The translations under genes were made by a program, and so were the position numbers. Below, in pieces: positions 1 to 64,000 of a stretch of 64,000 nucleotides of DNA. Positions within the stretch are counted from its first letter, which is position 1. Each line of letters opens with the position of its first letter. The notes under the pieces were generated by a model. That model was not told the origin of the DNA, searched no databases, and saw only the letters and a list, made by a program, of their open reading frames with translations. The DNA comes from Halorientalis salina (lineage in GTDB: Archaea; Halobacteriota; Halobacteria; Halobacteriales; Haloarculaceae): positions 62,001 to 126,000 of the forward strand of contig NZ_SOSC01000006.1 in NCBI RefSeq assembly GCF_005049285.1. Direction: 5' to 3'.

Positions 1-1
1 G

Positions 2-1180
2 ACCATCGACCTCTCGCCGGGCCGGGTGCCGGTCTGGGACGACATCCAACCACCGAACATCGGTGGCGATCTGGACGCGGCGGCCGACTACGCCGACCGC
101 GTGATGACGGTCTGCTCGCGCCGCCAGGAGGAACTCCGGGGCAACGCGGAGCTAACCCCCGACGAGGTGGCCGAACGCGACCGCCTCACGGAGTTGATCT
201 CGGAGCTCCAGTGGTTCCTGGAGGACTACCGGGACACCGAGAGCGGGACGACGTGGGTCGTCGACCAGCCCGACGGCGAGGGCAGCGCCGTCACGGTCAA
301 GCCCATGGCCCCCGAGCGCTATCTCAAACACACCGTCTGGGACCGGGGCAACAAGTTCGCGCTGCTGTCGGCCACGATTCTGAACAAGGACGCTTTCTGT
401 GCCGGAGCCGGGCTCTCGCCCGACCGCGTGGCCCTGGTCGAGGTGCCCCACACGTTCCCCGTCGAGAACCGGCCGCTGTACGACGTGACCCAGGGGAAGA
501 TGACCTACGAGGACCGCGACGAGACCCTCCCCGCCATCGCCCGCACGCTCGTCCGGCTGATGCAAACCCACCCCGACGAGAAGGGGATCGTTCACTGTCA
601 CTCCTATGGAATACAGGAGCGGCTGGCCGACCAGCTCGCGGACCTCGGCGTCGAGAGTCGCGTCCGGTCCCACGACAGGGAGAACCGCGACGCCGTGCTT
701 TCGACCTGGAAGCGAAGCGACGGCAACGAGGTGTTCCTCTCGGTCAAGATGGAGGAGGCGCTGGACCTGGAGGGTGACCTGGCGCGCTGGCAGCTCCTGT
801 GTAAAGCGCCCTATCCCAACACCCGCGACTCGCGGGTGGCGCGTCGACTGGAAGAGGGCCAGTGGGGCTGGTACTACCGGGCGGCGCTGCGGACGGTCAT
901 CCAGGCCTGCGGGCGGGTGATCCGGGCCCCCGACGACTACGGGGCGACGTATCTGGGGGACTCCTCGCTCCTCGATCTCTTCGAGCGCGCGCGGACGGAC
1001 ATGCCCGACTGGTTCGCCGCGCAGGTCGACCGGATGACCGAACCGGACCTGCCGACGTTCGACCCGGCGGCCGCAGTCGGCGACGACGCTGGCGGGAGCA
1101 GTCGCTCCCGGTCCCGGTCGCGTCGGCGGTCGTCGGCCGGCGACGATTCCCACCCCCTGTCGGACGTCTGGGAGAGCTAG
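2..1180 (+). CDS. ATP-dependent DNA helicase, XPD/DinG (Rad3-like) family, C-terminal part
   Basis: The gene enters from outside the window: the frame is already open at base 2, and the GTG at 26 is probably not its start. About 392 residues are visible. They carry the second motor domain of a superfamily 2 helicase of the Rad3/XPD/DinG type: an LLSATIL motif III-like segment near bases 362-382, a GIVHCHS segment near 580-605 typical of motif IV, and QACGRVIR (motif VI, with the arginine finger) near 903-926. The family unwinds DNA 5' to 3' in repair; the Walker A and iron-sulfur parts would lie upstream. The C-terminus is an Arg/Ser-rich tail, unusual in an acidic proteome and possibly nucleic-acid binding. 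Its stop codon overlaps the 3' end of the opposing microprotein gene. The helicase family is sure; the exact subfamily is not. Confidence 0.9.
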   Translation, partial: TIDLSPGRVPVWDDIQPPNIGGDLDAAADYADRVMTVCSRRQEELRGNAELTPDEVAERDRLTELISELQWFLEDYRDTESGTTWVVDQPDGEGSAVTVKPMAPERYLKHTVWDRGNKFALLSATILNKDAFCAGAGLSPDRVALVEVPHTFPVENRPLYDVTQGKMTYEDRDETLPAIARTLVRLMQTHPDEKGIVHCHSYGIQERLADQLADLGVESRVRSHDRENRDAVLSTWKRSDGNEVFLSVKMEEALDLEGDLARWQLLCKAPYPNTRDSRVARRLEEGQWGWYYRAALRTVIQACGRVIRAPDDYGATYLGDSSLLDLFERARTDMPDWFAAQVDRMTEPDLPTFDPAAAVGDDAGGSSRSRSRSRRRSSAGDDSHPLSDVWES

Positions 1181-1263
1181 AAGGCCGAGACAGCCGCGTA
1201 CGCGATGGGCGAGAGGACCATCAGCAACACGAAGACGAGCGCGATGATCTGTTGGCGGTCCAT
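1177..1263 (-). CDS. 28-residue single-span membrane microprotein
   Basis: A short open frame starts at ATG 1263 and ends at TAG 1177. The product begins MDRQQIIALVF and continues as one hydrophobic helix (about residues 6-26) ending in AVSAF, so it should be a tiny membrane protein with a short charged N-terminus. A TATA-like box (GGCATAATTG on the minus strand, 1285-1294) lies about 26 nt upstream of the ATG, the spacing expected for a leaderless transcript. The stop codon overlaps that of the convergent helicase gene by 3 nt. I believe similar tiny proteins occur in other haloarchaea, from memory. No function can be assigned. The frame is too short for normal gene callers. Confidence 0.6.
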   Translation of the reverse strand: MDRQQIIALVFVLLMVLSPIAYAAVSAF

Positions 1264-1284
1264 ACTCGAACTCCTTCGTCCACT

Positions 1285-1294
1285 CAATTATGCC
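1285..1294 (-). promoter_or_regulatory. TATA-like box for the microprotein gene
   Basis: GGCATAATTG read on the minus strand, centred about 26 nt upstream of the ATG at 1263 in otherwise GC-rich DNA. The spacing fits a leaderless haloarchaeal promoter. Confidence 0.45.
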
Positions 1295-1325
1295 TTTCGA
1301 GCGGACAGCCCCATCGAGCGGCTGC

Positions 1326-2369
1326 TCACTCGATCCTGGCGTCGACGACGACGTGAGCGACGCCCTCGCTGTACCCCTTGACCCGGTGCCGGCCGACGAC
1401 CTCGACCGTTCGGCCGGCGTCGGCGGCGGCCGCTTCCAGGCGCTCGATGGGACGGTCGAACACCAGTCCCTCGGGCGTCGCCTCGTGCATGTGGAGGATG
1501 CCGCCGGGTTCGAGCGCGTCGAACGCGCTGTCGAGGTACTCGTGGGCCTCGTAATACCCCATCACGACGCGGTCGGCCTCGACCTCGCCGGCCACGTCCC
1601 GGCAGTCCGCCCGGTAGATGTCCACCCGGTCGTGGACGTCGTTGAGTTTCGCGTTCTCCAGTAAGTACCGGAACGCCGTCGGGTTGTGTTCGGTGGCGGT
1701 CACGCGGGCACCGGCTCGGGCCATCGGGAGCGTGAAGTAGCCCACCCCGGCGAACATGTCGAAGACGCGCTCGCCGTTCTCGATGGTTTCGCCCATCCGT
1801 GCGCGTTCAGCCTTGTTCCCCGGCGAGAACATGACTTCCGCGAGGTCGAGTGCGTACTTCGTCCCGTGTTCGGTGTGGACGGTTTCGGTATCGCCGCTGC
1901 CCGCCAGGACCTCGACGTCGGGTTCGCGGTGCTGGCCGTCGATGCCGCCTCTGGCGAGGACGGTGTCGGCGTTGGCGTGGAGTTCGAGCAACGCTTCTCC
2001 GACCTCGCCCGGTCGCGGGGCGTCGCCCACGTCCACGAGGACGACGGTGCCGATGACGGCCCACGACCCGGGCGCGCGATCCAGCTCGTCGTCGGTCCAG
2101 CCCCGCTCACGGAGGTGGTCCTCGAGCGTGCGCAGACGCGGCTGTGGTTCCTGCCGGACGACCTCCCGAACCTGGGTACGCTGTGGGGGCTCGGTCACGG
2201 GCAGGGCCACCGCGTCGGCTCCGAACGACCGGACGCTCCGGTCGTCGTCGTAGACGCCCTCGGCCTGCAACTCGGCGATCGCGGACTCGGACTCGGGCTT
2301 CGGGACGACGGCCGCGAGCGGTTGCTCGGCGGTATCCAGCGGATCGGAGCGAGGGTCGTCGTCAGGCAT
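1326..2369 (-). CDS. taw2: tRNA(Phe) wyosine-pathway methyltransferase-like enzyme, Taw2/Trm5 family
   Basis: A 347-residue Rossmann-fold protein. The S-adenosylmethionine site is visible as FDMFAGVGYF (residues 203-212), followed by TEHNP (226-230) and by MGYYEAHEYL (270-279). The position where Trm5 proteins carry a catalytic N-L/P-P motif has MGYY instead, which favours Taw2 (the TYW2-type aminocarboxypropyl transferase that modifies 4-demethylwyosine at position 37 of tRNA-Phe) over Trm5. The N-terminal 180 residues fit the family-specific extension. The start overlaps the stop of the upstream nmd3-like gene by 8 nt, so the two are translationally coupled. Confidence is high for the family and moderate for Taw2 rather than Trm5. 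Confidence 0.82.
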   Translation of the reverse strand: MPDDDPRSDPLDTAEQPLAAVVPKPESESAIAELQAEGVYDDDRSVRSFGADAVALPVTEPPQRTQVREVVRQEPQPRLRTLEDHLRERGWTDDELDRAPGSWAVIGTVVLVDVGDAPRPGEVGEALLELHANADTVLARGGIDGQHREPDVEVLAGSGDTETVHTEHGTKYALDLAEVMFSPGNKAERARMGETIENGERVFDMFAGVGYFTLPMARAGARVTATEHNPTAFRYLLENAKLNDVHDRVDIYRADCRDVAGEVEADRVVMGYYEAHEYLDSAFDALEPGGILHMHEATPEGLVFDRPIERLEAAAADAGRTVEVVGRHRVKGYSEGVAHVVVDARIE

Positions 2370-3498
2370 CCTCAGTCCCGGCCGGCTCGTCGGTCTCGGG
2401 CAGGACGTGCAGTCCCGCGCGGCTCTTGAGGACGGGCACGGTGTCGGCGTCGGGGTCCATGTAGTCGGGTCGAGCGATCGTCTTGGCCTCGTAGGTCTCG
2501 GGGTCGAGGACCTGGACCGCCCGCTCGTCCTCGACGGTGACGAGCGTCGTCTCCTCGCCGTCCTCGCGGGTGCCCAGGCGGCGGGCCTCGGGGGCGTTCC
2601 CCACCTCGTGGGCGGCCTCGTAGTCCTCGCCGGTGGTGAGTCTGGTTCCCTTGAGGTTGCCCCGAACGCTCCGGACGAGGACCGGCCCCTCGTCGTCGTC
2701 CTCGGGGTCGATGATCTCGCCCTGCCGGTAGCGCGGGAGTCGGACGGCGAAGGTGACGCGGTAGACTTCGTTGCCGTCCTCGTCCTCGGTGACGAGCGTC
2801 TCGGCGCTGGAGAACGATCCCCCGTAGGCCTGGACGATCCGCTGGGCGACCTTCTTGCCGATCTTGTTGGTCGAGACCTTCATGTTCAGCCCCTCGTCGG
2901 TCTCGCTGGTCTCCGTGACGAAGGCGTTGCGGTCACCCGTCGCCTCCATCTCCTCGACGACCTCGGTGGCGATCTCCTCGGCCCCTTCGATCTCCGCGTC
3001 GGTGGGCGTCCGCTCGTCGGCGCGGACCTGGACGATGCTGGCGTAGTAGTCCCCGGCGATGCGGCCACAGCGGTTACAGGTCTGTTTGGCGATCTTGACG
3101 GGGACGACGACCTCCTCGGTGACGCCGGCACCGCGGACGACGCCGGTGAACTGGCAGTGCATCCGGATGGTCGTCTCGTCGACCTGTTCGGGCATCACCT
3201 GCCAGTCGACATCCTCGGCGTCCATGTGGATCCCCAGGGCCTCGCTGACCTCCTCGACGGCGATGTCGGTGTAGTCCCGTGCCCCCACGTCGACCCAGCG
3301 GTTGCCGCGATGGACGGCCCCGCAGCGCGAACAGGTGCGCACCTCGATGCGCTCGGGAGCGTCCACGAGGTCGAACTCCTCGAAGTAACAGTCGTTACAG
3401 AGCACGCGGTCGGGGTCCCGGGGCTCTCCGGGCCCCGGTTCCGGCCGCGCGGCCACGGCGTCCCCACACCGCGGACAGAACTCGCGTGATTCGGTCAT
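2362..3498 (-). CDS. NMD3-family ribosomal export/assembly protein homologue
   Basis: 378 residues from ATG 3498. I chose this start rather than an upstream in-frame ATG at 3588 because CPRCGD then falls at the very N-terminus, as in the family. Several zinc-binding pairs follow in the N-terminal 160 residues (CNDC, CSRC, CNRC), the hallmark of archaeal NMD3 homologues; the C-terminal half is acidic with beta-rich segments. In eukaryotes NMD3 is a 60S export adaptor. The archaeal protein presumably binds the large ribosomal subunit, but its role is not established. It is co-transcribed with taw2 downstream (8-nt overlap), linking two translation-related genes. Confidence 0.85.
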   Translation of the reverse strand: MTESREFCPRCGDAVAARPEPGPGEPRDPDRVLCNDCYFEEFDLVDAPERIEVRTCSRCGAVHRGNRWVDVGARDYTDIAVEEVSEALGIHMDAEDVDWQVMPEQVDETTIRMHCQFTGVVRGAGVTEEVVVPVKIAKQTCNRCGRIAGDYYASIVQVRADERTPTDAEIEGAEEIATEVVEEMEATGDRNAFVTETSETDEGLNMKVSTNKIGKKVAQRIVQAYGGSFSSAETLVTEDEDGNEVYRVTFAVRLPRYRQGEIIDPEDDDEGPVLVRSVRGNLKGTRLTTGEDYEAAHEVGNAPEARRLGTREDGEETTLVTVEDERAVQVLDPETYEAKTIARPDYMDPDADTVPVLKSRAGLHVLPETDEPAGTEDA

Positions 3499-3629
3499 TG
3501 GGCCACGATAGACCGCTGTCGCGGTTAAATGGCGCGTTCCGCGACAGGTGGCGTCCCACCGCCGACACTCCGCGCTAAAAGATAGCATGCACCAAGAACT
3601 ATTGTGCCGGACGGCGTGGTACGACCGCT

Positions 3630-4667
3630 ATGCGCGCCGCACGACTCCACGAGTTCACCGACGACATGAGTGAGGCGCTGTCCATCGACGAGATCGACCG
3701 GCCGGAGGTCACGCGGTCGGACGAGATCGTCGTCGAGATCGAGGGAGCGGGGTGGTGTCAGACGGACAACCACATCGTCGAGGGCATGTGGCAGGAGTAC
3801 GCGCCGATCGACCTCCCGCAGACGCTCGGGCACGAGAACGCCGGGACCGTCGCGGACGTCGGCTCGGAAGTCACGGTCGTCGAGGAAGGCGACCAGGTGC
3901 TCTGTCACCCGGTGATGACCTGCGGGACGTGCCGGTCCTGTCGGCTTGGCGAAGACATGTACTGCGACGAACTGTCGTTCCCGGGGCTGACGACCGAGGG
4001 CGGGTTCGCGGAGTACCTCCTGACCAACGAGCGGGCGGTCGTCCCGCTGGAGGGCGTCGATCCGGTCGACATCGCACCGCACGCCGACGCCGGCATCACG
4101 GCCTACCACGCGGCCAAGAAGGCCGTCGAGGAACTCGTCCCGGGCGACTACGCGGTCCTGGTCGGCATCGGCGGCCTCGGACACATCGGCCTGCAGGCCG
4201 TCGACTCGATGAGCGCGGCACGGACTATCGCCGTCGACGTCAAGGACGAGGCGCTCTCGCTGGCCGAAGACCTGGGTGCCGACTACACGATCAACCCGAC
4301 CGAGGAGGACGTGCCCGAGGTCGTCGACGATATCACCGACGGCGTGGGTGCCACCCAGACGCTGGACTTCGTCGGGAGCGACGAGACGACCGGGATGGGG
4401 CCGGACCTGCTGGCGGCGGGCGGCGACCACCACGTCGTCGGCTACGGCGGGCACGTCCACGAGCCCTCCCAGACGCTGGTCGACGGCGAGATGAGTTTCC
4501 GCGGGACGCTCGTCGGCGAGTACACCGAACTGCAGGAACTCGTTTCGCTGGTCGAGCAGGGCGAGATGCACCTCGAAACCAGCGAGTACGACCTCTCGGA
4601 GATCAACACGGTCGCAGAGCGGCTGGAACACCGGGAGATCGAGGGGCGAGCGGTCATCGTACCCTGA
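3630..4667 (+). CDS. Zinc-dependent alcohol dehydrogenase, MDR superfamily
   Basis: 345 residues with a complete medium-chain dehydrogenase layout. The catalytic-zinc ligands are C43 (in GWCQTDNH) and H68-E69 (in LGHEN). A four-cysteine structural-zinc lobe is intact at C98, C101, C104 and C112. The cofactor domain has GIGGLGHIG near residues 174-182. The family oxidises alcohols or reduces aldehydes with NAD(P). The substrate cannot be read from sequence; residues lining the pocket are not diagnostic by eye. The gene stands alone between nmd3 (divergent) and htpX. A perfect CCGGCG-AG-CGCCGG inverted repeat directly follows the stop. Confidence 0.9.
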   Translation: MRAARLHEFTDDMSEALSIDEIDRPEVTRSDEIVVEIEGAGWCQTDNHIVEGMWQEYAPIDLPQTLGHENAGTVADVGSEVTVVEEGDQVLCHPVMTCGTCRSCRLGEDMYCDELSFPGLTTEGGFAEYLLTNERAVVPLEGVDPVDIAPHADAGITAYHAAKKAVEELVPGDYAVLVGIGGLGHIGLQAVDSMSAARTIAVDVKDEALSLAEDLGADYTINPTEEDVPEVVDDITDGVGATQTLDFVGSDETTGMGPDLLAAGGDHHVVGYGGHVHEPSQTLVDGEMSFRGTLVGEYTELQELVSLVEQGEMHLETSEYDLSEINTVAERLEHREIEGRAVIVP

Positions 4668-4681
4668 CCGGCGAGCGCCGG
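4668..4681 (+). terminator. Short GC hairpin directly after the dehydrogenase stop
   Basis: CCGGCG, AG, CGCCGG: a 6-bp perfect stem starting one base after the TGA. No T-run follows, so a role in termination is only a guess; mRNA-end stabilisation is equally possible. Confidence 0.3.
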
Positions 4682-4692
4682 CAGTCGGCAGT

Positions 4693-4706
4693 GTTCGCCG
4701 GCGAAC
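4693..4706. promoter_or_regulatory. 14-bp perfect palindrome upstream of htpX
   Basis: GTTCGCCGGCGAAC is perfectly self-complementary. It ends 14 nt before the TATA-like box of htpX, the position where an archaeal activator or repressor dimer could act. It could be chance in GC-rich DNA. Confidence 0.4.
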
Positions 4707-4720
4707 TGGCCGACCGCGCC

Positions 4721-4728
4721 CTTAATTG
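4721..4728 (+). promoter_or_regulatory. TATA-like box for htpX
   Basis: CTTAATTG, 30 nt upstream of the ATG at 4751, is the only AT-rich octamer in the interval. The spacing supports the 4751 start over the GTG at 4742. Confidence 0.5.
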
Positions 4729-4750
4729 ACACCGTCACGTAGTGTCGAGC

Positions 4751-5626
4751 ATGCAGTGGCAAGCGGACTGGGGCCTGCGGGCGCGTATGGGGATTACCAT
4801 GTTCCTGCTCGCCGCCCTTTATCTCCTCTTCATCGGCGTGCTGGCGCTGTACTTCGATAGCCTCCTGCTCATCGTCGTCGTGATGGGGCTGTTCTCGCTG
4901 GGCCAGTTCTTCTTCAGCGACAAACTCGCACTCAGGAGCATGGGCGCGAGGGAGGTCAGCGAGCAGGAGTACCCCGACCTCCACCGGACGGTCGGCCGAC
5001 TGGCCCAGCAGGCCGACCTCCCCAAGCCGACGATCGCCGTCGCGGACACGAGCGTGCCCAACGCCTTCGCTGCCGGCCGCTCCCAGGAGAACGCGACCGT
5101 CGCCGTGACCGAGGGGATCCTGGACACCCTCGACCGGGAGGAACTGGAAGGCGTGCTCGCCCACGAACTCGCCCACGTCAAGAACCGGGACGTGATGGTG
5201 ATGACCATCGCCTCCTTCCTCTCGACGATCGCCTTCCTCATCGTCCGGTGGGGGTGGCTGTTCGGGGGCGGCCGCAACCGACGCGGCGGCGGTGGCGTCG
5301 TCGTCGCCATCGTCGTCTCGCTCGTGGTGTGGGTGCTCTCCTTTCTCCTCATCCGGGCGCTCAGCCGGTACCGCGAGTTCGCGGCCGACCGCGGCGGCGC
5401 GCTCATCACCGGCCGCCCCTCGGCGCTGGCCTCGGCGCTCATGAAGATCGACGGGCGGATGGACAAGGTACCGACAGAAGACCTCCGCCAGCAGGCCGAG
5501 ATGAACGCGTTCTTCATCATCCCGATCAAGAGCGGGTTCATCGGGAAGATCGCCCGAACGCACCCTTCGACGGAGAAACGGATCGAACGACTGCGGGAGA
5601 TGGAACGCGAACTGGAGCAGTTCTGA
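4751..5626 (+). CDS. htpX: HtpX-type membrane zinc metalloprotease (M48B)
   Basis: 291 residues from ATG 4751 (MQWQADWG is the usual haloarchaeal N-terminus). Two membrane spans lie at about residues 13-32 and 37-54. The zinc-protease motif HELAH (H138, E139, H142) and the third ligand in the YREFAADRGG segment follow, with two more hydrophobic stretches between them, the second interrupted by a GGGRNRRGGGG loop. HtpX degrades damaged membrane proteins at the cytoplasmic face and is part of envelope stress responses. The DUF2270 and PspAB genes downstream on the same strand support a membrane-quality-control module. The palindrome at 4693-4706 may be its operator. Confidence 0.93.
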   Translation: MQWQADWGLRARMGITMFLLAALYLLFIGVLALYFDSLLLIVVVMGLFSLGQFFFSDKLALRSMGAREVSEQEYPDLHRTVGRLAQQADLPKPTIAVADTSVPNAFAAGRSQENATVAVTEGILDTLDREELEGVLAHELAHVKNRDVMVMTIASFLSTIAFLIVRWGWLFGGGRNRRGGGGVVVAIVVSLVVWVLSFLLIRALSRYREFAADRGGALITGRPSALASALMKIDGRMDKVPTEDLRQQAEMNAFFIIPIKSGFIGKIARTHPSTEKRIERLREMERELEQF

Positions 5627-5682
5627 GGGGACGGCCCCGTCGCAGACGGCGGTCGATGCACTTGCCAGCAGAAGGGACAGTT

Positions 5683-5698
5683 GGATCGGTACCGATCC
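5683..5698. promoter_or_regulatory. 16-bp perfect palindrome upstream of the DUF2270 gene
   Basis: GGATCGGTACCGATCC is perfectly self-complementary and ends 7 nt before the ATG at 5706. It could be an operator overlapping the transcription start, or it could hide the start in a hairpin. About one such palindrome is expected by chance in 64 kb of random sequence, so position is the main argument. Confidence 0.4.
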
Positions 5699-5705
5699 CC
5701 ACAGT

Positions 5706-6416
5706 ATGGGCGACGACACTGACGACTCCGGTCTCACCGACATCGGCGAGCGGATCAGCGGCGACGTCGACAGCGCCACGTCGCTGCTGGGCCACTACTA
5801 CCGCGGCGAGCTGGATCGGATGAACACCGAACAGACCAGGATGGACAAGACGACCAACTGGGCGATCACGATCATGGCCGCGATACTCGCGTACGTGTTT
5901 TCGAGCGGCACCCGACCGCACTACATCCTCCTCGTCGGTATCCTGACGCTGGAGATGCTTCACGTCGCGGAAACCCGGCGGTACAGGTCGTACGACACCT
6001 GGCGGTCCCGGGTCCGCCTCGTCGAGGAGGACCTGTTCGCGCCGCTCCTGGACCCGGAACCCGGGGTCACCCACGAGAACTGGCGGCAGGAACTCGGCAA
6101 CGACCTGCGGAACCCGGCGCTGAAGATGCCGTTCGTCGAAGCGTACTCGCGTCGGCTCCGGCGCATCTACCTCCCGCTGTACCTCATCCTGCTCGCCGCC
6201 TGGACCGCCCAGATCCTCGTGATTTCGCCCGGTGGCGGGCCGCTCGATGCCGCCGCGATCCTCGACATCCCCGGCTGGATCGTCATCGGAGCGGTCACGA
6301 CGTTTACGGCCGTCGTCCTCGCGGTCGCGTTCTGGCCGCGAAAGCGACAGGCAAAGGGGGAACTCAACGAGAAACAGAAAGAGGGCGACTGGAAGGGCGA
6401 CGAGGTCGATCAGTAG
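5706..6416 (+). CDS. DUF2270 family membrane protein
   Basis: 236 residues resembling the haloarchaeal/bacterial DUF2270 family. An N-terminal soluble stretch carries LLGHYYRGELDRMN, then two close membrane spans (about 54-70 and 76-92), a cytoplasmic or external middle region containing RYRSYDTWRSRVRLVEED, and two further spans (about 158-178 and 193-216). No catalytic motif is visible and no function is known. It sits between htpX and pspAB on the same strand with gaps of 79 and 46 nt, which suggests a role in the same membrane-stress module (inference). Confidence 0.75.
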   Translation: MGDDTDDSGLTDIGERISGDVDSATSLLGHYYRGELDRMNTEQTRMDKTTNWAITIMAAILAYVFSSGTRPHYILLVGILTLEMLHVAETRRYRSYDTWRSRVRLVEEDLFAPLLDPEPGVTHENWRQELGNDLRNPALKMPFVEAYSRRLRRIYLPLYLILLAAWTAQILVISPGGGPLDAAAILDIPGWIVIGAVTTFTAVVLAVAFWPRKRQAKGELNEKQKEGDWKGDEVDQ

Positions 6417-6462
6417 CGCCCGCTTCACAGGTTGTTTCTACGCGCGTCACGTCCGTCGGGAC

Positions 6463-7116
6463 ATGGGACTGCTCGACGGCATCAAGTCCGTCCTCGGACT
6501 CAGGGCCGAAGCCGACGCGACGCGGGACGCCGACCCCGAGGACCTCTTCGGGATGAGCACGGCATACGTGACGATGGAGGCGGACCTGGGCTACGCGCCG
6601 GCCGGCGAGGCCGCCCTCTGTTTCTCCGCGGTCGACAGCACCGACTTCGAGGACGCCGTCGCCGACGTCGAGGCCATTCTCGAAGCCGGCGAGGTCGAAA
6701 CCGGCACGCAGGCCCGATTCCGGCGGGACGACCACGGCTACGACTGGGTGGTCCTGGAAGACGACGACGTCGAGGACCTCGTGACGAGCGTTCACTTCGC
6801 CGCCGACACGCTCGTCGAAACCGGCTTTGGCTCGCGGTTGCTCGCGGCGCTCTTTGCCTTCGAGAAGCGCGATGGCCCGGAGGGACATCGAAACCGAGGC
6901 GACGACGCCGCCAAGGACAGTCACCCGGTGTACTGGGTGTACTCGTTCCGCCGCGGGGCGTACTACCCGTTCGCGCCCGCGGGCGACCACGAGCGCGACA
7001 GCAGCACGGAGTTCAAACTCCAGAGCGTCCTCGACGGCGAACTCGACGTGGAAGCCGACACGGAGTACTGGTACCCGCTCTGGCCGGACAGCCCCGGACG
7101 CCATCCCTGGGAATAG
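6463..7116 (+). CDS. PspA-associated protein PspAB-like
   Basis: 217 residues starting MGLLDGIKSVLGL at ATG 6463; in-frame sequence upstream is shadow. The N-terminal amphipathic segment, an alpha/beta body and the C-terminal TEYWYPLWPDSPGRHPWE-type tail match my memory of the PspAB family. That family is linked by genome context to the PspA phage-shock system and to HtpX proteases in Actinobacteria and haloarchaea. No PspA/Vipp1 gene is present in this window. The protein is predicted soluble and acidic. Its biochemical role is unknown. Confidence rests on the family resemblance plus the htpX neighbourhood. Confidence 0.7.
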   Translation: MGLLDGIKSVLGLRAEADATRDADPEDLFGMSTAYVTMEADLGYAPAGEAALCFSAVDSTDFEDAVADVEAILEAGEVETGTQARFRRDDHGYDWVVLEDDDVEDLVTSVHFAADTLVETGFGSRLLAALFAFEKRDGPEGHRNRGDDAAKDSHPVYWVYSFRRGAYYPFAPAGDHERDSSTEFKLQSVLDGELDVEADTEYWYPLWPDSPGRHPWE

Positions 7117-7194
7117 TACCTAAAGCTTCGGATACGTCTCGAATCAGCCACCGCTGTGTCCCACAGTTTCACTTTCACTACGCTGTTAACGAGG

Positions 7195-7203
7195 CTTTAT
7201 GTG
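7195..7203 (+). promoter_or_regulatory. TATA box of radA
   Basis: CTTTATGTG preceded by the purine-rich AACGAGG (BRE-like), centred 27 nt upstream of the radA ATG at 7226. The spacing implies a leaderless radA mRNA. Confidence 0.6.
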
Positions 7204-7225
7204 ATAGGGGGGAGAAGCCGGAAGT

Positions 7226-8275
7226 ATGGCAGCAAGCGAAAACCTAGAGGACCTGCCGGGCGTCGGTCCGGCGACAGCGGAGAAGTTAGAGGAAAACGGG
7301 TTCGACTCCTATCAGGGCATCGCGGTCGCGAGCCCCGGGGAGCTCTCGAACACGGCGGACATCGGCGAGTCGAGCGCCTCCGACATCATCCAGGCCGCCC
7401 GCGAGGCCGCCGACATCGGCGGGTTCGAGTCGGGTGCACAGGTCCTGGAACGGCGCGAGCAGATCGGCAAGCTCACCTGGGGCGTCGACGAGGTCGACGA
7501 ACTGCTCGGCGGCGGCGTCGAGACCCAGTCCATCACCGAGGTGTACGGCGAGTTCGGGGCCGGGAAGTCCCAGGTCACCCACCAGCTGGCCGTCAACGTC
7601 CAGCTCCCGAAGGAACACGGCGGCCTCGAGGGCAGCGCCATCTTCGTCGACAGCGAGGACACGTTCCGCCCCGAGCGGATCGACCAGATGGTCCGGGGCC
7701 ACGACGACGAGGTCCTGGCCGCCGCGATGGAGCTCCACGGACTCGTCGGCGAGGACGAGGAGGCCGACCCCACCGACGAGGGCCTGCTGGAGGACCTCGT
7801 CGAGGTCATGCTCGACAACATCCACGTCGCGAAGGCCTTCAACTCCAACCACCAGATCCTGCTGGCCGAGAAGGCCAAGGAACTCGCCAGCGAGAGCCAG
7901 GACGACGAGTTCCCCGTTCGCCTGCTCGCGGTCGACTCCCTCACTGCGCACTTCCGCGCCGAGTACGTCGGCCGTGGCGAACTCGCCGAGCGCCAGCAGA
8001 AACTCAACAAACACCTCCACGACCTGATGCGCGTCGGCGACCTCAACAACACGGCCGTCGTCGTCACCAACCAGGTCGCCTCGAACCCCGATTCCTTCTT
8101 CGGGGACCCTACCCAGCCCATCGGCGGGAACATCCTGGGCCACACCTCCACGTTCCGCATCTACCTCCGCAAATCCAAGGGGAACAAGCGCATCGTCAAG
8201 CTCGTCGACGCGCCGAACCTCCCCGACGGCGAGGGCGTCATGCGCGTCGAGGAAGGCGGCCTCATGAACGAATAG
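7226..8275 (+). CDS. radA: DNA repair and recombination protein RadA
   Basis: 349 residues, the usual length without an intein. The N-terminal helix-hairpin-helix domain has [12 protein letters not shown] (10-21). The ATPase core has Walker A GEFGAGKS (108-115), the polymerisation/ATP-cap segment [12 protein letters not shown], Walker B LLAVDS near 230, and an L2-type region ending in TNQVASNPD. RadA is the archaeal Rad51/RecA homologue that forms filaments on single-stranded DNA for strand exchange. The gene is monocistronic, with its own TATA box and a structured element beginning directly after the stop, whose T6 run on the coding strand probably ends transcription. Confidence 0.98.
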
Positions 8276-8519
8276 TACCTTTTTTCGCTTCGGGTGCGCG
8301 AAGCGCACCTCTCAGCGAAAAAATCTACGCTAAAAAAGCCGGACGCGCCTGCGGCGCGTCCGGTGTCTTCGCGAGTAGCGTGGCGGCGAAGCCGCCACGA
8401 GCGATCGGCTCGGAAGACGCTAAGCGTCTTCCGGTGTCTGCATGAGTGCACCGCACGAACGCAGGGCCCTCAGAGCTTTACTCTGACAGTGAACCACGGC
8501 GCTTCGAGCCGCGGATGCT
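8276..8519 (-). repeat. Dispersed structured element, copy 1 (long, hairpin-rich)
   Basis: Read on the minus strand it begins AGCATCCG (8512-8519), followed by a short hairpin and TGGTTCAC, like copies at 10724, 12440 and 52424. It then holds CAGAG/CTCTG (8471-8485) and compact stems GGAAGACGC-TAA (8411-8433), CGTGGCGGC-GAA (8379-8399) and CCGGACGCGC (8339-8363). It ends with the family's T-strand, the terminal hairpin GGTGCGC-GAA-GCGCACC (8293-8309) and GAAAAAAGGTA. That last base directly follows the radA stop. On the radA strand the first transcribed bases after the stop are TACCTTTTTT, a likely terminator. No protein is encoded. Confidence 0.75.
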
Positions 8520-8653
8520 AACACAGCCGAATTAACCCGTTTTCTGCAACCGATGTAGCCCGCAGGCACTCGCTACGAACCCGAGACGAGGCCGCAACCG
8601 ACCAATAGCGTCGGCGCTGAACGGTTTTGGGGCTCGCTCCCGTAGCGTGACGA

Positions 8654-9004
8654 ATGGGCGGAGATGCCTGGCCTGACGAACCCGAGGAACCGTTCGCGGA
8701 GTACCGGGATCCGTTTCCGGAGTACCGGAACCCGTTCCCACAGTACACCGAGCCAATCCGACCGCGGCGACGAGCGGAGGGCAGCAAGACCGACGAGTCG
8801 GTCCCGCCGGCGCTCCAGAGCGGCCTGCTCGCGCTGCTGGGCGTGGTCCGCATCGGCCTGTTCGCGCTCGCACTCGGCCCAATGCTCGTGTTTCTGGGCG
8901 GCGACCGGTACTACGGCACGATCATCACCGCCATCGGCGTCGTGACCTGTACGTACGCCGCCCACCGGTATCTCGTCTATCGGGACCTCCGTCAGAAGCT
9001 GTGA
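8654..9004 (+). CDS. Small membrane protein with repeated P-F-x-E-Y N-terminus
   Basis: 116 residues, not recognised. The N-terminus holds three imperfect units (EPFAEYRD, DPFPEYRN, NPFPQYTE) in residues 11-33, then a basic RPRRR patch. Two hydrophobic segments follow (about 55-79 and 86-106), ending in a basic tail. It therefore looks like a two-span membrane protein with a tyrosine/proline-rich cytoplasmic or exposed head. It lies between radA and a DUF2892-type gene on the same strand. The repeated head might be a protein-docking site (inference). The start at 8654 is the first ATG and puts the repeat immediately after an acidic stretch. Confidence 0.6.
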   Translation: MGGDAWPDEPEEPFAEYRDPFPEYRNPFPQYTEPIRPRRRAEGSKTDESVPPALQSGLLALLGVVRIGLFALALGPMLVFLGGDRYYGTIITAIGVVTCTYAAHRYLVYRDLRQKL

Positions 9005-9068
9005 GTCAGCCGTTCGTTCCATTTCCCCAGGAGTGAAATCTAAGTCCGTGGAGAGCCAACGGAAGGGC

Positions 9069-9284
9069 ATGGCATTCGAGAAGAACGTCGGCGGCATCGA
9101 TCGCATCGGTCGCGCAGCACTGGCAGTCGTTCTGACCGTCGTCGCGGTTGGCGCACTACGGTCGGGAAAGCGGTCGACCGGCCTCCTCGCGGGCGTCGCC
9201 GCGCTCGGGCTCGGCTTCAACGCGACGACGTGCTTCTGTGGCGCAAACGAGGTGCTGGGCATCGACACGACCAGCGACGAATAG
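9069..9284 (+). CDS. Small DUF2892 (YgaP-type membrane domain) protein
   Basis: 71 residues from ATG 9069, beginning MAFEKNVGGIDRIGR, the typical opening of DUF2892 proteins. Two hydrophobic helices follow (about 17-32 and 41-56), and the segment NATTCFCGAN holds two cysteines near the C-terminus. The domain is the membrane half of YgaP-like rhodanese proteins but often stands alone, as here, and its function is unclear. I rejected an upstream in-frame ATG at 9033 because it adds residues unlike the family. The gene is followed closely by the convergent PGF-CTERM gene. Confidence 0.7.
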   Translation: MAFEKNVGGIDRIGRAALAVVLTVVAVGALRSGKRSTGLLAGVAALGLGFNATTCFCGANEVLGIDTTSDE

Positions 9285-9308
9285 AACGAGAAAAACGCGG
9301 CCCGCAGT

Positions 9309-10544
9309 TTACAGCCGGCGGCCTGCGAGCAGTGCGAGTCCGAGCAGTGCTGTAAGCGCAGCAATCACGCCGAAGCCAGGGCCGTCCCCGGAGGAATCAT
9401 CGGCGTCAGTGCCGTCCGTCGAGTCCGCCGTCTCGGTCCCGTCCGTCGAGCTCTCGGAGTCGTCGCTTTCAGTCGTCTCTGCCCCATCGTCCGTGGTTTC
9501 ATCCTCGGACTGCAGCGAGACTGCACGTGTCGAGAAGTGATTGATGCCGACGACGACGTCCGCTGTCGCTTCGGCACTGGTCGATTGCTGGACGAGGAAC
9601 GCAGAGGAGTTCCCGTTCTCGGTAGCGCTCTGGACCTCGCTGTAGGAGTCGGCCTGCACGGCCGCCTCACCATCGACGAACACCTCGGCGTTCTCGGCGT
9701 TCTCGAAGGCCTCGTCAGCAACCGTTATGATGACGGCGCGACCCTCACTCTGGGAGCGGTCGACTGTCGCGTTGACCCTGTTCGCGGTCTGCTGGGTCAC
9801 GTCGACTGTGGTGTCCGCACCGTACTGGACGACGTTCGCACTCCGCTCCGTACCGTCCTCGGCCGAGTCGGCGGCCTGCTGGAGGTACACTTCGGCGGTC
9901 GCAGTCCCGTTGGTGATCATCTGTTCCTGAGATTTGTCGCCATCTGACCGCTCACCCTCGTACTGGCGGTAGACGACCTCACCGTTCGAGCCAGTTCGGG
10001 CGCTCACGTTCCCGTCCTCGGACACGTTGACCGCCCCGTCACCGGTCGCGAGGACTGTCGCCTGGGACCCGTTGTCATTCGTGACGACGACCCGCTTGTC
10101 ACCCTCGCTCTGGGCGCTCGAAGATTTCGAGATGCCCATCTGGACGGCCTGACTGTCGCCGCCAGACCGAACCACCATCACACCACGCTGGTTGTCGTGG
10201 GCCTCGATGGTCGCACCACTGTCAGTTGTGATCTCGGCGTTCCCACCGGCCTGCAGCGACGAGGCGAGGCTCAGTGCAGACGCCGAAAAGCCGACGTCAA
10301 CACCGACGTCGAGACCACCGTCGTTCGAGTTCTCACTCGCGGACTGGACCGTGAGGTTCTCGACCACTGTCTGGCCGTTCACGCTGTAGTTGACGACGGC
10401 GTTACTCTTGGTTTCAAAATCGACGTGTGCGCCTGCCTCTGCACTCGCGTTGTTCTCTTGTGTTGTAGCCGCAGTTGCAGGTGTGACCGCAGCCCCCATC
10501 GAAACGACAAGCAATACTGCCATCACTGATACTTTCAGTTTCAT
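9309..10544 (-). CDS. Secreted surface protein with PGF-CTERM sorting signal
   Basis: 411 residues from ATG 10544. It has a Sec-type signal peptide (MKLKVSVMAVLLVVSMGAA, cut after ATAA), then a long Ser/Thr/Asn/Gln-rich body with many N-x-S/T sites, and a Thr/Asp/Ser-rich linker of about 45 residues. The C-terminus is the archaeosortase signal GDGPGFG, a hydrophobic helix and an Arg-Arg cluster. Archaeosortase A removes such tails and attaches the protein to membrane lipid, so this is a cell-surface glycoprotein of unknown function. No enzymatic motif is visible. The start agrees with a TATA box about 29 nt upstream; the upstream in-frame ATG at 10616 would bury the signal peptide. Confidence 0.85.
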   Translation of the reverse strand: MKLKVSVMAVLLVVSMGAAVTPATAATTQENNASAEAGAHVDFETKSNAVVNYSVNGQTVVENLTVQSASENSNDGGLDVGVDVGFSASALSLASSLQAGGNAEITTDSGATIEAHDNQRGVMVVRSGGDSQAVQMGISKSSSAQSEGDKRVVVTNDNGSQATVLATGDGAVNVSEDGNVSARTGSNGEVVYRQYEGERSDGDKSQEQMITNGTATAEVYLQQAADSAEDGTERSANVVQYGADTTVDVTQQTANRVNATVDRSQSEGRAVIITVADEAFENAENAEVFVDGEAAVQADSYSEVQSATENGNSSAFLVQQSTSAEATADVVVGINHFSTRAVSLQSEDETTDDGAETTESDDSESSTDGTETADSTDGTDADDSSGDGPGFGVIAALTALLGLALLAGRRL

Positions 10545-10566
10545 TATATACAGACTGACAAATCCC

Positions 10567-10580
10567 ATACATATATCGTT
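10567..10580 (-). promoter_or_regulatory. TATA box of the PGF-CTERM gene
   Basis: ACGATATATGTATG on the minus strand, centred about 29 nt upstream of the ATG at 10544, in a locally AT-rich stretch. It implies a near-leaderless mRNA. Confidence 0.6.
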
Positions 10581-10653
10581 TCTGGCCATTCGCGCCCGAG
10601 AGAAACACTCATGCATCCAGCTATCGTCAGCTATGAGTCGCCATTACAGTCAA

Positions 10654-10668
10654 ATTATTGTTAATAAT
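10654..10668. other. AT-only hairpin in an AT-rich island
   Basis: ATTATT-GTT-AATAAT is a perfect 6-bp inverted repeat in a roughly 70-nt AT-rich tract (10640-10710) that contrasts with the GC-rich surroundings. It lies between the PGF-CTERM promoter and the structured element at 10724. No role can be read from it. Confidence 0.35.
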
Positions 10669-10723
10669 ACAGAATGGATTCAATACCGATATATTCGAAT
10701 CCCACTATCGCAAAGAGAACACG

Positions 10724-10866
10724 AGCATCCGCCGCCGGAGGCGGCGGTTCACTCGACGCTCACCCACAGGGTTCGCGTCGAGCAGTTTTTAGCCCAGGTT
10801 TTTGCGATGGGGGATACCCGCAGGCAGCTTCGCTGCCGAGGACATCCCCCGACGTAAAAAAGTGGG
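10724..10866 (+). repeat. Dispersed structured element, copy 2, abutting the srp54 stop
   Basis: Starts AGCATCCG (10724-10731). Hairpin 1 is CCGCCGCC-GGA-GGCGGCGG (10729-10747), then TTCAC. Hairpin 2 is CTCGACGC (10752-10759) with GCGTCGAG (10775-10782). The T-strand follows (TTTTTAGCCCAGGTTTTTGCGA), then the terminal stem and GACGTAAAAAAGTGGG, ending at 10866. The next base is the srp54 stop codon on the other strand. On the srp54 strand the mRNA therefore runs TAA-CCCACTTTTTTAC, a probable U-tract terminator. Same architecture as copies at 12933 and 52424. Confidence 0.8.
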
Positions 10867-12270
10867 TTAGAACGGCCCGGGGCCGCCGGGACCGCCGCCC
10901 ATGCCGCCCATACCGCCGCCGCCCTGGCCGCCGCCCATCTGTTTCATCATCCGTTCCATGTCGGCGTCGCCCATGCCCTGGAACTGGTTGAGCGTCTTGG
11001 ACATCATCTTGTGCTGTTCGAGCAGTTCCTGGACCCGTTCTTCGGAGGTCCCCGACCCGCGGGCGATCCGCCGGACCTGGCTCGACCCGATGGAGCGTGG
11101 CTGTTCGAGTTCCGTCTCGGTCATCGAGTCCATGATGATGTCGAACTCGCGCATGCGGTCCTTGGTGACGTCCATGGCGTCGTCGGGCAACTGGTCCATC
11201 ATCCCGCCACCCATGCCGGGGATCATGTCCATCACCTGGTCTAGGGGCCCCATCTTGTCCATCGCGGACATCTGGTGGCGCATGTCCTTGAGGGTGAACT
11301 CCCCCTCCAGCATGTCCTCGGGGTCCCACTCGCCCTCTTCGGCCTGGGTCTCCTCCATCGCGCGCTCGACGCGCTCGGTCAACTGCTTGAGGTCGCCCAT
11401 CCCGAGCAGTCGGGAGATGAACCCGGAGGGCTCGAAGCGCTCGATGTCCTGGACCGTCTCGCCGGTCCCGAGGAAGGCGATCGACGAGTCGGTCTCGTTG
11501 ACTGCCGCGAGGGCACCGCCACCTTTCGCCGTCCCGTCGAGTTTGGTGATGGCGACGCCGTCGATGCCGATCGACTCCTCGAACTCCTGGGCCTGGTCTT
11601 TCGCCGACTGGCCCATCGCCGCGTCGATCACGAGCAGGTTCCGGTCGGGGTTGACCGCCCCGTCGATCCGCTCGATCTGGTCGATGAGTTCCTGGTTCAG
11701 CCCGTCCCGACCCGCCGTGTCGACGATGCGAACGTCGGCATCGCTCGTCGCTTCCAGGCCGTCCTCGGCGATCTCGACGGGATCGTCCGCGTCGGGGTCG
11801 CCGTAGAAGTCCACCTCGGCGTTCTCGGCCATCTGCTTGGACTGGTCGTAGGCACCGGGGCGGTCGGTGTCAGTCTGGATGATCGCGGGGCGCAGCCCCT
11901 TCTTCGAGAACCACCACGCCATCTTGGCGGCGGTCGTCGTCTTCCCCGACCCGTAGAGGCCGGCGAGCATGATCGTCTGGGGTTCCAGCGGGAGTTCGGT
12001 CGACTCGCCGATGAGTCCGACCATCTCCTCGTAGACCACGCGGAGTACCCAGTCGCGCGCGGACGTGCTGCTGGGCGGTTCCTCTTCCAGAGCGCGGGTC
12101 TTGATCGAGTCCGAGAGGTCCATCACCAGACTCGTGTCCACGTCGGCCTGGAGCAGGGATCGCTGGATCTCCTTGACGACGTCGTCGATGTCGTCCTCGC
12201 TGATGCGGGATTTCCCACGGAGGTCGTCGAGCGTCCCCCGAAGCGAACTCCCTAGATTATCGAGTACCAT
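10867..12270 (-). CDS. srp54: Signal recognition particle GTPase SRP54
   Basis: 467 residues. The N domain (1-90) is followed by the G domain with G1 [10 protein letters not shown] near 104-113, a DTDRPGA segment, DTAGRDGLN (G3) and [10 protein letters not shown] (G4). The C-terminal M domain is rich in methionine ([19 protein letters not shown] and beyond) and binds 7S RNA and signal sequences; it ends in a Gly/Met tail. SRP54 delivers nascent membrane and secreted proteins to FtsY, whose gene lies 0.8 kb upstream on the same strand. In many haloarchaea the two are close together. Here two structured elements and a small reading frame separate them. No 7S RNA gene was found in the window. 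Confidence 0.98.
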
Positions 12271-12299
12271 AGTTAGTTACACGGAAGAAGCCCCTCAGG

Positions 12300-12309
12300 A
12301 GATAAAGAC
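12300..12309 (-). promoter_or_regulatory. TATA-like box of srp54
   Basis: GGTCTTTATC on the minus strand, 30-39 nt upstream of the srp54 ATG (12270). The end of structured element copy 3 lies only 10 nt further upstream, so srp54 is transcribed from a promoter next to the element rather than by read-through from ftsY. Confidence 0.5.
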
Positions 12310-12319
12310 CTTTTCCAGT

Positions 12320-12440
12320 CCATCTTTTTCTTCGTCGGGTTCGCCTCCGGCGAACCACTCCTCGAAAAACATGGGTGAAAAAGGCGCGACTTCGCTTCGC
12401 TCGTCGCGTGAACCGCGCTCGCAGCGCTCGCGCGGATGCT
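12320..12440 (-). repeat. Dispersed structured element, copy 3, next to the srp54 promoter
   Basis: Read on the minus strand: AGCATCCG (12433-12440), a hairpin with GCGAGCGCTGCGAGCGC-type arms, GGTTCAC, a second imperfect stem, then a TTTTTCACCCATGTTTTTCGAGG-type T-strand. The terminal hairpin TTCGCC-GGA-GGCGAA follows, then CCCGACGAAGAAAAAGATGG. CCAT-TTTTTC of the T-strand pairs with GAAAAA-ATGG of the A-strand apart from one G-G mismatch. The sequence GTACTGACCACC just before AGCATCCG is also found before copy 6 at 52247, so the repeat unit may extend further 5'. Confidence 0.8.
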
Positions 12441-12571
12441 GGTGGTCAGTACAAGGCGCGTATGCAGCACGTCGCACACCGAGAATCGGAGCCATCTGAT
12501 TCGGTCAGTACAGTGTCTCAGCCACACGATGGTGACATCCGTTCAGCAACTGTGTACCGTGAGTCGCATAA

Positions 12572-12772
12572 TCAGGACGTTCTCTCATGAAGATAGAGCA
12601 GAGAGACGAAAAGTGAGAGACCGCCTGTGATTCCCGTAATTCCCATTGTCGTGAAATGATTCGGAATAACTACGTTCAGCACAAAGAGGTCGAAAAAGAA
12701 ATGGATCGATACCCAAATAAGAGCCACTGCTGCTGCATCGCGGAGTGGATGCTGTAATAGGGAACTAGCCAT
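12572..12772 (-). CDS. Small hypothetical two-span membrane protein
   Basis: A 66-residue frame from ATG 12772. Residues 13-33 (AVALIWVSIHFFFDLFVL and neighbours) and 43-60 (GITGITGGLSLFVSLLYL) are hydrophobic enough for two membrane helices. The local sequence is distinctly less GC-rich than the genes around it, and codon use looks unlike the neighbours, which suggests acquired DNA or a relic. It lies between structured-element copies 3 and 4. I do not recognise a family. It may be a real small membrane protein or a fragment of a larger lost gene. Confidence 0.45.
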   Translation of the reverse strand: MASSLLQHPLRDAAAVALIWVSIHFFFDLFVLNVVIPNHFTTMGITGITGGLSLFVSLLYLHERTS

Positions 12773-12932
12773 TTGATTGACTTGAATTCGCCACTTGCAA
12801 ATGCTTTCTCACTGTGGCACATCCGACGCTGCTGGTCGTCTCGGGATAATCGACTTGGAGCGAGAATGATATCATTCGGCGTTCTGGGTCGTCATCACTT
12901 CTTGCTAAGTTCGCACACACAGTGAGTGCACA

Positions 12933-13075
12933 AGCATCCGGCGCGCTTGCGCGCCGGTTCACCGGACGCGAGTGCAACGAGCGTCCGGCGGTTTTAGTCC
13001 AGGTTTTGCGACGGAGTGGTTCCGCAACGAGCGCCGACGGCGCGAGTGAGGAAACCCGAGGGAGTAAAAAGTGGG
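12933..13075 (+). repeat. Dispersed structured element, copy 4, beside the ftsY stop
   Basis: AGCATCCG (12933-12940). Hairpin 1 is CCGGCGCGC/GCGCGCCGG (12938-12957), then TTCAC. Hairpin 2 is CCGGACGC (12962-12969) with GCGTCCGG (12981-12988). The T-strand is TTTTAGTCCAGGTTTTGCGA. The terminal arm contains GCGCC-GAC-GGCGC (13031-13043), and CCCGAGGGAGTAAAAAGTGGG ends at 13075. The ftsY stop codon is 4 nt further on, on the other strand. The hairpin sequences differ from copies 2 and 9 while pairing is kept, which is direct covariation. Confidence 0.8.
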
Positions 13076-13079
13076 GGTG

Positions 13080-14207
13080 CTACTCCTCGTCGAAGCCCAG
13101 CAGTCGGTCGACGATTACTTCCGGGTCGAACGGTTCGAGGTCGTCGTAGTCCTGGCCGGTCCCGAGAAAGAGAATCGGCTTGCCGGTTACCTGGGCGATG
13201 GAGATGGCCGCACCGCCCTGGGGATCGGCGTCCGCTTTCGTCAACACTGCGCCGTCGATCTCGGCGGCATCGTTGAACTCCCTGGCGCGATTGACGGCGT
13301 CCTGGCCGGCGACCGCCTCGTCGACGAACAGCGTCATGTCCGGGTCGATGACGCGGTCGATCTTCTCCAGTTGGTCCATCAGGTCGTTGCTGGTGTGGAG
13401 GCGTCCCGCCGTGTCCCCGAGGACCACGTCCACGTCGTTGGCCCGGGCGTACTCGACGCCGTCGTAGATGACCGCTGCCGGGTCCGACCCCTGCTCGTGG
13501 GAGATGATCTTCCGGTCCAGGTTCTCGGCGTGTTGCTGGAGCTGTTCGTTCGCGCCGGCGCGGTAGGTGTCGCCGTTTGCCAGCACCGTCGAGAACCCGC
13601 GCTCTTCGAAGTACTGCGAGAGTTTCGCGATGGTGGTCGTCTTCCCGACGCCGTTGACGCCGGTGAAGATGATCGTGACGGGTTTGTCCGCCGCCGCAAT
13701 GTGCTCGTCGAAGTCGAACTGGCCGACGCTGATGACGTCGACCAGCGCGTCGTGAAGCGCCTCCTCGACGACGTGGCCCGTCGTCTTGACCTGCGCTCGG
13801 GTCTCCCCGACGAGGTTCTCGCGAATGCCCTCCAGGATGTCCTGGGCGACGTTCATCTCCACGTCCGAGGACAGCAAAGCGAGTTCGAGGTCCTCGAGCG
13901 GCCCCTCCAGATCTTCGGGTTCGATGACTTTCTTCCCGGTCGCGGCCAGTTTCGCCCGCTGCATCAGGCCGCGGTCGCTCGATCCGTCGTCATCGGACTC
14001 GCCGTCCGGAGTCTCCTCGTCGCTATCGGACGGTTCCGCGCCCTCGGCGTCGACGGCCGCGTCGGCCTCGGACTCAGCCGGGGCGTCCGGGTCAGCTTCG
14101 CTCGCCGTCGGCTCGGCGTCCTCGTCGAGGTCTTCCTCCTCGACCTCGGCTTCCTCCTCGACGTCTTTCTTGAAGCTGCTGAGCTTGTCTTTCAGTCCGT
14201 CGAACAT
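13080..14207 (-). CDS. ftsY: Signal recognition particle receptor FtsY
   Basis: 375 residues. The first 90 or so are highly acidic (runs of Glu/Asp/Ser) as in haloarchaeal FtsY. The NG domain follows with G1 GVNGVGKTTT, a DTYRAGA segment, DTAGRLH (G3), TKADADPQGG (G4) and the closing FLGTGQDYDDL. FtsY docks SRP-ribosome complexes at the membrane by GTPase pairing with SRP54. It is the last gene of an rpl18a-pfdA-ftsY operon on the minus strand (6 nt after pfdA), a common haloarchaeal arrangement. The 3' end is followed after 4 nt by structured-element copy 4, whose antisense strand gives CCCACTTTTTAC as a likely terminator. Confidence 0.98.
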   Translation of the reverse strand: MFDGLKDKLSSFKKDVEEEAEVEEEDLDEDAEPTASEADPDAPAESEADAAVDAEGAEPSDSDEETPDGESDDDGSSDRGLMQRAKLAATGKKVIEPEDLEGPLEDLELALLSSDVEMNVAQDILEGIRENLVGETRAQVKTTGHVVEEALHDALVDVISVGQFDFDEHIAAADKPVTIIFTGVNGVGKTTTIAKLSQYFEERGFSTVLANGDTYRAGANEQLQQHAENLDRKIISHEQGSDPAAVIYDGVEYARANDVDVVLGDTAGRLHTSNDLMDQLEKIDRVIDPDMTLFVDEAVAGQDAVNRAREFNDAAEIDGAVLTKADADPQGGAAISIAQVTGKPILFLGTGQDYDDLEPFDPEVIVDRLLGFDEE

Positions 14208-14213
14208 GTCGCC

Positions 14214-14684
14214 TTATTCGTCGCCGCCTTCTTCCTGTCCCTGCATCTGGGCCATCTGCTGTTGCATCTGCTGTTGTTGCATCTGCTGGGCCTGCTGTTC
14301 GAGTTCCTCGCTCTCGGACTCGATCTCGGCGATCTCGGAGCGGATGTCCTCGATGCGGTCGTCCAGCGTGTCCTTCTTGTTCTCCAGCGTGGTGGCTGCG
14401 TCGTCCTGGCCGCGTTCGGCCGCGTAGCCGCCACCGAGGCTGACGATGACCTCGTCGATGTCCTGGATCTCCGCGCGGAGATACGCGCCGCCGCCGAGCG
14501 GGACCTGCACCGTCTCGCCCGTGTCCAGCGTCTCGATGGCCTCGATGGCCTCGTCGACCGCCAGTTTCTCGTCCTGCAGGTCGTCGATTTCGCCTTCGAG
14601 CGTCTCGATCTCCTCTTCGAGCGCCTGGATCTCTTCTGCGAGCTGCTGAAGCTGGCCGCCGCCACCGCCGCCACCGAGGCTCAT
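14214..14684 (-). CDS. pfdA: Prefoldin alpha subunit
   Basis: 156 residues from ATG 14684; in-frame sequence upstream is not coding. A Gly-rich start (MSLGGGGGGG) leads into an N-terminal coiled coil (about 11-50), a central beta-hairpin region with VQVPLGGGAYLRAEI, and a second coiled coil (about 85-135) that ends in a Gln/Met-rich tail (QQMQQQQMQQQMAQMQ). This is the alpha class of the hexameric chaperone that passes unfolded proteins to the thermosome. The start overlaps the rpl18a stop by 4 nt (ATGA), so translation is coupled, and ftsY follows after 6 nt. Confidence 0.95.
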   Translation of the reverse strand: MSLGGGGGGGQLQQLAEEIQALEEEIETLEGEIDDLQDEKLAVDEAIEAIETLDTGETVQVPLGGGAYLRAEIQDIDEVIVSLGGGYAAERGQDDAATTLENKKDTLDDRIEDIRSEIAEIESESEELEQQAQQMQQQQMQQQMAQMQGQEEGGDE

Positions 14685-14854
14685 TGGGCGACCTCCTCGA
14701 TTTCTACCTGCGTGCGCTTGAGGCCGTGTTTCGACCCGAACTCCGTGTAGGTGTGCTCGGTGGCTACGTCCTCGTTTTCGGCCTCGATGTCCTTCTCGAA
14801 CGTCTCCCAGCCGTCGCGGGCTTGCCAGCGACCACTGACAGTAAACTCGGTCAT
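14681..14854 (-). CDS. rpl18a: 50S ribosomal protein L18Ae (LX)
   Basis: 57 residues from ATG 14854, beginning MTEFTVSGRWQ and containing GSKHGLKRTQVEI near the C-terminus, both characteristic of archaeal L18Ae/LX. An in-frame ATG at 14911 gives residues unlike the family and was rejected. The protein binds the large subunit. It heads the operon with prefoldin alpha and FtsY, tying a ribosomal protein to chaperone and targeting factors acting on nascent chains. Confidence 0.93.
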   Translation of the reverse strand: MTEFTVSGRWQARDGWETFEKDIEAENEDVATEHTYTEFGSKHGLKRTQVEIEEVAQ

Positions 14855-15005
14855 ACCCATGGATGCGGCATCGACGGGGAAGAACCTTGTCGTTCTCGGC
14901 TCCCACCCCACCGACGCCGAGCACTCGACCGGGGACCGGACGTGAACCGAGCGGCTCGCTGGCTCGCACCGCAGCGAGCGGAATCGCCAGCGATTTGATC
15001 ACCCG

Positions 15006-15932
15006 GTGGAACCCACGAACGTGTCACGAACGCTCGACGCGTCGCTTTTCGTCCTCCTGGCGGTACTGTGGGGACTGTCCTTCCCCGCGATCACGGTCGG
15101 ACTGGAGTACCTCCCGCCGCTTTTGTTCGCGGCCTTCCGCTACGACGTGGCAGCGGTCCTGTTGCTCGCCTACGCCGTCGTTCGGACCGACGGGTGGTGG
15201 CCCACCGGCCACGAGAACCTGGCGGCCATCGCGGGCGGCGGCCTCTTCCTGGTGGCCGGCAACGGGCTCCTGTTCATCGGCCAGCAGACCGTCCCGAGCG
15301 GCGTCGCCGCCATCCTCCAGGCGCTCGTCCCCATCATCACCGCGCTGTGGGCGCTCCTGTTGCTCGGCGAACGACTTTCGACCGTCGGTTCGCTCGGCGT
15401 CCTCGTCGGATTCCTCGGCATCGGCTTCGTGGTCCAGCCCGACCCATCGAACCTGCTGGCCGGCAACACCGTCGGCCGACTGATCATCGTCGGGCAGGTG
15501 GCCAGCGTCGCGCTCGGCGGCGTCCTGGTCCAGCGAGCGGGACCGACCATCGACCGACTCCCGCTGACGGGGTGGTCGATGTTCGTCGGTGCCGTCGTCC
15601 TGCACCTCGTCAGCCTGGGTACCGGGGAAGTCCCCGGCGCCGAGGTCACCGCCCCGACCGTGATCGGGGTCGTACTCTACCTCGGGGTCTTCTCGACCGC
15701 CATCGCCTTCCTGATCTACTTCACGATCCTCGAAGAACACGGCGCCTTCGAGGTGGCGCTGGTCGCGTATCTGGTCCCCGTCGTCGCGACCGTCGTCAGC
15801 GTGTTCGTCCTCAACGAGACCATCGGCGCGCTGACGCTCGTCGGCTTCGGCCTGGTGGCCGTCGGCTTCGTCATGGTGAAACGCCGGGCGATCCGCAACG
15901 CGGTCACCACCACCGGCGTCGGCAGTCCGTAG
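15006..15932 (+). CDS. EamA/DMT-family membrane transporter
   Basis: 308 residues with ten hydrophobic segments arranged as two repeats of five, the drug/metabolite transporter fold. Recognisable pieces are WGLSFPAI in the first helix and FVLNETIGALTLVGFGLVAVGF at the end of the second repeat. Such proteins export or import small metabolites; the substrate cannot be predicted. A GTG at 15006 is the annotated start. A second GTG at 15021 would give a shorter N-terminus closer to the first helix and is equally possible. The gene is unlinked to its neighbours functionally and is followed by a 65-bp tandem repeat. Confidence 0.85.
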   Translation: MEPTNVSRTLDASLFVLLAVLWGLSFPAITVGLEYLPPLLFAAFRYDVAAVLLLAYAVVRTDGWWPTGHENLAAIAGGGLFLVAGNGLLFIGQQTVPSGVAAILQALVPIITALWALLLLGERLSTVGSLGVLVGFLGIGFVVQPDPSNLLAGNTVGRLIIVGQVASVALGGVLVQRAGPTIDRLPLTGWSMFVGAVVLHLVSLGTGEVPGAEVTAPTVIGVVLYLGVFSTAIAFLIYFTILEEHGAFEVALVAYLVPVVATVVSVFVLNETIGALTLVGFGLVAVGFVMVKRRAIRNAVTTTGVGSP

Positions 15933-15957
15933 TCACGTCCTCGCGGCAAAAGCGCAA

Positions 15958-16226
15958 CCGCGCCACATCTCGCGGGTCACTCCGTTCCCCGCTCGCATCT
16001 CCGTGGTTCTCGCTACCGCTCGAACCGCGCCACGTCTCGCGGGTCGTGCCTCCCCGCTCGCATCTCCGTGGTTCTCGCTATCGCTCGAACCGCGCCACAT
16101 CTCGCGAGTCGTGCCTCCCCGCTCGCATCTCCGTGGTTCTCGCTATCGCTCGAACCGCGCCACATCTCGCGAGTCGTGCCTCCCCGCTCGCATCTCCGTG
16201 GTTCTCGCTACCGCTCGAACCACGCT
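15958..16226. repeat. 65-bp tandem repeat, about four units
   Basis: Units begin CTCGCATCTCCGTGG at 15992, 16057, 16122 and 16187 (exact 65-nt spacing). A partial unit precedes (from 15958) and the last unit decays after about 40 nt. Units 2 and 3 are almost identical; variation is confined to a few positions (ctacc/ctatc, acg/aca, cggg/cgag). Since 65 is not a multiple of three, the frame shifts each unit, so this is not a protein repeat. Each unit contains CTCGCGAG-like and GGTTC/GAACC complementary arms. It fills the gap between two convergent genes. Confidence 0.9.
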
Positions 16227-16274
16227 ATCCTTCGAACCCGTCCTCGCGGTTCCCGTCGGTCACCGCTCGGTATC

Positions 16275-16301
16275 CGAGGTCTTCGCTCCGCTCAGACCTC
16301 G
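16275..16301 (-). terminator. Hairpin after the M29 aminopeptidase gene
   Basis: CGAGGTCT (16275-16282) pairs perfectly with AGACCTCG (16294-16301) across an 11-nt loop, about 50 nt past the stop of the minus-strand gene. It could be an mRNA 3' structure; there is no T-run. Confidence 0.3.
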
Positions 16302-16350
16302 CCTTCCTCCACGGTTCGCTTCGCTCACCGCTCCAGTACGAGGGCTCGTT

Positions 16351-17451
16351 TCACTCGCCCTCGCCGTCCTCGAACCGGAACACACCGTCGCGCTGGACGA
16401 CCTCGCCGTCCACTTCGATGCGCGAATCCTCGCTCATGTCGACGATCATGTCGACGTGCTGGGCACTCTGGTTCTGCTCGTTGTCCTCGCCGACGTTGGC
16501 CTCGTAGGCCCGGCCGACGGCCATGTGGACGGTGTCGCCCATCTTCTCGTCGAACAGCATGTTGTAGGTGAACCGGTCGATGTCGCGGTTCATCCCGATA
16601 CCGAGTTCGCCCAGGCGACGCGCGCCGGGGTCAGTCTCCAGAATGGACGTGAGGGTGTCCTCGTTCTTCGAGGCGCTGTGCTCGACCACTTCGCCGTCCT
16701 CGAAGACGAGCCGGGCGTCGATGACCTCCTTGCCGTTCTGGTACACCGGCTTGTCGAAGAGGACTTCGCCCTCGACGGACTCGGGAACGGGCGCGGTGAA
16801 CACCTCGCCGCCGGGGATGTTGTGGGTGTTCGTGTCGTTGAGCGCGACGTTGCCCGCGATGGACATGGTCACGTCCGTCGTCTCCCCGGAGACGATGCGG
16901 ACCTGCTGGCCGTCGTTTAAGATGTCGACCATGTGTTCCTGAAAGGCCTCCTGTTCGTCCCAGTCTTTGAGGACCGCGTCGTAGACGAAGTTCTCGTAGG
17001 CCTCGGTGCTCATCTCGGCCAGTTGGGCGTTCGATGGCGTCGGGTGCTGGGTGAGCGTCCAGCGATCGGAGAGGCGCTCGTCCAAGATGGGGCTGTGGGC
17101 CTTGTCGTACTCGGAGGTGACCTCGCTGTCGACGTCCGAGGTCTCGGTGACGTTCTCGTTGGCGCGGATGACGACGTGACAGTCGGCGGCTTCGACCAGC
17201 GCCTGCTCGTGGGCGGGCGTCTCGAACTCGACGCCGGCCCCGTCGGCGGCCCGGAGGTACCCCCGGATGGCGCGGCCGCTCCGGTTCGTCCGGATCGCCA
17301 GCGGGTTGGCTCCGCGGTCGCCCGCGAGTTCGTACAGCGCGACCACGAGGTCGTCCGCGGCGGGTTCGGACTTGATGACGAGGTCGTCGCCGGCATCCAA
17401 GTCGATGGCGTCGGCGAGCACCTGCGCGTGCTCGCGGATACGTGGATCCAT
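16351..17451 (-). CDS. Aminopeptidase, M29 family (AmpS/AmpT-like)
   Basis: 366 residues from ATG 17451 (MDPRIREHAQVL), the usual family start; the in-frame extension to 17529 was rejected. The family's two-metal site is visible as the IPGGEVFTAP segment (Glu ligand), a second Glu in the GELGIGMN region and the late QSAQHVDMIVD segment (His and Asp). M29 enzymes cut N-terminal residues from peptides using two metal ions. The acidic composition fits a cytosolic halophilic enzyme. It is the only peptidase gene here besides htpX and ends beside the 65-bp repeat region. Confidence 0.9.
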   Translation of the reverse strand: MDPRIREHAQVLADAIDLDAGDDLVIKSEPAADDLVVALYELAGDRGANPLAIRTNRSGRAIRGYLRAADGAGVEFETPAHEQALVEAADCHVVIRANENVTETSDVDSEVTSEYDKAHSPILDERLSDRWTLTQHPTPSNAQLAEMSTEAYENFVYDAVLKDWDEQEAFQEHMVDILNDGQQVRIVSGETTDVTMSIAGNVALNDTNTHNIPGGEVFTAPVPESVEGEVLFDKPVYQNGKEVIDARLVFEDGEVVEHSASKNEDTLTSILETDPGARRLGELGIGMNRDIDRFTYNMLFDEKMGDTVHMAVGRAYEANVGEDNEQNQSAQHVDMIVDMSEDSRIEVDGEVVQRDGVFRFEDGEGE

Positions 17452-17525
17452 ACCGAAGCCCTGGGGCGGTGTGTGAAAACCGTTTACGGATGTGACACCG
17501 CGGCCGCTCGCGGGGTCGCCGGCTC

Positions 17526-17657
17526 TCACCGCCTGCCGTCGCGACTCTGCTCGACGCCCTCTTTGAACCCGGTCGCGATCCGCCGGAGAAACAGATAGAC
17601 GGCGAAGACGAACGCGAGCATCAGACCGACCATCCCCACCAGGATCGGGTCAACCAT
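17526..17657 (-). CDS. 43-residue single-span membrane protein
   Basis: ATG 17657 opens MVDPILVGMVG, then one hydrophobic helix (about residues 4-25), then a basic/amphipathic tail RRIATGFKEGVEQSRDGRR. I recall a conserved haloarchaeal small-protein family with this layout (possibly DUF7859; number not checked). The N-out/C-in topology is suggested by the positive tail. It follows the aminopeptidase gene upstream on the map by 74 nt in the same orientation and could be transcribed with it. Function unknown. Confidence 0.6.
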   Translation of the reverse strand: MVDPILVGMVGLMLAFVFAVYLFLRRIATGFKEGVEQSRDGRR

Positions 17658-17786
17658 ACCGGCCGGTTCCCGTCCTGAGGGCAAAGACGTTTCGACGTCC
17701 GGTAGGGTCGTCCCCCGAGACGATGGTTCCCACGAGGGCGAAGAAAGGAACAAAGTTGATGCCCTTTGACAGCAAACGGGCCGACG

Positions 17787-18614
17787 ATGTCGCTCCTGCC
17801 CTCCGAGCCGGACACGTCGGCGGTCGAGGAGACCGAACCCCGTGTCATCGACGTCAACTCCGACGACGCCGACGACGTCCTCTCCGCGCTCACCTCCGAT
17901 ACCGCCCGGGAAGTGCTCTCGGCGCTCCACGAGGACCCCGCACCGCCCGCCGAACTGGCCGACCGCGTCGACACCTCCCTCCAGAACGCCCAGTATCACC
18001 TGAACAAACTCGAAGACGCCGGCGCAATCGAGGTGATCGACCAGATCTACTCCGAGAAGGGCCGCGAGATGAACGTCTACGCCCCCGCCGACCAGCCCCT
18101 GGTCATCTTCGCCGGCGACGAGAACCAGTCCTCGGGCCTGCGCGCCGCCCTCTCGCGCTTTCTCGGCAGCCTCGGGATCATCGCGCTCGCCAGCGTCGCC
18201 ATCCAGGAAGTGTTCGGCGACGGCATCGTGAACCTCTTCGGCGGTGGCGGAGGCGGCGGTCCCGGCGACCGAAGCGGCGCTCCCGGCCCCGCACCCGGCG
18301 GAAACGGTACCGAGACGCCGACGAGCGAACCCGAGTCCACCGGGGCCAACGGCACCGAGGACGGCGGTATCGGGATCGCCAGCGAGCCGACCTCGACCGA
18401 CTCCCCCCCGGACACGAGAGAGGCTGCCGAAGAGACCGCACGCACGGCGACCGAGGCGGCCAACGAGACCGTCCAGAACGTCACCGACACCGCCGGGTCG
18501 AGCGGGCCGGACGCCGCGGCCGCCGCCATGGCGCTCGAACCGGGCGTGCTCTTCTTCCTCGGCGGCGTCACCGCCCTGGCCGTCGTCGCCGGTGTCTGGT
18601 ACGTCGCGAACTGA
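17787..18614 (+). CDS. Membrane-linked winged-helix (ArsR-type) regulator
   Basis: 275 residues from ATG 17787. Residues about 30-105 form an ArsR/TrmB-like winged helix (VLSALTSDTAREVLSALHED, then ELADRVDTSLQNAQYHLNKL as recognition region). One hydrophobic stretch follows (about 128-150, GSLGIIALASVAIQEVF), a low-complexity Gly/Pro/Thr/Glu-rich linker of about 85 residues, and a C-terminal membrane helix (FFLGGVTALAVVAGVWYVAN). The layout implies a transcription factor held at the membrane with an external flexible loop, so it may sense an envelope signal directly. No effector motif is seen. It is divergent from the 43-residue membrane protein, the likeliest nearby target (inference). Confidence 0.75.
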   Translation: MSLLPSEPDTSAVEETEPRVIDVNSDDADDVLSALTSDTAREVLSALHEDPAPPAELADRVDTSLQNAQYHLNKLEDAGAIEVIDQIYSEKGREMNVYAPADQPLVIFAGDENQSSGLRAALSRFLGSLGIIALASVAIQEVFGDGIVNLFGGGGGGGPGDRSGAPGPAPGGNGTETPTSEPESTGANGTEDGGIGIASEPTSTDSPPDTREAAEETARTATEAANETVQNVTDTAGSSGPDAAAAAMALEPGVLFFLGGVTALAVVAGVWYVAN

Positions 18615-18710
18615 CGGCCCGGCCCGCGGACGATTTCCTCTCGGCACACTGTCCTTAAACAGTCTAGTGGGAACCAATCGCATCCGAAGAATAGATAGAG
18701 AAAGTTTATG

Positions 18711-18730
18711 AACGATCCTGAACGATCCTG
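18711..18730. repeat. Tandem 10-bp repeat in the leader of the DUF5789 gene
   Basis: GAACGATCCT occurs twice in direct succession between a TTTATG element (near 18703) and the ATG at 18735. It could be an operator or a chance duplication. Confidence 0.4.
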
Positions 18731-18734
18731 TAGC

Positions 18735-19022
18735 ATGCGACTCCTGAGTGCCCTGGACGAGACGGTGGGAGCCCACAGCTATCCGGCGACGACCGAGGAA
18801 GTCATCGACGAGTACGGTGACCTGGAACTCGAACTGCCCAACGGCAACGAGACGCTCGAAACCGTGCTGAGCCGACTCGACTCCGAGACGTTCGAGCGGT
18901 ACGAGGAGCTCCAGATGGCCACGATGAACGCCATGAGCAACAACGCCATCGGCCGGAAAGGGTACAGCGACCGGGACCCGTCCTGTATCGGCGAGGACGG
19001 CCACGAGCAGATCTCCTTCTGA
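18735..19022 (+). CDS. DUF5789 family small acidic protein
   Basis: 95 residues from ATG 18735. The body has YPATTEEVIDEYGDLELELPNG, a middle LSRLDSETFERYEEL, and NAIGRKGYSDRDP near the end, all features of the haloarchaeal DUF5789 family as I remember it. The protein is small, acidic and soluble, with unknown function; the duplicated 10-bp sequence in the leader is odd. An in-frame ATG at 18708 would translate that repeat (NDPERS...) and is less likely because the TATA-like TTTATG overlaps it. Confidence 0.7.
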   Translation: MRLLSALDETVGAHSYPATTEEVIDEYGDLELELPNGNETLETVLSRLDSETFERYEELQMATMNAMSNNAIGRKGYSDRDPSCIGEDGHEQISF

Positions 19023-19295
19023 GCGCCCGTTTCCGCTAGAACGGCTGGTTCCACCGTCCGTACGGGACTCGATAGCGTCCGACTCAGCGATCTGATCGTC
19101 GGCGAGCCCAGCTGAAACGGGACCAGCGTCGTCTCACTCGACGTCGTGATTTATAGCCACGCACCAGTCTGGTTGTCGTTGCCACGACCCCCTCACGTCG
19201 GCACGCTCCCGACCGCTCTCCGGGATTCAGGGATCCGAATACAGACCACCGTTACATTCATAGGTGGCTGCCGATTAGTATGAGTGTGAGTACCA

Positions 19296-19469
19296 ATGTC
19301 GATGGGAGCCTACGACGACGAAGAACACGAACGGCGTGAGCGGAAAAACAGCGAGGTCGACGCGGACTTCGACGACGAGCGGACGAACTATCACGGATCC
19401 ATCGAGTACGACAGCGGCGAGTCGACCGAGGAGTTGCTCGACCAGTTCGAGCAGATCAAATCCGAGTAG
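19296..19469 (+). CDS. Small DUF5786-like acidic protein
   Basis: 57 residues, MSMGAYDDEEHERR..., ending STEELLDQFEQIKSE. The second Met (19302) gives MGAYDDEE, the better match to the family start. It resembles the gene at 33916 in order of features: an MG-x-YD opening, an acidic middle, then (S)TxELxxQ(F/L)xxxK. The two are probably paralogues. The protein is soluble and charged, with no membrane helix and no known function. The reading frame is intact with an ATG and stop, and the similarity to its paralogue supports that it is real. Confidence 0.65.
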   Translation: MSMGAYDDEEHERRERKNSEVDADFDDERTNYHGSIEYDSGESTEELLDQFEQIKSE

Positions 19470-19493
19470 CGGTTCCGGGAGTTGTTCTGTCCG

Positions 19494-20186
19494 TTACCGT
19501 CGGAGGAGGAGAATCGACACGCCAGTCACCAGCGTGACGGCCACCACGTGACCGACCACCGCAGTCGCCAGCACCGGAAAGTCCGCGAGGAACGGGACTA
19601 ACACGAGTTGTAACAGTCCGAACCCCATTGTCTCGGCGTCCGCTCGCTGGAGCGCCGCGGCGGTCTCGCGGTCGAACTCGAAGCGGACCGACCGCCACAG
19701 CGCCGCGACGCTCGCCCACCAGCCAGTCCCGATGCGATAGCAGACGTCCCACAGGACAAGGAGCGTGAGATAGACCACGAGCACCGGCGGCTCCGACCCC
19801 AGGAGCCCCTCCAGCAGCGACGCCTCGGCGTACCGCGGCGCGAACACGAACAGGTGCGTGACCAGGGCGACGTAGGCCAGGACTGAGAGCACCATCTCGA
19901 TGCTCGACCCGAACAGCAGTCGTCGATAGGGCTCGGGAACGGCCTCCCCGCGCACGAGGCGGCCGATGCGAACCATCTCGACGCTGCCGGCCGTCGCCAC
20001 GACCACGGCGGCCGTGGCCGCAGGGACGGCCATCCAGACGTCGTAGACCGCCGCCAGCACCAACACTGCGCCCTCGAAGAGGACGAACTGGATGGCCACG
20101 GCGAGCCGGGTCGAGAGGGAGAGTCCCGGAAGCGCGCCGATGATGCTCTCGTAGGCCCAGGTGTCGCCGTACTCCGGCTCGGTCAC
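19494..20186 (-). CDS. Conserved multi-span membrane protein of unknown function
   Basis: 230 residues. It opens MTEPEYGDTWAYESI, then has about six hydrophobic segments (roughly 27-47, 53-70, 95-118, 132-150, 180-200, 205-226). An RGEAVPEPYRRLLFGSSIEM loop sits after the second, and a charged segment FEFDRETAAALQRADAETM before the last pair. I do not recognise a transport or catalytic motif. Its start overlaps the stop of the upstream SDR gene by 4 nt (ATGA), so the two are co-expressed. A role in membrane or lipid processes together with that SDR is possible (inference). Confidence 0.7.
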   Translation of the reverse strand: MTEPEYGDTWAYESIIGALPGLSLSTRLAVAIQFVLFEGAVLVLAAVYDVWMAVPAATAAVVVATAGSVEMVRIGRLVRGEAVPEPYRRLLFGSSIEMVLSVLAYVALVTHLFVFAPRYAEASLLEGLLGSEPPVLVVYLTLLVLWDVCYRIGTGWWASVAALWRSVRFEFDRETAAALQRADAETMGFGLLQLVLVPFLADFPVLATAVVGHVVAVTLVTGVSILLLRR

Positions 20187-21124
20187 TCCCCGTCACCCGC
20201 CGTGGCCGCCGGCTCGTCCGTCGACGCTGGATCGATCGCCGGGTCTGCGACCGCCTTCGCGACCGCGGTCTCGAACGGTGTCAGCTCCACGGGCAGGTAC
20301 TCGCGAATGCTATCGTCGTGTACCACCACGGCGTTTTTCAGCCCGAGGATGAGCGGATAGGCGACGGACTTGGGCACGTCAGTCACGAGGTTCACCCAGT
20401 ACGCCGAGAGCTTCGGCGTCAGCACCGGCACCGGCAGGATGACCGGTTTCCGCCCCGTGACGACCCTGGCCGTCCGCGCCATTACTTCCTGATAGGTCAA
20501 CACCTCGGGCCCACCGATCTCGAAGGTCCGCCCCGCGGTTTCGGGTTCGTCCAGCGCGCCGACGAGATACGCGATCACGTCGTCGATAGCGATGGGCTGG
20601 CAGCGCGTGGCGACCCAGCGCGGCGTCACCATCACCGGCAGCCGCACCGCGAGCTGGCGCACCATCTCGAAACTGGCGCTCCCCTGACCGATGATGATCG
20701 CCGCCCGGAGGCTCGTCAGTTCGAACTCGCCTTCCTGCAGGACGCTCTCGACCTCCCGTCGGGACTGGAGGTGCTGGGAGAGGTGGTCCCGTTCCTCCCC
20801 GAGACCACCCAGGTAAAAGGCCCGCTCTATCCCCGCGTCGTCGGCGGCCTCGACGAAGTTCCGGGCGGCCACGCGGTCGCGTTCGGCGTAGTCCGCCCCC
20901 GTCCGCATCGAGTGGACGAGGTAGTAGGCCGCCTCGACGTCCCGAAGCGCGGCGTCGAAGCTCCCCGGCTCCAGCAGGTCGCCCTCGAATACCTCGACGT
21001 CCTCGGGACCGTCGTATCCGGTTCGGTCCCGGGCCAGAATACAGACCTCGTGCCCTGCAGCCAGCAGTTCGGGAACGAGTCGACCACCGACGAAGCCCGT
21101 CGCACCCGTCACCAACACGCGCAT
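20183..21124 (-). CDS. NAD(P)-binding atypical SDR (NDUFA9/NmrA-like)
   Basis: 313 residues. GATGFVGG (7-14) is the Rossmann dinucleotide motif. The classic YxxxK catalytic pair is not evident; SRREVE and LRAAIIIGQGS occupy the family positions seen in NDUFA9/NmrA-like atypical SDRs. Many haloarchaea carry such proteins as putative NAD(P)H-binding regulators or quinone/lipid enzymes. The C-terminal 90 residues include FEIGGPEVLTYQEVM, typical of the family's substrate-binding part. It is coupled to the membrane protein downstream by a 4-nt overlap. Confidence 0.82.
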   Translation of the reverse strand: MRVLVTGATGFVGGRLVPELLAAGHEVCILARDRTGYDGPEDVEVFEGDLLEPGSFDAALRDVEAAYYLVHSMRTGADYAERDRVAARNFVEAADDAGIERAFYLGGLGEERDHLSQHLQSRREVESVLQEGEFELTSLRAAIIIGQGSASFEMVRQLAVRLPVMVTPRWVATRCQPIAIDDVIAYLVGALDEPETAGRTFEIGGPEVLTYQEVMARTARVVTGRKPVILPVPVLTPKLSAYWVNLVTDVPKSVAYPLILGLKNAVVVHDDSIREYLPVELTPFETAVAKAVADPAIDPASTDEPAATAGDGE

Positions 21125-21184
21125 ACCAGCTAGCAGGACCGACGCGACTTAACTGTGGGTCCACACGCAACGTCGGCCACTCGG

Positions 21185-21217
21185 CTACGACTCGCGCAGG
21201 TCACTGACGCTACTCAC
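21185..21217 (-). repeat. Displaced second copy of the 3' end of the gene at 21245
   Basis: On the minus strand this reads GTG AGT AGC GTC AGT GAC CTG followed by CGC GAG TCG TAG, encoding VSSVSDLRES and a stop. The real gene end (21245-21277) encodes MSGVSDLRES and a stop. The last 18 nt are identical; the rest differ by changes such as TCC/AGT (both Ser) and GTT/GTC. The two copies are exactly 60 nt apart. Confidence 0.8.
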
Positions 21218-21224
21218 TCGTGGT

Positions 21225-21273
21225 GTTTCCCACAGAGCGCTCGTCTACGACTCGCGCAGGTCGGAAACACCAC
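21225..21273. other. 11-bp inverted repeat spanning the gene end
   Basis: GTGGTGTTTCC lies between the displaced tail and the true gene end. Its exact complement GGAAACACCAC lies inside the last codons of the gene (about 21263-21273). A long-loop hairpin could form in the mRNA 3' end. Confidence 0.45.
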
Positions 21274-21754
21274 TCATCGTCTCCGCCAGTGGATCGTCCC
21301 CCTCACCGAGTCCCGACGACAACTCCGCGGCCACGGCCTCCCGAGCGTCGGGAATCGGGTCGTGCGTCTCGACGTACGCGGCGAGCGCGAACTCGCGTTC
21401 GGTCGCGCCGGTCAGTTCCAGCGCCTCAGTGCGGGCGAGGTCCCCGTGCAACCAGTCGCGAATAACGTCTCTGGCCGTCGGACCGAGCGGCGTGACCTGC
21501 TCGCCCAGCAGGTGCAGCGTCTTGGCGGCGGTCGTCGGCGCGATACCCGCTACGCGAGCGGCCGCCCCGATCGCCCGACCCTCGGCGTAGACGTCGACGA
21601 CCGTCGCCGCCGCCTCGGCGTCGCAGGGCAGCACCGACTCGTACTCGGCCAGCCGCTCGGACAGCGGCGCGTCCGTCTCGTCGACGGTCGCGACACCACA
21701 GTCGCGCTGCTCGGCAGTCACTTCGACCCCCGCCGCGATGTCCGACAGCCCCAT
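21245..21754 (-). CDS. Conserved haloarchaeal protein with helix-turn-helix-like region
   Basis: 169 residues from ATG 21754 (MGLSDIAAGVEVT); ATGs further upstream give basic residues unlike the rest. Residues about 60-100 contain RAIGAAARVAGIAPTTAAKT, which reads like a helix-turn-helix (a small-residue turn after GAAARVAG, then a second helix). It is followed by HLLGEQVTPLGPTAR and an acidic C-terminus ending SDLRES. No catalytic residues are seen. I recall haloarchaeal relatives without assigned function (possibly DUF7858; not checked). It is divergent from the gene at 21874. Its 3' end exists twice on the chromosome, see the repeat entry just downstream. Confidence 0.65.
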   Translation of the reverse strand: MGLSDIAAGVEVTAEQRDCGVATVDETDAPLSERLAEYESVLPCDAEAAATVVDVYAEGRAIGAAARVAGIAPTTAAKTLHLLGEQVTPLGPTARDVIRDWLHGDLARTEALELTGATEREFALAAYVETHDPIPDAREAVAAELSSGLGEGDDPLAETMSGVSDLRES

Positions 21755-21873
21755 ACTCGGAGCTTTCTCCATCTCCCTGAAAAATGTTCGTGATCTGGAC
21801 CGATCCAGCACCCGGTCCACGAGGGGCACCGTCAGTCGGTGCCCTCAAGCCGCCGACGTGCGAGCGTCCGAAC

Positions 21874-22644
21874 GTGGCCACACAGGTACCGCACATCGAG
21901 CCGACGCACGTCCTCGTCCTCGGGGGGCTGGACGACCCAGAGCGCGACGCGCTCGTGAGTTGTCACACCGCCGTGCTCGCGGCCCTCGATCACGCCACGT
22001 CGGTCGACGTGTACCTGGACGCCGACCACATCGCTGGCGTGTCGCTGGGATCGCTCGCTGACATCGGCGAGGCGTTCGACCTCGTGGCCGACGGCCAGTA
22101 CCGGGGAGAGATCCCCGAGGGTGCCGCCCACCTCGCACAACTGCTCGACGTGCGACAGTTCGAGGAGATCGCTGCCGTCGAAGGCATCGTCCTGCGTCGG
22201 GCCGACATCCCGTTCCTGGTGTATCGGCCGGACGACCGACTCGTCGAACTCGACGCGAGCAGAACGGACGATGCAGTCGAGGACATCCAGCGGGAGACCG
22301 GGGACTATCCGGTCGGACTCTTCGAGGCGACCCCGATAGTGCAGTGGCGAGCCGACGGCCGCGAGTACGCGCTCGACCCGCCGGCAGTGACAGTCGACGA
22401 CGCCGCCTTCTCCCTCTCGAACCTCGCGTCCGTGACCCTCGACCGCGAACGCCGTCGGATTCACCTGGCCTGGGACGCGACCGAACGGGGTTTTCTCAGC
22501 CGACTGGCCGCGAGGTTCCGACCGTCGCGACCGACGACGCTCGCCTTCGAGGACGATCCTGCCTTCGAACGCATCGCCCAGGAGTTCGAGTCCGTCGGGG
22601 AGACGCTCGGCGTGCTGTCCGGCGACGGGATCGACCGTTTCTGA
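21874..22644 (+). CDS. Hypothetical haloarchaeal protein, function unknown
   Basis: About 256 residues if the GTG at 21874 (VATQVPHIEPTHVLVLGG) is used. An ATG at 21784 is in frame but would overlap the divergent promoter region, so I prefer 21874. The body looks alpha/beta and acidic: HVLVLGGLDDPERDALV near the start, LVADGQYRGEIPEGAAHLAQLL in the middle, and a C-terminal FESVGETLGVLSGDG. It resembles a sensing or scaffolding domain more than an enzyme; no motif is recognised. A TFB gene follows on the same strand after 160 nt with its own TATA box. Confidence 0.6.
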   Translation: MATQVPHIEPTHVLVLGGLDDPERDALVSCHTAVLAALDHATSVDVYLDADHIAGVSLGSLADIGEAFDLVADGQYRGEIPEGAAHLAQLLDVRQFEEIAAVEGIVLRRADIPFLVYRPDDRLVELDASRTDDAVEDIQRETGDYPVGLFEATPIVQWRADGREYALDPPAVTVDDAAFSLSNLASVTLDRERRRIHLAWDATERGFLSRLAARFRPSRPTTLAFEDDPAFERIAQEFESVGETLGVLSGDGIDRF

Positions 22645-22767
22645 CTCCCGAGGAGACTCCGAGACGATTGACCACCCGACGGCACGGCCCATGGTCGGCA
22701 GGAAGGTACCGGTTACCGGTACGTTCGGATGCCGAGTTCGACCCGAAATCCGGGGTTTCGTCGTCTC

Positions 22768-22775
22768 TTTAAATA
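22768..22775 (+). promoter_or_regulatory. TATA box of the tfb gene
   Basis: TTTAAATA, a near-consensus archaeal TATA box, centred about 32 nt upstream of the ATG at 22804. Confidence 0.65.
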
Positions 22776-22803
22776 CTACTCGGCGAGAAGTTCCGAATGT
22801 ACG

Positions 22804-23667
22804 ATGGAAACGATTTCACAGTGCTGTCCGGAATGCGACGGACAGCTCCGTGAGGGGGATAGAGAGACTGTCTGTGTCAGCTGTGGGCTCGTCGTCGACG
22901 AGGACAACATCGACCGCGGGCCCGAGTGGCGGTCGTTCGCGGACGACGAGACGAACCGCGAGCGGACGGGCGCACCGCTGACCCGGAGCCGACACGACCG
23001 GGGGTTGTCGACCGAGATCGGGCGGGAAACGCGGTTGAAAGGCCGAAAGCGTCGGCAGATCGCCCGGATGCGCCGCCAGCACAACCGCGCTCAGATCTCC
23101 TCGAAGCGGGACCGCAACCAGGTGTACGCCTTCGGGGAGATCCGGCGGCTCGTCAGCGAACTTGACCTCACCGAACACGTCCGCGACCAGGCCTGTGTCC
23201 TGTTCGAGTCGGCCCAGTCCGAGGACCTGCTTCGGGGGCGTTCGCTCGAAGGATTCGCCGCCGCGGCCGTCTACGCCACCTGCCGGACGGCCTCGATCTC
23301 CCGGACGCTCGACGAGATAACCGCCGTCGCCCGCGCGAGCGAGGCCGAACTCACGGCGGCCTACGACGCACTGAACCGGGAACTCGGACTCCCGACGGGT
23401 CCCATCGACCCCTCGGAGTACCTGCCGCGGTTCGCCAGCGAACTCGACCTCCCCCAGGCAGTCGAGCGCCGCGCCCGGGAACTCGTCGCCGAGGCCACCG
23501 AGCGCAACCTCGTCAGCGGCCGGAATCCCTCGGGGGTCGCCGCAGGCTGTCTGTACACCGCCGCGCTCGACCGCGGGCACGACCTCACGCAGGCTGCCGC
23601 CGCCGAGGTCGCCGACGTCACGCCCGTCACGCTCCGGGCGACCTACAAGGACGTAAGCGAGGACTGA
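22804..23667 (+). CDS. tfb: Transcription initiation factor B (TFB)
   Basis: 287 residues from ATG 22804. The N-terminal zinc ribbon is complete (CPEC, then CVSCG, residues 9-29), followed by the B-reader/linker segment GPEWRSF...RTGAPLT. Two cyclin-like repeats follow (about 95-185 and 190-280) with GRSLEGFAAAAVYATCR in the first and GRNPSGVAAGCLYTAAL in the second. TFB bridges TBP-bound promoters and RNA polymerase. Haloarchaea have several TFBs; this one is a little shorter than the usual 320-odd residues, so it may be a specialised paralogue. Its last 25 nt overlap the convergent MinD-like gene. Confidence 0.95.
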   Translation: METISQCCPECDGQLREGDRETVCVSCGLVVDEDNIDRGPEWRSFADDETNRERTGAPLTRSRHDRGLSTEIGRETRLKGRKRRQIARMRRQHNRAQISSKRDRNQVYAFGEIRRLVSELDLTEHVRDQACVLFESAQSEDLLRGRSLEGFAAAAVYATCRTASISRTLDEITAVARASEAELTAAYDALNRELGLPTGPIDPSEYLPRFASELDLPQAVERRARELVAEATERNLVSGRNPSGVAAGCLYTAALDRGHDLTQAAAAEVADVTPVTLRATYKDVSED

Positions 23668-24311
23668 ACCGACGCCGCGACTGACCGAAGCCGTTCTGCA
23701 GCCGTACTCTCCGGTGCCGCCTGCGTCACTGGCATCCCATCAGCCTGTGCGCGCTCCAGCGACGGCGACGGCGGCACGGGCGTCACGGGCGCACCGAGTT
23801 CGAGCGCGATGCGGTCTCGACAGCCAGTCCCGTCGGCCCGGTTCAGGACGACGCCGACCAGTCCGGCGTCGAGTTCGCGAGCGAGTGCGCGCGCCCGAAC
23901 CGCGTCCGAGAGCGCGGCCGCCGTGGGAGTCGTCACGAGCACGCAGGCCTCGGCCACACAGAGTGCGAGTCCCACATCACCGCCCATACCCGCCGGGCAG
24001 TCGACGACGACCGCGCCGTACGCCGCTTCGACGGCTTCGACGGCCGAGACGAGTTCTCGGGGGTCGGTCGCTCGTGCCCCAGCCAGCGACCGGCCACAGG
24101 GGAGCAGTGCCACCGGCGTCCCCTCCCGGACCGCCTCGACCGGACTGGCACGACCGGCCAGCACGTCGTGGAGGTCCGGCCCGCGCTCCGCGGGGAGGTC
24201 CGCCATCCCGAGGTCCGCGTCGACGACTACGGCGTCAAGGGCCGCACCCAGGTTGTACGCGACGGTCGATTTCCCGACGCCACCTTTCCCGCCGATGACG
24301 GCGACGATCAT
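23643..24311 (-). CDS. MinD/ParA-family deviant Walker ATPase
   Basis: 222 residues. The N-terminus has the deviant Walker A GGKGGVGKST (7-16) with the signature lysine, then VVDADLGMADLP (switch I) and VVVDCPAGMGGD (switch II, Walker B). It is short for MinD and lacks an obvious amphipathic membrane-targeting helix: it ends in SVAASVQSSLTSL. Such ATPases place or partition cell components. The gene ends a same-strand run beginning at mcm and overlaps its upstream neighbour by 4 nt (ATGA), so that neighbour is probably a functional partner. Convergent with tfb (25-nt overlap). Confidence 0.85.
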   Translation of the reverse strand: MIVAVIGGKGGVGKSTVAYNLGAALDAVVVDADLGMADLPAERGPDLHDVLAGRASPVEAVREGTPVALLPCGRSLAGARATDPRELVSAVEAVEAAYGAVVVDCPAGMGGDVGLALCVAEACVLVTTPTAAALSDAVRARALARELDAGLVGVVLNRADGTGCRDRIALELGAPVTPVPPSPSLERAQADGMPVTQAAPESTAAERLRSVAASVQSSLTSL

Positions 24312-25177
24312 TGGAGGCGCTCGATGGGTTCGACCGGAACGGTGGCCGTCTCCGCACGGTCCGCGAGCGCGCTGGCCCGCTCGGCGACGCGACGCAGGTC
24401 CTCGGCGTCGGCGTCGAGCCGGTCGGCAGTGTCGCGAACGCCGTCGAGCCCACCGGCCCGGGCGAGTGCGTCCGCGACCGCCGACAGCCGCGTCGTGCCC
24501 GACAGCGCGTCTGCCAGATCGAGACGCGCCTCGACGGCCGCGAACCAGTCCTCCACCGCTTCGGGACCGGAGTCGGTCAGCCGCGTCTCGACGTCGTCGC
24601 CACGATCCGTCGTCCCTGCCCCCGAATCGGCCGACGGGTCTTCCGACAGTTCCGACGGAGTTCCCCTCGTAGTTCCGGACGGCTCCCCCGCCGTCTCCGG
24701 GACGGTGTCCTCGGCAGCCTCAGACGTCCCGTCGGCGTTCGCTTCCGAGTCGGTGGTCGACAGTTCTTCCTCGGCGTCGGGGACCGGAACCGCGTCCCGC
24801 GGCGGCCGCGGCGAGCCGAGTTCGCGAACGACACCGTTTGGCGTCTCGTCGACCGACGGCACCGCCGACTTCGGTTCGAAGGTATCGTCGACCGACTCGG
24901 GATCGACCGGTTCCGCCTCGACGACGGCAAGCGGCGGGTCCGCCGGCGGGGCTGGACTGGCGTAGCCCAGCGCCCGCGTCTCCCCGGCGGCCAGTACGCA
25001 CTCGAAACACGCGTCGGACCAGCCCGCGGCCGGGACGCCCCGTCGTCGCGGCGGCCAGACCGGGCCGTCCAGTCGGTTCTCCACGCGGACGCGTCGCGGC
25101 CGGTCCGGGTTCTCGATCCGGCCGGTCACGAGCGTGATTCCCTGCTCCTGTGACGCCGTACAGGTGAGCGAAACCAT
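24308..25177 (-). CDS. Acidic protein with long disordered linker, putative MinD-like partner
   Basis: 289 residues. The first 95 residues look folded and beta-rich (TCTASQEQGITLVTGRIENP, two cysteines in SDACFECVL). About 110 residues of Glu/Asp/Ser/Thr/Pro-rich low complexity follow (100-205). The last 80 are helical and alanine-rich (VEDWFAAVEARLDLADAL to the end). No enzyme motif is seen. I recall a haloarchaeal family of this type (DUF7857; number not checked). The 4-nt overlap with the MinD-like gene suggests the two act together, perhaps as cargo adaptor and ATPase (inference). Confidence 0.6.
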   Translation of the reverse strand: MVSLTCTASQEQGITLVTGRIENPDRPRRVRVENRLDGPVWPPRRRGVPAAGWSDACFECVLAAGETRALGYASPAPPADPPLAVVEAEPVDPESVDDTFEPKSAVPSVDETPNGVVRELGSPRPPRDAVPVPDAEEELSTTDSEANADGTSEAAEDTVPETAGEPSGTTRGTPSELSEDPSADSGAGTTDRGDDVETRLTDSGPEAVEDWFAAVEARLDLADALSGTTRLSAVADALARAGGLDGVRDTADRLDADAEDLRRVAERASALADRAETATVPVEPIERLQ

Positions 25178-25207
25178 ACGCCGTCTGGCCGCGGTTTCGG
25201 ACTTAAA

Positions 25208-26023
25208 TTACAGCCGGACGACCGGCGCGTCGAGCCACGACGCCGCCGCCCCCTCGCTCTCGAACCGGTCACATTCGAGCACGACCGGGGCAGCCAGGTC
25301 CGCCACGCGCCCGATCGCGAGCGCCGCCGTCACCGGGTCGGCCTTGAATGGGTCGGCCGGCGTCGGACCGGGGACCGCCGTAACCGCGTCGGCGTACGCT
25401 CCGTCGACCCGTTCGACGAGCTGTGCGCGGGCCGCCCGTTCGAGGTTCGCGCGTCGGTCCTCCAGTCGCATGCGCCGCTCACGGGCGTCCCGTGCCTCGC
25501 GAGCGTCCTCGCGTGCGGCCACGAGCGTCTCGCGTGCCGCGGCCGCCGCCGTTTCGACCTCCGAGAGTTCCCGGACGGCCGTCGCGAGTTCGGCTTCCAG
25601 TTCCGCCGGCTCCTCGCCCCGCTCGCGCGCGGCCTGGACGCGCCCGCGCAGTTCCGCGACGCGCTCGCGTACCCGTTCGGTCTCGGTCCCCCGGTCACTC
25701 GCCGCCTTTCTCGCTGCCCGCGTCGAGACTGACGGACACGATAGCGCCGAGAGTTTCACCTCGACGGCGGCGATCTCGTCGTCCTGCGGGGCCGAGTGCC
25801 CCAGGGAGCGTGCCGCGACTGCCAGCGCCGTCCGTGTCGAGAGCCCCATCCCCGGCCGGACGTACCCGACCCGCTCGTGGATCGCCCCCGGTGTCGGCGC
25901 GTCGATGGCCACCGGCGACGCCGCCCCGCGGACGGCCGCAACCACGTCTCGGCCCGACACGTCGAGGTCCCGGACATCCAGCGCACGACCACGGAGAACA
26001 GTTCCGTCGTGAGTGATTTTCAT
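25208..26023 (-). CDS. Conserved haloarchaeal protein with central coiled coil
   Basis: 271 residues. The N-terminal part (1-95) holds MKITHDGTVLRGRALDVRDL and a conserved-looking GAIHERVGYVRPGMGLSTRT. The middle (about 105-200) is a long Ala/Glu/Arg coiled coil (SDRGTETERVRERVAEL onward), and the C-terminal 70 residues are again globular. The protein is probably an elongated dimer. Its start overlaps the stop of the upstream 112-residue gene by 4 nt. Possibly the family called DUF7856 (from memory). Genome position between mcm and a MinD-like ATPase hints at chromosome maintenance but proves nothing. Confidence 0.6.
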   Translation of the reverse strand: MKITHDGTVLRGRALDVRDLDVSGRDVVAAVRGAASPVAIDAPTPGAIHERVGYVRPGMGLSTRTALAVAARSLGHSAPQDDEIAAVEVKLSALSCPSVSTRAARKAASDRGTETERVRERVAELRGRVQAARERGEEPAELEAELATAVRELSEVETAAAAARETLVAAREDAREARDARERRMRLEDRRANLERAARAQLVERVDGAYADAVTAVPGPTPADPFKADPVTAALAIGRVADLAAPVVLECDRFESEGAAASWLDAPVVRL

Positions 26024-26358
26024 AGGTCCCGCGCTTTCATCGATTCGGGGTCGGGGTGATCGGTGCCGACCGCGAACTTCGCGTAGGGCGTGCTGGGATG
26101 ATCGCGGTCGGCGTAGGCGTCGGCCGCCTCGCGGACGGGTTCGGGGACCGCCTCGAACTCGTTTAAGGGTCGCGTCCGCTCGATCTGAACGTCGCTACCG
26201 TGTACGGCCCGGAGTCGCAACGCGAGGAAAGCCCCGAACTCCGTGTCGGCCAGCAGCGCCGCGCGGCCGAAACGCCGCACGACCGTCTCCTCGTGGGTCT
26301 TGCAGGCGTTCCGAAGTGTCCGGCGGGCGGCGCGCGAGTACGTGACGACCAGCAGCAC
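26020..26358 (-). CDS. Small conserved haloarchaeal protein of the mcm-minD gene run
   Basis: 112 residues: MLLVVTYSRAARRTLRNACK at the start, a central VVRRFGRAALLADTEFGAFLALRLR, and a C-terminal HPSTPYAKFAVGTDHPDPESM. It is compact alpha/beta with no metal or nucleotide motif. It looks like the haloarchaeal family I recall as DUF7855 (not checked). It overlaps the coiled-coil gene downstream by 4 nt, so the two are coupled. Function unknown. Confidence 0.6.
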   Translation of the reverse strand: MLLVVTYSRAARRTLRNACKTHEETVVRRFGRAALLADTEFGAFLALRLRAVHGSDVQIERTRPLNEFEAVPEPVREAADAYADRDHPSTPYAKFAVGTDHPDPESMKARDL

Positions 26359-26423
26359 ACGTTAGCCCGCCCCTGGACACGTCAAAAATCTATCCAAACG
26401 GTGGAGAACGCGCTCGCCGTGGT

Positions 26424-27017
26424 TCACTCCAGAGGATAGCGCGACCGTACCGACGGCTCGCCGTCGCGGAGGTCGACGCTGGCGTCGAACAGGGAGAGCA
26501 CAGTGTCGATCGTCGCCTGGTCGTGTGCCGTCGGGTCGATGTGGAAATGCGAGACCGCCCCGGCGCTGTAGAGTTGCCCCGTCAAGGCGTGCAGGAACTC
26601 GTAGGCCGTCTCCAGGTCGACGTACTGGAGCAGCGAGGTCAGCGAGTCGACGCAGACGGCGATCTGTTCGCTGCGGCCGGAGACGAACTCCCCGACCTTG
26701 ATACCGATCCCGGTGAGGTCGCTCGGGTTCGAGACGTGCTTGATCGCCCGTGAGTCGATATCACCCGCCTCCCCCGACCCGACTGTGTCGCCAACGACGA
26801 TGGCTCCGAAGCTGGCGGGGTCGGCGTCGTGGTGGGCCCGCCACTGTTCGAGACACTGGCTGGCCGGTTTCGTGAACGACACCCACAGGACACTGACCTC
26901 GTCGGGCGACCCCTGGCTCAGCAGGTCGACACAGACCTCGTCAGTCCCCCCACTCATCGACGGTGCACCCAGCAACACGTTCGTCGCATCCCCCAGTTGA
27001 TCGTGCAGGTCTTGCAT
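26424..27017 (-). CDS. RAD55/KaiC-like protein without Walker A (DUF7504-type)
   Basis: 197 residues from ATG 27017 (MQDLHDQLGDATNVLLGAP); the in-frame extension to 27149 runs into the upstream gene. The fold signature is of the RecA/KaiC-like HTR protein group in haloarchaea: VLLGAPSMSGGTDEVCVDLL replaces the usual P-loop (no GKS/T), and IAVCVDSLTSLLQYVDLETAYEFLH matches the Walker B region and following helix. Such proteins are thought to be degenerate ATPases that act as sensors or partners in haloarchaeal signalling. A separate promoter is possible. Confidence 0.65.
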   Translation of the reverse strand: MQDLHDQLGDATNVLLGAPSMSGGTDEVCVDLLSQGSPDEVSVLWVSFTKPASQCLEQWRAHHDADPASFGAIVVGDTVGSGEAGDIDSRAIKHVSNPSDLTGIGIKVGEFVSGRSEQIAVCVDSLTSLLQYVDLETAYEFLHALTGQLYSAGAVSHFHIDPTAHDQATIDTVLSLFDASVDLRDGEPSVRSRYPLE

Positions 27018-27087
27018 CTCGCGTTGCTCCGAATCCGTTGGCTGTATGTTAGCTGTCGTCGCTAAAATCCTTCGGGTGATTTCAGGC

Positions 27088-27393
27088 TCACCGCTTTTCG
27101 CCGGTGCCAGCCGCCGTGATCTCTTCGACGTCGAACTCGACGTCCTCACCAGCCGCGTCGAGTAACGACCGGACGCGCTCGCGTGCCTGTCCCTCGCCCG
27201 TCGCCATCACCACCATCCCGTCGACACGGGATTCACCGCTCGCCCGATAGGCCGACAGCTCACCCTCGAACTCCGTCGCGTAGGTCCGCAGAACGCCGCG
27301 AACGCGGCGTTCGGCCTCCGAGAGGTCCGCCTCGCCGCTCTCGAAGGCCGCCAGCGCCTCCTCGACGTTCCGCAGGGCAGAGATCCGGTCCAT
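27088..27393 (-). CDS. Small conserved protein coupled to mcm
   Basis: 101 residues from ATG 27393 (MDRISALRNVEEALAAFE); a GTG one codon earlier would overlap the mcm stop by two bases more. It has an N-terminal helical half and a C-terminal beta-rich segment (SRVDGMVVMATGEGQARERV). The ATG shares one base with the mcm stop codon (TGATG), so translation is coupled to the replicative helicase, a strong hint of a replication-linked job (inference). Possibly the family called DUF7854 (from memory). No motif recognised. Confidence 0.65.
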   Translation of the reverse strand: MDRISALRNVEEALAAFESGEADLSEAERRVRGVLRTYATEFEGELSAYRASGESRVDGMVVMATGEGQARERVRSLLDAAGEDVEFDVEEITAAGTGEKR

Positions 27394-30300
27394 CACGTGG
27401 TCCGCAGGTGGTCGTGGCTCGGCTCGTACACCTCACCCTGTTGTTTGAGTTTCTCGATCTCGTGTTCCGCCTTCGACGGTTCTACCCCCGCCTCCTCGGC
27501 ACGCTCGAGGACCCGTTCGATCGGTGCCCCCTCGTCGTACTCCTCTTCGATCTCGCCGATCAGCGTCTTCAGGTTCTTGATCCGGTCGCGCTGGGATTTG
27601 GAGGTCCCCGTCTCGATGACGTCGGCGTCGAGTTCGCCCGTCTCGGGGTCCATCCCGATCGACTCCAGCGTCGTCTGGACGATCTCGATGACCCGCTCGG
27701 CGTCCCCGACCTCGACCGTGTCGGACAGTCGGATGCGAGCACTCGCCTCGGCCAGTCGAACCAGCGCCTCCAGCTTTCGGGCTGTTACCGGCACCGGCGC
27801 GTCCTCCTCGGTCCCCCGCGAGCGCAGGTCGACGTAGAACTCCCGAATCGTCTCCTTTGCCTCCTGGGTCATCGTGGGGTAGACGTTCCGTTTCGCGTAC
27901 GCGATGTACTTCCGCAGGAGTTCGGCGTCGATCGTCGGCGCGACCTCGTCGGTGACCCGCGCGACCTCCTCCTCGGTGTAATCGGAGGCGCTCGTCTCCT
28001 CGCGGTGCGTGTTGAGTTCGCCCGCGTAGTTGGTCGTCAGGATGTGTTCCGCGAGGTTCCGGTCGTCCTCCTCGTCGGGCTTGTCCGTCACCGTGAAGAT
28101 GAGGTCGAAGCGCGAGATCAACGCCGGTTCGAGGTCGATCTGCTCGGCAATGGGTTCGTACTGGTCGAAGCGCCCGTACTTTGGGTTGGCCGCTCCGAGG
28201 AGTGAGCATCGACTTTTCAGCGTGGCGTTGATACCAGCCTTAGAGACACTAATAGATTGCTGTTCCAATGCTTCGTGCATAGCAGACCTGTCCTCGGAGT
28301 TATGGACGACCATGCAATTGGCAACGAAATTATGATTTCCGTCAACAGTCAGGTCGTATACACTCTCAAACTCGTGGTCGTCGGTAGTCTGTACGTCCGC
28401 TACCCGAACGAGTTCGACATCCTCGCCGCCGGCCCGCACTGACAACTGCACAGAGCCCCCATCAGTCGAAGTCAGAGTCCCGCCCTTGGGCACGTATACC
28501 AAGTCGTCTGCATCGAGAGCCGACGCCGGTTTCTCGACGCGTTCGCCGTCCTCGAATACGAAGAATGGGTGATCGTGTGTCGCAGTCAGTGTCTCACCAC
28601 TCTGGAGACGGACACGAGTGAGTTCTGCTGGCGAATCGTACTCGTGGATCGCCGTCACTGGCCGACGGACGAGTTGCCCGTCCTCGGTCATCGTCCACGC
28701 TTCGTAGTCGAGATCTCGGATCGTCCGACCGTTTGATAGTTCTTCGATAGTCCCGTCCGCTGCCGCCTCGTGGGCAAGGTCACGGATACGTGAAATGCGA
28801 CCGTTCCCCAGATGAACCAGTGTGTCTCCGGTTACACACCGCATCTTGTCGAGCTCGTCGACCGCAGCGATGCCCTGATCGGCCAGTACAAGCGCTCCAG
28901 CCTCCAGTGTCCACTGCTGGCCGTCACCGAAATCGTCGCGAACGGCTGCGGCCGTCAACCCTGCAGAGGAGGAGCCTTTCCCTGACGTATAGACAGAACG
29001 TGGCGCAATATTCCGAATGTACTGAAGCATGGCCGAATTGTGCGAGACGACACCGTTCGAGAGGTAGTTGTGCGTCCCGGCCACTTCGAGGTCGTAGACC
29101 CAGTCGTAGTCCGGTTCGACGGGTTCTATCGCCTCGATGCGGTCCCATCTGACATCGCTCATTACGAGGTTACGGAGGGCGCGGACATCATCTTCGACGG
29201 AGAGGGCAGAGTCAATGCGGTTAAGAACGACGTCCGCCGCATCTTCGACATGTCCTCCATCCGGGACTGCCTCGTTGCGCTCGTAGTAACTGATAGCGCC
29301 CTGAGAGATTTCCATCCCTTCGGCGAGAGCCTGTTGCGAGATGGATAGCTCACGACGAATCGTCTCGATCGCGTCCCAGTCTCGCTCGATAACCCGTTCT
29401 CTCGCCTCGTGGAGCCACGCGAGACGATCTTCGAAAGCCGAGACGGCGGTCCGAAGGCTGTCACGACTCGGATTTCGGTCGCCGCGTTCGTAGTGCTGGT
29501 ACGTGGTTCGGGGAAGCCCGCAGTCCGATTGGGAAAGGGCCAATCGTCGACGGATTCGGCGTAGCTCCTCGCCTACGTCCGGCACGATATCTGTATTCGT
29601 GTTCCGGGGGACCCCCTCGAACGCTTCACTGGCGGTGCGTTTCCTGTCAGTGACGAATCCAACCGACGTAACGTACTCGGAGAAGTCGTCACCGCTAATC
29701 CTGAGTCGGTAGCTATCGTTGTGTCGAGGTTCGATGGTACAGGAGATACCAAGCGAGAGCAGGAGCGAACGGACACCTTCGAGTAATTCTCGACTCATCG
29801 AAGCAACGGTAAGTTCACGCTGTTTTGTCGAAACGTGACCTTCCCCCTCGATGAAGGCGCGCAGGAACGCCGTCTTGATTTCAGTACTCGCTCGGAACAA
29901 CGGCTCGGGGATTCGCTGTTGGGCAGACCCGTCTAGAATCGCGGGTTCGAGATTCGAGAGGAAACTTGCGAACTCGCCAGACCCACAGCGGACGACCTTT
30001 GCGCTCTTCTCGGGCCGTGATGCGGTAACCGAGTAGTTCAGTCCGAGGCGGTCGAGGGATTCGGCCGTATCGTCGAGTACCTCCTGGTCCTCGTTCGTAA
30101 CCCGAACGTCCCCTCGGCCGTCCTCGTACGTGACGTGCCCCTCTGCGATGATGTAGCCGACGAGGCGAGCCAACCAAGGAGTCCACTCGTCGGGTAAGTC
30201 AAGTCTGACGGCGTTTGGTGACTCGGAAGCGGTGTACTCAGTTATCAATGTGTCATCAGCGGACGTCTGGATGGATCGAGGAGTCGCAATGAATGTCCCC

Positions 30301-31613
30301 TCCTCGAGATCTTCTGCCGGAAGTGAAGCAAACTGACCGTCAGACTGGACGAAGAGTGGATGTGACGGCGTCACTTCAAGTTCGCGTCCGCTCGCCGTCT
30401 CGACACGATACATCCGCTCCGGGGACTCCCGCTTCCAGACTTTCGTTGCCCGTTTCTGCTCGATTCGTCCGTCGGCAGTCAACGACGGGACTTCGATATC
30501 GATCTCATCGTAAACGCCATCATCAATCGGCTTCGAATCGTCGAGATTCTCCTCTACGAGTTCGCGAATCGGTACTCGTTCTCCGTTTGAAAGCGTCACT
30601 TTCGCATCGCCTTTCAGACACTTCCCGGTACCAGGGTCCCCGATGAGCAGCATATGCAGGTCGCCCCGAATCCGGGAACCGTCGGGGAGGTGCTTCGTGA
30701 CGCCGGAGAAGAGCTGGAGGATCATCGCCATCTTGGGCTGTTCGTAGCCGTAGATCGAAGGGGCGATGGACTCGACCATCTGCTCGTAGATGTCTTCTTG
30801 CTCCGAGAGGGCGACGATCTCCTTTTTGTCCTCGTCGGTGATGTCCATGTCCTCGAACTGCTCGTCCTCGATCTCGACGGCGTGGCCCTCCATGTACACG
30901 TCGAACATCGGGGACTTCTCGTTGCCCTGGCCGCGCTGGTCGAGCTGGAGGACGCCCGAAACGCGGACGTGATCGCCGGCCGTGACCTCGCCGGTGATGT
31001 CGTCCTCGATGTTCACGTCGATGCTCTGCGGGGTTTCCCCGCCGCGAAGCCCCTCGGGACTCTCCTGGACCCGGAGCTTCTGGGCGTCGACGAACTCGGA
31101 CTGGTCGTAGTTGATGCGGAACGGCCCCTGCCGTTCACAGCCCTGGCACTCGTGGGGTTCCTGGAAGTCGCCGGCGGCCTGGGGGATCCGTGTCAGGGTG
31201 CCACAGCGCTGACACTCGAAGGCGGCGGTGGTGACCTTGGGTCGGACGTCCGTGGCCTTCCGGACGATGCCCTGGACGCTGATCAGCATGCCGCGGTGGT
31301 CGGCGCGGATCTGGCGGATCTCCGTCGTTTCGGGCAGGTTCGTGACCCGGACGTGCGCCTGCCCGAGTTTCACGTCGACGGGCAGGTCGTACAGGCGCAG
31401 GGCCTCCTCCGCGTAGTCCTGAAACTGATCGGGATGGTTGCGAACGTCGTCGGCCAGGTCCGGGTCGAACCGGTACAGTTCCTGCCAGTCGACGTAGAGG
31501 GATTTCTTCTCGTTGGGGTATTTCTGGGCGAGGTCACCGATCTCGTTGCGGCAGTAGTTGCGATAGAACTCCTCGAAGAGATCGATTACCTCGGTGTCCT
31601 CCGCACGTGCCAT
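27393..31613 (-). CDS. mcm: Replicative DNA helicase MCM containing two inteins
   Basis: A 1406-residue precursor; removal of residues 332-859 and 926-1105 leaves a 698-residue MCM, the normal haloarchaeal size. The N-terminal domain has the zinc site CQRCG/CQGC (134-159). The AAA+ core has Walker A GDPGTGK split by intein 1 directly after the lysine, and Walker B with DELDKM just before intein 2. The arginine finger SRFD lies in the part after intein 2. A C-terminal winged helix closes the protein. MCM is the hexameric 3'-5' replicative helicase. Both inteins sit in the ATPase centre, where an unspliced protein would be inactive. The gene heads a run of small conserved genes; its stop and the next ATG overlap. 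Confidence 0.97.
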   Translation of the reverse strand: MARAEDTEVIDLFEEFYRNYCRNEIGDLAQKYPNEKKSLYVDWQELYRFDPDLADDVRNHPDQFQDYAEEALRLYDLPVDVKLGQAHVRVTNLPETTEIRQIRADHRGMLISVQGIVRKATDVRPKVTTAAFECQRCGTLTRIPQAAGDFQEPHECQGCERQGPFRINYDQSEFVDAQKLRVQESPEGLRGGETPQSIDVNIEDDITGEVTAGDHVRVSGVLQLDQRGQGNEKSPMFDVYMEGHAVEIEDEQFEDMDITDEDKKEIVALSEQEDIYEQMVESIAPSIYGYEQPKMAMILQLFSGVTKHLPDGSRIRGDLHMLLIGDPGTGKCLKGDAKVTLSNGERVPIRELVEENLDDSKPIDDGVYDEIDIEVPSLTADGRIEQKRATKVWKRESPERMYRVETASGRELEVTPSHPLFVQSDGQFASLPAEDLEEGTFIATPRSIQTSADDTLITEYTASESPNAVRLDLPDEWTPWLARLVGYIIAEGHVTYEDGRGDVRVTNEDQEVLDDTAESLDRLGLNYSVTASRPEKSAKVVRCGSGEFASFLSNLEPAILDGSAQQRIPEPLFRASTEIKTAFLRAFIEGEGHVSTKQRELTVASMSRELLEGVRSLLLSLGISCTIEPRHNDSYRLRISGDDFSEYVTSVGFVTDRKRTASEAFEGVPRNTNTDIVPDVGEELRRIRRRLALSQSDCGLPRTTYQHYERGDRNPSRDSLRTAVSAFEDRLAWLHEARERVIERDWDAIETIRRELSISQQALAEGMEISQGAISYYERNEAVPDGGHVEDAADVVLNRIDSALSVEDDVRALRNLVMSDVRWDRIEAIEPVEPDYDWVYDLEVAGTHNYLSNGVVSHNSAMLQYIRNIAPRSVYTSGKGSSSAGLTAAAVRDDFGDGQQWTLEAGALVLADQGIAAVDELDKMRCVTGDTLVHLGNGRISRIRDLAHEAAADGTIEELSNGRTIRDLDYEAWTMTEDGQLVRRPVTAIHEYDSPAELTRVRLQSGETLTATHDHPFFVFEDGERVEKPASALDADDLVYVPKGGTLTSTDGGSVQLSVRAGGEDVELVRVADVQTTDDHEFESVYDLTVDGNHNFVANCMVVHNSEDRSAMHEALEQQSISVSKAGINATLKSRCSLLGAANPKYGRFDQYEPIAEQIDLEPALISRFDLIFTVTDKPDEEDDRNLAEHILTTNYAGELNTHREETSASDYTEEEVARVTDEVAPTIDAELLRKYIAYAKRNVYPTMTQEAKETIREFYVDLRSRGTEEDAPVPVTARKLEALVRLAEASARIRLSDTVEVGDAERVIEIVQTTLESIGMDPETGELDADVIETGTSKSQRDRIKNLKTLIGEIEEEYDEGAPIERVLERAEEAGVEPSKAEHEIEKLKQQGEVYEPSHDHLRTT
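28299..28838 (-). mobile_element. MCM intein 2 (mini-intein without endonuclease)
   Basis: Residues 926-1105 of the precursor (180 aa), beginning CVTGDTLVHLGNG (block A, nucleophilic Cys) and ending FVANCMVVHN followed by Ser of the extein. Block B TATHDHPFF contains the TxxH motif. No LAGLIDADG segment is present between blocks B and F, so the homing endonuclease has been lost. It is inserted between Arg and Ser just after the Walker B DELDKM. It can probably splice but cannot home. Confidence 0.93.
29037..30620 (-). mobile_element. MCM intein 1 with LAGLIDADG endonuclease and two HTH-like modules
   Basis: Residues 332-859 (528 aa). Block A is CLKGDAKVTLSNG, block B VTPSHPLF, and the end is NYLSNGVVSHN followed by Ser. 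Endonuclease motifs are LVGYIIAEG and FLRAFIEGEG, each with an acidic residue at the catalytic place. After the endonuclease come two XRE-type helix-turn-helix stretches: IRRRLALSQSDCGL...YQHYERGDRNP and IRRELSISQQALAEG...ISYYERNEAVP. It is inserted directly after the Walker A lysine. The region is less GC-rich than the exteins, consistent with horizontal spread. Confidence 0.93.
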
Positions 31614-31761
31614 TGCAGTGATGCAGGGGTTGTGCGCACTCGGGTAAGAAGTTTCGCAAGGCGCACTGGAGGTGAAACGGAGGGGGCTGGCGACGTGAGC
31701 TGTCGGTGAAGATACATCCGATAGTCAGAATTAACATCGTGGTCGAGATATCTCCGAGGTG

Positions 31762-32877
31762 ATGCGCCGCCGAACGATCCTCGCTACTGTCGGAGCCCTG
31801 TTCTCGGCCGGTTGCTCGGAGATCGTCCCGCCGCCACAGACGACGGTCACGGACGGGGCGCCGGGCAGTGCGACCGACGAGACCGCCACGGGAACTGTGC
31901 CGACCGACACCCTCCAGACGACCGACGGATCGGAACCGACGACCGACCAGCACACCGACACGGCGACCGACACGCCGTCGGAGAGCGAACGGGAAGTCGC
32001 CGGCGCGATCGAGACCGCACGCGGACATCTGGCGGAGTCGCTGTCCGGGTATCTGGCCTTCGCCGAGACGAGCGAGCCGACGCTGCTCGACGTGACCGCC
32101 GCGACGGACGTCAGCGTCTCGAACGTAACGAGTCCGGCCAGCGACGCCCGCCAGGTCCTGAACGGAGCGCCGAGCTACGTCGACGAGGACGTCGAACGCC
32201 TCTCGGGCGTCGCGGACTTCCTCACGACCGCCATCCGGTGTCAGTCGAACCTTGAGGGAACCTACTCGAAGTTCGAGTTCGTCCACGGCCGCCTCTACGC
32301 CGAGCAGTTCGCAACCCTTCCCGACCAGCTCAGCCAGTTGCGCGACCGCCGCGACACCGCCGAGAGCCACCTCGAAACCCTCCGGTCGGAGACCGACCGG
32401 GCCGACATGCAGGCGTTCGATGCCCTCTCCGAGGACGACTACGACCGGAAGGTCGAACAACTGCAGCGGGAGGTGACTGCCTTCGGCACGCTCGCGAACA
32501 CCGTGGAAACGATCGCCGACGGTCTCGAAGCCTTCATCGACGGGAACGACGAGTTCACCGACGAGGACTACGACAGCGCCGCCGAGTTGTACTCGACCGC
32601 GACCCGGACGTTCGGCACGGCCAACGACACGCTGAACGCGCTCGACACGCCGGAATCGCTCGCGTCAGCAGTGTCCGAACTCCGTTCGGTCACGAACGCG
32701 CTCGCGACGGGGGCACACGACCTCGCTGACGCCGCCAGCGCGGCCGACGAGTACGAATGGGACACACACGACCAGGAGTTCGAGAGCGCGGTCTCGCAAC
32801 TGCGGACCTCCGAGGTCGCCGTCGAGCGGATCGACAGCGTCGGCGAGATCATCGCACACTACGAGCAGGAGTTCTGA
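31762..32877 (+). CDS. Tat-type lipoprotein, helical, function unknown
   Basis: 371 residues. The N-terminus MRRRTILATVGALFSAGC has a twin-arginine cluster and a lipobox with Cys18, so it should be exported folded and lipid-anchored. A Thr/Asp/Ser-rich linker (about 22-75) precedes an all-helical, Glu/Ala-rich body with repeated heptad-like stretches to the C-terminus (HYEQEF). No solute-binding or enzymatic motif is visible. A GTG one codon earlier (31759) could also start it. Divergent from mcm across 148 nt that must hold both promoters. Probably a surface-exposed helical bundle of unknown role. Confidence 0.75.
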   Translation: MRRRTILATVGALFSAGCSEIVPPPQTTVTDGAPGSATDETATGTVPTDTLQTTDGSEPTTDQHTDTATDTPSESEREVAGAIETARGHLAESLSGYLAFAETSEPTLLDVTAATDVSVSNVTSPASDARQVLNGAPSYVDEDVERLSGVADFLTTAIRCQSNLEGTYSKFEFVHGRLYAEQFATLPDQLSQLRDRRDTAESHLETLRSETDRADMQAFDALSEDDYDRKVEQLQREVTAFGTLANTVETIADGLEAFIDGNDEFTDEDYDSAAELYSTATRTFGTANDTLNALDTPESLASAVSELRSVTNALATGAHDLADAASAADEYEWDTHDQEFESAVSQLRTSEVAVERIDSVGEIIAHYEQEF

Positions 32878-32947
32878 AAGCAGCGGACGGGTCCGAATCC
32901 TCTTCGAGCACCGGTCGACCCCGAGTTCTCGTCCGTTTTCCGCCCAC

Positions 32948-33796
32948 CTACAGCGCCAGGAGTTCCTGAATCGTCTCGATCTGGTCGTCGGTGTTCAGCG
33001 ACGGCGCGTGGCCGCAGTCGACTTCGAGCGTCTCCGCGCCGGGCTGGACCTCCTGCATCCGTTCGTAGGGCTCCTGTGGGAGGATTTCAGAATTCTGCCC
33101 TCGAAGGATCAAAATCTCGGACTCGATGCGCTCCCAGACCGCCCACGGGTCGGGGCCGTCTTCGTCGTCCTCGTCCTCGACCAGGATGTCGGGGTCGTAG
33201 GCGGGCGCAACCGCTCCGTCGCTTGTCCGTCGCGCCGACGTGACTGTGAGTCGCCGCCACTCGTCGTCGCTCATGGCACCGAACCGGCCCTGGTAGAGGT
33301 CCCTGTAGTACGCCTCCAGTTCCGTCACGCGGTCGAAGGTCGGGGGGTCCGGGACGTACTCCATGATCCGTCCGAGCGCTTCCGGCGAGGAGTCGGTCTC
33401 CGGGTTCGGTGGCATGTCGTTGACGACCAGATGCGTGATGCGGTCGGCAAGCGGGCCGGCGGCCAGCGCCATCCCGAGCCCGGCACCCATCGAGGTACCG
33501 ACGTAGCCCAGGGAGTCGAAGCCCAGTTGGTCACACAGTCCGACGAGTACCTCGACCATGGCCCCGTTCGTGTACCGCTCGGACGGCTCTTCGGCCCACT
33601 GGCTCAGTCCCCGGCCGGGCATGTCCGGACAGACGACGTGATAGTCGTCTTCGAGCGCGGCCGCCAGGGGATCGAAGTCCCGACCCACGCGCGAGAGACC
33701 GTGAACACAGAGGACGGGCGGGTTTTCGGGGTCGCCCCAGGCGGAGTAGTGGAGTTCGAAGTCGTCGACGGTGATAAACTGGTCGCTGCGAGCCAT
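32948..33796 (-). CDS. Alpha/beta hydrolase
   Basis: 282 residues from ATG 33796 (MARSDQFITVDDFELHYSAWG); earlier in-frame Mets give basic shadow sequence. The oxyanion loop CVHG (30-33), the nucleophile elbow GTSMGAG with Ser102, and a late CGHAPSLN with the catalytic His form a typical hydrolase triad; an acid is likely in the SEILILRGQNSEILP segment. These enzymes cleave esters, lactones or C-C bonds; the substrate is not predictable. It is convergent with the lipoprotein gene. Confidence 0.88.
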   Translation of the reverse strand: MARSDQFITVDDFELHYSAWGDPENPPVLCVHGLSRVGRDFDPLAAALEDDYHVVCPDMPGRGLSQWAEEPSERYTNGAMVEVLVGLCDQLGFDSLGYVGTSMGAGLGMALAAGPLADRITHLVVNDMPPNPETDSSPEALGRIMEYVPDPPTFDRVTELEAYYRDLYQGRFGAMSDDEWRRLTVTSARRTSDGAVAPAYDPDILVEDEDDEDGPDPWAVWERIESEILILRGQNSEILPQEPYERMQEVQPGAETLEVDCGHAPSLNTDDQIETIQELLAL

Positions 33797-33915
33797 GCCC
33801 GTCGGTTCACCGGGCTCCCTCAAAAGTCCCGGTCCAGGCACGCGTGAGAGAACCATCACCACAGTGCCGCCGGACCACGACCGTTTAGTACCAGTAGCCA
33901 CCTGTACTCTACACC

Positions 33916-34104
33916 ATGGGATTTGGAAGCTACGATGAATCCGAGCAGAAGGACCAGAGTGTCGACGAGGACGACGAGACCGAGGCCATCAACGTCCACG
34001 AGAACGACACCGACGGCGAGGTGTCCTTCGAGACCGAGAAATCCACCGACGAGCTGGTCGACCAGCTCCAGCACATGAAGACCGACGACGACGAAGACGA
34101 GTAA
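33916..34104 (+). CDS. DUF5786 family small acidic protein
   Basis: 62 residues: MGFGSYDESEQKDQSVDED at the start, then a patch of Glu/Asp/Val/His, then EKSTDELVDQLQHMKTDDDEDE. It resembles the 19296 gene in its opening and in the STxELxxQL block, so the window holds two family members. Highly negative, soluble, function unknown. A weak TATA-like GTTTAG lies about 33 nt upstream. The family is common in haloarchaea as far as I recall. Confidence 0.75.
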   Translation: MGFGSYDESEQKDQSVDEDDETEAINVHENDTDGEVSFETEKSTDELVDQLQHMKTDDDEDE

Positions 34105-34184
34105 GACGCTCTCCGAATTCCTCAGTTTTCTGCGCTTGGCCCGTTCAGGAACAATGCCACGATTCCGCAGCGAGAACGGTCAGT

Positions 34185-35180
34185 CTACGCGACCGGCGTC
34201 CGCTCCACCACTTGACCATCGTAGGTCGGGTACTGCTCGACGATCTCGCCCTCGTCGAGGTCGCCCTCCTCGATCATCTCCTCTAAGAGCCACCACGCGA
34301 CCTCGACGTGGTCGGACTTGACGGTGTAGAACTCCTCGGGGACGCCCAGGGACTCGAACCGGTCGCCGTCGACCATCGCCTTCCCGTAGACGAGGGTCCC
34401 GTCGTCGGTCACCTCGTCGAACGGCCGGCGAATCGTCCGGGCCATCCGCTTGAGCCGCCGGCGGTGCTGGGCGGCGTCCTTGAACACGGACGTACAGAAG
34501 TACACCTTCTCGTGGTCGCCCATCACGTCGAGGATCTCTTCGCGTGATCCCTCGACGGCGCTCATGTGGCCGTCTTTCAGTTCGTAGCCCTGCTCTTTCA
34601 TCCGGCGGAAGTTGCCGTCGGACATCTCGAACTCGTTGATGTTACAGAACTCCGCCGCGCCCTCGTCGATGAGTTCGAGGAACTCCTCCTCGGGCCGGAT
34701 GCCCGGGATCTCGAAGGCAGGCGTCAGCCCCTCCTCGCGAGCGATGTAGAGGATGTCCTCCCACTCGGTTTCGTGGAGGTCGCCCCACAGCTCGAATGGC
34801 GGGTGGAAGCGAATCTCGTCCAGGCCCGCTTCCGAGAGCTTTCGCATGTTCTCCCGACCGCCGGTGATACCGGTGTAGAGGTGCGTGTGGTGGTCCTCGC
34901 CGAACTCGTCTTTCAAAAGCGAGAGATACCGGGTGGTCTTGGCCATCGCTTCCTGTGGCTCACCACCCGTGATAGATGTTCCCAGGGCGTCCATCCGCTT
35001 CGCTTCGGTGATGACGTCCTCGTCGTCCTCGACCAGGCGCTCGTTGGCGTAGACGTCCGTGACGTTCTTGCGGTTCTCGCCGAGCGGACAGTAAAAGCAA
35101 TCGCGCTGGTCACAGTAGCCGTAGACGAACAGCACCATCTTGCCGCCTTTGGCGCACTGTTCACAGCCCTTGGAGTGCAT
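34185..35180 (-). CDS. Radical SAM protein of a conserved archaeal family
   Basis: 331 residues. The iron-sulfur site is C23, C28, C31 in YCDQRDCFYC, a C-x4-C-x2-C spacing rather than the canonical C-x3-C-x2-C, which characterises this archaeal subfamily. An additional N-terminal pair CEQC (6, 9) may bind a further metal. The SITGGEPQ segment (the GGE-type SAM contact) follows, then FHPPFELWGD and a C-terminal region with VYFCTSVFKDAAQHRRRLKR. The reaction is unknown. It is isolated; the thioredoxin gene upstream is in the same orientation but about 170 nt away. Confidence 0.85.
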   Translation of the reverse strand: MHSKGCEQCAKGGKMVLFVYGYCDQRDCFYCPLGENRKNVTDVYANERLVEDDEDVITEAKRMDALGTSITGGEPQEAMAKTTRYLSLLKDEFGEDHHTHLYTGITGGRENMRKLSEAGLDEIRFHPPFELWGDLHETEWEDILYIAREEGLTPAFEIPGIRPEEEFLELIDEGAAEFCNINEFEMSDGNFRRMKEQGYELKDGHMSAVEGSREEILDVMGDHEKVYFCTSVFKDAAQHRRRLKRMARTIRRPFDEVTDDGTLVYGKAMVDGDRFESLGVPEEFYTVKSDHVEVAWWLLEEMIEEGDLDEGEIVEQYPTYDGQVVERTPVA

Positions 35181-35349
35181 CGGTTACTCTCCCTTCCCGA
35201 CCGAGCGGCAAAAAGCGTGCGACTTGGGGCCGCCGGCCGCAACTGGCGCGACCCGGAGCGTGCGGACAGCTGAAACGGAAGAAAGTGGGGTGGGGAACGA
35301 GAGGGGATGGGAAACGGGTAAGGGGAACGACGGAGCGTGTGGCGTCGCC

Positions 35350-35754
35350 TCAGGCGTGCTGGGCGATGAGCTGGGCCAGCGAGTCCTCGTCGCGGACGCC
35401 GACGACCTGCTCGACGGCCTCCCCGTCGGCAAAGAGGATCATGGTCGGCACGCCCTGTACCTGGAACTGGCTGGCGAGCCCCTGGTGCTGGTCGACGTCA
35501 ACCTTCGCGATGGCCGCCTCGGTCTCGGCCGCGAGCGCCTCGACGGTCGGCTCGAGCATCTTGCAGGGCCCACACCAGTCGGCGTAAAAGTCGACGAACA
35601 CCACGTCGTACTCCGAGAGGAGGTCCTCGAAGTGGTCCGCCCCCTCGACGTGGATCGGCTCGTCCGGCGCGACCGCAACGCCCCCGTCCGCCTGTTCGCG
35701 TAACTCCTCGGCTTTCTGTTCGCGGATCTCGTCGAGTTCGTCGGCTTCTGACAT
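35350..35754 (-). CDS. Thioredoxin
   Basis: 134 residues from ATG 35754 (MSEADELDEIREQKAEEL). An acidic 35-residue extension precedes the thioredoxin domain, a usual haloarchaeal feature. The redox site is WCGPC (60-64), the cis-proline is in VQGVPTMILF, and the C-terminal helix ends LIAQHA. It reduces protein disulfides in the cytosol. A TATA box (AACTATTTAT on the minus strand) sits about 32 nt upstream. The nearby CoA-disulfide-reductase-like gene could belong to the same thiol economy (inference). Confidence 0.95.
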   Translation of the reverse strand: MSEADELDEIREQKAEELREQADGGVAVAPDEPIHVEGADHFEDLLSEYDVVFVDFYADWCGPCKMLEPTVEALAAETEAAIAKVDVDQHQGLASQFQVQGVPTMILFADGEAVEQVVGVRDEDSLAQLIAQHA

Positions 35755-35780
35755 CTCGTCCCTACCTACGGACCGGGGCA

Positions 35781-35790
35781 ATAAATAGTT
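35781..35790 (-). promoter_or_regulatory. TATA box of the thioredoxin gene
   Basis: AACTATTTAT read on the minus strand, about 32 nt upstream of the ATG at 35754, in an AT-rich patch. Confidence 0.6.
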
Positions 35791-35949
35791 TTTCGTTAGC
35801 CCCACAATACCACAAGACAGTACTACCGGCAGACCCCAACAATACGAGCGATTCTAGCGCCCTTGGCCGAAAAATCGGAGGTGGAGATTGTCGAACCAGT
35901 ACAATATTGTCTAATTTAAGCAATGCAGTACGAGGGACGAAGCGGACAG

Positions 35950-36579
35950 TCAGTCGGGAGTCGCCGCGAGGACGACGAACGATCCGTTTCCCCAGCCCGA
36001 TTCGACGGGTTCGGGGTCTTCGAGCGCGGTCGGGTCGGCAAACAACGTCTGGACGGCCGAGAGTTCGCCGAAGCCGGCGTCGGCGAGCGCCTCGCGGAGT
36101 TCCGCGACGCCGCGGAAGGTCGCGTCCCGGTAGAACGGGTTCGAGTCCTGCGTTTCCTGGTAGGTCTCACCCAGAGGACTGTCACGGTCGACGAAGCCGA
36201 TGACGAGCCGTCCACCCGGACGGAGCACGCGGCGGGCCTCGGCCAGCGCGGCGTCGAGGTCGTCGACGAAACAGATCGTCGTCACCATGAGCGCGGCGTC
36301 CACGCTCTCGCTCCGGAGCGGCATGGCTTCGGCCACGCCACGCACGGGGACGACGCCGCGGTCACGCGCTCGCGCGAGCATCGCCGGGGACGGGTCGACG
36401 CCGAGTTCCACGTCGAGCGGCGCGGCGAACTGCCCGCTCCCGACCCCGATTTCGACGGCCTCGCCGTCCGGCAGGAGCGACCGGACGGCCGCCAGTTCGG
36501 ACTCGAAAGCGAGGTCGTTGGCCTCGAACCACTGGTCGTAGCGGTCGGTGTGACGTTCGAAGGGGTCGATGATGGGCAT
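35950..36579 (-). CDS. SAM-dependent methyltransferase, class I (UbiE/Methyltransf_11-like)
   Basis: 209 residues. Motif I is VEIGVGSGQFA (about 42-52), followed by LGVDPSPAML, MPLRSESVDAAL (the post-motif II region) and EARRVLRPGGRLVIGFVD (motif III area). These are small-molecule methyltransferases; the substrate is not predictable. The frame begins MPIIDPFERHTDRYDQWF, a usual start. The 3' end reaches the AT-rich gap before the thioredoxin gene, where ACAATATTGT forms a short palindrome near 35892-35901. Confidence 0.88.
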   Translation of the reverse strand: MPIIDPFERHTDRYDQWFEANDLAFESELAAVRSLLPDGEAVEIGVGSGQFAAPLDVELGVDPSPAMLARARDRGVVPVRGVAEAMPLRSESVDAALMVTTICFVDDLDAALAEARRVLRPGGRLVIGFVDRDSPLGETYQETQDSNPFYRDATFRGVAELREALADAGFGELSAVQTLFADPTALEDPEPVESGWGNGSFVVLAATPD

Positions 36580-36609
36580 GGGCCTCGTATCAGCGTTCGG
36601 TCGCCCGGC

Positions 36610-38025
36610 TTACGAGAGTTTGCCGTCGAGGACCTTCGCGGCCGTCAGCACCGGGTCCCAGACCGGACTGAACGGCGGCGCGTACGCCAGGTCGAGATAC
36701 GAGAGCTGGCCGACGGTCAGCTCGGCGTGCAGCGCCGTCGCGACGGTGTCGATGCGCTTGGCGACGCCCTCGCGGCCGACCATGCTGGCACCGAGGACGC
36801 GCTCGCTCTCGCGATCCCCGACCAGTTTGATCTCGATCTCCTCGCCGCCCGGGTAGTAGTGCGCGCGGGACGGCGCCGTGATCGTCACCGAGACGGGGTC
36901 GAAGCCGGCCGCTTCGGCCCGCTCCTCGTCGATGATGCCCGTGCGTGCGACCTCGAGTTCGAACGCTTTCACGGCGGCGGTCCCCGCGATCTCGCCGACC
37001 GGCGTCGGGTCGCCCGCGAGCGTCGCCCCGATGGCCCGGCCGGCGCGGTTGGCCGTCAGCGCGAGGGGCACGTGATCGGGTTCGCCCGTGACGACGTGGG
37101 TCGCCTCGGCGCAGTCGCCGGCCGCGTAGACGTGCTCGTCGTTCGTCTGCCCGTACTCGTCGGTCGCGATGGCCCCGGTGGGACCCAGTTCGATCCCCGC
37201 GTCCTCGGCGAGTTCGGCGTTCGGGGCGACGCCGACGCCGACCAGCGCCAGGTCCACCGGCACCTCGTCGTCACCAGCCACGATGCGCTCGACGCTGTCG
37301 TCCCCCACCATCCCGTCGACGGCCGTATCGAGGTGGAGATCGACCCCCTGCTCGCGGAGGTGGTCCTCGACGGTCGCGGCGGCTTCGGGGCCGAAGGGCT
37401 GGAGCGTGTGGGGCAACATCTCGAACATGTGCACGTCCAGCCCGTGTGCGGCGAACGCCTCGGCCATCTCGATGCCGACGTAGCCGCCGCCGATGATACC
37501 GACGGCCTCGGGGTCTTCGGCGTCGGCGTACTCGGCAGCGACCTCACCGTAGCCTATCGCGGGCAGGTCCAGCGCAGGCGTGTCGAGGCCGAGGTACTGG
37601 CGGATCTCCGCCCCCTCGTTCATGTCGTGAAGGGTGAACACGCCCGCCAGGTCCATCCCGTCGAGCGGGGGCTCGACCGCACGCGCCCCCGTCGAGACGA
37701 GGAGGTCGCTGTAGGCCTGCTCGAACTCCCCGTCCGGTCCCTCGACGGTCACCGTCCGCTCGTCCCGGTCGATGGCCGTCACCTCGTGGTTCGTCCGGAG
37801 GTCGACCCCCCGCTCCTCGACGAACGCCTCGGGCGTCACCGACACCAGGTCCTCCAGCGTCTCCACCTCGCCTTTCACGTAGTAGGGGAGGCCACAGGCC
37901 CCGTAGGACACCCACTCGCCCTTCTCGAAGACGACGACCGCCTGGTCCTCGGCGTCCCGCTTGAACTTGCTCGCGGCACTCATCCCCGCGGCGTCGCCAC
38001 CGACGATTACGACTGGATCGCTCAT
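36610..38025 (-). CDS. FAD-dependent pyridine nucleotide-disulfide oxidoreductase, CoA-disulfide reductase-like
   Basis: 471 residues from ATG 38025. FAD-binding GGDAAGMSAASK (9-20) is followed by the single redox cysteine C44 in SYGACGLPYYV, the mark of the CoA-disulfide reductase/NADH oxidase group rather than the CxxxxC of glutathione reductases. A second dinucleotide motif is GIIGGGYVGIEMAEA near 170, and YAAGDCAEA binds the flavin. It may keep coenzyme A reduced or oxidise NAD(P)H; haloarchaea use gamma-glutamylcysteine, and CoA recycling also occurs. TATA box about 29 nt upstream. Confidence is moderate for the exact substrate. Confidence 0.88.
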   Translation of the reverse strand: MSDPVVIVGGDAAGMSAASKFKRDAEDQAVVVFEKGEWVSYGACGLPYYVKGEVETLEDLVSVTPEAFVEERGVDLRTNHEVTAIDRDERTVTVEGPDGEFEQAYSDLLVSTGARAVEPPLDGMDLAGVFTLHDMNEGAEIRQYLGLDTPALDLPAIGYGEVAAEYADAEDPEAVGIIGGGYVGIEMAEAFAAHGLDVHMFEMLPHTLQPFGPEAAATVEDHLREQGVDLHLDTAVDGMVGDDSVERIVAGDDEVPVDLALVGVGVAPNAELAEDAGIELGPTGAIATDEYGQTNDEHVYAAGDCAEATHVVTGEPDHVPLALTANRAGRAIGATLAGDPTPVGEIAGTAAVKAFELEVARTGIIDEERAEAAGFDPVSVTITAPSRAHYYPGGEEIEIKLVGDRESERVLGASMVGREGVAKRIDTVATALHAELTVGQLSYLDLAYAPPFSPVWDPVLTAAKVLDGKLS

Positions 38026-38377
38026 ACCTGATCGTTCGACCGGGGACCTAATAAAGTATTGCCCATCAGAGACAATTCTGTCGGCGGCGCACCGAATCGC
38101 CGGGCGCCGCAGAGGAGCCCCCACGACCAATCGTGCGAACGAAAGAGCACACTTGTATCGTACCGCCGACAGCCCGTCGAGGCCAGGATCGGCTGCCAGG
38201 TCGGTCACGCCGACAACGTTTTTGTGTGAAGAGTACAATACTACAACAGTGGCAGCGAGTCGCTCACCACCCGGCTATGAACGGCAGACCTCGGAGCGCA
38301 GTCGGTCACGCTCGGCACGGAGCACGACGCCGGCTGCCACCGCGGCACCGACGGGTAATCGAACGGACATCGTCATC
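38026..38377. other. 352-nt intergenic region between divergent genes
   Basis: Holds the TATA box of the oxidoreductase gene (ACTTTATTAG on the minus strand, 38049-38058). Further on, a T5 run near 38219 and a TACAATACTAC tract near 38233 could belong to a promoter for the DUF1684 gene. No credible reading frame, tRNA or structured-element copy was seen. Confidence 0.5.
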
Positions 38378-38932
38378 ATGAAATCCAACTGGCAAGCCGA
38401 CATCGAGACCCAGCGGCGACAGAAAGACGACTTCTTCGCCGACGCGCACCGCTCGCCCCTTCCTCCGGCCGAACAGGAGGCCTTCGAGGGACTGAACTAC
38501 TATCCGATCGACCCCGACTACCGGTACGAACTCCCCCTCGAGGAGTACGCGGACAAGGCAGTCGTCACCGTCGGGACCAGCAGCGAGGGCGAGCGGGAGT
38601 ACCTCGCCTGGGGGGAGTTCACCTTCAGCGTCGACGACGAGCAGGTGACGCTGGTCGCCTACAAGTCCGACCCGGACGAGGACCGTCTCTGGGTCCCGTT
38701 CCGGGACGCGACCAGCGGCGCGGAGACCTACGGAGCGGGCCGGTATCTCGACCTGGAGGCGGCGGAGCACCGAACCGACGACGGCACGTGGATCCTCGAT
38801 TTCAACCAGGCGTACAATCCCACGTGCGCGTACGCCGACCAGTACGAGTGTCCGCTCCCGCCGACCGACAACTGGCTCGACGTCCCGATCGAAGCCGGCG
38901 AGAAAGACTACGAGGGAGGACACACGTCGTGA
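38378..38932 (+). CDS. DUF1684 domain protein
   Basis: 184 residues from ATG 38378 (MKSNWQADIETQRRQKDDFF). The central features GLNYYPIDPDYRYEL, PFRDATSGAETYGAGRYLDL and the C-terminal DFNQAYNPTCAYADQYECPLPP are characteristic of the DUF1684 family, which is widespread in bacteria and archaea. Two cysteines in the PTCAYADQYECP segment are conserved by memory. The function is unknown. A much longer in-frame extension upstream was rejected because it lacks the family signature. The PAS kinase gene follows on the same strand with its own TATA box. Confidence 0.8.
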   Translation: MKSNWQADIETQRRQKDDFFADAHRSPLPPAEQEAFEGLNYYPIDPDYRYELPLEEYADKAVVTVGTSSEGEREYLAWGEFTFSVDDEQVTLVAYKSDPDEDRLWVPFRDATSGAETYGAGRYLDLEAAEHRTDDGTWILDFNQAYNPTCAYADQYECPLPPTDNWLDVPIEAGEKDYEGGHTS

Positions 38933-38987
38933 GCAGGCCCGACACGACCGCGGACCCTAATCTCAATATGTTGGATCGGTTCTCCAG

Positions 38988-38997
38988 TTTTAATTAC
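38988..38997 (+). promoter_or_regulatory. TATA box of the PAS kinase gene
   Basis: GTTTTAATTA, centred about 29 nt upstream of the ATG at 39022, the usual leaderless spacing. Confidence 0.55.
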
Positions 38998-39021
38998 GGG
39001 CTACCAATAAGTGTGCGGTAG

Positions 39022-42000
39022 ATGCCCCCTGTCAGCACCGACGACGAGGCAGATACGTGGGCAGACACGCTGGACGGCGGGTTCTGTCGCGCGGTCGCCG
39101 AACACGTTCCGGCAGCCGTCATTACCGTCGACCGGGAGCTGACGGTCCTGTTCGCCAATCCGGCCGTCGAACGGGTGCTCGGATACGAACCGGAGACGCT
39201 GGTCGGCCGCCAACTGGAGGCCGTCATCCCCGAGCGACGCCGGCGTGACGAGCTCGAACGGCTGGAAGAGGCCGTCTGTGAACCGGACACGGCCGGGAGC
39301 GAGCTCCAGCTCAGGGTGGAGACCGACAGCGGTCGTGAGCGGTCGCTTTCGCTCTCTGTGACCGAACACGAGTACGACGGGGAGACGGTGTTCACCGGCG
39401 TCGTCCGCGACGTCTCCGAACGGCAGCAGACGACGGAACTCGAACAGCAACGCGAGCTGTTCGAGCGGGTACAGGACCTCGCCGACGTTGGAATCTGGGA
39501 GTACGACCCGACGACCGAGGAGTTGACGTGGTCGGCCGGCGTCCGCGAGATACACGGCGTCGACGAGTCTTTCGAGCCGACGATGGCGGACGCCATCGAG
39601 TTCTATCACCCGGCGGACCGGGACGAAATCGAGCGGCTCATCGCACGCGCACTCGAGGACGGCGAGTTCTACGACACCGATCTGCGCATCGTCCGAGCCG
39701 ACGGCGACGTTCGGGACGTGCGATCGCGGGGCGAGGTCGTGACCGACGCCGAGGGCAACGTCGAGTTGCTCCGCGGCGTGTTCCAGGACATCACCGAGCG
39801 CAAGGAGCGCGAACGCGAACTCGAGCGCTACGAGGCACTCGCGGAGAACATGGACGAGATGGCGTTCGTCGTCGGCGCGGACCGGCAACTCGAGTACGCG
39901 AACCGGTCGGCCACCGCCTACACCGGCCGCTCGACCGAGGACCTCGTCGGCCGGTCGGTCACGTCGCTGGTCAGCGAGTTCGTCGTGGACGAGGGGGCTC
40001 CGGAACGCTTCGAGCGCGCGCTCCGGGACGTGTTCGACCACGAGAACGGCGCCGAGCCGGACCGACTGGAGGGGCGACTGAAACTGCCGAGCGGCGAGGT
40101 CGTCGTCGAGTATCAGTTCTCGTCGTTCGTCTCGGACGGCGAGCGGAAAGCCATCGTCGTCGCTCGCGACGTGACCGAGCGGCGGGAGCGCGAACGCGAG
40201 TTGCTGGAGAGCCAGAAGCGACAGCGCGCGCTGTTCGAGCAGTCCCCCGACGCGATAATCGTCCACGACGGCGACGGGGCCATCCTCGACGTCAACGACC
40301 AGACCGTCGCCGACCTCGGCTACGGCCGCGAGGAGTTGCTGTCGATGAACGCCGCCGACATCGAGACGGGGATCGACGCCGAAGAGCTGACGAGCAAGTG
40401 GGCACGGCTCGACGTCGGGGACAAGTGGAAACTCGAGAGCAGACACCGACGGAAGGACGGCTCGACGTTCCCGGTCGAACTCTGGATAAACAAAGTCGAA
40501 ATCGGCGGGGAGCCACGGTTCATCGCGCTCAGTCGCGACATCACGGACCGGAAAGCGAGCGAGCGAGACAGCCGCCGGTTCAGAAAAGCCGTCGAGCAGG
40601 CGGCCCACGCCGTCTACATCACCGACACCGACGGCACCATCGAGTACGTCAACTCGGCCTTCGAGGAGCAAACCGGCTACGCGGCCGAGGCGGCCGTCGG
40701 CGAGACGCCCCACATCCTCAATTCGGGGCGACACGACGAGGCGTACTTCGAGGAGATGTGGGACACGATTCTGTCCGGGGAGGTGTGGAAACGCGAAGTC
40801 GTCAACGAGCGGGCCGACGGCACCGAGTATTACGCCGACCAGACGGTGGCCCCGATCGAGGGCCACGACGGGGAGATCGAAGCGTTCGTCGCAGTCAACC
40901 GCGACATCACGGCGCGCAAGGAGATGGAGAGCAAACTGCGCCGCCGCGAGGCGCGGTTCCGCATGATGTTCCAGCGCCACAGCGCCCCGATGTTGCTCAT
41001 CGAGCCGGATTCGGGCAGGATCGAGGACGCCAACGACGCGGCCACCGAGTTCTACGGCTACTCGTGGGACGAATTGACCGGGATGGACATCGACGAGATC
41101 AACTGCCAGTGCGCCGAGGAAGTGGCGACCGAGCGAAAACGCGCCGAACGCGAAGAGCGGAATCACTTCGTCTTCGAGCACGAGCTCGCCTCGGGCGAAA
41201 CCCGGACCGTCGAGGTCCACTCCTCGCCGATCCCGGACGGTGACGAGGAGTTGCTGTTCTCGGTCATCCACGACATCACCGAACGCAGGGAGTACGAGCG
41301 GGAACTCGAGAGCTACAAGGAACTCGTCGACAACGTCCCGGTCGGCATCTACCGGAACACGCCGGGCGAGGACGGCGAGTTCGTCGAAGTGAACCCCGCG
41401 ATGGTCGAGATGTTCGACGCCGAATCGGCGACACAGCTGTGTGAGACGGCCGTGAGCGAACTCTACGCCGACCCCAACCAGCGCGAGGCGTTCTCCGACC
41501 GCGTCGACGAGGAGGGCATCGTCACGGAAGCGGAACTCCGGCTGGAGACCCTCGCCGGCGACCCCTTCTGGGCGTCAGTGACCGCAATCACCAACGAGAC
41601 GGGCGCTCGGACGTACTTCGACGGCGTCATCCTCGACATCACCGAGCGCAAGGAGTACGAACAGCGGCTGAAACAGCAGCGTGACAACCTCGAGATACTC
41701 AACCAGATGGTCCGCCACGACATCAGGAACGACCTCCAGCTGGTGTTGGCCTACGCGGAACTGCTGGAAGACCGGGTCGACGACACCGGCGCGGAGTATC
41801 TCGAGACGGTGATCGAGAGCACCGAGAACGCGGTCGAACTCACCAAGTCGGCGCGAGACCTCGCCGACGTCATGCTCCAGACCGACGCCGAGCACGACCG
41901 AACCGACCTGGCGCTGGTCCTCGAACAGCAGGTCGACGAGATCCGCTCCGAACACACGGACGCCGTCGTGGCCGTCGAGGGCCAGTTGCCCGACGTGGAG

Positions 42001-42378
42001 GTCCGTGCGAACGAGATGTTGCAGTCTGTCTTCCGCAATCTACTGAAAAACGCGATCGAACACAACGACAAGGCGGTCCCCGAAGTGGTGGTCTCGGCCA
42101 CCCAGCGCGAGGACAGCGTCGTCGTCGACGTCGCCGACAACGGCCCGGGCATCCCCGAAGCCCAGCGAAGCGAGATCTTCGGCAAAGGCGAAAAGGGCCT
42201 GGAGAGCGACGGGACCGGCATCGGTCTCTATCTCGTGGCCACGCTCGTCGAGCAGTACGGCGGCGGCGTGTGGATCAGCGACAGAGCGGAGCGGAGCTCC
42301 GCAGGCAACCGGACGCAGTCCGGTGACAACGACCCCGACGGCGCGGTGTTCCACGTCGAACTCCCGAAAGCCGAATGA
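39022..42378 (+). CDS. Seven-PAS-domain sensor histidine kinase
   Basis: 1118 residues with no membrane span. Seven PAS domains can be counted by their repeating pattern (for example AVITVDRELTVLFANPAVERVLGYEP near 35-60, IIVHDGDGAILDVNDQTV near 415, VYITDTDGTIEYVNSAF near 535). Each is followed by a DITER(K/R)E-type PAC linker. HisKA follows with VRHDIRNDL (phospho-acceptor His near 896), and HATPase with NLLKNAIEHN (N box) and DNGPGIPE...GTGIGLYL (G boxes). It should be a cytosolic multi-input sensor; at least some PAS domains may bind haem or flavin, but that cannot be read here. No response regulator gene is adjacent, as is common in haloarchaea. Confidence 0.92.
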   Translation: MPPVSTDDEADTWADTLDGGFCRAVAEHVPAAVITVDRELTVLFANPAVERVLGYEPETLVGRQLEAVIPERRRRDELERLEEAVCEPDTAGSELQLRVETDSGRERSLSLSVTEHEYDGETVFTGVVRDVSERQQTTELEQQRELFERVQDLADVGIWEYDPTTEELTWSAGVREIHGVDESFEPTMADAIEFYHPADRDEIERLIARALEDGEFYDTDLRIVRADGDVRDVRSRGEVVTDAEGNVELLRGVFQDITERKERERELERYEALAENMDEMAFVVGADRQLEYANRSATAYTGRSTEDLVGRSVTSLVSEFVVDEGAPERFERALRDVFDHENGAEPDRLEGRLKLPSGEVVVEYQFSSFVSDGERKAIVVARDVTERRERERELLESQKRQRALFEQSPDAIIVHDGDGAILDVNDQTVADLGYGREELLSMNAADIETGIDAEELTSKWARLDVGDKWKLESRHRRKDGSTFPVELWINKVEIGGEPRFIALSRDITDRKASERDSRRFRKAVEQAAHAVYITDTDGTIEYVNSAFEEQTGYAAEAAVGETPHILNSGRHDEAYFEEMWDTILSGEVWKREVVNERADGTEYYADQTVAPIEGHDGEIEAFVAVNRDITARKEMESKLRRREARFRMMFQRHSAPMLLIEPDSGRIEDANDAATEFYGYSWDELTGMDIDEINCQCAEEVATERKRAEREERNHFVFEHELASGETRTVEVHSSPIPDGDEELLFSVIHDITERREYERELESYKELVDNVPVGIYRNTPGEDGEFVEVNPAMVEMFDAESATQLCETAVSELYADPNQREAFSDRVDEEGIVTEAELRLETLAGDPFWASVTAITNETGARTYFDGVILDITERKEYEQRLKQQRDNLEILNQMVRHDIRNDLQLVLAYAELLEDRVDDTGAEYLETVIESTENAVELTKSARDLADVMLQTDAEHDRTDLALVLEQQVDEIRSEHTDAVVAVEGQLPDVEVRANEMLQSVFRNLLKNAIEHNDKAVPEVVVSATQREDSVVVDVADNGPGIPEAQRSEIFGKGEKGLESDGTGIGLYLVATLVEQYGGGVWISDRAERSSAGNRTQSGDNDPDGAVFHVELPKAE

Positions 42379-42434
42379 AAACGACGATCAGGCGACCAGC
42401 GGGGACGAACGCCGGCGACATCGGCGTGCCCAAA

Positions 42435-42442
42435 AGCAAATA
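42435..42442 (+). promoter_or_regulatory. TATA-like box of the DUF373 gene
   Basis: GCAAATAA region about 28 nt upstream of ATG 42468, supporting that ATG over the GTG at 42450. Confidence 0.45.
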
Positions 42443-42467
42443 AGCCACAGTGGCGAACCATCGGGTG

Positions 42468-43547
42468 ATGCTGCTGGTCCTGTGTGTGGACCTGGACGAC
42501 GACCTCGGCCGGAAGACGGGGCTGGAGACGCCGGTCATCGGCAGGGACGCCGTCGAGGACGCCGCCGTCGCGCTCGCGACCGAAGACCCCGAGGACAGCG
42601 ACGTCAACGTCCTGTTCGAGGGAATCCACCTCCACGACGACCTCGCCGACGAGCCCGTCGAAGTCGCCGCCGTCACGGGGTTAGACGGGAGCGACGTCGC
42701 CGCCAACCGCAAGGTCGGCGAGGAAGTCGACACCGTCCTGGCGAGCATCTCCGCCAGCGACGACGTGCGCGCCATCGTCGTCACCGACGGCGCACAGGAC
42801 GAATCGGTCCTCCCGGTCATCCGCTCACGGGTCACCATCGACAGCGTCCGTCGAGTCGTCGTTCGCCAGGCCCAGGACCTGGAATCGATGTACTACACCA
42901 TCAAGCAGGTCCTCGACGACCCCGAGACGCGCGGGACCATCCTCGTCCCCCTGGGCATCCTGTTGCTCATCTACCCGCTCGCGATCATCGCCGACCACCT
43001 CGGCCTGCCGGGAGCCGTCTTCGGCTTTACGTCGGGATTGCTCGGCCTGTACGTCCTGGGACGGGGCCTCGGCGCGGAGCGCGCGCTCGACGCCGCCGTC
43101 GAACGCGGTCGCTCCGTGCTCTATGCCGGTCGCGTGACGCTCATCACCTACGTCGTCGCCGCCGCCCTGCTCGTCATCGGCGGCGTCGAGGGCGTCCAGA
43201 CGCTCGAATCGCTGCAAAACGCCGGGGAGAACCTCTCCGCGCTGGAGGTGCTGGCCGCACTCCTGTTCGGAGCTATCCGGTGGTTCGCCGCCGCCGGCAT
43301 CACCTCCAGCCTCGGCCGCGTGACCGACGAGTACCTCGACGGCGCCTTCGAGTGGCGCTACCTCAACGCACCCTTCTACGTGCTCGCCATCGCCGCCGTC
43401 CTCCACGGCGTGAGCGCCTACTTCCTCGGGAACGTCTCGCTGTCGTACCTGGCCGCCGTCCTCACGGGCGGGACCATCCTCGGCCTCTTCAGCACCCTGG
43501 CCTTTGCCGTCGCCGAATCGCGCTTCCCGAACAAGGCCTCGGCGTGA
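42468..43547 (+). CDS. DUF373 family membrane protein
   Basis: 359 residues from ATG 42468 (MLLVLCVDLDDDLGRKTG, the family opening). The N-terminal 130 residues are soluble with a DDDLGRK motif and DGAQDESVLPVI. Six or so membrane helices follow from about residue 152 (GTILVPLGILLLIYPLAIIAD) to the end. DUF373 is restricted to archaea and is of unknown function; the acidic DDD motif may bind metal. It is convergent with the polyprenyl synthase gene, and the 386-nt gap between them is filled with a hairpin array. Confidence 0.85.
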   Translation: MLLVLCVDLDDDLGRKTGLETPVIGRDAVEDAAVALATEDPEDSDVNVLFEGIHLHDDLADEPVEVAAVTGLDGSDVAANRKVGEEVDTVLASISASDDVRAIVVTDGAQDESVLPVIRSRVTIDSVRRVVVRQAQDLESMYYTIKQVLDDPETRGTILVPLGILLLIYPLAIIADHLGLPGAVFGFTSGLLGLYVLGRGLGAERALDAAVERGRSVLYAGRVTLITYVVAAALLVIGGVEGVQTLESLQNAGENLSALEVLAALLFGAIRWFAAAGITSSLGRVTDEYLDGAFEWRYLNAPFYVLAIAAVLHGVSAYFLGNVSLSYLAAVLTGGTILGLFSTLAFAVAESRFPNKASA

Positions 43548-43590
43548 TTGCCGACAACTGAAAACAGTTCGCGAACTGGGCTCACGAAAC

Positions 43591-43920
43591 ACTCCACGGC
43601 TCCCCCCGGTCGCCGTTCCGTTTCGAGGTCTCGCTTCGTCGCCGGGCGACCCGTGAGTCGCCCGGCTGTCACCGGACTACGTCCGGTGGCCCGCGGGACT
43701 GCGTCCCGCCCTGCAAGCGAGAGCGAAGCTCTCGCCCTGCTCGACCTCGCCCTCACCGTCGCCAGCCTACGGCCGGCTGTCATCGGCCTCTGGCCGATTG
43801 CCCGAGGGACTCCGTCCCTCCCTGCTAGAGGGACCTCCGGTCCCTCACCGCTCACGTACTGCGCTCACGGTTCACTCCACGGCTCCCCCCGTCGCTGTTC
43901 CGTTTCGAGGTTTCGCTCCG
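43591..43920. repeat. Hairpin array flanked by about 47-bp direct repeats
   Basis: The flanking repeats are 43591-43638 and 43874-43920 (ACTCCACGGCTCCCCCCG start, two or three mismatches plus a 1-nt indel). Between them lie perfect hairpins: GCCGGGCGAC/GTCGCCCGGC (43641-43666), CACCGGAC-TAC (43670-43688), GCGGGAC-TGC (43693-43709), GCGAGAGC-GAA (43717-43735), ATCGGCC-TCT (43782-43798), GAGGGAC-TCC (43804-43820), GAGGGACC-TCC (43828-43846). All but the first have 3-nt loops and different stems. The gap lies between two convergent gene ends. No reading frame is supported. Confidence 0.85.
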
Positions 43921-43933
43921 CTCAACCTCGCCC

Positions 43934-44776
43934 TCACCGTTCCCGAACAACCACGAACTCCGCGAGATCCTGCAGATACGCCAGCGCCTGCGAGTCCGTC
44001 ACGTCGACCGCCGAGATGGCGGCCAGCGCGTCGTCCGACAGGTCCCGCGCCCGCTCGTTGGCTTCTGCCGGCGTCAGATCGGTCACCTGCACGAGCGAGG
44101 GGCGGTCCATCGTCTCGTCGTGTCCCGTCGGTTTCCCCAGGTCGTCGGCGTCCGCCGTCGCGTCGAGGACGTCGTCGCGCATCTGGAACGCGATCCCGAC
44201 GCGCTCGGCGTACTGCCCGAACGCTTCGACGGTGTAGGCGTCGGCGTCCGCGGCGATCGCACCGAGTTCAGCCGCCGCTCGGAACAGCGCCCCGGTCTTC
44301 CGTCGGGCCAGTTCCATGTACTCGTCTTCGGTCTCGGGCTGGGCGACCAGTTCCGTGGCCTCTCCCTCGCCGAGTTCGACCATCGCCTCCGAGACGGCCT
44401 GCATCGCCCGCTCGTCGGCCGAGAACAGTGCGAAGGCCTCGCCGAGCAGTCCGTCCGAGGCGATGATGGCCGGGCCAAACCCGAACTCCGCCCACGCGCT
44501 CGGGACGCCCCGGCGAACGTCCGAGTCGTCGATGATGTCGTCGATCACCAGCGAGGCGTTGTGGACGAGCTCGATGCCGACGGCGAGATCGACCGCGTCC
44601 CCGGGGTCGCCGCCGAGGGCCTCACAGACGAGCACGGTGACCGTCGGTCGGACGCGTTTCCCGCCCGAGAGCGTGACGTGTCGGACCTCGTCAGCCAACT
44701 CCGACGGTTCGACGCCGTCGAGAACCTCCTCGAGACGCTCCTCGACGCGCGCCCGTCGGCTCTCAAGGTACTCCAT
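43934..44776 (-). CDS. Polyprenyl diphosphate synthase (GGPP/GFPP synthase type)
   Basis: 280 residues. The first aspartate-rich motif is D79-D80-II-D83-D84. GGKRVRP (38-44) binds the allylic/isopentenyl diphosphate. The second DDxxD is D201-D202-VL-D205. Residues before the first motif (HNASLVI) are small, with no bulky aromatic at the position that limits FPP synthases, so a C20 or C25 product is likely. Such products feed archaeal membrane lipid synthesis. Its 3' end lies directly next to the hairpin array. Confidence 0.9.
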   Translation of the reverse strand: MEYLESRRARVEERLEEVLDGVEPSELADEVRHVTLSGGKRVRPTVTVLVCEALGGDPGDAVDLAVGIELVHNASLVIDDIIDDSDVRRGVPSAWAEFGFGPAIIASDGLLGEAFALFSADERAMQAVSEAMVELGEGEATELVAQPETEDEYMELARRKTGALFRAAAELGAIAADADAYTVEAFGQYAERVGIAFQMRDDVLDATADADDLGKPTGHDETMDRPSLVQVTDLTPAEANERARDLSDDALAAISAVDVTDSQALAYLQDLAEFVVVRER

Positions 44777-44841
44777 TACCCGACCCTCAGGATTGTGGCG
44801 GCTTGAGAGTGACGGAACGACCGTTCCCGCTCGAACAGCGC

Positions 44842-45903
44842 TCAGAACTGGTCGACGACCGGAATCCCCTCGGTCCCGTAGTCGGTCATCGCCGCCAGTT
44901 TCGCCGAGACGTCTTCGAGCCCGACCGTCTCGGAGACGACGGCGCTCGGGTCGATCTTGTCCGTCGCGACCATCCGGAAGATCTCGTCGTACCCCGACAC
45001 CGGCATCCCGTAGGAGCCGAGGAACTCGATCTCCTGCATCACCATCGCGTCGCTCGGGATCTCGATCGAGCCCTCCTCCTCGGCGGTCGTCAACCCGATC
45101 TGGAGGTGCTGTCCCCGGTTCCCAAGGCTCAGTATCGAGTTCCGACTCGTCTCGGGGATGCCCAGCGCGTCGACGCTGACCGCGGCCCCGCCGTCGGTGA
45201 TCCCCTTGATCTCGCTCGGCACGCGCTCGGTCTCGTCGGCGTTGACCGTCTCGACCGCGCCGAGTTCGGCCGCCTGGTCGAGTTTCTCCTCGGTCAGGTC
45301 GACGGCGACGACGTTCGCGCCGAGCGCGTCGGCGATGTGGACCGCCGACAGCCCGACCCCGCCACAGCCGTGGACGGCCACCCAGTCACCCGCATCCACG
45401 TCCGCGCGGTGTGCCAGCCCGTGGAAGGACGTCATGAACCGACAGCCCAGCCCCGCCATGTCGACGGAGGAGACACCGTCGGGCAGTTCGACCGCGTTGT
45501 GGTCCGCGGATGGGACGTGAACCTGCTCGGCGAACGCCCCGGGTGCCTGTTCGACGAACCCCAGCGGGATGCCGTTGTCACACGTGTTCGAGTGGCCCGT
45601 CCGACACTCCGGACAGGCCCCATCGCCGAGGTTGAACGGAACGGCGACGTGGTCGCCCTCCCGTACCGACTCGACTTCGTCGCCCACCGCGACGACGTGC
45701 CCGGCCGGCTCGTGGCCGAGGATCTGCCCCGGCTTGGCCTTCACGCCGAGCCACTCCCAGTCGCCCTGCCAGACGTGCCAGTCGCTCCGACAGATCCCAC
45801 AGGCCTCCGTCTCGACGACGACGCCGTCTGGCTCCGGCTCCGGCGCTTCGACGTCCTCGACCGACAGTGGTTCGCCGTGTTCCTCTAAAACTGCTGCGCG
45901 CAT
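44842..45903 (-). CDS. Zinc-dependent alcohol dehydrogenase with altered structural-zinc lobe
   Basis: 353 residues. Catalytic-zinc ligands are C38 (or C35), H64-E65 in LGHEP and, further on, a Cys in GLGCRF. The structural-zinc lobe has C97, C100 and C108 but Asp94 where the first of the usual four cysteines is found, so either Asp ligates zinc or the lobe is metal-free. The cofactor site is HGCGGVGLSAV near 178-188. The family oxidises alcohols, or reduces aldehydes, with NAD(P). Upstream lies the etfBA region, separated by a structured element. Confidence 0.88.
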   Translation of the reverse strand: MRAAVLEEHGEPLSVEDVEAPEPEPDGVVVETEACGICRSDWHVWQGDWEWLGVKAKPGQILGHEPAGHVVAVGDEVESVREGDHVAVPFNLGDGACPECRTGHSNTCDNGIPLGFVEQAPGAFAEQVHVPSADHNAVELPDGVSSVDMAGLGCRFMTSFHGLAHRADVDAGDWVAVHGCGGVGLSAVHIADALGANVVAVDLTEEKLDQAAELGAVETVNADETERVPSEIKGITDGGAAVSVDALGIPETSRNSILSLGNRGQHLQIGLTTAEEEGSIEIPSDAMVMQEIEFLGSYGMPVSGYDEIFRMVATDKIDPSAVVSETVGLEDVSAKLAAMTDYGTEGIPVVDQF

Positions 45904-46042
45904 ATTGTTACGATTGTTCGCCGGTACCGGGATAAGCGTTAACGATAGTGTCTATATTCAGGACGGAGTTGCCAGTAAAAGAGACGAAGCGTCGTCTTCA
46001 CGAACGAATTGGCTCAAAAAGCGAGAGGTTCCGAGCGAAAAA

Positions 46043-46098
46043 GCCGCCCGCAGCCGTTTAGCCGATTATACGTCGGGGACTTCGCCGCCGAACTCCTC
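46043..46098 (-). repeat. Displaced second copy of the etfA 3' end
   Basis: 56 nt that match 46252-46307 (the true end of etfA plus 23 nt downstream) at 50 positions. Read on the minus strand it encodes EEFGGEVPDV and a stop, exactly like etfA. The two differences inside the codons (GTT/GTC, CCT/CCC) are both synonymous. The interval between the two copies is the structured element. Confidence 0.88.
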
Positions 46099-46102
46099 AA
46101 AT

Positions 46103-46251
46103 CCACCTTTTTCTGCGTCGGGTGGCCTCGCTCGCGTGGCTCGCTACGGCCACCACTCCTTGAAAAATCTGGACCAAAAAAGCGGCTGCTCGCTGACTCA
46201 CGGGCGCCGCCCGTTCGTCTCTCCGAGGCGCTCCCGTTGGTCGCGCCTCGC
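46103..46251 (-). repeat. Dispersed structured element, copy 5, between two etfA tails
   Basis: Read on the minus strand it begins next to the right direct repeat and has several stems (GGCGC-type and GGCTGC/GCAGCC arms). It then has the family core CCGCTTTTTTGGTCCAGATTTTTC-AAGGAGTGGT, a terminal GGCC/GGCC-type arm, and CCCGACGCAGAAAAAGGTGGA. It lacks AGCATCCG. It lies exactly between the 56-bp direct repeats formed by the true and displaced etfA 3' ends, with 4 nt spare at the left edge. This is the clearest sign that the unit inserts or recombines at gene ends. Confidence 0.8.
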
Positions 46252-46274
46252 GCCGCTCGCAGCCGTCCAACCGA

Positions 46275-47246
46275 TTATACGTCAGGAACTTCGCCGCCGA
46301 ACTCCTCGATGAGCGCGGGGACGACGTCGAAGAGGTCGTCTTCGATCCCGTAGTCGGCGAGGTCGTAGATCGGCGCGTTCGGGTCCGTGTTGATCGCGAC
46401 GATCGTGTCGGCACCCTTCATCCCGGCGACGTGCTGGACAGCGCCGGAGATACCGATGGCGATGTAGACGTCGGGGGTGACGACCTTCCCGGACTGGCCG
46501 ACCTGCCGGTTGGCCGGCAGCCAGCCGTTGTCGACGATCGGTCGGGACGACGACAGCGTCGCGTCGGTCGCCTCGACGAGCGCCTCGATGAGCGGGAGGT
46601 TCTCCTCCTCTTCGATCCCGCGACCGATAGAGACGAGGAACTCCGCCTCGCTGATGTCGACGTCGCCGCCAGCGACTTCCTCGAAGCCGGTGACCGTCGA
46701 CTGGATCTGGCTCTCGTCGATGTCGGCGTCGAACGCCGAGACCTCGGCGTCGCCCTGGCCTTCGGCCTGGGGCCACTCGGCCGGACGAGTGGTGATGGCG
46801 GCGCGGTCTTCGGAGACCTCGATGGTGGTCTCGACCTTGCCACCGTACTGTTCGCGGGTGACTTCCAGTTCGCCGTCGGCCGAGAAGTCGACCACGTCGG
46901 TCACCAGCGGCAGCGAGAGGCCCTCGGCGACCGCCGGGGCGTAGTCCAGCCCGTTGACCGAGTTGGGCATGAGGACGTACTCGGCGTCGAGGTCGTCGGC
47001 GAGCTGTTCGACGGCCTGCGCGTAGACGTCGTGGTTGAACTCCTCACCGTACTCGACGGTGTGGATGGCGTCGACGCCCTCGCGGTTGACCTGGTCGGCG
47101 TACGCGTCGACGTCACCGCTGATGACGGCCAGGTGGAGGTCGCCCCCCATCTCGTCGGCCAGGTCGCGGCCGGCCGACACCATCTCCAGGCTCACGTCGC
47201 GCAGTTCGCCGCGGCGGTGTTCGGTGACAGCGAGTACGTCACTCAT
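46275..47246 (-). CDS. etfA: Electron transfer flavoprotein alpha subunit
   Basis: 323 residues. The C-terminal FAD domain is recognisable in VSIGRGIEEEENLPLIEAL, SSSRPIVDNGWLPANRQVGQSGKVV and AIGISGAVQHVAGMKGADTIVAINTD. ETF passes electrons from acyl-CoA or other dehydrogenases to ETF:quinone oxidoreductase. It overlaps etfB by 4 nt (ATGA). The unusual feature is at its 3' end: the last ten codons, the stop and a further 23 nt are present twice, once as the true gene end and once 209 nt further on, with the structured element between. Confidence 0.95.
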   Translation of the reverse strand: MSDVLAVTEHRRGELRDVSLEMVSAGRDLADEMGGDLHLAVISGDVDAYADQVNREGVDAIHTVEYGEEFNHDVYAQAVEQLADDLDAEYVLMPNSVNGLDYAPAVAEGLSLPLVTDVVDFSADGELEVTREQYGGKVETTIEVSEDRAAITTRPAEWPQAEGQGDAEVSAFDADIDESQIQSTVTGFEEVAGGDVDISEAEFLVSIGRGIEEEENLPLIEALVEATDATLSSSRPIVDNGWLPANRQVGQSGKVVTPDVYIAIGISGAVQHVAGMKGADTIVAINTDPNAPIYDLADYGIEDDLFDVVPALIEEFGGEVPDV

Positions 47247-48037
47247 GCGTCAACGACCCCCTTGTCCCGCAGGAACTCTGCAAGCTGTTCGGCTTCCTCC
47301 TCCGGGCCGCCCGACCAGATGGTCGCGTCGCCCTCGGATTCGGGCTCGTACATCGACGTCTGAGCCAGCGGACTGTCGACGACGCTCTCGTCGAGGCCGA
47401 CGTCGTCGATGGTCTTGACGTCGAGCGGTTTCTGCTGGGCCTGGCGGATGCCGCGCAGGCTGGCGTACCGGGGCTCGTTGATCCCGGACTGGATGGTCAG
47501 CACAGCTGGGGACTCGACGTCGGTGAGTTCCTCGACGCCGCCTTCGAGTTCGCGGTGGACGCTCGCGACGCCGCCCTCGATGTCCAGATCGAGGTCGTTG
47601 ACGACCGCCGCCCACTGGAAGCCGATCTTCTCGGCGAGCGTGACGCCCGTCGCGCCGTTGGCCTCGTCGGCCGACTGGACGCCCGACAGCACGAGATCGG
47701 GGTCTTCCTCCTCGACAACCGCGGCCAGCAGGTCGGCCTTCGAGTCGGTGTCGAGGTAGTCGGCGCTCTCGATGGCGTCGTCCCAGACACGCACGGCGCG
47801 GTCGGCGCCCTTCGCCAGCGCCATCCGGATGGTCTCCTCGGAGCGCTCCGGGCCGATCGTGGCGGTGACGACTTCGACGTCGTCGTTTTCCTCGCTGATT
47901 TGAACGGCTTCCTCGATGGCGTAGTCGTCCCACTCGTTGAGATCGTATTCGAGATACTGCTCGGCGATGTCATCGCCAGCGACCTCGAACTCGTCTTCGA
48001 CTTCCGCCACCTCCGTTACCGTGACAAGAATCTTCAT
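47243..48037 (-). CDS. etfB: Electron transfer flavoprotein beta subunit
   Basis: 264 residues from ATG 48037 (MKILVTVTEVAEVEDEFEV); an ATG two codons earlier (48043) is also possible. The family features LSGVQSADEANGATGVTLAE and SGINEPRYASLRGI are intact. EtfB binds AMP in classical ETFs and forms the heterodimer with EtfA. A TATA-like box (CGTTTATCC on the minus strand, about 48063-48072) is 30 nt upstream. The long N-terminal region before the nucleotide segment is normal for haloarchaea. The two genes form an operon. Confidence 0.95.
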   Translation of the reverse strand: MKILVTVTEVAEVEDEFEVAGDDIAEQYLEYDLNEWDDYAIEEAVQISEENDDVEVVTATIGPERSEETIRMALAKGADRAVRVWDDAIESADYLDTDSKADLLAAVVEEEDPDLVLSGVQSADEANGATGVTLAEKIGFQWAAVVNDLDLDIEGGVASVHRELEGGVEELTDVESPAVLTIQSGINEPRYASLRGIRQAQQKPLDVKTIDDVGLDESVVDSPLAQTSMYEPESEGDATIWSGGPEEEAEQLAEFLRDKGVVDA

Positions 48038-48062
48038 GCTCATCAGAGACTCTCGATTCGTG

Positions 48063-48072
48063 CCGGATAAAC
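48063..48072 (-). promoter_or_regulatory. TATA-like box of the etfBA operon
   Basis: CGTTTATCCG on the minus strand, about 30 nt upstream of the etfB start. Confidence 0.5.
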
Positions 48073-48207
48073 GTTTCCGAACGGCTGAAACACTGCTAAC
48101 TGTTCATTCGTTTATCGGAACATTATTTCGCCGGTTCGGCTTCCATCGAAACGATTCCGCGGCAGAAATTCTACCAATCGTAACAACTTGTCGAAACAGG
48201 CTTCCAG

Positions 48208-49359
48208 TCAGGGTTCGTCGCCGTTCGTGTCGGTGATGTCCTCGTCGGGGAACGAGATGAGGTTCTCGCGCCCGATTCGGAGCTTGTCGATCCGGTCGTC
48301 CTCGTCCATCGCCGAAAGCAGTTGCGAGACTTTCGCGTTCGACCAGCCCGTCTCGGTGACGATGTTGGCCTGTTTCATCCGCCCGCCGTTCTGGTCGAGC
48401 AGTCGCTCGATACGTTCCTCGTCGGAGAGGAGTTCCTCGTCGACCCCATCGTCCGCAGCGTCAGGTTGCCCGTCACCGTCCGGTGGCGTCGACACCGTCC
48501 CGGGTGCCGGGTTTCCCGTCGCCGCGCCGCCGTCGTCCCGGTCGTCGTCCGACCCGTCACCGTCAGTTCGCGCCGCCAGCGGGGTCGGCACGGCGAGTTC
48601 ACTGTTCGAGAACAGGTACGCGAGCACCGCGACGACGCCGAACCCGGCCAGGACGAGCGCCGCAGCCAGCAGCGGCGGTGCCGGGGGCGACGCCCCGTTG
48701 TCAACCTCTTCGTAGGTCACCGAGATGTCCCCGGGCGCGAACGTCCGTTCGCCGTCCCACCGGAGCGACCCGTTCGACACCGCATACCCCGGCGGGGCGG
48801 CGTCGACGAGCGAGTACCCCGTCGGCGGCACGATGACCAGCGACTGGTCCGAATCTAGCTCACGGAACCAGGTGCCGCTCGTCGTGTTGAACACGTCGTC
48901 GACGTGGAGCGAGGCGTCCGTTTGCCGGCTGAAGTTCGTCCAGGTGAACCGGAGGACGAGCTGTCCGGTCCCGTTCGTGGTCCGAGTGGTCCGTTCCACG
49001 TCGGTGATCGACATCTGGCGGCCGGTCGCGTTGCTGGCCTGCCGGCTCGCCTGCCGGAAGGCGCGCTCGGTTCGTGAGTCGGTCCGTGCCTCGAACTGTG
49101 CAGCGAAGGTCTCGAAGGCGTCCCTGCGAACGTCCGTCCCCAGCGAGAAGTTCATCAGCACGGTCCACCGGGCGCTCCCGTTGGGCTGTAACTGAACCCG
49201 GAAGGTCGTCTCGCTCGGCTGGGGCGTAGCCGCGTCACTGGTCTGTGCTGGTCGGTCCGCGACCGGCGATTGACCAGCGACGGCTACACCGCCGGCCTGT
49301 CCAGCTGTCACGAGGACCAAGAGGAGGGCTAACAGGGCGACACGTGCCCGCGACAACAT
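48208..49359 (-). CDS. Membrane-spanning one-component regulator with exported sensor domain
   Basis: 383 residues. A signal peptide (1-28, VALLALLLVLVTAGQAGG) precedes an exported domain of about 195 residues rich in N-x-S/T (matching the haloarchaeal DUF7345-type domain as I recall it). One membrane span follows (about 228-250, LLAAALVLAGFGVVAVLAYLFS), then an acidic linker, and a C-terminal cytoplasmic winged helix (about 305-375: EERIERLLDQNGGRMKQANIVTETGWSNAKVSQLLSAM), the DUF7343-type HTH. The layout implies direct signal transfer from outside to DNA. It is divergent from the secreted-protein gene at 49557, a plausible target (inference). Confidence 0.8.
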   Translation of the reverse strand: MLSRARVALLALLLVLVTAGQAGGVAVAGQSPVADRPAQTSDAATPQPSETTFRVQLQPNGSARWTVLMNFSLGTDVRRDAFETFAAQFEARTDSRTERAFRQASRQASNATGRQMSITDVERTTRTTNGTGQLVLRFTWTNFSRQTDASLHVDDVFNTTSGTWFRELDSDQSLVIVPPTGYSLVDAAPPGYAVSNGSLRWDGERTFAPGDISVTYEEVDNGASPPAPPLLAAALVLAGFGVVAVLAYLFSNSELAVPTPLAARTDGDGSDDDRDDGGAATGNPAPGTVSTPPDGDGQPDAADDGVDEELLSDEERIERLLDQNGGRMKQANIVTETGWSNAKVSQLLSAMDEDDRIDKLRIGRENLISFPDEDITDTNGDEP

Positions 49360-49556
49360 AGTGACCCACTCGTTGCGCCTCGGGGAAAATACTTTCTATC
49401 CGAAAATAAAACGTCAGCGGTCGTTTTGAAACGTCTAAGCGCCGCTAAACCCACCATTTACTGGTTGGTACGACAACAAAAAGCGGTCGGTGCGGGCGGA
49501 GAAACCGGCAGTGAAGTCGGACGGGTTTTTGTACCGGCGTGTCAATGGGGAAGGTG

Positions 49557-50822
49557 ATGCGTCCCACGCTCCCCGCACTGGTGGCACTACTCGTCGCGAC
49601 GGCGACCGTCGCGGCCGGGGCCCCAGTTCCGCTTCCGGCCGACGCGGACGCCGGACCGGCCACCGGCACGGACACCGCCGGCCAGCAGCCGTCCACCGCC
49701 CCCATCGACACGGTACAGAACTCGTCTGACTACCTCTCGCTGTCCGGCCAGACGAGATCGTCCGCCGAGTTCGGGAACGCCACGCTCGACGTGGCCGGCA
49801 CGGTCGCCATGGACAACGGCCGACTCCGGACGTCGTTCAACGAGACCGCGACCCTCCAGGCGTTCCGGTCGGCCGACAACTCGACGGCTCGAACGGCGAT
49901 CGTCGAGCGAACGGCGAATCGTATCGACAACCGAACGGCGGCCCTCCAGGACCGACAGCAGCGCGCAGTCTCGGCGTACAACCGCGGGGAACTGTCCGCG
50001 GAAGCGTTCCTCCAGCGACTCGCCGTCATCGACGCCGAGGCCCAACGCTTCGATACGTATATCGGAACCGTGCTCCGGACGACCAGTCGCACGCCCGGCT
50101 ACTCACTGCCCAACTCCCTGCGGACGCGCCTGGAGAGCCTCAGAGTCGAACCGATCATCCTGCAGGGGCCGGTCAGAACGAACGTCCGTCGCTCCGTGTC
50201 CGGTGAAGACGACGCGTTCGGCGTCTACATCGAAACGACCAACGACGGGATCATCCTCGCCCGACTCGCGGGGAACCGGTACGTCCGCGAGGCGTTGCTC
50301 GCCGACGAGTACCAGCAACCGGGCCCCGACCAGTTCAAACAGGGCGAACAAGCACCGATCAGTACCGCGTACGAGCGCGCACAAACCCTCTACCCCTGGA
50401 CGTTCGAGAACGCCATCACGACGCCCTCGGCCACGGGCTACGGAAGTACCCCCATCTACCAGATCAGCGTCGACCACACCCAGGGACAACTGGTCAGCTA
50501 CATCGACGGCACGACGACCAACGTGTTCCGGGAAACCCAGGAAAAGCGCCTCTCTCGGCTCCCGCTTACGGGCAACGCGACCAACAGCACCGACGCCCTC
50601 GGCGTCCGGGCCCGATTGAGCCACGAGAGCGGCCCGATGAACGTCAGCGTCGTCGACGAAACGGGCGAACCCGTCGACGCTCGCGTCACCCTCAACGGGC
50701 AGTTCGTGGGACAGACGGGTTCGGACGGCGCACTCTGGGCCATTCAGCCACACGGCCCCGTGACGCTCAACGCAACCACCAGTGCCGGCGAGCGAGTCAC
50801 GCTCCAACTCGACGGAAACTGA
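49557..50822 (+). CDS. Exported haloarchaeal protein of unknown function (DUF7096/7094-like)
   Basis: 421 residues from ATG 49557 (MRPTLPALVALLVATATVAAGA), a clear signal peptide. The body has many N-x-S/T sites, a helical region (TAALQDRQQRAVSAYNRGELSAEAFLQRL), and beta-rich domains, ending with an Ig-like VTLNGQFVGQTGSDGALWAIQPHGPVTLNATT region. This is a conserved layout of haloarchaeal exported proteins (DUF7096/DUF7094 by memory). No C-terminal anchor is visible, so it may be released or bound to a partner. It is followed closely by a pilin-like gene. A GTG at 49539 and ATG at 49545 are alternative starts. Confidence 0.65.
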   Translation: MRPTLPALVALLVATATVAAGAPVPLPADADAGPATGTDTAGQQPSTAPIDTVQNSSDYLSLSGQTRSSAEFGNATLDVAGTVAMDNGRLRTSFNETATLQAFRSADNSTARTAIVERTANRIDNRTAALQDRQQRAVSAYNRGELSAEAFLQRLAVIDAEAQRFDTYIGTVLRTTSRTPGYSLPNSLRTRLESLRVEPIILQGPVRTNVRRSVSGEDDAFGVYIETTNDGIILARLAGNRYVREALLADEYQQPGPDQFKQGEQAPISTAYERAQTLYPWTFENAITTPSATGYGSTPIYQISVDHTQGQLVSYIDGTTTNVFRETQEKRLSRLPLTGNATNSTDALGVRARLSHESGPMNVSVVDETGEPVDARVTLNGQFVGQTGSDGALWAIQPHGPVTLNATTSAGERVTLQLDGN

Positions 50823-50841
50823 GCCGGAACGACCGAACGTT

Positions 50842-50849
50842 CATATATC
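50842..50849 (+). promoter_or_regulatory. TATA box of the pilin-like gene
   Basis: CATATATC, centred about 26 nt upstream of the GTG at 50871, indicating a leaderless transcript separate from the preceding gene. Confidence 0.55.
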
Positions 50850-50870
50850 GGAACGCGACCAGACCGACTC

Positions 50871-51335
50871 GTGTCGACGCGCGCAACGAGTTCGGTCGTC
50901 GGGGTCGCGCTACTGGTGGGGATCACCGTCCTCTCGACGGCTGCCGTCGGAACCGCCGTCCTCGATATCGTTCCGTCAGAGAGCGGCCCGCCCCGCGTCA
51001 GTTTCACCGCTAGCGCCGACGCCGCAGACGACAGGATCGCCCTCACGCATCGCAGCGGGGAGTCACTCACGGTGAGCGACCTCCGCATCGAGGTGCGTAT
51101 CGACGGCGAACCGCTCGCGAAGCAGCCCCCGGTCCCGTTTTTCGCGGCCGCGGGATTCGAGTCCGGACCCACCGGGCCGTTCAACGCCGCGGCCGACGGG
51201 ACGTGGCGCGCCGGTCAAACGGCCGCGATACGTATCGCCGCGACCAACAGCCCGCAGCTCTCTGCCGGCGCGGTCGTGACGATCCGGATCTACACCGAGC
51301 AGTATCAGCTGGCCAGCGTCACGGCAACCGCCTGA
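50871..51335 (+). CDS. Type IV pilin-like protein with N-terminal hydrophobic helix
   Basis: 154 residues starting at GTG 50871: MSTRATSSVVGVALLVGITVLSTAAVGTAVLDI. The short positively charged leader followed by a long hydrophobic segment is the pattern of the archaeal type IV pilin N-terminal domain, which is cut by PibD and assembles into pili or anchors. The rest is a beta-rich exposed domain containing RIALTHRSGESLTVSDLRIEV, the common PEGA/pilin-like tail. A canonical processing site is not obvious, so it may instead be a simple anchored surface protein. Confidence 0.7.
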   Translation: MSTRATSSVVGVALLVGITVLSTAAVGTAVLDIVPSESGPPRVSFTASADAADDRIALTHRSGESLTVSDLRIEVRIDGEPLAKQPPVPFFAAAGFESGPTGPFNAAADGTWRAGQTAAIRIAATNSPQLSAGAVVTIRIYTEQYQLASVTATA

Positions 51336-51353
51336 CCGTCAGGAACCCCTCGA

Positions 51354-51393
51354 TAGGCCTCGGGAACGTCGGCGACCGTCGTGATGGCGATCT
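51354..51393 (-). repeat. Displaced second copy of the 3' end of the methyltransferase gene
   Basis: On the minus strand it encodes EIAITTVADVPEA, against EIAITTVAKVPEE and stop at the true gene end (about 51543-51584). Twenty bases (51372-51391 and 51562-51581) are identical. Outside these most differences are synonymous (GAA/GAG, GCG/GCC, GTG/GTT, CCA/CCC). This copy has lost the stop codon. It begins directly after the end of the structured element. Confidence 0.8.
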
Positions 51394-51541
51394 CCCACCT
51401 TTTACTTCGTCGGGTTCGCTCGCTCCGTCGCCGGCGCTATGCGCCGGCTGCCTGGGAGAGCTTCGCTCTCCCTCCGCTCACGAACCGCTTCTCGCAAAAG
51501 CTGGACCAAAACTGCTGGCCGCTCACACAGTTCGCGGCCAG
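51394..51541 (-). repeat. Dispersed structured element, copy 6, between two methyltransferase tails
   Basis: Read on the minus strand from just after the methyltransferase stop: CTGGCCGC/GCGGCCAG hairpin (51515-51541), CAGTTTTGGTCCAGCTTTTGCGAGAAGCGGTTCGTGAGC, a nested stem GGGAGAGC-GAA-GCTCTCCC, then GCCGGCGC-ATA-GCGCCGGC, and the A-strand ACCCGACGAAGTAAAAGGTGGG. It lacks AGCATCCG like copy 5. Its 5' end touches the stop codon and its 3' end touches the displaced gene tail. Confidence 0.78.
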
Positions 51542-51542
51542 T

Positions 51543-52169
51543 CTACTCCTCTGGCACCTTCGCGACCGTCGTGATGGCGATTTCGGGGTTGTAGTCCGGC
51601 CCCATCGTCCGGTGTTCGAAGTCGGTGAAGCCGGCCTCGCGGAACATCCGGTCGGCCTCCTCGCGGTCGTAAAAGAGCATGATGGCGTCGGCGAGCTTCT
51701 GGAACACCGTCGAGTTCGGGTAGTTCGGGCCGACGATGAGGACCTGGCCGCCCGGCTTCGCCACGCGACGACACTCCCTGATCGCCGCGACGGGATTGGG
51801 CCAGTACTCGATGGAGCCCGACGACCAGACGACGTCGAAGCTGTCGTCAGCGAAGGGGAGTCGCTCGGCGTCGCCCAGCTGGAAGGTGACCGGACCGTCG
51901 GTCTTCCCGAACTTCGCGTAGGCTTTCTCTAGCTGGTGTGGACTCTGATCGAGGCCGTACACGTGGTCGACCTCGTTCAGCAGCCCTTCGGTGGCAAAGC
52001 CCGTGCCACAGCCGACGTCGAGGACCCGGTCTTCGGGAGCGAGGTCGAGCATCCCGATGGCCTCGGTCCGCATCTCCTCGTTCCAGATGAACGGGTTGAC
52101 CTGATCGTAGACCGTCGAGAGGTACTTGTAGAAGGTCCGTGCCCGCGACTTGTTCTCGAGGACTCCCAT
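51543..52169 (-). CDS. SAM-dependent methyltransferase, MPBQ/MSBQ (quinone-type) family
   Basis: 208 residues from ATG 52169 (MGVLENKSRARTFYKYLSTVYDQVNPFIWN); upstream in-frame Mets run into a structured element. Motif I is VLDVGCGTGFATE, followed by LGDAERLPFADDSFDVVWSSGSIEYWPNP and GPNYPNST. The N-terminal YDQVNPFIW and the C-terminal RTMGPDYNPEI match the archaeal relatives of plant 2-methyl-6-phytylbenzoquinol methyltransferase, so it probably methylates a quinone precursor (haloarchaea use menaquinone types). The 3' end exists twice with an element between. Confidence 0.85.
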   Translation of the reverse strand: MGVLENKSRARTFYKYLSTVYDQVNPFIWNEEMRTEAIGMLDLAPEDRVLDVGCGTGFATEGLLNEVDHVYGLDQSPHQLEKAYAKFGKTDGPVTFQLGDAERLPFADDSFDVVWSSGSIEYWPNPVAAIRECRRVAKPGGQVLIVGPNYPNSTVFQKLADAIMLFYDREEADRMFREAGFTDFEHRTMGPDYNPEIAITTVAKVPEE

Positions 52170-52200
52170 TGCCCCATTTTGGGTACTCAGCGACATAATA

Positions 52201-52247
52201 CCATCTTTTTCTTCGGCGGGTGGTCTCGCTGCGCTCGTGCGGATGCT
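52201..52247 (-). repeat. Dispersed structured element, copy 7 (truncated)
   Basis: Read on the minus strand: AGCATCCG (52240-52247), a short arm, CCACCCGCCGAAGAAAAAGATGG ending at 52201. The middle part (T-strand) is missing. Upstream of AGCATCCG is CTACTGACCACC, as at copy 3. It is head to head with copy 8, separated by 33 nt, and its A-strand end is about 30 nt upstream of the methyltransferase start. Confidence 0.7.
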
Positions 52248-52280
52248 GGTGGTCAGTAGAGGCTGTGCAGTGAGCACGGA

Positions 52281-52395
52281 AGCATCCACCGAGCGAACGA
52301 AGTGAGTGAGTCGTCCGGCAGTTTTAGTCCAGGTTTTACGAGGAGTGGTGCCCGCAGGCCGGCGGCCGAGGACACCCGACGACGTAAAAAGTGGG
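52281..52395 (+). repeat. Dispersed structured element, copy 8
   Basis: AGCATCCA (52281-52288), a shortened hairpin region without TTCAC, then GTTTTAGTCCAGGTTTTACGAGGAGTGGTG, a terminal stem (CCGGC-GGCCG region), and ACCCGACGACGTAAAAAGTGGG ending at 52395. The T- and A-strands match the copy at 12933 most closely. Confidence 0.78.
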
Positions 52396-52423
52396 CACGC
52401 ACACTGAGCAACGTGGAGATACG

Positions 52424-52607
52424 AGCATCCGGCGAGATTGCTCGCCGGTTCACTGAACGCGAGGCGAAGCCGAGCGTTCAGCCTTTTTCACCCATGTACA
52501 CGAGAGCTCGCTCTCGTGTGCCCACCAGAAATCTCTGATTTCTGGGGATGTTTTTGCGAGGAGGGGTGCGCGAACGGAGTGAGCGCACCCGACGAGCAAA
52601 AAGATGG
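52424..52607 (+). repeat. Dispersed structured element, copy 9, upstream of the ATP synthase operon
   Basis: AGCATCCG (52424-52431), hairpin CCGGCGAG-ATTG-CTCGCCGG (52429-52448), TTCAC, CTGAACGC/GCGTTCAG stem (52453-52481). Two extra hairpins follow within the T-strand: ACACGAGAGC/GCTCTCGTGT (52498-52519) and CCAGAAAT/ATTTCTGG (52525-52545). Then GATGTTTTTGCGAGGAGGGGTGCGC, the terminal arm, and CACCCGACGAGCAAAAAGATGG ending at 52607. The TATA box of atpH begins 12 nt downstream. The extra hairpins look like a nested insertion. Confidence 0.8.
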
Positions 52608-52618
52608 TTTCGCAACTA

Positions 52619-52627
52619 CCATATAGG
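52619..52627 (+). promoter_or_regulatory. TATA-like box of the atp operon
   Basis: CCATATAGG, about 24 nt upstream of ATG 52646 and 33 nt upstream of ATG 52655. The start site would therefore be near 52646. Confidence 0.55.
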
Positions 52628-52654
52628 CGCTTCTGCAATCTCCGCATGATTCAA

Positions 52655-52987
52655 ATGCCAAGGCCAGAGGTTCTCGACCAGATTAAAGAGGCCGAGCAGG
52701 AGGCCGACGAGATCGTCGCCGAGGCCGAGCAGGCGGCCGAGGACCGGATCGCCGACGCCAGGGAGGAGGCAGACGAGATCCGTCAGGAGGCCCGCGAGGA
52801 CGCAGCGGAGATCGCCGAGGAACGACTCGCGGACGCCCGCGAGGAGATCGAGGCCGAGCGCGAAGAGCTCCTCGAAGAAGGAGACCAGCAGCGAGCGGCA
52901 CTCGAAGACGCGGCGGCCGAGCAGAAAGACGAGGTGATCGAGCACGTCCTGGAACGGTTCGAGGAGGCGGTGCATGCTCAGACCTGA
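52655..52987 (+). CDS. atpH: A-type ATP synthase subunit H
   Basis: 110 residues from ATG 52655 (MPRPEVLDQIKEAEQEADEIV); ATG 52646 would add three residues and give a leaderless mRNA. The protein is almost entirely one heptad-rich, Glu/Ala/Arg coiled coil, as in archaeal AhaH, which forms the peripheral stalk with subunit E. It is the first gene of atpHIKECFAB. Its end overlaps the start of atpI by 14 nt, so translation is coupled. Confidence 0.9.
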   Translation: MPRPEVLDQIKEAEQEADEIVAEAEQAAEDRIADAREEADEIRQEAREDAAEIAEERLADAREEIEAEREELLEEGDQQRAALEDAAAEQKDEVIEHVLERFEEAVHAQT

Positions 52988-55196
52988 GCGGATGAGTCGG
53001 GTCTCGGTAACCGGATCCAAGGGCGTCATGGACGACGTCATCGAGACCGTCCACGACCTGAACCTGTTGCACGTCACCGACTACGACGGCTCCTGGGACG
53101 GCTTCGACCTGGGCGACCCCATCGAGGGTGCCGAGGAGGCCTCCCAGAAGCTGGTTACCGTCCGCTCGCTGAAGTCCATCCTCGACATCGACGACGAGGA
53201 CGCCGGCCCGACGCAGCTGGTGACCGACGAGGCGCTCGACGAGGAACTCGAGAGCGTCCGCCAGGACGTCAACGAACTCGACGACCGGCGCGACGAGCTC
53301 GTAGACGAACTCCGGAGCGTCGAGGAACGGATCGACAGCGTCGAGCCGTACGCGGCGCTGGGCATCGATCTCGACCTGCTCCAGGGCTACGAGTCGCTCG
53401 TCGTCGCCGTCGGAGAGGGCGACGCCGCGGGCATCGAGAGTGAACTCGCCGCGGCCGACGAGGTCGACGAGTTCATGGTTCGGTCGTCGGGCAAGGCGGT
53501 CGCGATCTTCGTCTACCCCGAGGGCGAGCCCGAGACCGTCGCCATCCAGGACCTCCTGGTCGGCGCGACGTTCCAGGAGTACGAGATCCCCGACGCCGAG
53601 GGGAGCCCCGAGGAGTACATCTCGGAGCTGCAACACCGCAAACAGCAGCTCGAATCCAAGCTCGACACCGTCGAGAACGAACTCGGGGACCTCAAACACG
53701 ACGTCGCCGGGTTCCTGCTCGCTGCCGAGGAGAAACTCGCGATCAGGGTCCAGCAGGCCGAAGCGCCGCTGAACTTCGCGACGACGGAGAACGCCTTCGT
53801 CGCCGAGGGCTGGATCCCGACCACGGACGTCGACGAGCTCCGGATCGCACTCGATTCGGCCGTCGGCGACCACGTCGACGTCGAGGAGCTCGAACGCGCC
53901 GAGTACGACAGCGACGGACACGTGACCGGACACGAACCGGTCGAAGAGAGCGGTGGAATGCCCGGCGAACCGGCCGCCGTGGACGGCGGCGACTCCGAGA
54001 CGGCCACCGACGGTGGCAAAAAGAAAGCCACTGACGGCGGATTGGTGACGATGAGTAGCAGCGAGCCGCCGGTCATCCAGCAGAACTCCAAGCCGGTCAA
54101 ACCCTTCGAGGCGCTCGTCGAGGTCATCAACCGGCCGAAATACTCCGAGTTCGATCCCACGGTGCTGGTCTTCCTGACGTTCCCGGCCTTTTTCGGGTTC
54201 ATGATCGGGGACCTCGGCTACGGGATCCTCTACATGCTGCTTGGCTTCTGGCTGATGCGGAGCTTCGACAGTCCCGTCATCAAGAGCCTCGGTGGCGTCG
54301 GCCTGTGGGCCGGGCTCTTTACCGGGGTCTTCGGTATCATGTACGGGGAGATATTCGGGTTACACCAGCTCGGCGAGATCGTCTGGGGCGGGAACCCGCC
54401 GATGCACAAGGGTCTCCAGCCCGCGTACGCCGACTACGCGCTGGCGTGGCTCGTCATCAGCGTGCTTGCCGGCGTGGCCCACCTGACGATCGCCTGGGTG
54501 CTCGACTTCATCGAGAACCTGGGTCACGGGTTCGGGACGGCCATGGGCGAGAGCGGCTCCTGGCTGCTGATGATGTTCGGGCTGTGGGCCTGGATCTTCG
54601 CCGGGGCGTTCGGGAGCGCACCCGACCTGCTCTTTAGCGTCTTCACCGGTGATCCCTACAGCGTCGTGCCAGCGAGCGCCCTCCCGCTGCCGTCGGTCGT
54701 GGGACTCGCGGGACTCGGCTTGTTCGCGCTCGGGTTCGTCCTGCTGCTGGTCACCGAGCCGATCGAGATCGTCGAGTTCCTCAACGTGATGGTCAACGCG
54801 CTGTCGTACACCCGGCTGGCGGCGGTCCTGCTGGCGAAGGCGGGGATGGCCTTCGTGGTCAACCTCCTCTTTTTCGGCGTGTACGTCGACAGCCACGGCG
54901 GCTGGCACTTCGGGATCAATCACGCCCCGAGTACGATGGTCGGCGAGACCTACCACGGGGCCGAGATCACGAGCGTGATGTTCGAGGGCCTGATGCACTC
55001 GGGCATCGCCGCGCTCGTCCTCGGTATCTTCGTGCTCGTGATCGGGCACCTGCTCGTGTTGACGCTGGGGATCACCAGCGCCGGCCTGCAGGCGATCCGT
55101 CTCGAGTACGTGGAGTTCTTCGGGAAGTTCTACGAGGGCGGCGGCAAGCCCTACGTGCCGTTCGGGTACGACCGCGAGTACACCGCCGAGGACTGA
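52974..55196 (+). CDS. atpI: A-type ATP synthase subunit I (a-like)
   Basis: 740 residues. The N-terminal half (to about 330) is a soluble collar domain with coiled coils, followed by a low-complexity TDGGKKKATDGG linker. From about residue 397 there are about seven membrane helices with GDLGYGILYMLLGFWL, MYGEIFG and LNVMVNALSYTRLAAVLLAKAGMA. The SYTRLAA segment holds the arginine essential for proton transfer to the c ring. It is the stator/channel subunit of the ATP synthase. A gap of about 200 nt precedes the proteolipid gene. Confidence 0.96.
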   Translation: MLRPERMSRVSVTGSKGVMDDVIETVHDLNLLHVTDYDGSWDGFDLGDPIEGAEEASQKLVTVRSLKSILDIDDEDAGPTQLVTDEALDEELESVRQDVNELDDRRDELVDELRSVEERIDSVEPYAALGIDLDLLQGYESLVVAVGEGDAAGIESELAAADEVDEFMVRSSGKAVAIFVYPEGEPETVAIQDLLVGATFQEYEIPDAEGSPEEYISELQHRKQQLESKLDTVENELGDLKHDVAGFLLAAEEKLAIRVQQAEAPLNFATTENAFVAEGWIPTTDVDELRIALDSAVGDHVDVEELERAEYDSDGHVTGHEPVEESGGMPGEPAAVDGGDSETATDGGKKKATDGGLVTMSSSEPPVIQQNSKPVKPFEALVEVINRPKYSEFDPTVLVFLTFPAFFGFMIGDLGYGILYMLLGFWLMRSFDSPVIKSLGGVGLWAGLFTGVFGIMYGEIFGLHQLGEIVWGGNPPMHKGLQPAYADYALAWLVISVLAGVAHLTIAWVLDFIENLGHGFGTAMGESGSWLLMMFGLWAWIFAGAFGSAPDLLFSVFTGDPYSVVPASALPLPSVVGLAGLGLFALGFVLLLVTEPIEIVEFLNVMVNALSYTRLAAVLLAKAGMAFVVNLLFFGVYVDSHGGWHFGINHAPSTMVGETYHGAEITSVMFEGLMHSGIAALVLGIFVLVIGHLLVLTLGITSAGLQAIRLEYVEFFGKFYEGGGKPYVPFGYDREYTAED

Positions 55197-55330
55197 CCGA
55201 CAGGACTCCTCGGCACACAGTCGGTGCCCGTTCCCGGTCGGACGCCCCATCGGGCGGCTGATCGTTCGTGTCGCTAGTCATGAGACTGTCTCTCACCGGT
55301 AGCTCGCGGGCTGACGGCGGTATTTGGGAA

Positions 55331-55339
55331 GTTTTATGA
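55331..55339 (+). promoter_or_regulatory. TATA-like box before atpK
   Basis: GTTTTATGA, about 60 nt upstream of the atpK ATG, inside the 201-nt gap between atpI and atpK. It may give extra proteolipid mRNA, since the c ring needs many copies. Confidence 0.4.
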
Positions 55340-55397
55340 AGCCACTACAGCCATATCAGCCTGTTCGGAACGAGCGAATCCCCAAGAGATTCAAAAC

Positions 55398-55688
55398 ATG
55401 ATCGAAAACGCTTTGGCACTCGTAGGCAGTGTCGCACCGATTCTTCAGAACGCCGGAACCTCGTATCCGGCCATTCCCCCGAAAGCGGCGGCAGCGCTCG
55501 CGGTCGGTCTGGCGGCGTTCGGTGCTGGCTACGCGGAGCGCGGTATCGGTGCCGCGGCGGTCGGTGCGATCGCGGAGGACGACGACATGTTCGGTCGTGG
55601 CCTCATCCTGACGGTCCTGCCCGAGACGCTGGTCATTCTGGCGCTGGTCGTCGTCTTCGTCGTCCCCGACTGGTCGGCCGTCGTCTAA
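55398..55688 (+). CDS. atpK: A-type ATP synthase subunit K (proteolipid, c)
   Basis: 96 residues. Two membrane helices (about 30-57 and 66-92). The first contains the Gly/Ala-rich ring-packing pattern ALAVGLAAFGAGYAERGIG; the second has LPETLVIL with Glu76, the proton-binding carboxylate. The N-terminal 28 residues are an extra hydrophobic or signal-like stretch. Ring subunits of the rotor. It has its own long leader and TATA-like element and is followed by atpE after 20 nt. Confidence 0.95.
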   Translation: MIENALALVGSVAPILQNAGTSYPAIPPKAAAALAVGLAAFGAGYAERGIGAAAVGAIAEDDDMFGRGLILTVLPETLVILALVVVFVVPDWSAVV

Positions 55689-55708
55689 ACAAACCCACCT
55701 TTTAACGC

Positions 55709-56293
55709 ATGAGCTTAGATACGGTCGTAGAGGACATTCGAGACGAAGCCCGCGCGCGTGCAGAGGATATCAAAGCCGAGGCGGAAGAGAAAGCTGACGC
55801 TATCGTCGCCGAGGCCGAGCAGGACGCAGACGAGATCCGAGCCGAGCGCGAGGCAGAGGTCGAATCGACGATCGAACAGGAGCGCGAACAGCGCGTCTCC
55901 AGTGCGAAGCTGGAGGCAAAACAGGCACGCCTCGAGGCGCGCCGGACCGTCCTCGCGGACGTTCGCGAGGACGTCGAGTCGGCGGTCGCAGACATCGACG
56001 GCGACCAGCGCGAGGAGCTCACCCGAGAGCTGCTGTCGGCTGCCGTCGAGGAGTTCGAGGACGACGCTACGCTGGACGTCTACGGGCGCACCGAGGACGA
56101 AGAGCTCCTCGAGTCGCTGCTCGATGAGTTCGAGCAGGACGGACAGTACGCCGGCGAGTACGACTGTCTCGGCGGCGTCGTCGTCGAGAGCGAAGGGTCG
56201 CGCATTCGCGTGAACAACACCTTCGACTCAATCGTCGACGACGTGTGGGAACAGAACCTCGGAACGATCAGCGACGAACTGTTCGAGCAATGA
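55709..56293 (+). CDS. atpE: A-type ATP synthase subunit E
   Basis: 194 residues. The N-terminal half is an acidic coiled coil (SLDTVVEDIRDEARARAEDIKAEAEEKADAIV, with AEAEQDADEI also present in atpH). The C-terminal half is globular with DCLGGVVVESEGSRIRVNNTFDS, the family signature. With H it makes the peripheral stalk. It overlaps atpC by 4 nt (ATGA). The shared heptad pattern with atpH reflects their heterodimer. Confidence 0.95.
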   Translation: MSLDTVVEDIRDEARARAEDIKAEAEEKADAIVAEAEQDADEIRAEREAEVESTIEQEREQRVSSAKLEAKQARLEARRTVLADVREDVESAVADIDGDQREELTRELLSAAVEEFEDDATLDVYGRTEDEELLESLLDEFEQDGQYAGEYDCLGGVVVESEGSRIRVNNTFDSIVDDVWEQNLGTISDELFEQ

Positions 56294-57351
56294 GCACGGA
56301 GCAAACGGCCACCGGCGGCAATTACGAGTACGTCATCGCGAGAGTCCGGTCGCGCCGTGCCGCGCTCTTCGACGACGACGACTACCGCAAGCTGGTCCGC
56401 ATGGGCACGGGCGAGATCGCCCGGTTCATGGAGGAAACCGAGTACGAGACCGAGATGAACGCGCTGGGGTCGCGACACACCGGCGTGGACTTAGTCGAGT
56501 ACGCGCTGAACCGGAACATCGCCAAGCACTTCGACGACCTGCTGCGGTGGGCCGACGGGCGACTGTACGAGTACGTCGCTCGGTACCTCCGGAAGTTCGA
56601 CGCCTGGAACGTCAAGACGATCATCCGGGGGAAGTACGCCGACGCGAGCCGCGAGGAGGTCGAGACGGACCTCATCCGCGCCGGCGAGTTCGACGACGAG
56701 TTCCTCGAATCGCTGCTCACGGCGAGCAGCATCGAGGACGTCGTGGAACTGCTGGAGAACACGCGCTTCGGCGACGGACTCGCCGAGGCGTACCCGGTCT
56801 ACGAAGAGGAAGGCGTGCTGGTGCCCCTGGAGAACGCGCTCGACCGGGCGTTCTACGAGGAGTTGCTCACCGGGCTCTCCGGTGAGGTCAGTCGCGCGAT
56901 GGAGCTGTACATCGAGTTCCTCAGCGCGGAAGTTGACTTCCGGAACATGCGCAACGCCTTCCGGCTGGCGCGCAGCGGCGCGGACATCGACCCCTCGGAG
57001 TACTACATCGAGGGCGGCAAGCTGTTCGACGCCGACGAGATCAGCCAGCTGTCGCGCAACACCGACCAGCTGGTCGAGTTCGTCCGGGAAAGCAAGTACG
57101 GCGAGGACTTAGAGGAAGGACTGGCCTCCCTTGAGGACGCCGACAGCCTGATGCAGCTAGAACAGGCGCTCGACGCAGCACTGCTGGAGTACTCGGACAC
57201 GCTGTCGAACCGGTACCCGCTATCGGTCTGTCCGGTGCTCGCGTACGTGCTGGCGAAAGAACGGGAGGTCGACAACATCCGGGCCATCGCACGCGGTCGC
57301 GAGGCCGGGCTCTCCGAGGACGACATCGAATCAGAGCTGGTGATTCTATGA
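56290..57351 (+). CDS. atpC: A-type ATP synthase subunit C
   Basis: 353 residues from ATG 56290 (MSTEQTATGGNYEYVIARVRS); in-frame sequence upstream is not used. It is a mostly helical protein with FDAWNVKTIIRGKYA and, at the end, VCPVLAYVLAKEREVDNIRAIARGREAGL, the typical C-terminus. It is the central-stalk adaptor that sits on the c ring. It overlaps both neighbours by 4 nt (ATGA), with atpE before and atpF after. Confidence 0.95.
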   Translation: MSTEQTATGGNYEYVIARVRSRRAALFDDDDYRKLVRMGTGEIARFMEETEYETEMNALGSRHTGVDLVEYALNRNIAKHFDDLLRWADGRLYEYVARYLRKFDAWNVKTIIRGKYADASREEVETDLIRAGEFDDEFLESLLTASSIEDVVELLENTRFGDGLAEAYPVYEEEGVLVPLENALDRAFYEELLTGLSGEVSRAMELYIEFLSAEVDFRNMRNAFRLARSGADIDPSEYYIEGGKLFDADEISQLSRNTDQLVEFVRESKYGEDLEEGLASLEDADSLMQLEQALDAALLEYSDTLSNRYPLSVCPVLAYVLAKEREVDNIRAIARGREAGLSEDDIESELVIL

Positions 57352-57668
57352 GCCAGGAGATCGCCGTTATCGGCAGTCCGGACTTCACGACCGGCTTCCG
57401 GCTGGCCGGCGTTCGGAAGTTCGCGAACGTCGCCGACGACGAGAAAGACGACCGACTGGACGACGCGGTTCGGGAGACACTTGACGACGAGGAGGTCGGC
57501 ATCGTCGTGATGCACGACGACGACCTGTCGCATCTCTCGCGGGCCGTCCGCAACGACGTGGAAACGAGCGTCGAACCGGTACTCGTGACCCTCGGTGGCG
57601 GCACCGGGAGCGGGAACCTGCGCGAGCAGATCAAGCGAGCGATCGGTATCGACCTGATGGAAGACTAA
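57348..57668 (+). CDS. atpF: A-type ATP synthase subunit F
   Basis: 106 residues with an alpha/beta fold: EIAVIGSPDFTTGFRLAGVR at the N-terminus, GIVVMHDDDLSHL in the middle and a C-terminal helix LREQIKRAIGIDLMED. It belongs to the central stalk. It overlaps atpC by 4 nt, and atpA follows after 3 nt, so the operon is tightly coupled. Confidence 0.94.
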   Translation: MSQEIAVIGSPDFTTGFRLAGVRKFANVADDEKDDRLDDAVRETLDDEEVGIVVMHDDDLSHLSRAVRNDVETSVEPVLVTLGGGTGSGNLREQIKRAIGIDLMED

Positions 57669-57671
57669 ACT

Positions 57672-59432
57672 ATGAGTCAAGCAACCGAAGCAGACGTCAG
57701 CGAAGACGGCGTCATCGAGAGCGTAAGCGGTCCCGTCGTGACTGCCAAAGACCTCGACGCGAAGATGAACGACGTGGTCTACGTCGGTCACGAGGGTCTG
57801 ATGGGAGAGGTCATCGAGATCGAAGGCGACATCACGACGATCCAGGTGTACGAGGAGACGTCCGCGGTCGCCCCCGGCGAGCCCGTCGAGAACACGGGCG
57901 CGCCGCTGTCGGTCGACCTCGGACCGGGCATGCTGGACGCCATCTACGACGGTGTCCAGCGCCCCCTCGACGTCCTCGAGGAGAAGATGGGCAGTGCGTT
58001 CCTGGACCGTGGTGTCGACGCGCCCGGAATCGACCTGGAGAAGACCTGGGAGTTCAACCCCGAGGTCTCCGAAGGTGACGAGGTCGAGGCCGGCGACATC
58101 ATCGGAATCGTTCCCGAGACGCCGAGTATCGACCACAAAGTGATGGTCCCGCCCGATTCGGAGGGCGGCGAGGTCGTCGACGTCAAGTCCGGCGACTACT
58201 CCGTCGAGGACACCGTCGTCGAACTGGACACGGGCGAGGAGATCCGGATGCGCCAGGAGTGGCCCGTCCGATCCCAGCGACCCGCCGACGAGAAGCAGAC
58301 GCCGACGGAACCGCTGGTCAGTGGCCAGCGCATCCTCGACGGCCTGTTCCCCATCGCGAAGGGTGGGACGGCCGCGATTCCGGGCCCCTTCGGCTCCGGG
58401 AAGACGGTCACCCAGCACCAGCTCGCCAAGTGGGCCGACGCGGACATCGTCGTCTACGTCGGCTGTGGCGAGCGGGGCAACGAGATGACGGAAGTCATCG
58501 AGGACTTCCCGGAACTGGAAGACCCCAAGACCGGGAAGCCCCTGATGTCCCGGACCTGCCTCATCGCGAACACGTCGAACATGCCCGTCGCGGCGCGTGA
58601 GTCCTGTATCTACACGGGGATCACCATCGCGGAGTACTTCCGCGACATGGGCTACGACGTGGCGCTGATGGCCGACTCCACCTCCCGGTGGGCCGAGGCC
58701 ATGCGCGAGATCTCCTCGCGACTCGAGGAGATGCCCGGTGAGGAGGGGTACCCCGCCTACCTCGCCGCGCGTCTCGCGGAGTTCTACGAGCGGGCCGGCT
58801 ACTTCAGCAACATCAACGGCACCGAGGGTTCGGTCTCCGCGATCGGGGCGGTCTCCCCGCCCGGCGGGGACTTCTCGGAGCCCGTGACCCAGAACACGCT
58901 GCGTATCGTCAAGACGTTCTGGGCGCTGGACGCCGACCTCGCCGAGCGTCGGCACTTCCCCTCGATCAACTGGAACGAGTCGTACTCGCTGTATCGGGAC
59001 CAGCTGGACCCGTGGTTCGAGGACAACGTCGAGGACGACTGGTCCGACCAGCGTCAGTGGGCCATCGACGTGCTCGACGAGGAGACCGAACTGCAGGAGA
59101 TCGTCCAGCTCGTCGGGAAGGACGCCCTGCCCGAGGACCAGCAGCTCACCCTGGAGGTCGCACGCTACCTGCGTGAAGCCTGGCTCCAGCAGGACGCCTT
59201 CCACGACGTGGACACGTTCTGTGAGCCCGAGAAGACCTACGGCATCCTCTCGGCCATCCGGACGTTCAACGACGAGGCCTTCGAGGCGCTCGACGCCGGC
59301 GTCCCGATCGAGGAGATCAACGAGGTCGACGCCGCGCCGCGGCTCAACCGTATCGGCGTCCAGGACGAGTGGGAGAGCTACATCGAGGAACTGGAATCGG
59401 ACATCCAACAACAGGTCCGGGAGCTCTACTAA
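57672..59432 (+). CDS. atpA: A-type ATP synthase catalytic subunit A
   Basis: 586 residues. P-loop GPFGSGKT (238-245), catalytic-site region [24 protein letters not shown] and the Arg finger supplied in trans. The non-homologous insert of A subunits is present between residues 110 and 190. There is no intein, unlike some archaeal A subunits. It catalyses ATP synthesis in the A3B3 head. Its TAA shares one base with the atpB ATG (TAATG). Confidence 0.97.
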
Positions 59433-60862
59433 TGCAAAAAGAATACCAGACGATCACGGAAATCAGCGGTCCGCTGGTCTTCGCCGAAGTCGACGAACCC
59501 GTCGGCTACGACGAGATCGTCGAGATCGAGACCCCCGACGGCAGCACGCGCCGCGGACAGGTGCTCGAATCGACGAGCGACTTCGTCGCCATCCAGGTCT
59601 TCGAGGGAACCGAAGGGATCGACCGCAATTCCTCGGTCCGGTTCCTCGGCGAGACCCTGCAGATGAAGCTCACCGAAGACCTGCTCGGACGCGTCCTGTC
59701 CGGCTCCGGTGAGCCCATCGACGGCGGACCCGAGATCGAACCCGACGAGGAACGACCCATCGTCGGCGAGGCAATCAACCCCTACTCCCGGGAGTACCCC
59801 GAGGAGTTCATCCAGACCGGCGTTTCCGCCATCGACGGCATGAACACGCTGGTTCGGGGCCAGAAGCTCCCGATCTTCTCGGGGTCGGGCCTGCCCCACA
59901 GCGACCTGGCACTCCAGATCGCTCGTCAGGCGACGGTCCCGGAAGAGGACGAGGCCGCCGAAGCCGACGACGAGGAGGGCAGCGAGTTCGCAGTGATCTT
60001 CGGCGCGATGGGGATCACCCAGGAAGAGGCCAACGAGTTCATGGAGGACTTCGAGCGCACCGGTGCGCTGGAGCGCTCGGTGGTCTTCATGAACCTCGCG
60101 GACGACCCCGCAGTCGAGCGGACGGTCACGCCGCGACTCGCACTCACCACCGCCGAATACCTCGCCTTCGACAAGGGGTATCACGTGCTGGTCATCCTCA
60201 CGGACATGACCAACTACTGCGAGGCGCTGCGCGAGATCGGTGCCGCACGTGAGGAGGTCCCGGGTCGCCGTGGCTACCCCGGGTACATGTACACGGACCT
60301 TGCACAGCTCTACGAGCGGGCCGGCCGCATCGAGGGCCAGGAGGGCTCTGTCACGCAGATCCCGATCCTGACGATGCCGGGCGACGACGACACGCACCCC
60401 ATCCCGGACCTGACCGGGTACATCACGGAGGGCCAGATCATGATGGATCGGGACCTCAACAGTCAGGGCGTCGAGCCGCCCGTCTACGTGCTGCCGTCGC
60501 TCAGCCGTCTGATGGACGACGGGATCGGCGAGGGGCTCACCCGCGAGGACCACGAGGACGTGGCCAACCAGATGTACGCCGCCTACGCCGAGGGTGAGGA
60601 CCTTCGGGACCTCGTGAACATCGTCGGTCGCGAGGCCCTGAGCGAACGGGACAACCTCTATCTCGACTTCGCCGACCGCTTCGAGACGGAGTTCGTCCAG
60701 CAGGGCTTCAAGACGAACCGCAGTCTCGAAGAGACGCTCGACCTCGGCTGGGACCTGCTCTCGACGCTGCCGAAACAGGAACTCAACCGCGTCGACGAGG
60801 AGTTCATCGAGACGTACTACGTCGAGGACGAACCGGCCGAGACCGTCGAAGCCGAAGAATAA
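59432..60862 (+). CDS. atpB: A-type ATP synthase regulatory subunit B
   Basis: 476 residues from ATG 59432 ([17 protein letters not shown]). Instead of a P-loop it has [15 protein letters not shown], as expected for the non-catalytic B subunit, and the Arg finger sits in the [25 protein letters not shown] region. An acidic stretch ([15 protein letters not shown]) is inserted in the nucleotide domain, a halophile trait. It alternates with A in the head. The next operon gene, atpD, does not follow directly: a gene on the opposite strand lies between. Confidence 0.97.
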
Positions 60863-60928
60863 TTCGCCGCAGTTTTCCGTTCTTTTCGACGTCACCGGTA
60901 GTGACGGGGCCGTCCTTCGAGAGCGCTG

Positions 60929-61420
60929 TCACTCGATGCCGGCCCGTTCGAGCCAGCCGCGGAACTGCTCGCGGCGGCGGTCCCAGACGAGCGTGATGAG
61001 CGCCAGGCCCGTGATGAAGACGCCACCGCCGATGAACCCGAGTATCATCCGGGATGCGAATTTCTCGATGAGGAACGCCTTGGCGGGGTCCTCGGGGTCG
61101 ACGTAGGCGGTGATCCGGTCGCCCTGCTCGTACTCGTGGCTGATCTCGAAGGCCCGATCGCCCGACGTTTCGTGGGTGACGATGCCCGGATACAGCACGT
61201 CGTTCCGGTACTGCTTGCCCTCGTACTCGTAGCTGTACGTGACCGCGGGTGCGAACTTGCTGCCGGCCTTGTCCTCGAGTGTCGCCGACTCGATGGTCGC
61301 GTTGACCGTCTCGGCGTTCTGGATCGCGGTGTACTGCGTGTACAGGACGTAGCCCCCGATCCCCAGCAGGACGATCCCCCCAACAGCGAAGAGAACGGCG
61401 AGAAGCTTCAGCGAGTCCAT
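60929..61420 (-). CDS. DUF3592-type membrane protein inside the atp cluster
   Basis: 163 residues from ATG 61420 (MDSLKLLAVLFAVGGIVLLGIGGYVLY); in-frame sequence upstream is shadow. One N-terminal membrane helix, then a beta-rich exposed domain (ATVTYSYEYEGKQYRNDVLYPG-like pattern; HEYEQGDRITAYVDPEDPAKAF), then a second membrane helix (about 125-148) and a basic tail. The domain pattern is DUF3592. It lies antisense between atpB and atpD, so atpD must use its own promoter. No known link to ATP synthase. Confidence 0.75.
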   Translation of the reverse strand: MDSLKLLAVLFAVGGIVLLGIGGYVLYTQYTAIQNAETVNATIESATLEDKAGSKFAPAVTYSYEYEGKQYRNDVLYPGIVTHETSGDRAFEISHEYEQGDRITAYVDPEDPAKAFLIEKFASRMILGFIGGGVFITGLALITLVWDRRREQFRGWLERAGIE

Positions 61421-61556
61421 ACAGGGTGCATACACCTGCTGATACAAGTAACTTCCACAGGCGAGCGGGCTGTACGGAACCTGGCGCGGCCGGTCGTCGC
61501 GGATGACCGGCGTCTCGGGAACCGTCGAGCCGGGGGCATCACGGACGAACTGAAAA

Positions 61557-61566
61557 CAGTTAACCG
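61557..61566 (+). promoter_or_regulatory. TATA-like element of atpD
   Basis: CAGTTAACCG, about 32 nt upstream of the atpD ATG (61594), supporting independent transcription of atpD after the inserted antisense gene. Confidence 0.4.
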
Positions 61567-61593
61567 ACTGGGTCAGCAAGGTCCACCCAACAA

Positions 61594-62283
61594 ATGGCCA
61601 AAGACGTCAAACCGACCCGGAAGAACCTCATGGCGATCGAGGACCGGATCGAACTCTCCGAGCGGGGCCACGACACGCTCGAAAAGAAGCGGGACGGGCT
61701 CATCATGGAGTTCCAGGACATCCTGGACCAGGCCCAGGACGTGCGCTCGAACCTGGCCGAGGACTACGAGACCGCCCAGCGCCGGATCAACATGGCACGG
61801 GCCATGGAAGGCGACGTGGCGGTCCGCGGTGCGGCCGCCGCGCTCAAGGAACACCCAGAGCTGACAACCGAGTCGAAAAACATCATGGGCGTCGTCGTCC
61901 CCCAGATCGAGTCCTCGAAGGTCAAGAAGACCCTCGACGAGCGCGGGTACGGCATCCTCGGAACGAGTTCCCGCATCGACGAGGCCGCCGAGGCCTACGA
62001 GGAACTGCTCGAATCCATCATCCTCGCCGCGGAGGTCGAGACCGCGATGAAGAAGATGCTAGACGAGATCGAACGCACCAAGCGACGGGTCAACGCCCTG
62101 GAGTTCAAAGTCCTGCCCGAACTCACCACCAACCAGGAGTACATCGAGCAGAAACTCGAAGAGCAGGAACGAGAGGAGATCTTCCGGATGAAGAAGATCA
62201 AGGCCAAGAAGGAAGAAGAGGAGAAAGCAGAGCGGGAAGCCGAGGAAGCGGCGGAAGCCGAAGCCGTCCCGGCCGACGACTGA
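61594..62283 (+). CDS. atpD: A-type ATP synthase subunit D
   Basis: 229 residues. The family core is seen in [36 protein letters not shown] at the N-terminus and [21 protein letters not shown] in the C-terminal coiled coil, with a long Glu/Lys-rich tail ([16 protein letters not shown]). Subunit D is the rotor shaft inside the A3B3 head. It is separated from atpB by an antisense gene and a TATA-like element, whereas the rest of the operon is contiguous. Confidence 0.95.
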
Positions 62284-62450
62284 ACGACACGCGTATCGCC
62301 GGCGGCCACGCGCGGTTTTCTCGACGCCAACAGGCCCGGTGAGTCGGTTCTCGTAGCGGTCAGGCAATATTTCGGGAGGCACGCCGTCGAGAAGTCCGTG
62401 CCTCGGTCGAGAGGGCGAACCTTTTCCATCTACCCGACAATGATAGTTGC

Positions 62451-62846
62451 ATGAACTGTCCCCACTGCAAAACGCAGGTGCTGCGCTTTCCCGTTCCCGA
62501 GGAGTACGCGGCATACGCTCCGAAGGACGCCCCCGGTGCGACCATCTGTCCGACCTGTCTGGTGATGGAACCCGACGAGGAACCCCCGTCGGAGCTGCCG
62601 GACTTTACGACCATCGGCGAGTCGTTCCCGGCCGAGCCCGACGCCGCGGTCCCGATGGCGCTGGGAATCGGTCTGCTCACCTCGCTCGCGCTGTATCGCC
62701 AGCAGATCACCGAACTGTTCGACGCCGTCGAGGAAGCCGGGACCGACCCGATGCTCGTCCTGGACCGGCTCGCCGCGAGCGGCAGCGTCGACAGCCAGAT
62801 CGACCTGCAGGGCCGGAAACAGCAACTAGAACAGTTGCGGGAGTAG
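62451..62846 (+). CDS. DUF6276-type small zinc-ribbon protein
   Basis: 131 residues. The N-terminus MNCPHCKTQVLRFPVPEEY and the CPTC segment (residues 33-36) give a two-pair zinc ribbon. A middle stretch PDAAVPMALGIGLLTSLALYRQQI is hydrophobic, and the C-terminus is helical (DLQGRKQQLEQL). This matches the haloarchaeal DUF6276 family as I recall it. Function unknown. It is convergent with the release factor gene, only 9 nt apart. Confidence 0.75.
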   Translation: MNCPHCKTQVLRFPVPEEYAAYAPKDAPGATICPTCLVMEPDEEPPSELPDFTTIGESFPAEPDAAVPMALGIGLLTSLALYRQQITELFDAVEEAGTDPMLVLDRLAASGSVDSQIDLQGRKQQLEQLRE

Positions 62847-62855
62847 CCGAGCGCC

Positions 62856-64000
62856 CTATACGCCGGTGTCGTACCGCAGAATGCCCGCGATGCCGCCGAA
62901 GGCGTTGAGGAGCTGTTCGCCTTTCTCGAAGTCGGTGGAGATGAACTTCGTCTCGGTCCCGCGCTGGTCGGCGATGTTCATGAGGTGGTCGATGAGGTCC
63001 TCGCGGTCCTCCTCGTCGGCTTCGACGGTCTCGCCGCAGCGCGAACACTCGTGGTCGGGGGTGTCCTCGCGGCGGTCGACGACCTCGTGTTCCTCGTGGC
63101 CGTTTTCACACTCGTAGGTGACGACGTCTTTGCGCAGGTCCTCGGAGATGAGCAGGCGGTCGACCGCGCCCATGATCAGGTTCTCGCGGGTCGGGCCGAA
63201 CCCGTAGGTCGCGAGGTTCCCGTCGTGGAGTTCCTTGAAGAACTCCTCCATCTCCGTTTTGTCCTGCATGATCTCGTACTCGCCCAGGACCTCCTGGGCG
63301 GCGTCGACGAGGTCGTACAGCCCCGACTCGTCGGTGTAGGAGACGTCGAACTTCCCGAGGACGCTGTCGCGGAGTTCGTGGTGGAGGTAGTCGCCGTCGA
63401 GGAACTCGTCTTTGGTGGGGGAGGGACCGCCGACGAGGATGCCGTCCATCTCGTGGCGCTGGTCGACGAAGAGGTCGTCGGCCATCCCGGCGACTTCCTG
63501 GTAGAAGTTGTCGATCGCCTCCAGCCGCAGGCGGGCGAATCGCTGGGCGGACTGGCCCCCTTTGCGCTGTTTCCCGGGGACCAGCGAGGACGCGGACTTG
63601 ACCGGCTCGACGCGTTTGCCCTTGAGCCAGCCGACGTTTGCCTCCCGCCGGTCGAGGACGATGAGGCCGAACAGCCCCTTGTCGCCGAGCATCTCCTCCA
63701 GGGGTTCGGTGAGGAAGTCCGAGTCGCAGTGGTACCGGAACGACTCGATGGGCTGGGGCGGCGACTCCAGAACCTTGGTGACCATGTCGGTCCGGCCGCC
63801 GCCGCTATCGATGGCCCCCGAGAAGATGACCATCCCGTTCTCGGGCGGGTACGTGTCGTAGTAGCGCAGCCGGTCCTTGATGGAGGTCAGGGCGTCCTGG
63901 ACCGCGGTCCGGGTCTGTTTTGACTTGATGTTCGACGCTTCGCTGTGCTCCTGGGTGACGTGCTCGACGACCGAACTGACCTGGCGGTCGTCAGGAATGT
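62856..64000 (-). CDS. prf1: Peptide chain release factor aRF1 (partial)
   Basis: About 381 residues are visible; the gene runs off the right edge of the window. The NIKS stop-codon recognition motif is present near the edge (SEASNIKSKQTR on the minus strand, about 63923-63960). The catalytic GGQ motif lies in KQRKGGQSAQR, with RRE and FSGAID between. The C-terminal minidomain has four cysteines (VTYECENGHEEHEV, CSRCGE) that probably bind zinc. aRF1 recognises all three stop codons and triggers peptide release. The Met at 63833 is internal, not the start. Confidence 0.97.
   Translation of the reverse strand, partial: IPDDRQVSSVVEHVTQEHSEASNIKSKQTRTAVQDALTSIKDRLRYYDTYPPENGMVIFSGAIDSGGGRTDMVTKVLESPPQPIESFRYHCDSDFLTEPLEEMLGDKGLFGLIVLDRREANVGWLKGKRVEPVKSASSLVPGKQRKGGQSAQRFARLRLEAIDNFYQEVAGMADDLFVDQRHEMDGILVGGPSPTKDEFLDGDYLHHELRDSVLGKFDVSYTDESGLYDLVDAAQEVLGEYEIMQDKTEMEEFFKELHDGNLATYGFGPTRENLIMGAVDRLLISEDLRKDVVTYECENGHEEHEVVDRREDTPDHECSRCGETVEADEEDREDLIDHLMNIADQRGTETKFISTDFEKGEQLLNAFGGIAGILRYDTGV

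Follow-up and report, generated by a model that had tools for sequence, protein, structure and literature searches.

We think it probable, at roughly 70%, that the hairpin array between two convergent genes of the window (the whole 64,000-nucleotide stretch of Halorientalis salina DNA analysed here) is formed by clustered and nested members of a haloarchaeal family of tiny mobile palindromes, which are non-coding and have no transposase of their own. The stems of these palindromes covary between copies while their linkers stay conserved. As judged from comparison with homologous loci, matching empty sites show that units have inserted, and the same comparisons demonstrate dispersal, tolerance in frame within genes, variable unit number, and nested and tandem arrays.

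The hairpin array and its genomic setting

An earlier note on this DNA had reported an array of compact hairpins, mostly with 3-nt loops. Indeed, six perfect triloop stems of 7–8 bp and one 10-bp stem were found between the DUF373 and polyprenyl-synthetase genes, with the loops that it had listed (Table 1). The note had staked its case on enrichment over shuffled sequence, and the stems lie far above that level: the array holds 6 triloop stems of at least 7 bp against 0.048 expected, with a maximum of one across 1000 dinucleotide shuffles, and its folding z-scores against shuffles are -6.7 (DNA) and -6.4 (RNA). A search for Rfam RNA families at gathering score returned no match anywhere in the window. 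Triloop hairpins might have been common to gene ends throughout this genome, but the rarity of arrays led us to reject this idea: only 2 of 270 intergenic regions in a 400-kb sample contain at least three such stems. In general, intergenic DNA has more triloop stems of at least 8 bp than shuffled versions of it (8 vs. 0.6).

Table 1. Positions in the window of the array, its hairpins, the associated repeats and the neighbouring genes.
Feature	Position	Strand	Remarks
45-bp module in the coding sequence of a PAS histidine kinase	42283–42327	+	encodes RAERSSAGNRTQSGD in frame; kinase upstream of the array
DUF373 family gene, left neighbour	42450–43547	+	PF04123, E 1.8e-115
Repeat R, copy R1, head	43564–43638	+	interrupted by unit 1; tail 43740–43759
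Array unit 1	43639–43739	+	~101 bp, four hairpins, inserted inside R1
Hairpin, 10-bp stem, 6-nt loop	43641–43666		unit 1
Hairpin, perfect 8-bp stem, TAC loop	43670–43688		unit 1
Hairpin, perfect 7-bp stem, TGC loop	43693–43709		unit 1
Hairpin, perfect 8-bp stem, GAA loop	43717–43735		unit 1
Array unit 2	43761–43846	+	four hairpins; linkers TGTC, TGCC, CTGCTA
Hairpin GCCAGCC.TAC.GGCCGGC	43761–43777		unit 2; one A.C mismatch, seventh triloop
Hairpin, perfect 7-bp stem, TCT loop	43782–43798		unit 2
Hairpin, perfect 7-bp stem, TCC loop	43804–43820		unit 2
Hairpin, perfect 8-bp stem, TCC loop	43828–43846		unit 2
Repeat R, copy R2, uninterrupted	43847–43940	+	contains GAGGTT-TCGCTCCGCTC-AACCTC
Polyprenyl (geranylgeranyl) diphosphate synthase gene, convergent right neighbour	43934–44776	-	PF00348
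Two-hairpin module GCCGGCGC.TAT.GCGCCGGC - TGCCT - GGGAGAGC.TTC.GCTCTCCC	51430–51472	+	second convergent intergenic region (L270)

The array is made of two related units, 111 bp apart and 73% identical. Their linkers are nearly identical despite differences in the stems, and two of these differences are paired: ACCGGAC/GTCCGGT in unit 1 corresponds to ATCGGCC/GGCCGAT in unit 2, and GCGGGAC/GTCCCGC to GAGGGAC/GTCCCTC. Homologues of unit 2 in other haloarchaea (80–87% identity) have the same linkers and different stems.

The whole block had been described as flanked by 47-bp direct repeats. Such repeats exist, but they are imperfect (82% identity over 45 nt, 89% over 36 nt), and the left one is interrupted, the first half of the array lying inside it. 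When 101 bp (43639–43739) are taken out, the flanks of R1 join into a copy of repeat R that can be aligned with R2 from end to end. The direct repeats are thus two copies of another repeat, one of which was split by the array; many genomes of the order contain this repeat at dispersed positions. The break in R1 falls in the loop of the hairpin that R itself forms, GAGGTC-TCGCTTCGCTC-GACCTC, and unit 2 lies between R1 and R2. Repeat R (TCCACGGCTCCCTCCGGTCGCCGTTCCGTTTCGAGG...) is common in genomes of the window's family and also occurs in 63-bp tandem arrays (L079); its stem, GAGG.../...CCTC around a conserved 11-nt loop, differs among copies yet stays complementary.

The DUF373/polyprenyl synthase gene pair is kept in 8 of 8 species of the genus. 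(Genes were predicted with a small home-made caller, and all comparisons used one genome per species.) The search of relatives that the earlier note had advised, at the same and other gene ends, revealed dispersed arrays elsewhere; at the same junction, seven sister species have 77–599 bp of other sequence and no such array. One of these junctions (L011, DUF373–idsA) contains several tandem copies of another repeat, of ~62 bp.

Other hairpin-bearing repeats were seen as well. The earlier note had pointed to similar 3-nt-loop stems in another element of the window; these stems exist (8293–8433), but they belong to a different dispersed repeat (8275–8653, 12270–13079 and 52196–52645) with variable triloop stems and conserved, T-rich linkers (cttttttcgcttcgGGT...ACCtctc..aaaaaatctacgctaaaaaagC). 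It has 13 matches in this genome and possibly resembles the PATE elements discussed below. A further two-hairpin module, GTCGTT-H-TGATCA-H-AACGAC, also with variable stems, lies in or adjoining TnpB genes (G000:C11:159471-160508, within L028–L029; L203, L205, L209, L267 and L268).

Conserved linkers and covarying stems across the family

The basic unit measures ~45 bp (45–47) and consists of a pair of triloop hairpins in the arrangement hairpin(17)-TGCC-hairpin(19)-CTGTC. With H17 and H19 denoting triloop hairpins 17 and 19 nt long, the design common to the best loci is H17-TGTC-H17-TGCC-H19-CTGCCA-H19-GCTG. The two-hairpin module at 51430–51472 matches a module in TnpB 3' ends at 81%. Pieces of the array were found in 189 of 392 genomes of the order, part of these matches being due to repeat R. 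A strict pattern, composed of the linkers and partial stems, was then applied to 84,980 species with one genome each, and it identified 29 loci, mostly in Halorubrum and none outside Halobacteria. A looser pattern, H17 plus linker, yielded 368 matches in 51 Halorubrum genomes, as opposed to 58 for a control consisting of the same pattern read backwards. The respective numbers in the window's own genome were 9 and 2, marking it as a low-copy host. The linkers TGTC, TGCC and CTGCC/CTGTC are conserved across unrelated loci, and genes and intergenic DNA share the order of the hairpins. Viral contigs searched with a two-hairpin pattern gave no match. Many of the Halorubrum units (L061, L064, L069, L252–L263) belong to a longer intergenic repeat with a TATA-like CTTATAA, preceded by '...gcggtggcgcg...' and followed by 'gacgaggctggggaggtgtgaggtgcggt...gggactcaaaggggcagtc'; this repeat is possibly a non-coding RNA, or some other element, that has so far escaped recognition.

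Two stem pairs are not constrained by the looser pattern at all and a third only by half, and sequences were not selected for pairing there. Among the Halorubrum matches listed, these pairs were complementary in 139, 130 and 131 of 150 cases; after partner shuffling, the counts were 109, 73 and 62. The window's genus gave 44, 42 and 39 of 53, compared with 31, 18 and 16 when shuffled. The loops are also restricted: in 103 of 120 fully paired stems among the matches listed, the loop, closed by C-G, was either GNA or its complement TNC, so one strand or the other carried GNA. In DNA, mini-hairpins with a GNA loop have exceptional stability (PMC4686876). Since GNA loops occur on either strand, we infer that a property of the DNA is favoured over one of an RNA transcribed from a single strand. 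Copies inside genes decay through unpaired substitutions (L121, L131, L146), suggesting that intact pairing is of importance to active copies but of none to the host gene. Given that stem sequences vary, any recognition would need to rely on shape, loop or linker.

Filled and empty insertion sites

The clearest series of sites lies in a gene that, from its motifs, we named 5-formyltetrahydrofolate cyclo-ligase-like. Among 30 Halorubrum species, the relevant segment is 87 or 90 nt long in 14 (empty) and 132, 144, 177 or 219 nt long in the 16 others (filled). The 45–132 extra bases occur at one site, are always a multiple of three and have a basic step of 45 bp; the corresponding hairpin counts are 0, 2, 4 or ~6. 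Variation in hairpin number, which the earlier note had proposed to test between strains, was thus found between species, at an orthologous in-gene site. The tree of this gene, used to count gains and losses, is poorly resolved, with at least two changes forced. A near-exact tandem duplication of a 45-bp unit is present in L124.

A filled site also exists in the window itself. Where its PAS histidine kinase reads VWISD-RAERSSAGNRTQSGD-NDPDGAVF, the homologue L152 has no unit and reads VWVED-NDPEGAVF. Other genes have insertions of 15, 30 or 45 residues relative to their homologues, in-gene insertions being multiples of 15 codons, and further filled/empty pairs include a purD-like gene (L095 vs. 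L022) and L062 vs. L063. For 21 of the 23 in-gene arrays, the better-scoring frame has the same strand and phase and encodes peptides like (D)SEAQRASGSRTQSGD; the other two are ambiguous. In a separate observation, the N-boxes of three kinases (L071, L075, L179) contain VEHGST...VEHG duplications, in which sequence of the gene itself recurs as the hairpin GTGGAACACGGTTCCAC, as though the palindrome had been made by fold-back copying.

Three units of the window's genome occupy the apical loop of a hairpin at the 3' end of TnpB elements (CGCGCCGT...ACGGCGCGGAGGATGTCA; L246, L247 and L248), and their H17 stems differ from each other by paired changes. Related TnpB 3' ends have the same hairpin with no unit in it (L220, L265, L266, L273). 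The units therefore look like insertions, not like the ends of the element. Insert junctions vary: TGTC, GTC or CCG is repeated, a pattern that fits either target duplication or a fixed element end.

Comparison with known elements, possible movers and rival explanations

REP/RPE-type palindromes are well studied in bacteria, and a tyrosine transposase, RAYT, has been proposed as the mover for some of them. The present family is REP/RPE-like in its behaviour and close to the haloarchaeal PATE and SMR elements, although it fits the full definition of none. REPs are dispersed palindromes of 20–40 bp with short loops that occur in dimers and clusters and also in genes; their families, among them GTAG and CGTC, have a stem consensus and the corresponding tetranucleotide as a tag at one end of each palindrome, and the CGTC family, which is without a dedicated transposase, has stems of 8–9 bp, loops of 4–5 nt, a short unpaired tail and, in many repeats, a tag changed to TGTC (PMC3733652). 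The TGTC linker of our units resembles this last variant, but loop length and stem ends differ, and linkers reading TGTC, TGCC and CTGCC/CTGTC take the place of a GTAG/CGTC tag. Nor do the units come with a RAYT (Y1, TnpAREP): the Halorubrum genome G011 contains 14 pattern matches and no match to Y1_Tnp.

Rickettsia palindromic elements (RPE) are palindromic repeats found in frame in unrelated protein genes (summarised in PMC3733652). Our units likewise sit in frame in unrelated protein genes that have empty homologues; RPE, however, are bacterial and of different sequence, whereas the strict pattern was found in Halobacteria only. To our knowledge, no design of linkers plus covarying stems is known for RPE. 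PARCEL coding repeats are similarly palindromic, in frame and mobile in coding sequence, but they are tandem motifs at the protein level and were reported absent from the archaeal genomes then available (PMC2996958).

A search of the open-licence literature for an earlier description of an H17-TGCC-H19 family in haloarchaea found none; instead, it led to PATE and SMR of Haloquadratum. In the portions of PMC3119063 on which we draw, the PATEs and SMR-A of Haloquadratum walsbyi are presented as non-coding, transposase-free and palindrome-rich, and their mobilisation is called enigmatic. PATEs carry near-terminal palindromes related to IS605 ends, and the terminal-only ones are just 52 bp long; SMR-A, of ~110 bp with prominent terminal inverted repeats, inserts in near-terminal palindromes of IS605-type elements (same portions). 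Like SMR-A, our units insert into palindromes, namely the TnpB 3'-end hairpin loop and the R hairpin, and in-gene insertions are also common. Their length and their two unlike hairpins set them apart from SMR-A, and the fixed linker and in-frame gene copies from both SMR-A and PATEs; covarying stems are not described for either in those portions of the source. With regard to PATEs, it is also relevant that TnpB ends related to the three filled ones do without units. A PATE makes no target duplication; the TGTC, GTC or CCG repeated at the junctions of our units may be such a duplication or a fixed element end.

We propose that the units would move as DNA, by way of hairpins forming in single strands during replication, and that recognition would depend not on the stem sequence but on the shape of the hairpin, its highly stable C-GNA-G loop and the linker. 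Insertions within genes could persist, since each unit contributes 15 hydrophilic residues and no stop, and larger arrays may have grown by units inserting into units and by tandem duplication. One candidate mover is a trans-acting enzyme of the IS200/IS605 type. Among Y1 transposases, the IS200 subclass is the only one observed in Archaea, RAYT not having been seen there (PMC6006769). As G011 has 14 matches and no Y1 transposase, the units can persist in a genome that has no IS200-type enzyme of its own. Direct linkage to an IS200/IS605 transposase was examined and rejected: the hairpin pairs near TnpA, in or beside tnpB, have the other linker type (TGATCA). Directly downstream of 30 TnpB loci, no such hairpin was seen save one chance-like stem. 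The alternative candidate is a replication-linked template switch that may also recopy one stem arm onto the other; such switching could add copies and would account for the perfect arms. A bolder reading, which we consider rather unlikely, is that the identity of the element resides in its linkers, loops and shape, and that the stems are rewritten arm-from-arm during or between moves, so that pairing is kept while the sequence drifts.

It seems improbable that the hairpins are bidirectional terminators or 3'-end stabilisers acting in RNA at convergent gene ends and multiplied because they are functional. In favour of this view, the array does lie between convergent genes, and the 23 intergenic arrays of assignable context comprise 10 convergent, 9 codirectional and 4 divergent cases; against it, 23 of 50 distinct arrays are inside coding sequence, in frame. 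A single Haloferax hairpin terminated 59% of transcripts in vivo, but the mapped intergenic terminators of that genus carry a T-stretch (PMC7237163); the longest T-run in 43548–43933 is 3 on the + strand and 4 on the - strand. GNA loops on either strand, rather than on one transcribed strand, and the decay of in-gene stems also weigh against this explanation. From the lack of a T-stretch, the location of about half of the arrays in genes and the seven sister species without an array at this gene pair, we conclude that terminator function is not the main explanation. The earlier note's preference for a cassette over a terminator is in keeping with these dispersed, insertable modules and with an intergenic region devoid of a long T-run.

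We also give little credence to a local, non-mobile origin, in which template switching (quasi-palindrome correction and tandem duplication) makes the palindromes and sequence bias makes them similar. The same linkers, TGTC, TGCC and CTGCC, and the same two-hairpin order at unrelated loci need a shared source, and the pattern is confined to Halobacteria even though other GC-rich genomes were scanned. Still, perfect arms, short loops, paired changes and the tandem duplication in L124 are what fold-back copying should produce, and the VEHGST hairpin of the kinase N-boxes copies its own gene. Finally, a string of protein-binding or recombination sites (nucleoid, recombinase or integron-like cassette) would agree with the regular spacing of similar palindromes and with their genome-wide dispersal; we judge it very unlikely, as the stems vary freely, leaving no conserved duplex sequence to bind, and copies lie in unrelated genes.

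A family of mobile palindromes thus remains our preferred reading. Its units account for 15-residue insertions seen in proteins of haloarchaea and probably also for many spurious open reading frames. The unusual design, with fixed linkers and freely covarying stems, is accompanied by many orthologous filled and empty sites, some of them in frame in metabolic and signalling genes, and the family makes it testable, in tractable organisms, how transposase-less palindromes spread and why changing stems stay perfect. If the stems are indeed rewritten, this would be the first example of such a system in Archaea, operating without a RAYT, and proteins would be reshaped in in-frame steps of 15 residues.

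Follow-up and report, generated by a model that had tools for sequence, protein, structure and literature searches.

A hairpin element between two copies of a gene tail: a candidate mobile terminator unit at haloarchaeal gene ends

Why should the end of a gene stand twice on the same strand, with a hairpin-rich element between the two copies? The question is raised by a UbiE-type methyltransferase gene in the window, the whole stretch of 64,000 nt of Halorientalis salina (contig NZ_SOSC01000006.1, positions 62,001 to 126,000) that was analysed here and in which the positions below are counted (Table 1). The gene belongs to Pfam Methyltransf_11 (E 6.9e-28) and has orthologs in 37 of 38 genomes. 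Its start is probably the ATG at 52196, as read from the sequence; the start of a longer open reading frame (52289) reaches into a further element copy. The gene end on the minus strand reads GAAATCGCCATCACGACGGTCGCGAAGGTGCCAGAGGAGTAG, with a product ending EIAITTVAKVPEE and the stop codon TAG. The element (51542-51395, about 148 nt, minus strand, rich in hairpins) follows directly, folds as a whole with z = -5.9 and has extra hairpins nested in the loop of its core. Its terminal GGTGG touches GAGATCGCCATCACGACGGTCGCC..., the start of the tail version EIAITTVADVPEA, which is displaced to 51394-51353 and reads GAGATCGCCATCACGACGGTCGCCGACGTTCCCGAGGCCTAT. Direct reading of the minus strand from 51584 to 51353 confirmed the tail-element-tail order of the original prediction, including the contact of the element with the stop codon at its 5' end and with the displaced tail at its 3' end. 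The predicted 20 consecutive identical bases, ATCGCCATCACGACGGTCGC, were also found, and 31 of 37 bases match in the aligned block. The other changes, expected to be mostly synonymous, are four synonymous and two non-synonymous codon differences, with TAT in the displaced copy in place of TAG. The local score of this pair is 44; in the null of mismatched flanks the 99% point is 33 and the 99.9% point 55, so that the pair taken singly is only moderately significant. Upstream of the gene, 52200-52610 is a cluster of element copies, which includes the two plus-strand cores of Table 1 and a truncated minus-strand copy (about 52201-52246) whose first hairpin joins the 3' half of the core directly.

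In the same way, the locus that had been noted first, at the ETF-alpha gene (46043-46307), proved to have the tail-element-tail order, with 50 of 56 bases identical and all differences in the coding part synonymous. The window also contains a dense run of unrelated perfect hairpins at 43560-43960 (CGGACTACGTCCG, GGGACTGCGTCCC, CGAGAGCGAAGCTCTCG...) in a non-conserved surrounding stretch, a hairpin pair like these at 42282-42328, within a reading frame ending at 42378, and, at 15986-16225, direct repeats in tandem with a period of 65 nt and 95-97% identity.

Table 1 Features of the window related to the element and to the repeated gene tails.
Feature	Position	Strand	Evidence
Element core copy without tail repeat	8275..8335	-	covariance model
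Element core copy with a convergent reading frame stopping 1 nt away	10787..10865	+	covariance model and stop distance
Element core copy without tail repeat	12320..12381	-	covariance model
Element core copy with a convergent reading frame stopping 5 nt away	12992..13074	+	covariance model and stop distance
ETF-alpha displaced tail, copy 2	46043..46098	-	50/56 identical; in-frame stop kept
Element core at ETF-alpha	46103..46179	-	covariance model, 72.5 bits
ETF-alpha gene tail and terminator start, copy 1	46252..46307	-	alignment; Pfam ETF_alpha; stop codon 46275-46277
Displaced methyltransferase gene tail, copy 2, EIAITTVADVPEA	51353..51394	-	tail alignment and codon comparison
Element core, covarying hairpin ending GGTGG	51395..51511	-	covariance model R1, 60.1 bits
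First hairpin of element, CTGGCCGC...GCGGCCAG	51512..51542	-	sequence and folding; directly 3' of stop codon
UbiE-type methyltransferase gene	51543..52196	-	stop codon 51543-51545; element at 3' end
Methyltransferase gene tail, copy 1, functional, EIAITTVAKVPEE	51546..51584	-	tail alignment and codon comparison
Element core copy 5' of methyltransferase	52322..52394	+	covariance model
Element core copy 5' of methyltransferase, nested palindrome pair before core	52539..52607	+	sequence and covariance model

The core of the element is a non-coding, covarying hairpin of about 60-75 nt with T5C runs on both strands. The alignment of 21 copies from the same genome gave the consensus T4-CGCCCACG (or GGTCCAG)-TTTTTCGAGGAGNGGT-loop-ACCCGACGAAGAAAAAGGTGG, whose ends pair and covary (CCAC/GTGG, CCAT/ATGG, GTA/TAC). 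Both sides were changed in 42 cells, compared to 12.5 in shuffles, and slid controls were far lower. Full-length copies usually start with GCATCCG and have, ahead of the core, one or two more hairpins; the core ends pair, yet the full-length ends GCATCCG and GGTGG do not make up an inverted repeat. A second palindrome pair, ACGAGAGC..GCTCTCGT and CAGAAATC..GATTTCTG, is nested in the core between CCCACG and TTTTTC at window positions of about 52480-52550, in L007, L056, L140 and L010 and at the methyltransferase locus of genome G005 (L190), and looks like the insertion of another small element.

Because diverged loops and hairpins hide copies from them, the exact-repeat listing of the window and blastn of the genome with the full element miss most copies, and a covariance model was needed. 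The H. salina genome contains 60-67 copies (67 by the covariance model at E <= 0.1), and 34 of the 39 haloarchaeal genomes gave model matches, with a maximum of about 60 in one genome. The strict core pattern matched Halobacteria only among the approximately 85,000 species genomes scanned, gave no match in viral contigs, and the Rfam search of six loci returned no match with E <= 1. Blastn showed scattered copies on a few megaplasmids (11 records), and as these are scattered and on haloarchaeal megaplasmids only, the element is not plasmid-borne in particular.

Using 143 distinct copies, we aligned the 100 nt after the element to the 300 nt before it and counted a tail repeat at a score of at least 38. 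Tail repeats were present in 13 of 66 copies from the same genome, a set made up nearly entirely of model matches, and in 26 of 77 copies sampled from relatives, a set that includes six loci chosen as tandem-looking (L147-L152) and that without these gives about 18 of 64. Overall, 39 of 143 copies carry a tail repeat, compared to 0.5% of mismatched flanks and 2 of 609 element-free pairs from the same loci; about 73% of the copies have no detectable one. The excess of gene-tail matches expected beside other copies is thus large (20% of own-genome copies versus 0.3-0.5% of controls), and the claim that chance is unlikely, which the methyltransferase pair alone supports moderately, is overwhelming for the class. 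The repeat begins 0-7 nt after GGTGG in 38 of the 39 cases and extends from within the gene, at a varying point, to its 3' terminus. It usually spans the last 27-85 nt up to the stop codon, sometimes with the terminator hairpin too, and for gene and tRNA ends together its variable length is about 22-85 nt. Its start shows two modes, at 0 and at about 4 unmatched bases after GGTGG (about half of the tail-repeat loci), and the 4 unmatched bases have no obvious common motif. The period of the unit, from start to start, is 138-331 nt. A size ruler, considered from the lack of periods below 138 nt, was rejected, as by inspection tail and element lengths do not compensate; short tails are undetectable in any case.

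Filled and empty sites were found among close relatives. The methyltransferase element and tail copy are present in four of eight genomes of the same genus (G000, G002, G004, G005), where the native downstream sequence comes after the displaced tail. The site is empty in the other four (G001, G003, G006, G007), in which the native spacer and a convergent gene come directly after the stop codon. More distant genera also have the methyltransferase element (G009, G010, G012, G020). The ornithine carbamoyltransferase (OTC) gene shows the same arrangement in eight genomes and a remnant in G014; the junction after GGTGG (CTGCC-GGACC) is common to three genera and the tail that follows is genome-specific. 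A miniature tandem, an 18-nt tail with only the last 24 nt of the core, lies directly behind the OTC stop in G014 (L244). At the EF-2 gene, an oppositely oriented element comes right after the stop codon, without a tail copy.

The copies without a tail repeat were placed with respect to their neighbours. The stop codon of a convergent long reading frame lies 0-12 nt after GGTGG in 48 of these 104 copies (37 of the 48 at 0-4 nt), compared to 3.1% at random offsets, and other copies adjoin tRNA 3' ends, the element being opposed to the tRNA in the cases examined. Since repeat-less copies abut convergent stops and tRNA 3' ends, the element lies at gene ends in both orientations. At L116 and L106, the tRNA 3' end from the acceptor stem to the T-loop (21-22 nt) is repeated beyond the hairpins, and diverged tRNA fragments are found beyond the element in L103, L115 and L149. 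Together with the excess of tail matches, these positions support the earlier proposal that gene ends are the site of integration or recombination, and the displaced tRNA 3' fragments agree with the geometry of integrases at tRNA genes to which the loci had been likened. Several tandem copies of tRNA fragments, with and without the element, stand at the tRNA 3' ends of L159, L115 and L103 and resemble a graveyard of integration events.

T5C occurs on the forward strand in 96 and on the reverse strand in 87 of the 143 copies, compared to 3.1% of 90-nt windows. In Haloferax volcanii, T5C terminated 95% of transcripts (PMC7237163). As at the Haloferax terminators, the T5C runs of the element lie directly behind genes with hairpins upstream, whereas the element has them on both strands and within a conserved, repeated sequence that carries a tail. 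The presence of T5C on both strands and the position between convergent genes suggest, at the level of sequence, that the element is a candidate two-way transcription terminator.

Considering these data, we infer with moderate confidence a mobile unit of gene tail and element that would act as a bidirectional terminator, integrating at gene ends and restoring them. The unit, able to integrate and excise, would consist of a gene tail, a terminator-like hairpin and the core ending in GGTGG, and would carry a functional gene end of its own, some 10-25 codons with the stop, or about 21 nt from the 3' end of a tRNA. By recombination in the common tail it would come to lie behind the gene, so that one tail copy and the element would end the gene and the other tail copy would be pushed beyond GGTGG. 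The process would be reversible or recurrent enough to keep both copies readable, each serving at times as the real gene end through empty and filled alleles, arrays and transfer from related strains. Because either copy would intermittently be the real end, both tails would be under coding constraint and partly homogenised. The recombination would probably be that of the host's homologous system, or possibly the work of a recombinase supplied in trans. Such a unit is the simplest account covering all observations; the first uptake of the tail of a new gene falls outside it.

A rather less probable reading is a miniature integrative element for which a dedicated tyrosine recombinase is encoded elsewhere and acts in trans, the tail being its att site and the element the minimal attP-bearing unit. 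Islands of tyrosine integrases at the 3' ends of tRNA, tmRNA and other genes follow the Islander principle (PMC4383910), and the att sites of archaeal tyrosine recombinases, 40-50 bp (PMC8371274), are comparable in length to the tails. The element resembles such islands in that element-borne sequence restores the target and a displaced 3' fragment lies at the other end (39 of 143 copies; the tRNA fragments of L116 and L106 run from the 3' end to the T-loop), in that 3' ends of tRNA and protein genes are targets, and in the occurrence of tandem arrays. However, the unit is only about 140-330 nt long and encodes no integrase, its period of 138-331 nt being too short for one. Integrases are site-specific, whereas here one core family is combined with many unrelated target genes in each genome, with no single specific attachment site; the repeat length varies widely, and the conserved hairpin of the element sits between the two tail copies. 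As the unit is too small for an integrase and one core goes with many unrelated tails, a classical sequence-specific integrase is only one of several possibilities.

The codons of the displaced tails bear on whether these are duplicates in decay. The 39 tail pairs contain 75 synonymous and 32 non-synonymous codon differences, while 42% synonymous would be expected for a constrained gene copy and a neutral displaced copy (p = 6e-9, counting tail pairs of the same gene, which are not fully independent). The displaced tail keeps a stop in register in 31 of 39 pairs, with a different stop codon in 14 of these, often TGA versus TAG. In L042, L137, L117, L157, L186 and the own-genome OTC, only synonymous or stop differences are found in the coding tail, and the displaced tail is closest to the gene of its own genome in 12 of 16. 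Non-synonymous decay, as a dead copy would show, is seen in some pairs (G012 methyltransferase, L002). Neutral target-site duplication, the first working model, was dropped because of the 75:32 synonymous excess and the exchanged stop codons. Judging from the codons, the displaced tail is not a dead duplication, and dead target duplications fail as an explanation.

A MITE-like transposition with an unusually long and variable target-site duplication, the displaced tail being its decaying duplicate, is accordingly unlikely as well: displaced tails keep frame and stop, the length of the repeat is not fixed, and a neutral copy would not track the gene of its own genome across genera. Such a transposition would agree with a multi-copy structured element, with the empty sites and with the identical or nearly identical repeats of some loci (L163 61/61, L179 67/67, L042 37/37 and L156 70/70); a fresh target duplication fits pairs such as L163 and L179 equally. 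With MITEs and REP/BIME-type palindromic repeats, the element shares its small size, non-coding and structured nature, dozens of copies and intergenic position. It differs from them by the lack of a short target duplication of fixed length, the repeat being variable and coding-constrained, and by lying flush with gene 3' ends and carrying the neighbouring gene's tail a second time in readable form. Integron cassettes have in attC a structured hairpin site at gene 3' ends and may form arrays, as does the element. However, attC recombination does not duplicate gene tails, which the element loci do, and neither whole-gene cassettes nor an integron integrase were seen at these loci. The element would work like an integrative element, and the tests give no support for its membership in any named family. 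No matching family was found in the searchable literature on haloarchaeal intergenic repeats, MITEs and integrases, subscription papers being mostly outside reach, so that the lack of a description is a weak sign of novelty.

Tandem arrays of the form (tail-element)n-tail, with nearly identical tails, could also be read without mobility, as a local tandem duplication of gene end and terminator followed by gene conversion between neighbouring tails. We consider this improbable: it fits the arrays and their concerted tails, but not an element family at 60 or more unrelated loci per genome, its opposite orientation at convergent genes and tRNAs, or the empty sites in congeners. Cores also sometimes differ within one array (L147, L150), and the middle tail of the OTC array of G004 is foreign-like, with 95% identity to the tail of G002/G003 and 88% to that of its own gene; two host-type tails flank it. 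Blocks that are identical in mid-tail and synonymously diverged at the edges (window 51395, L002, L012, G005) would be the expected trace of recombination or gap repair between coding alleles. That core and tail act as a guide RNA for their own gene, like TnpB/IscB-associated RNAs, is very improbable: the tail begins directly at the 3' end of the core, where a guide would lie, and its similarity to the gene is kept, but the offset of the identical block from the core is not fixed (mismatches at position 3 in the window pair, at 3 and 6 in L002), the variable start of the block led to the rejection of a guide or seed fixed at that junction, block length varies with synonymous mismatches inside, and no Rfam family matches.

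Returning to the mobile unit of tail and element, we suggest tentatively that it may represent a new class of minimal mobile DNA in haloarchaea. These would be integrase-less, non-coding units of about 100-250 nt, each with a functional 3' end to replace that of one host gene, integrating by homology at the end of that gene, terminating transcription in both directions and passing between species as gene-specific lineages, with displaced tails under selection at the protein level. If this is true, tiny non-coding elements would recombine again and again at gene 3' ends across an archaeal class. Core genes, ornithine carbamoyltransferase and ETF-alpha among them, would have had their C-terminal codons and stop codons exchanged repeatedly. 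The integrase/tDNA principle would then hold for units much smaller than the integrative elements known so far. The units would additionally provide ready-made two-way terminators, and a testable case of displaced sequence held under codon-level selection as an intermittent real gene end.
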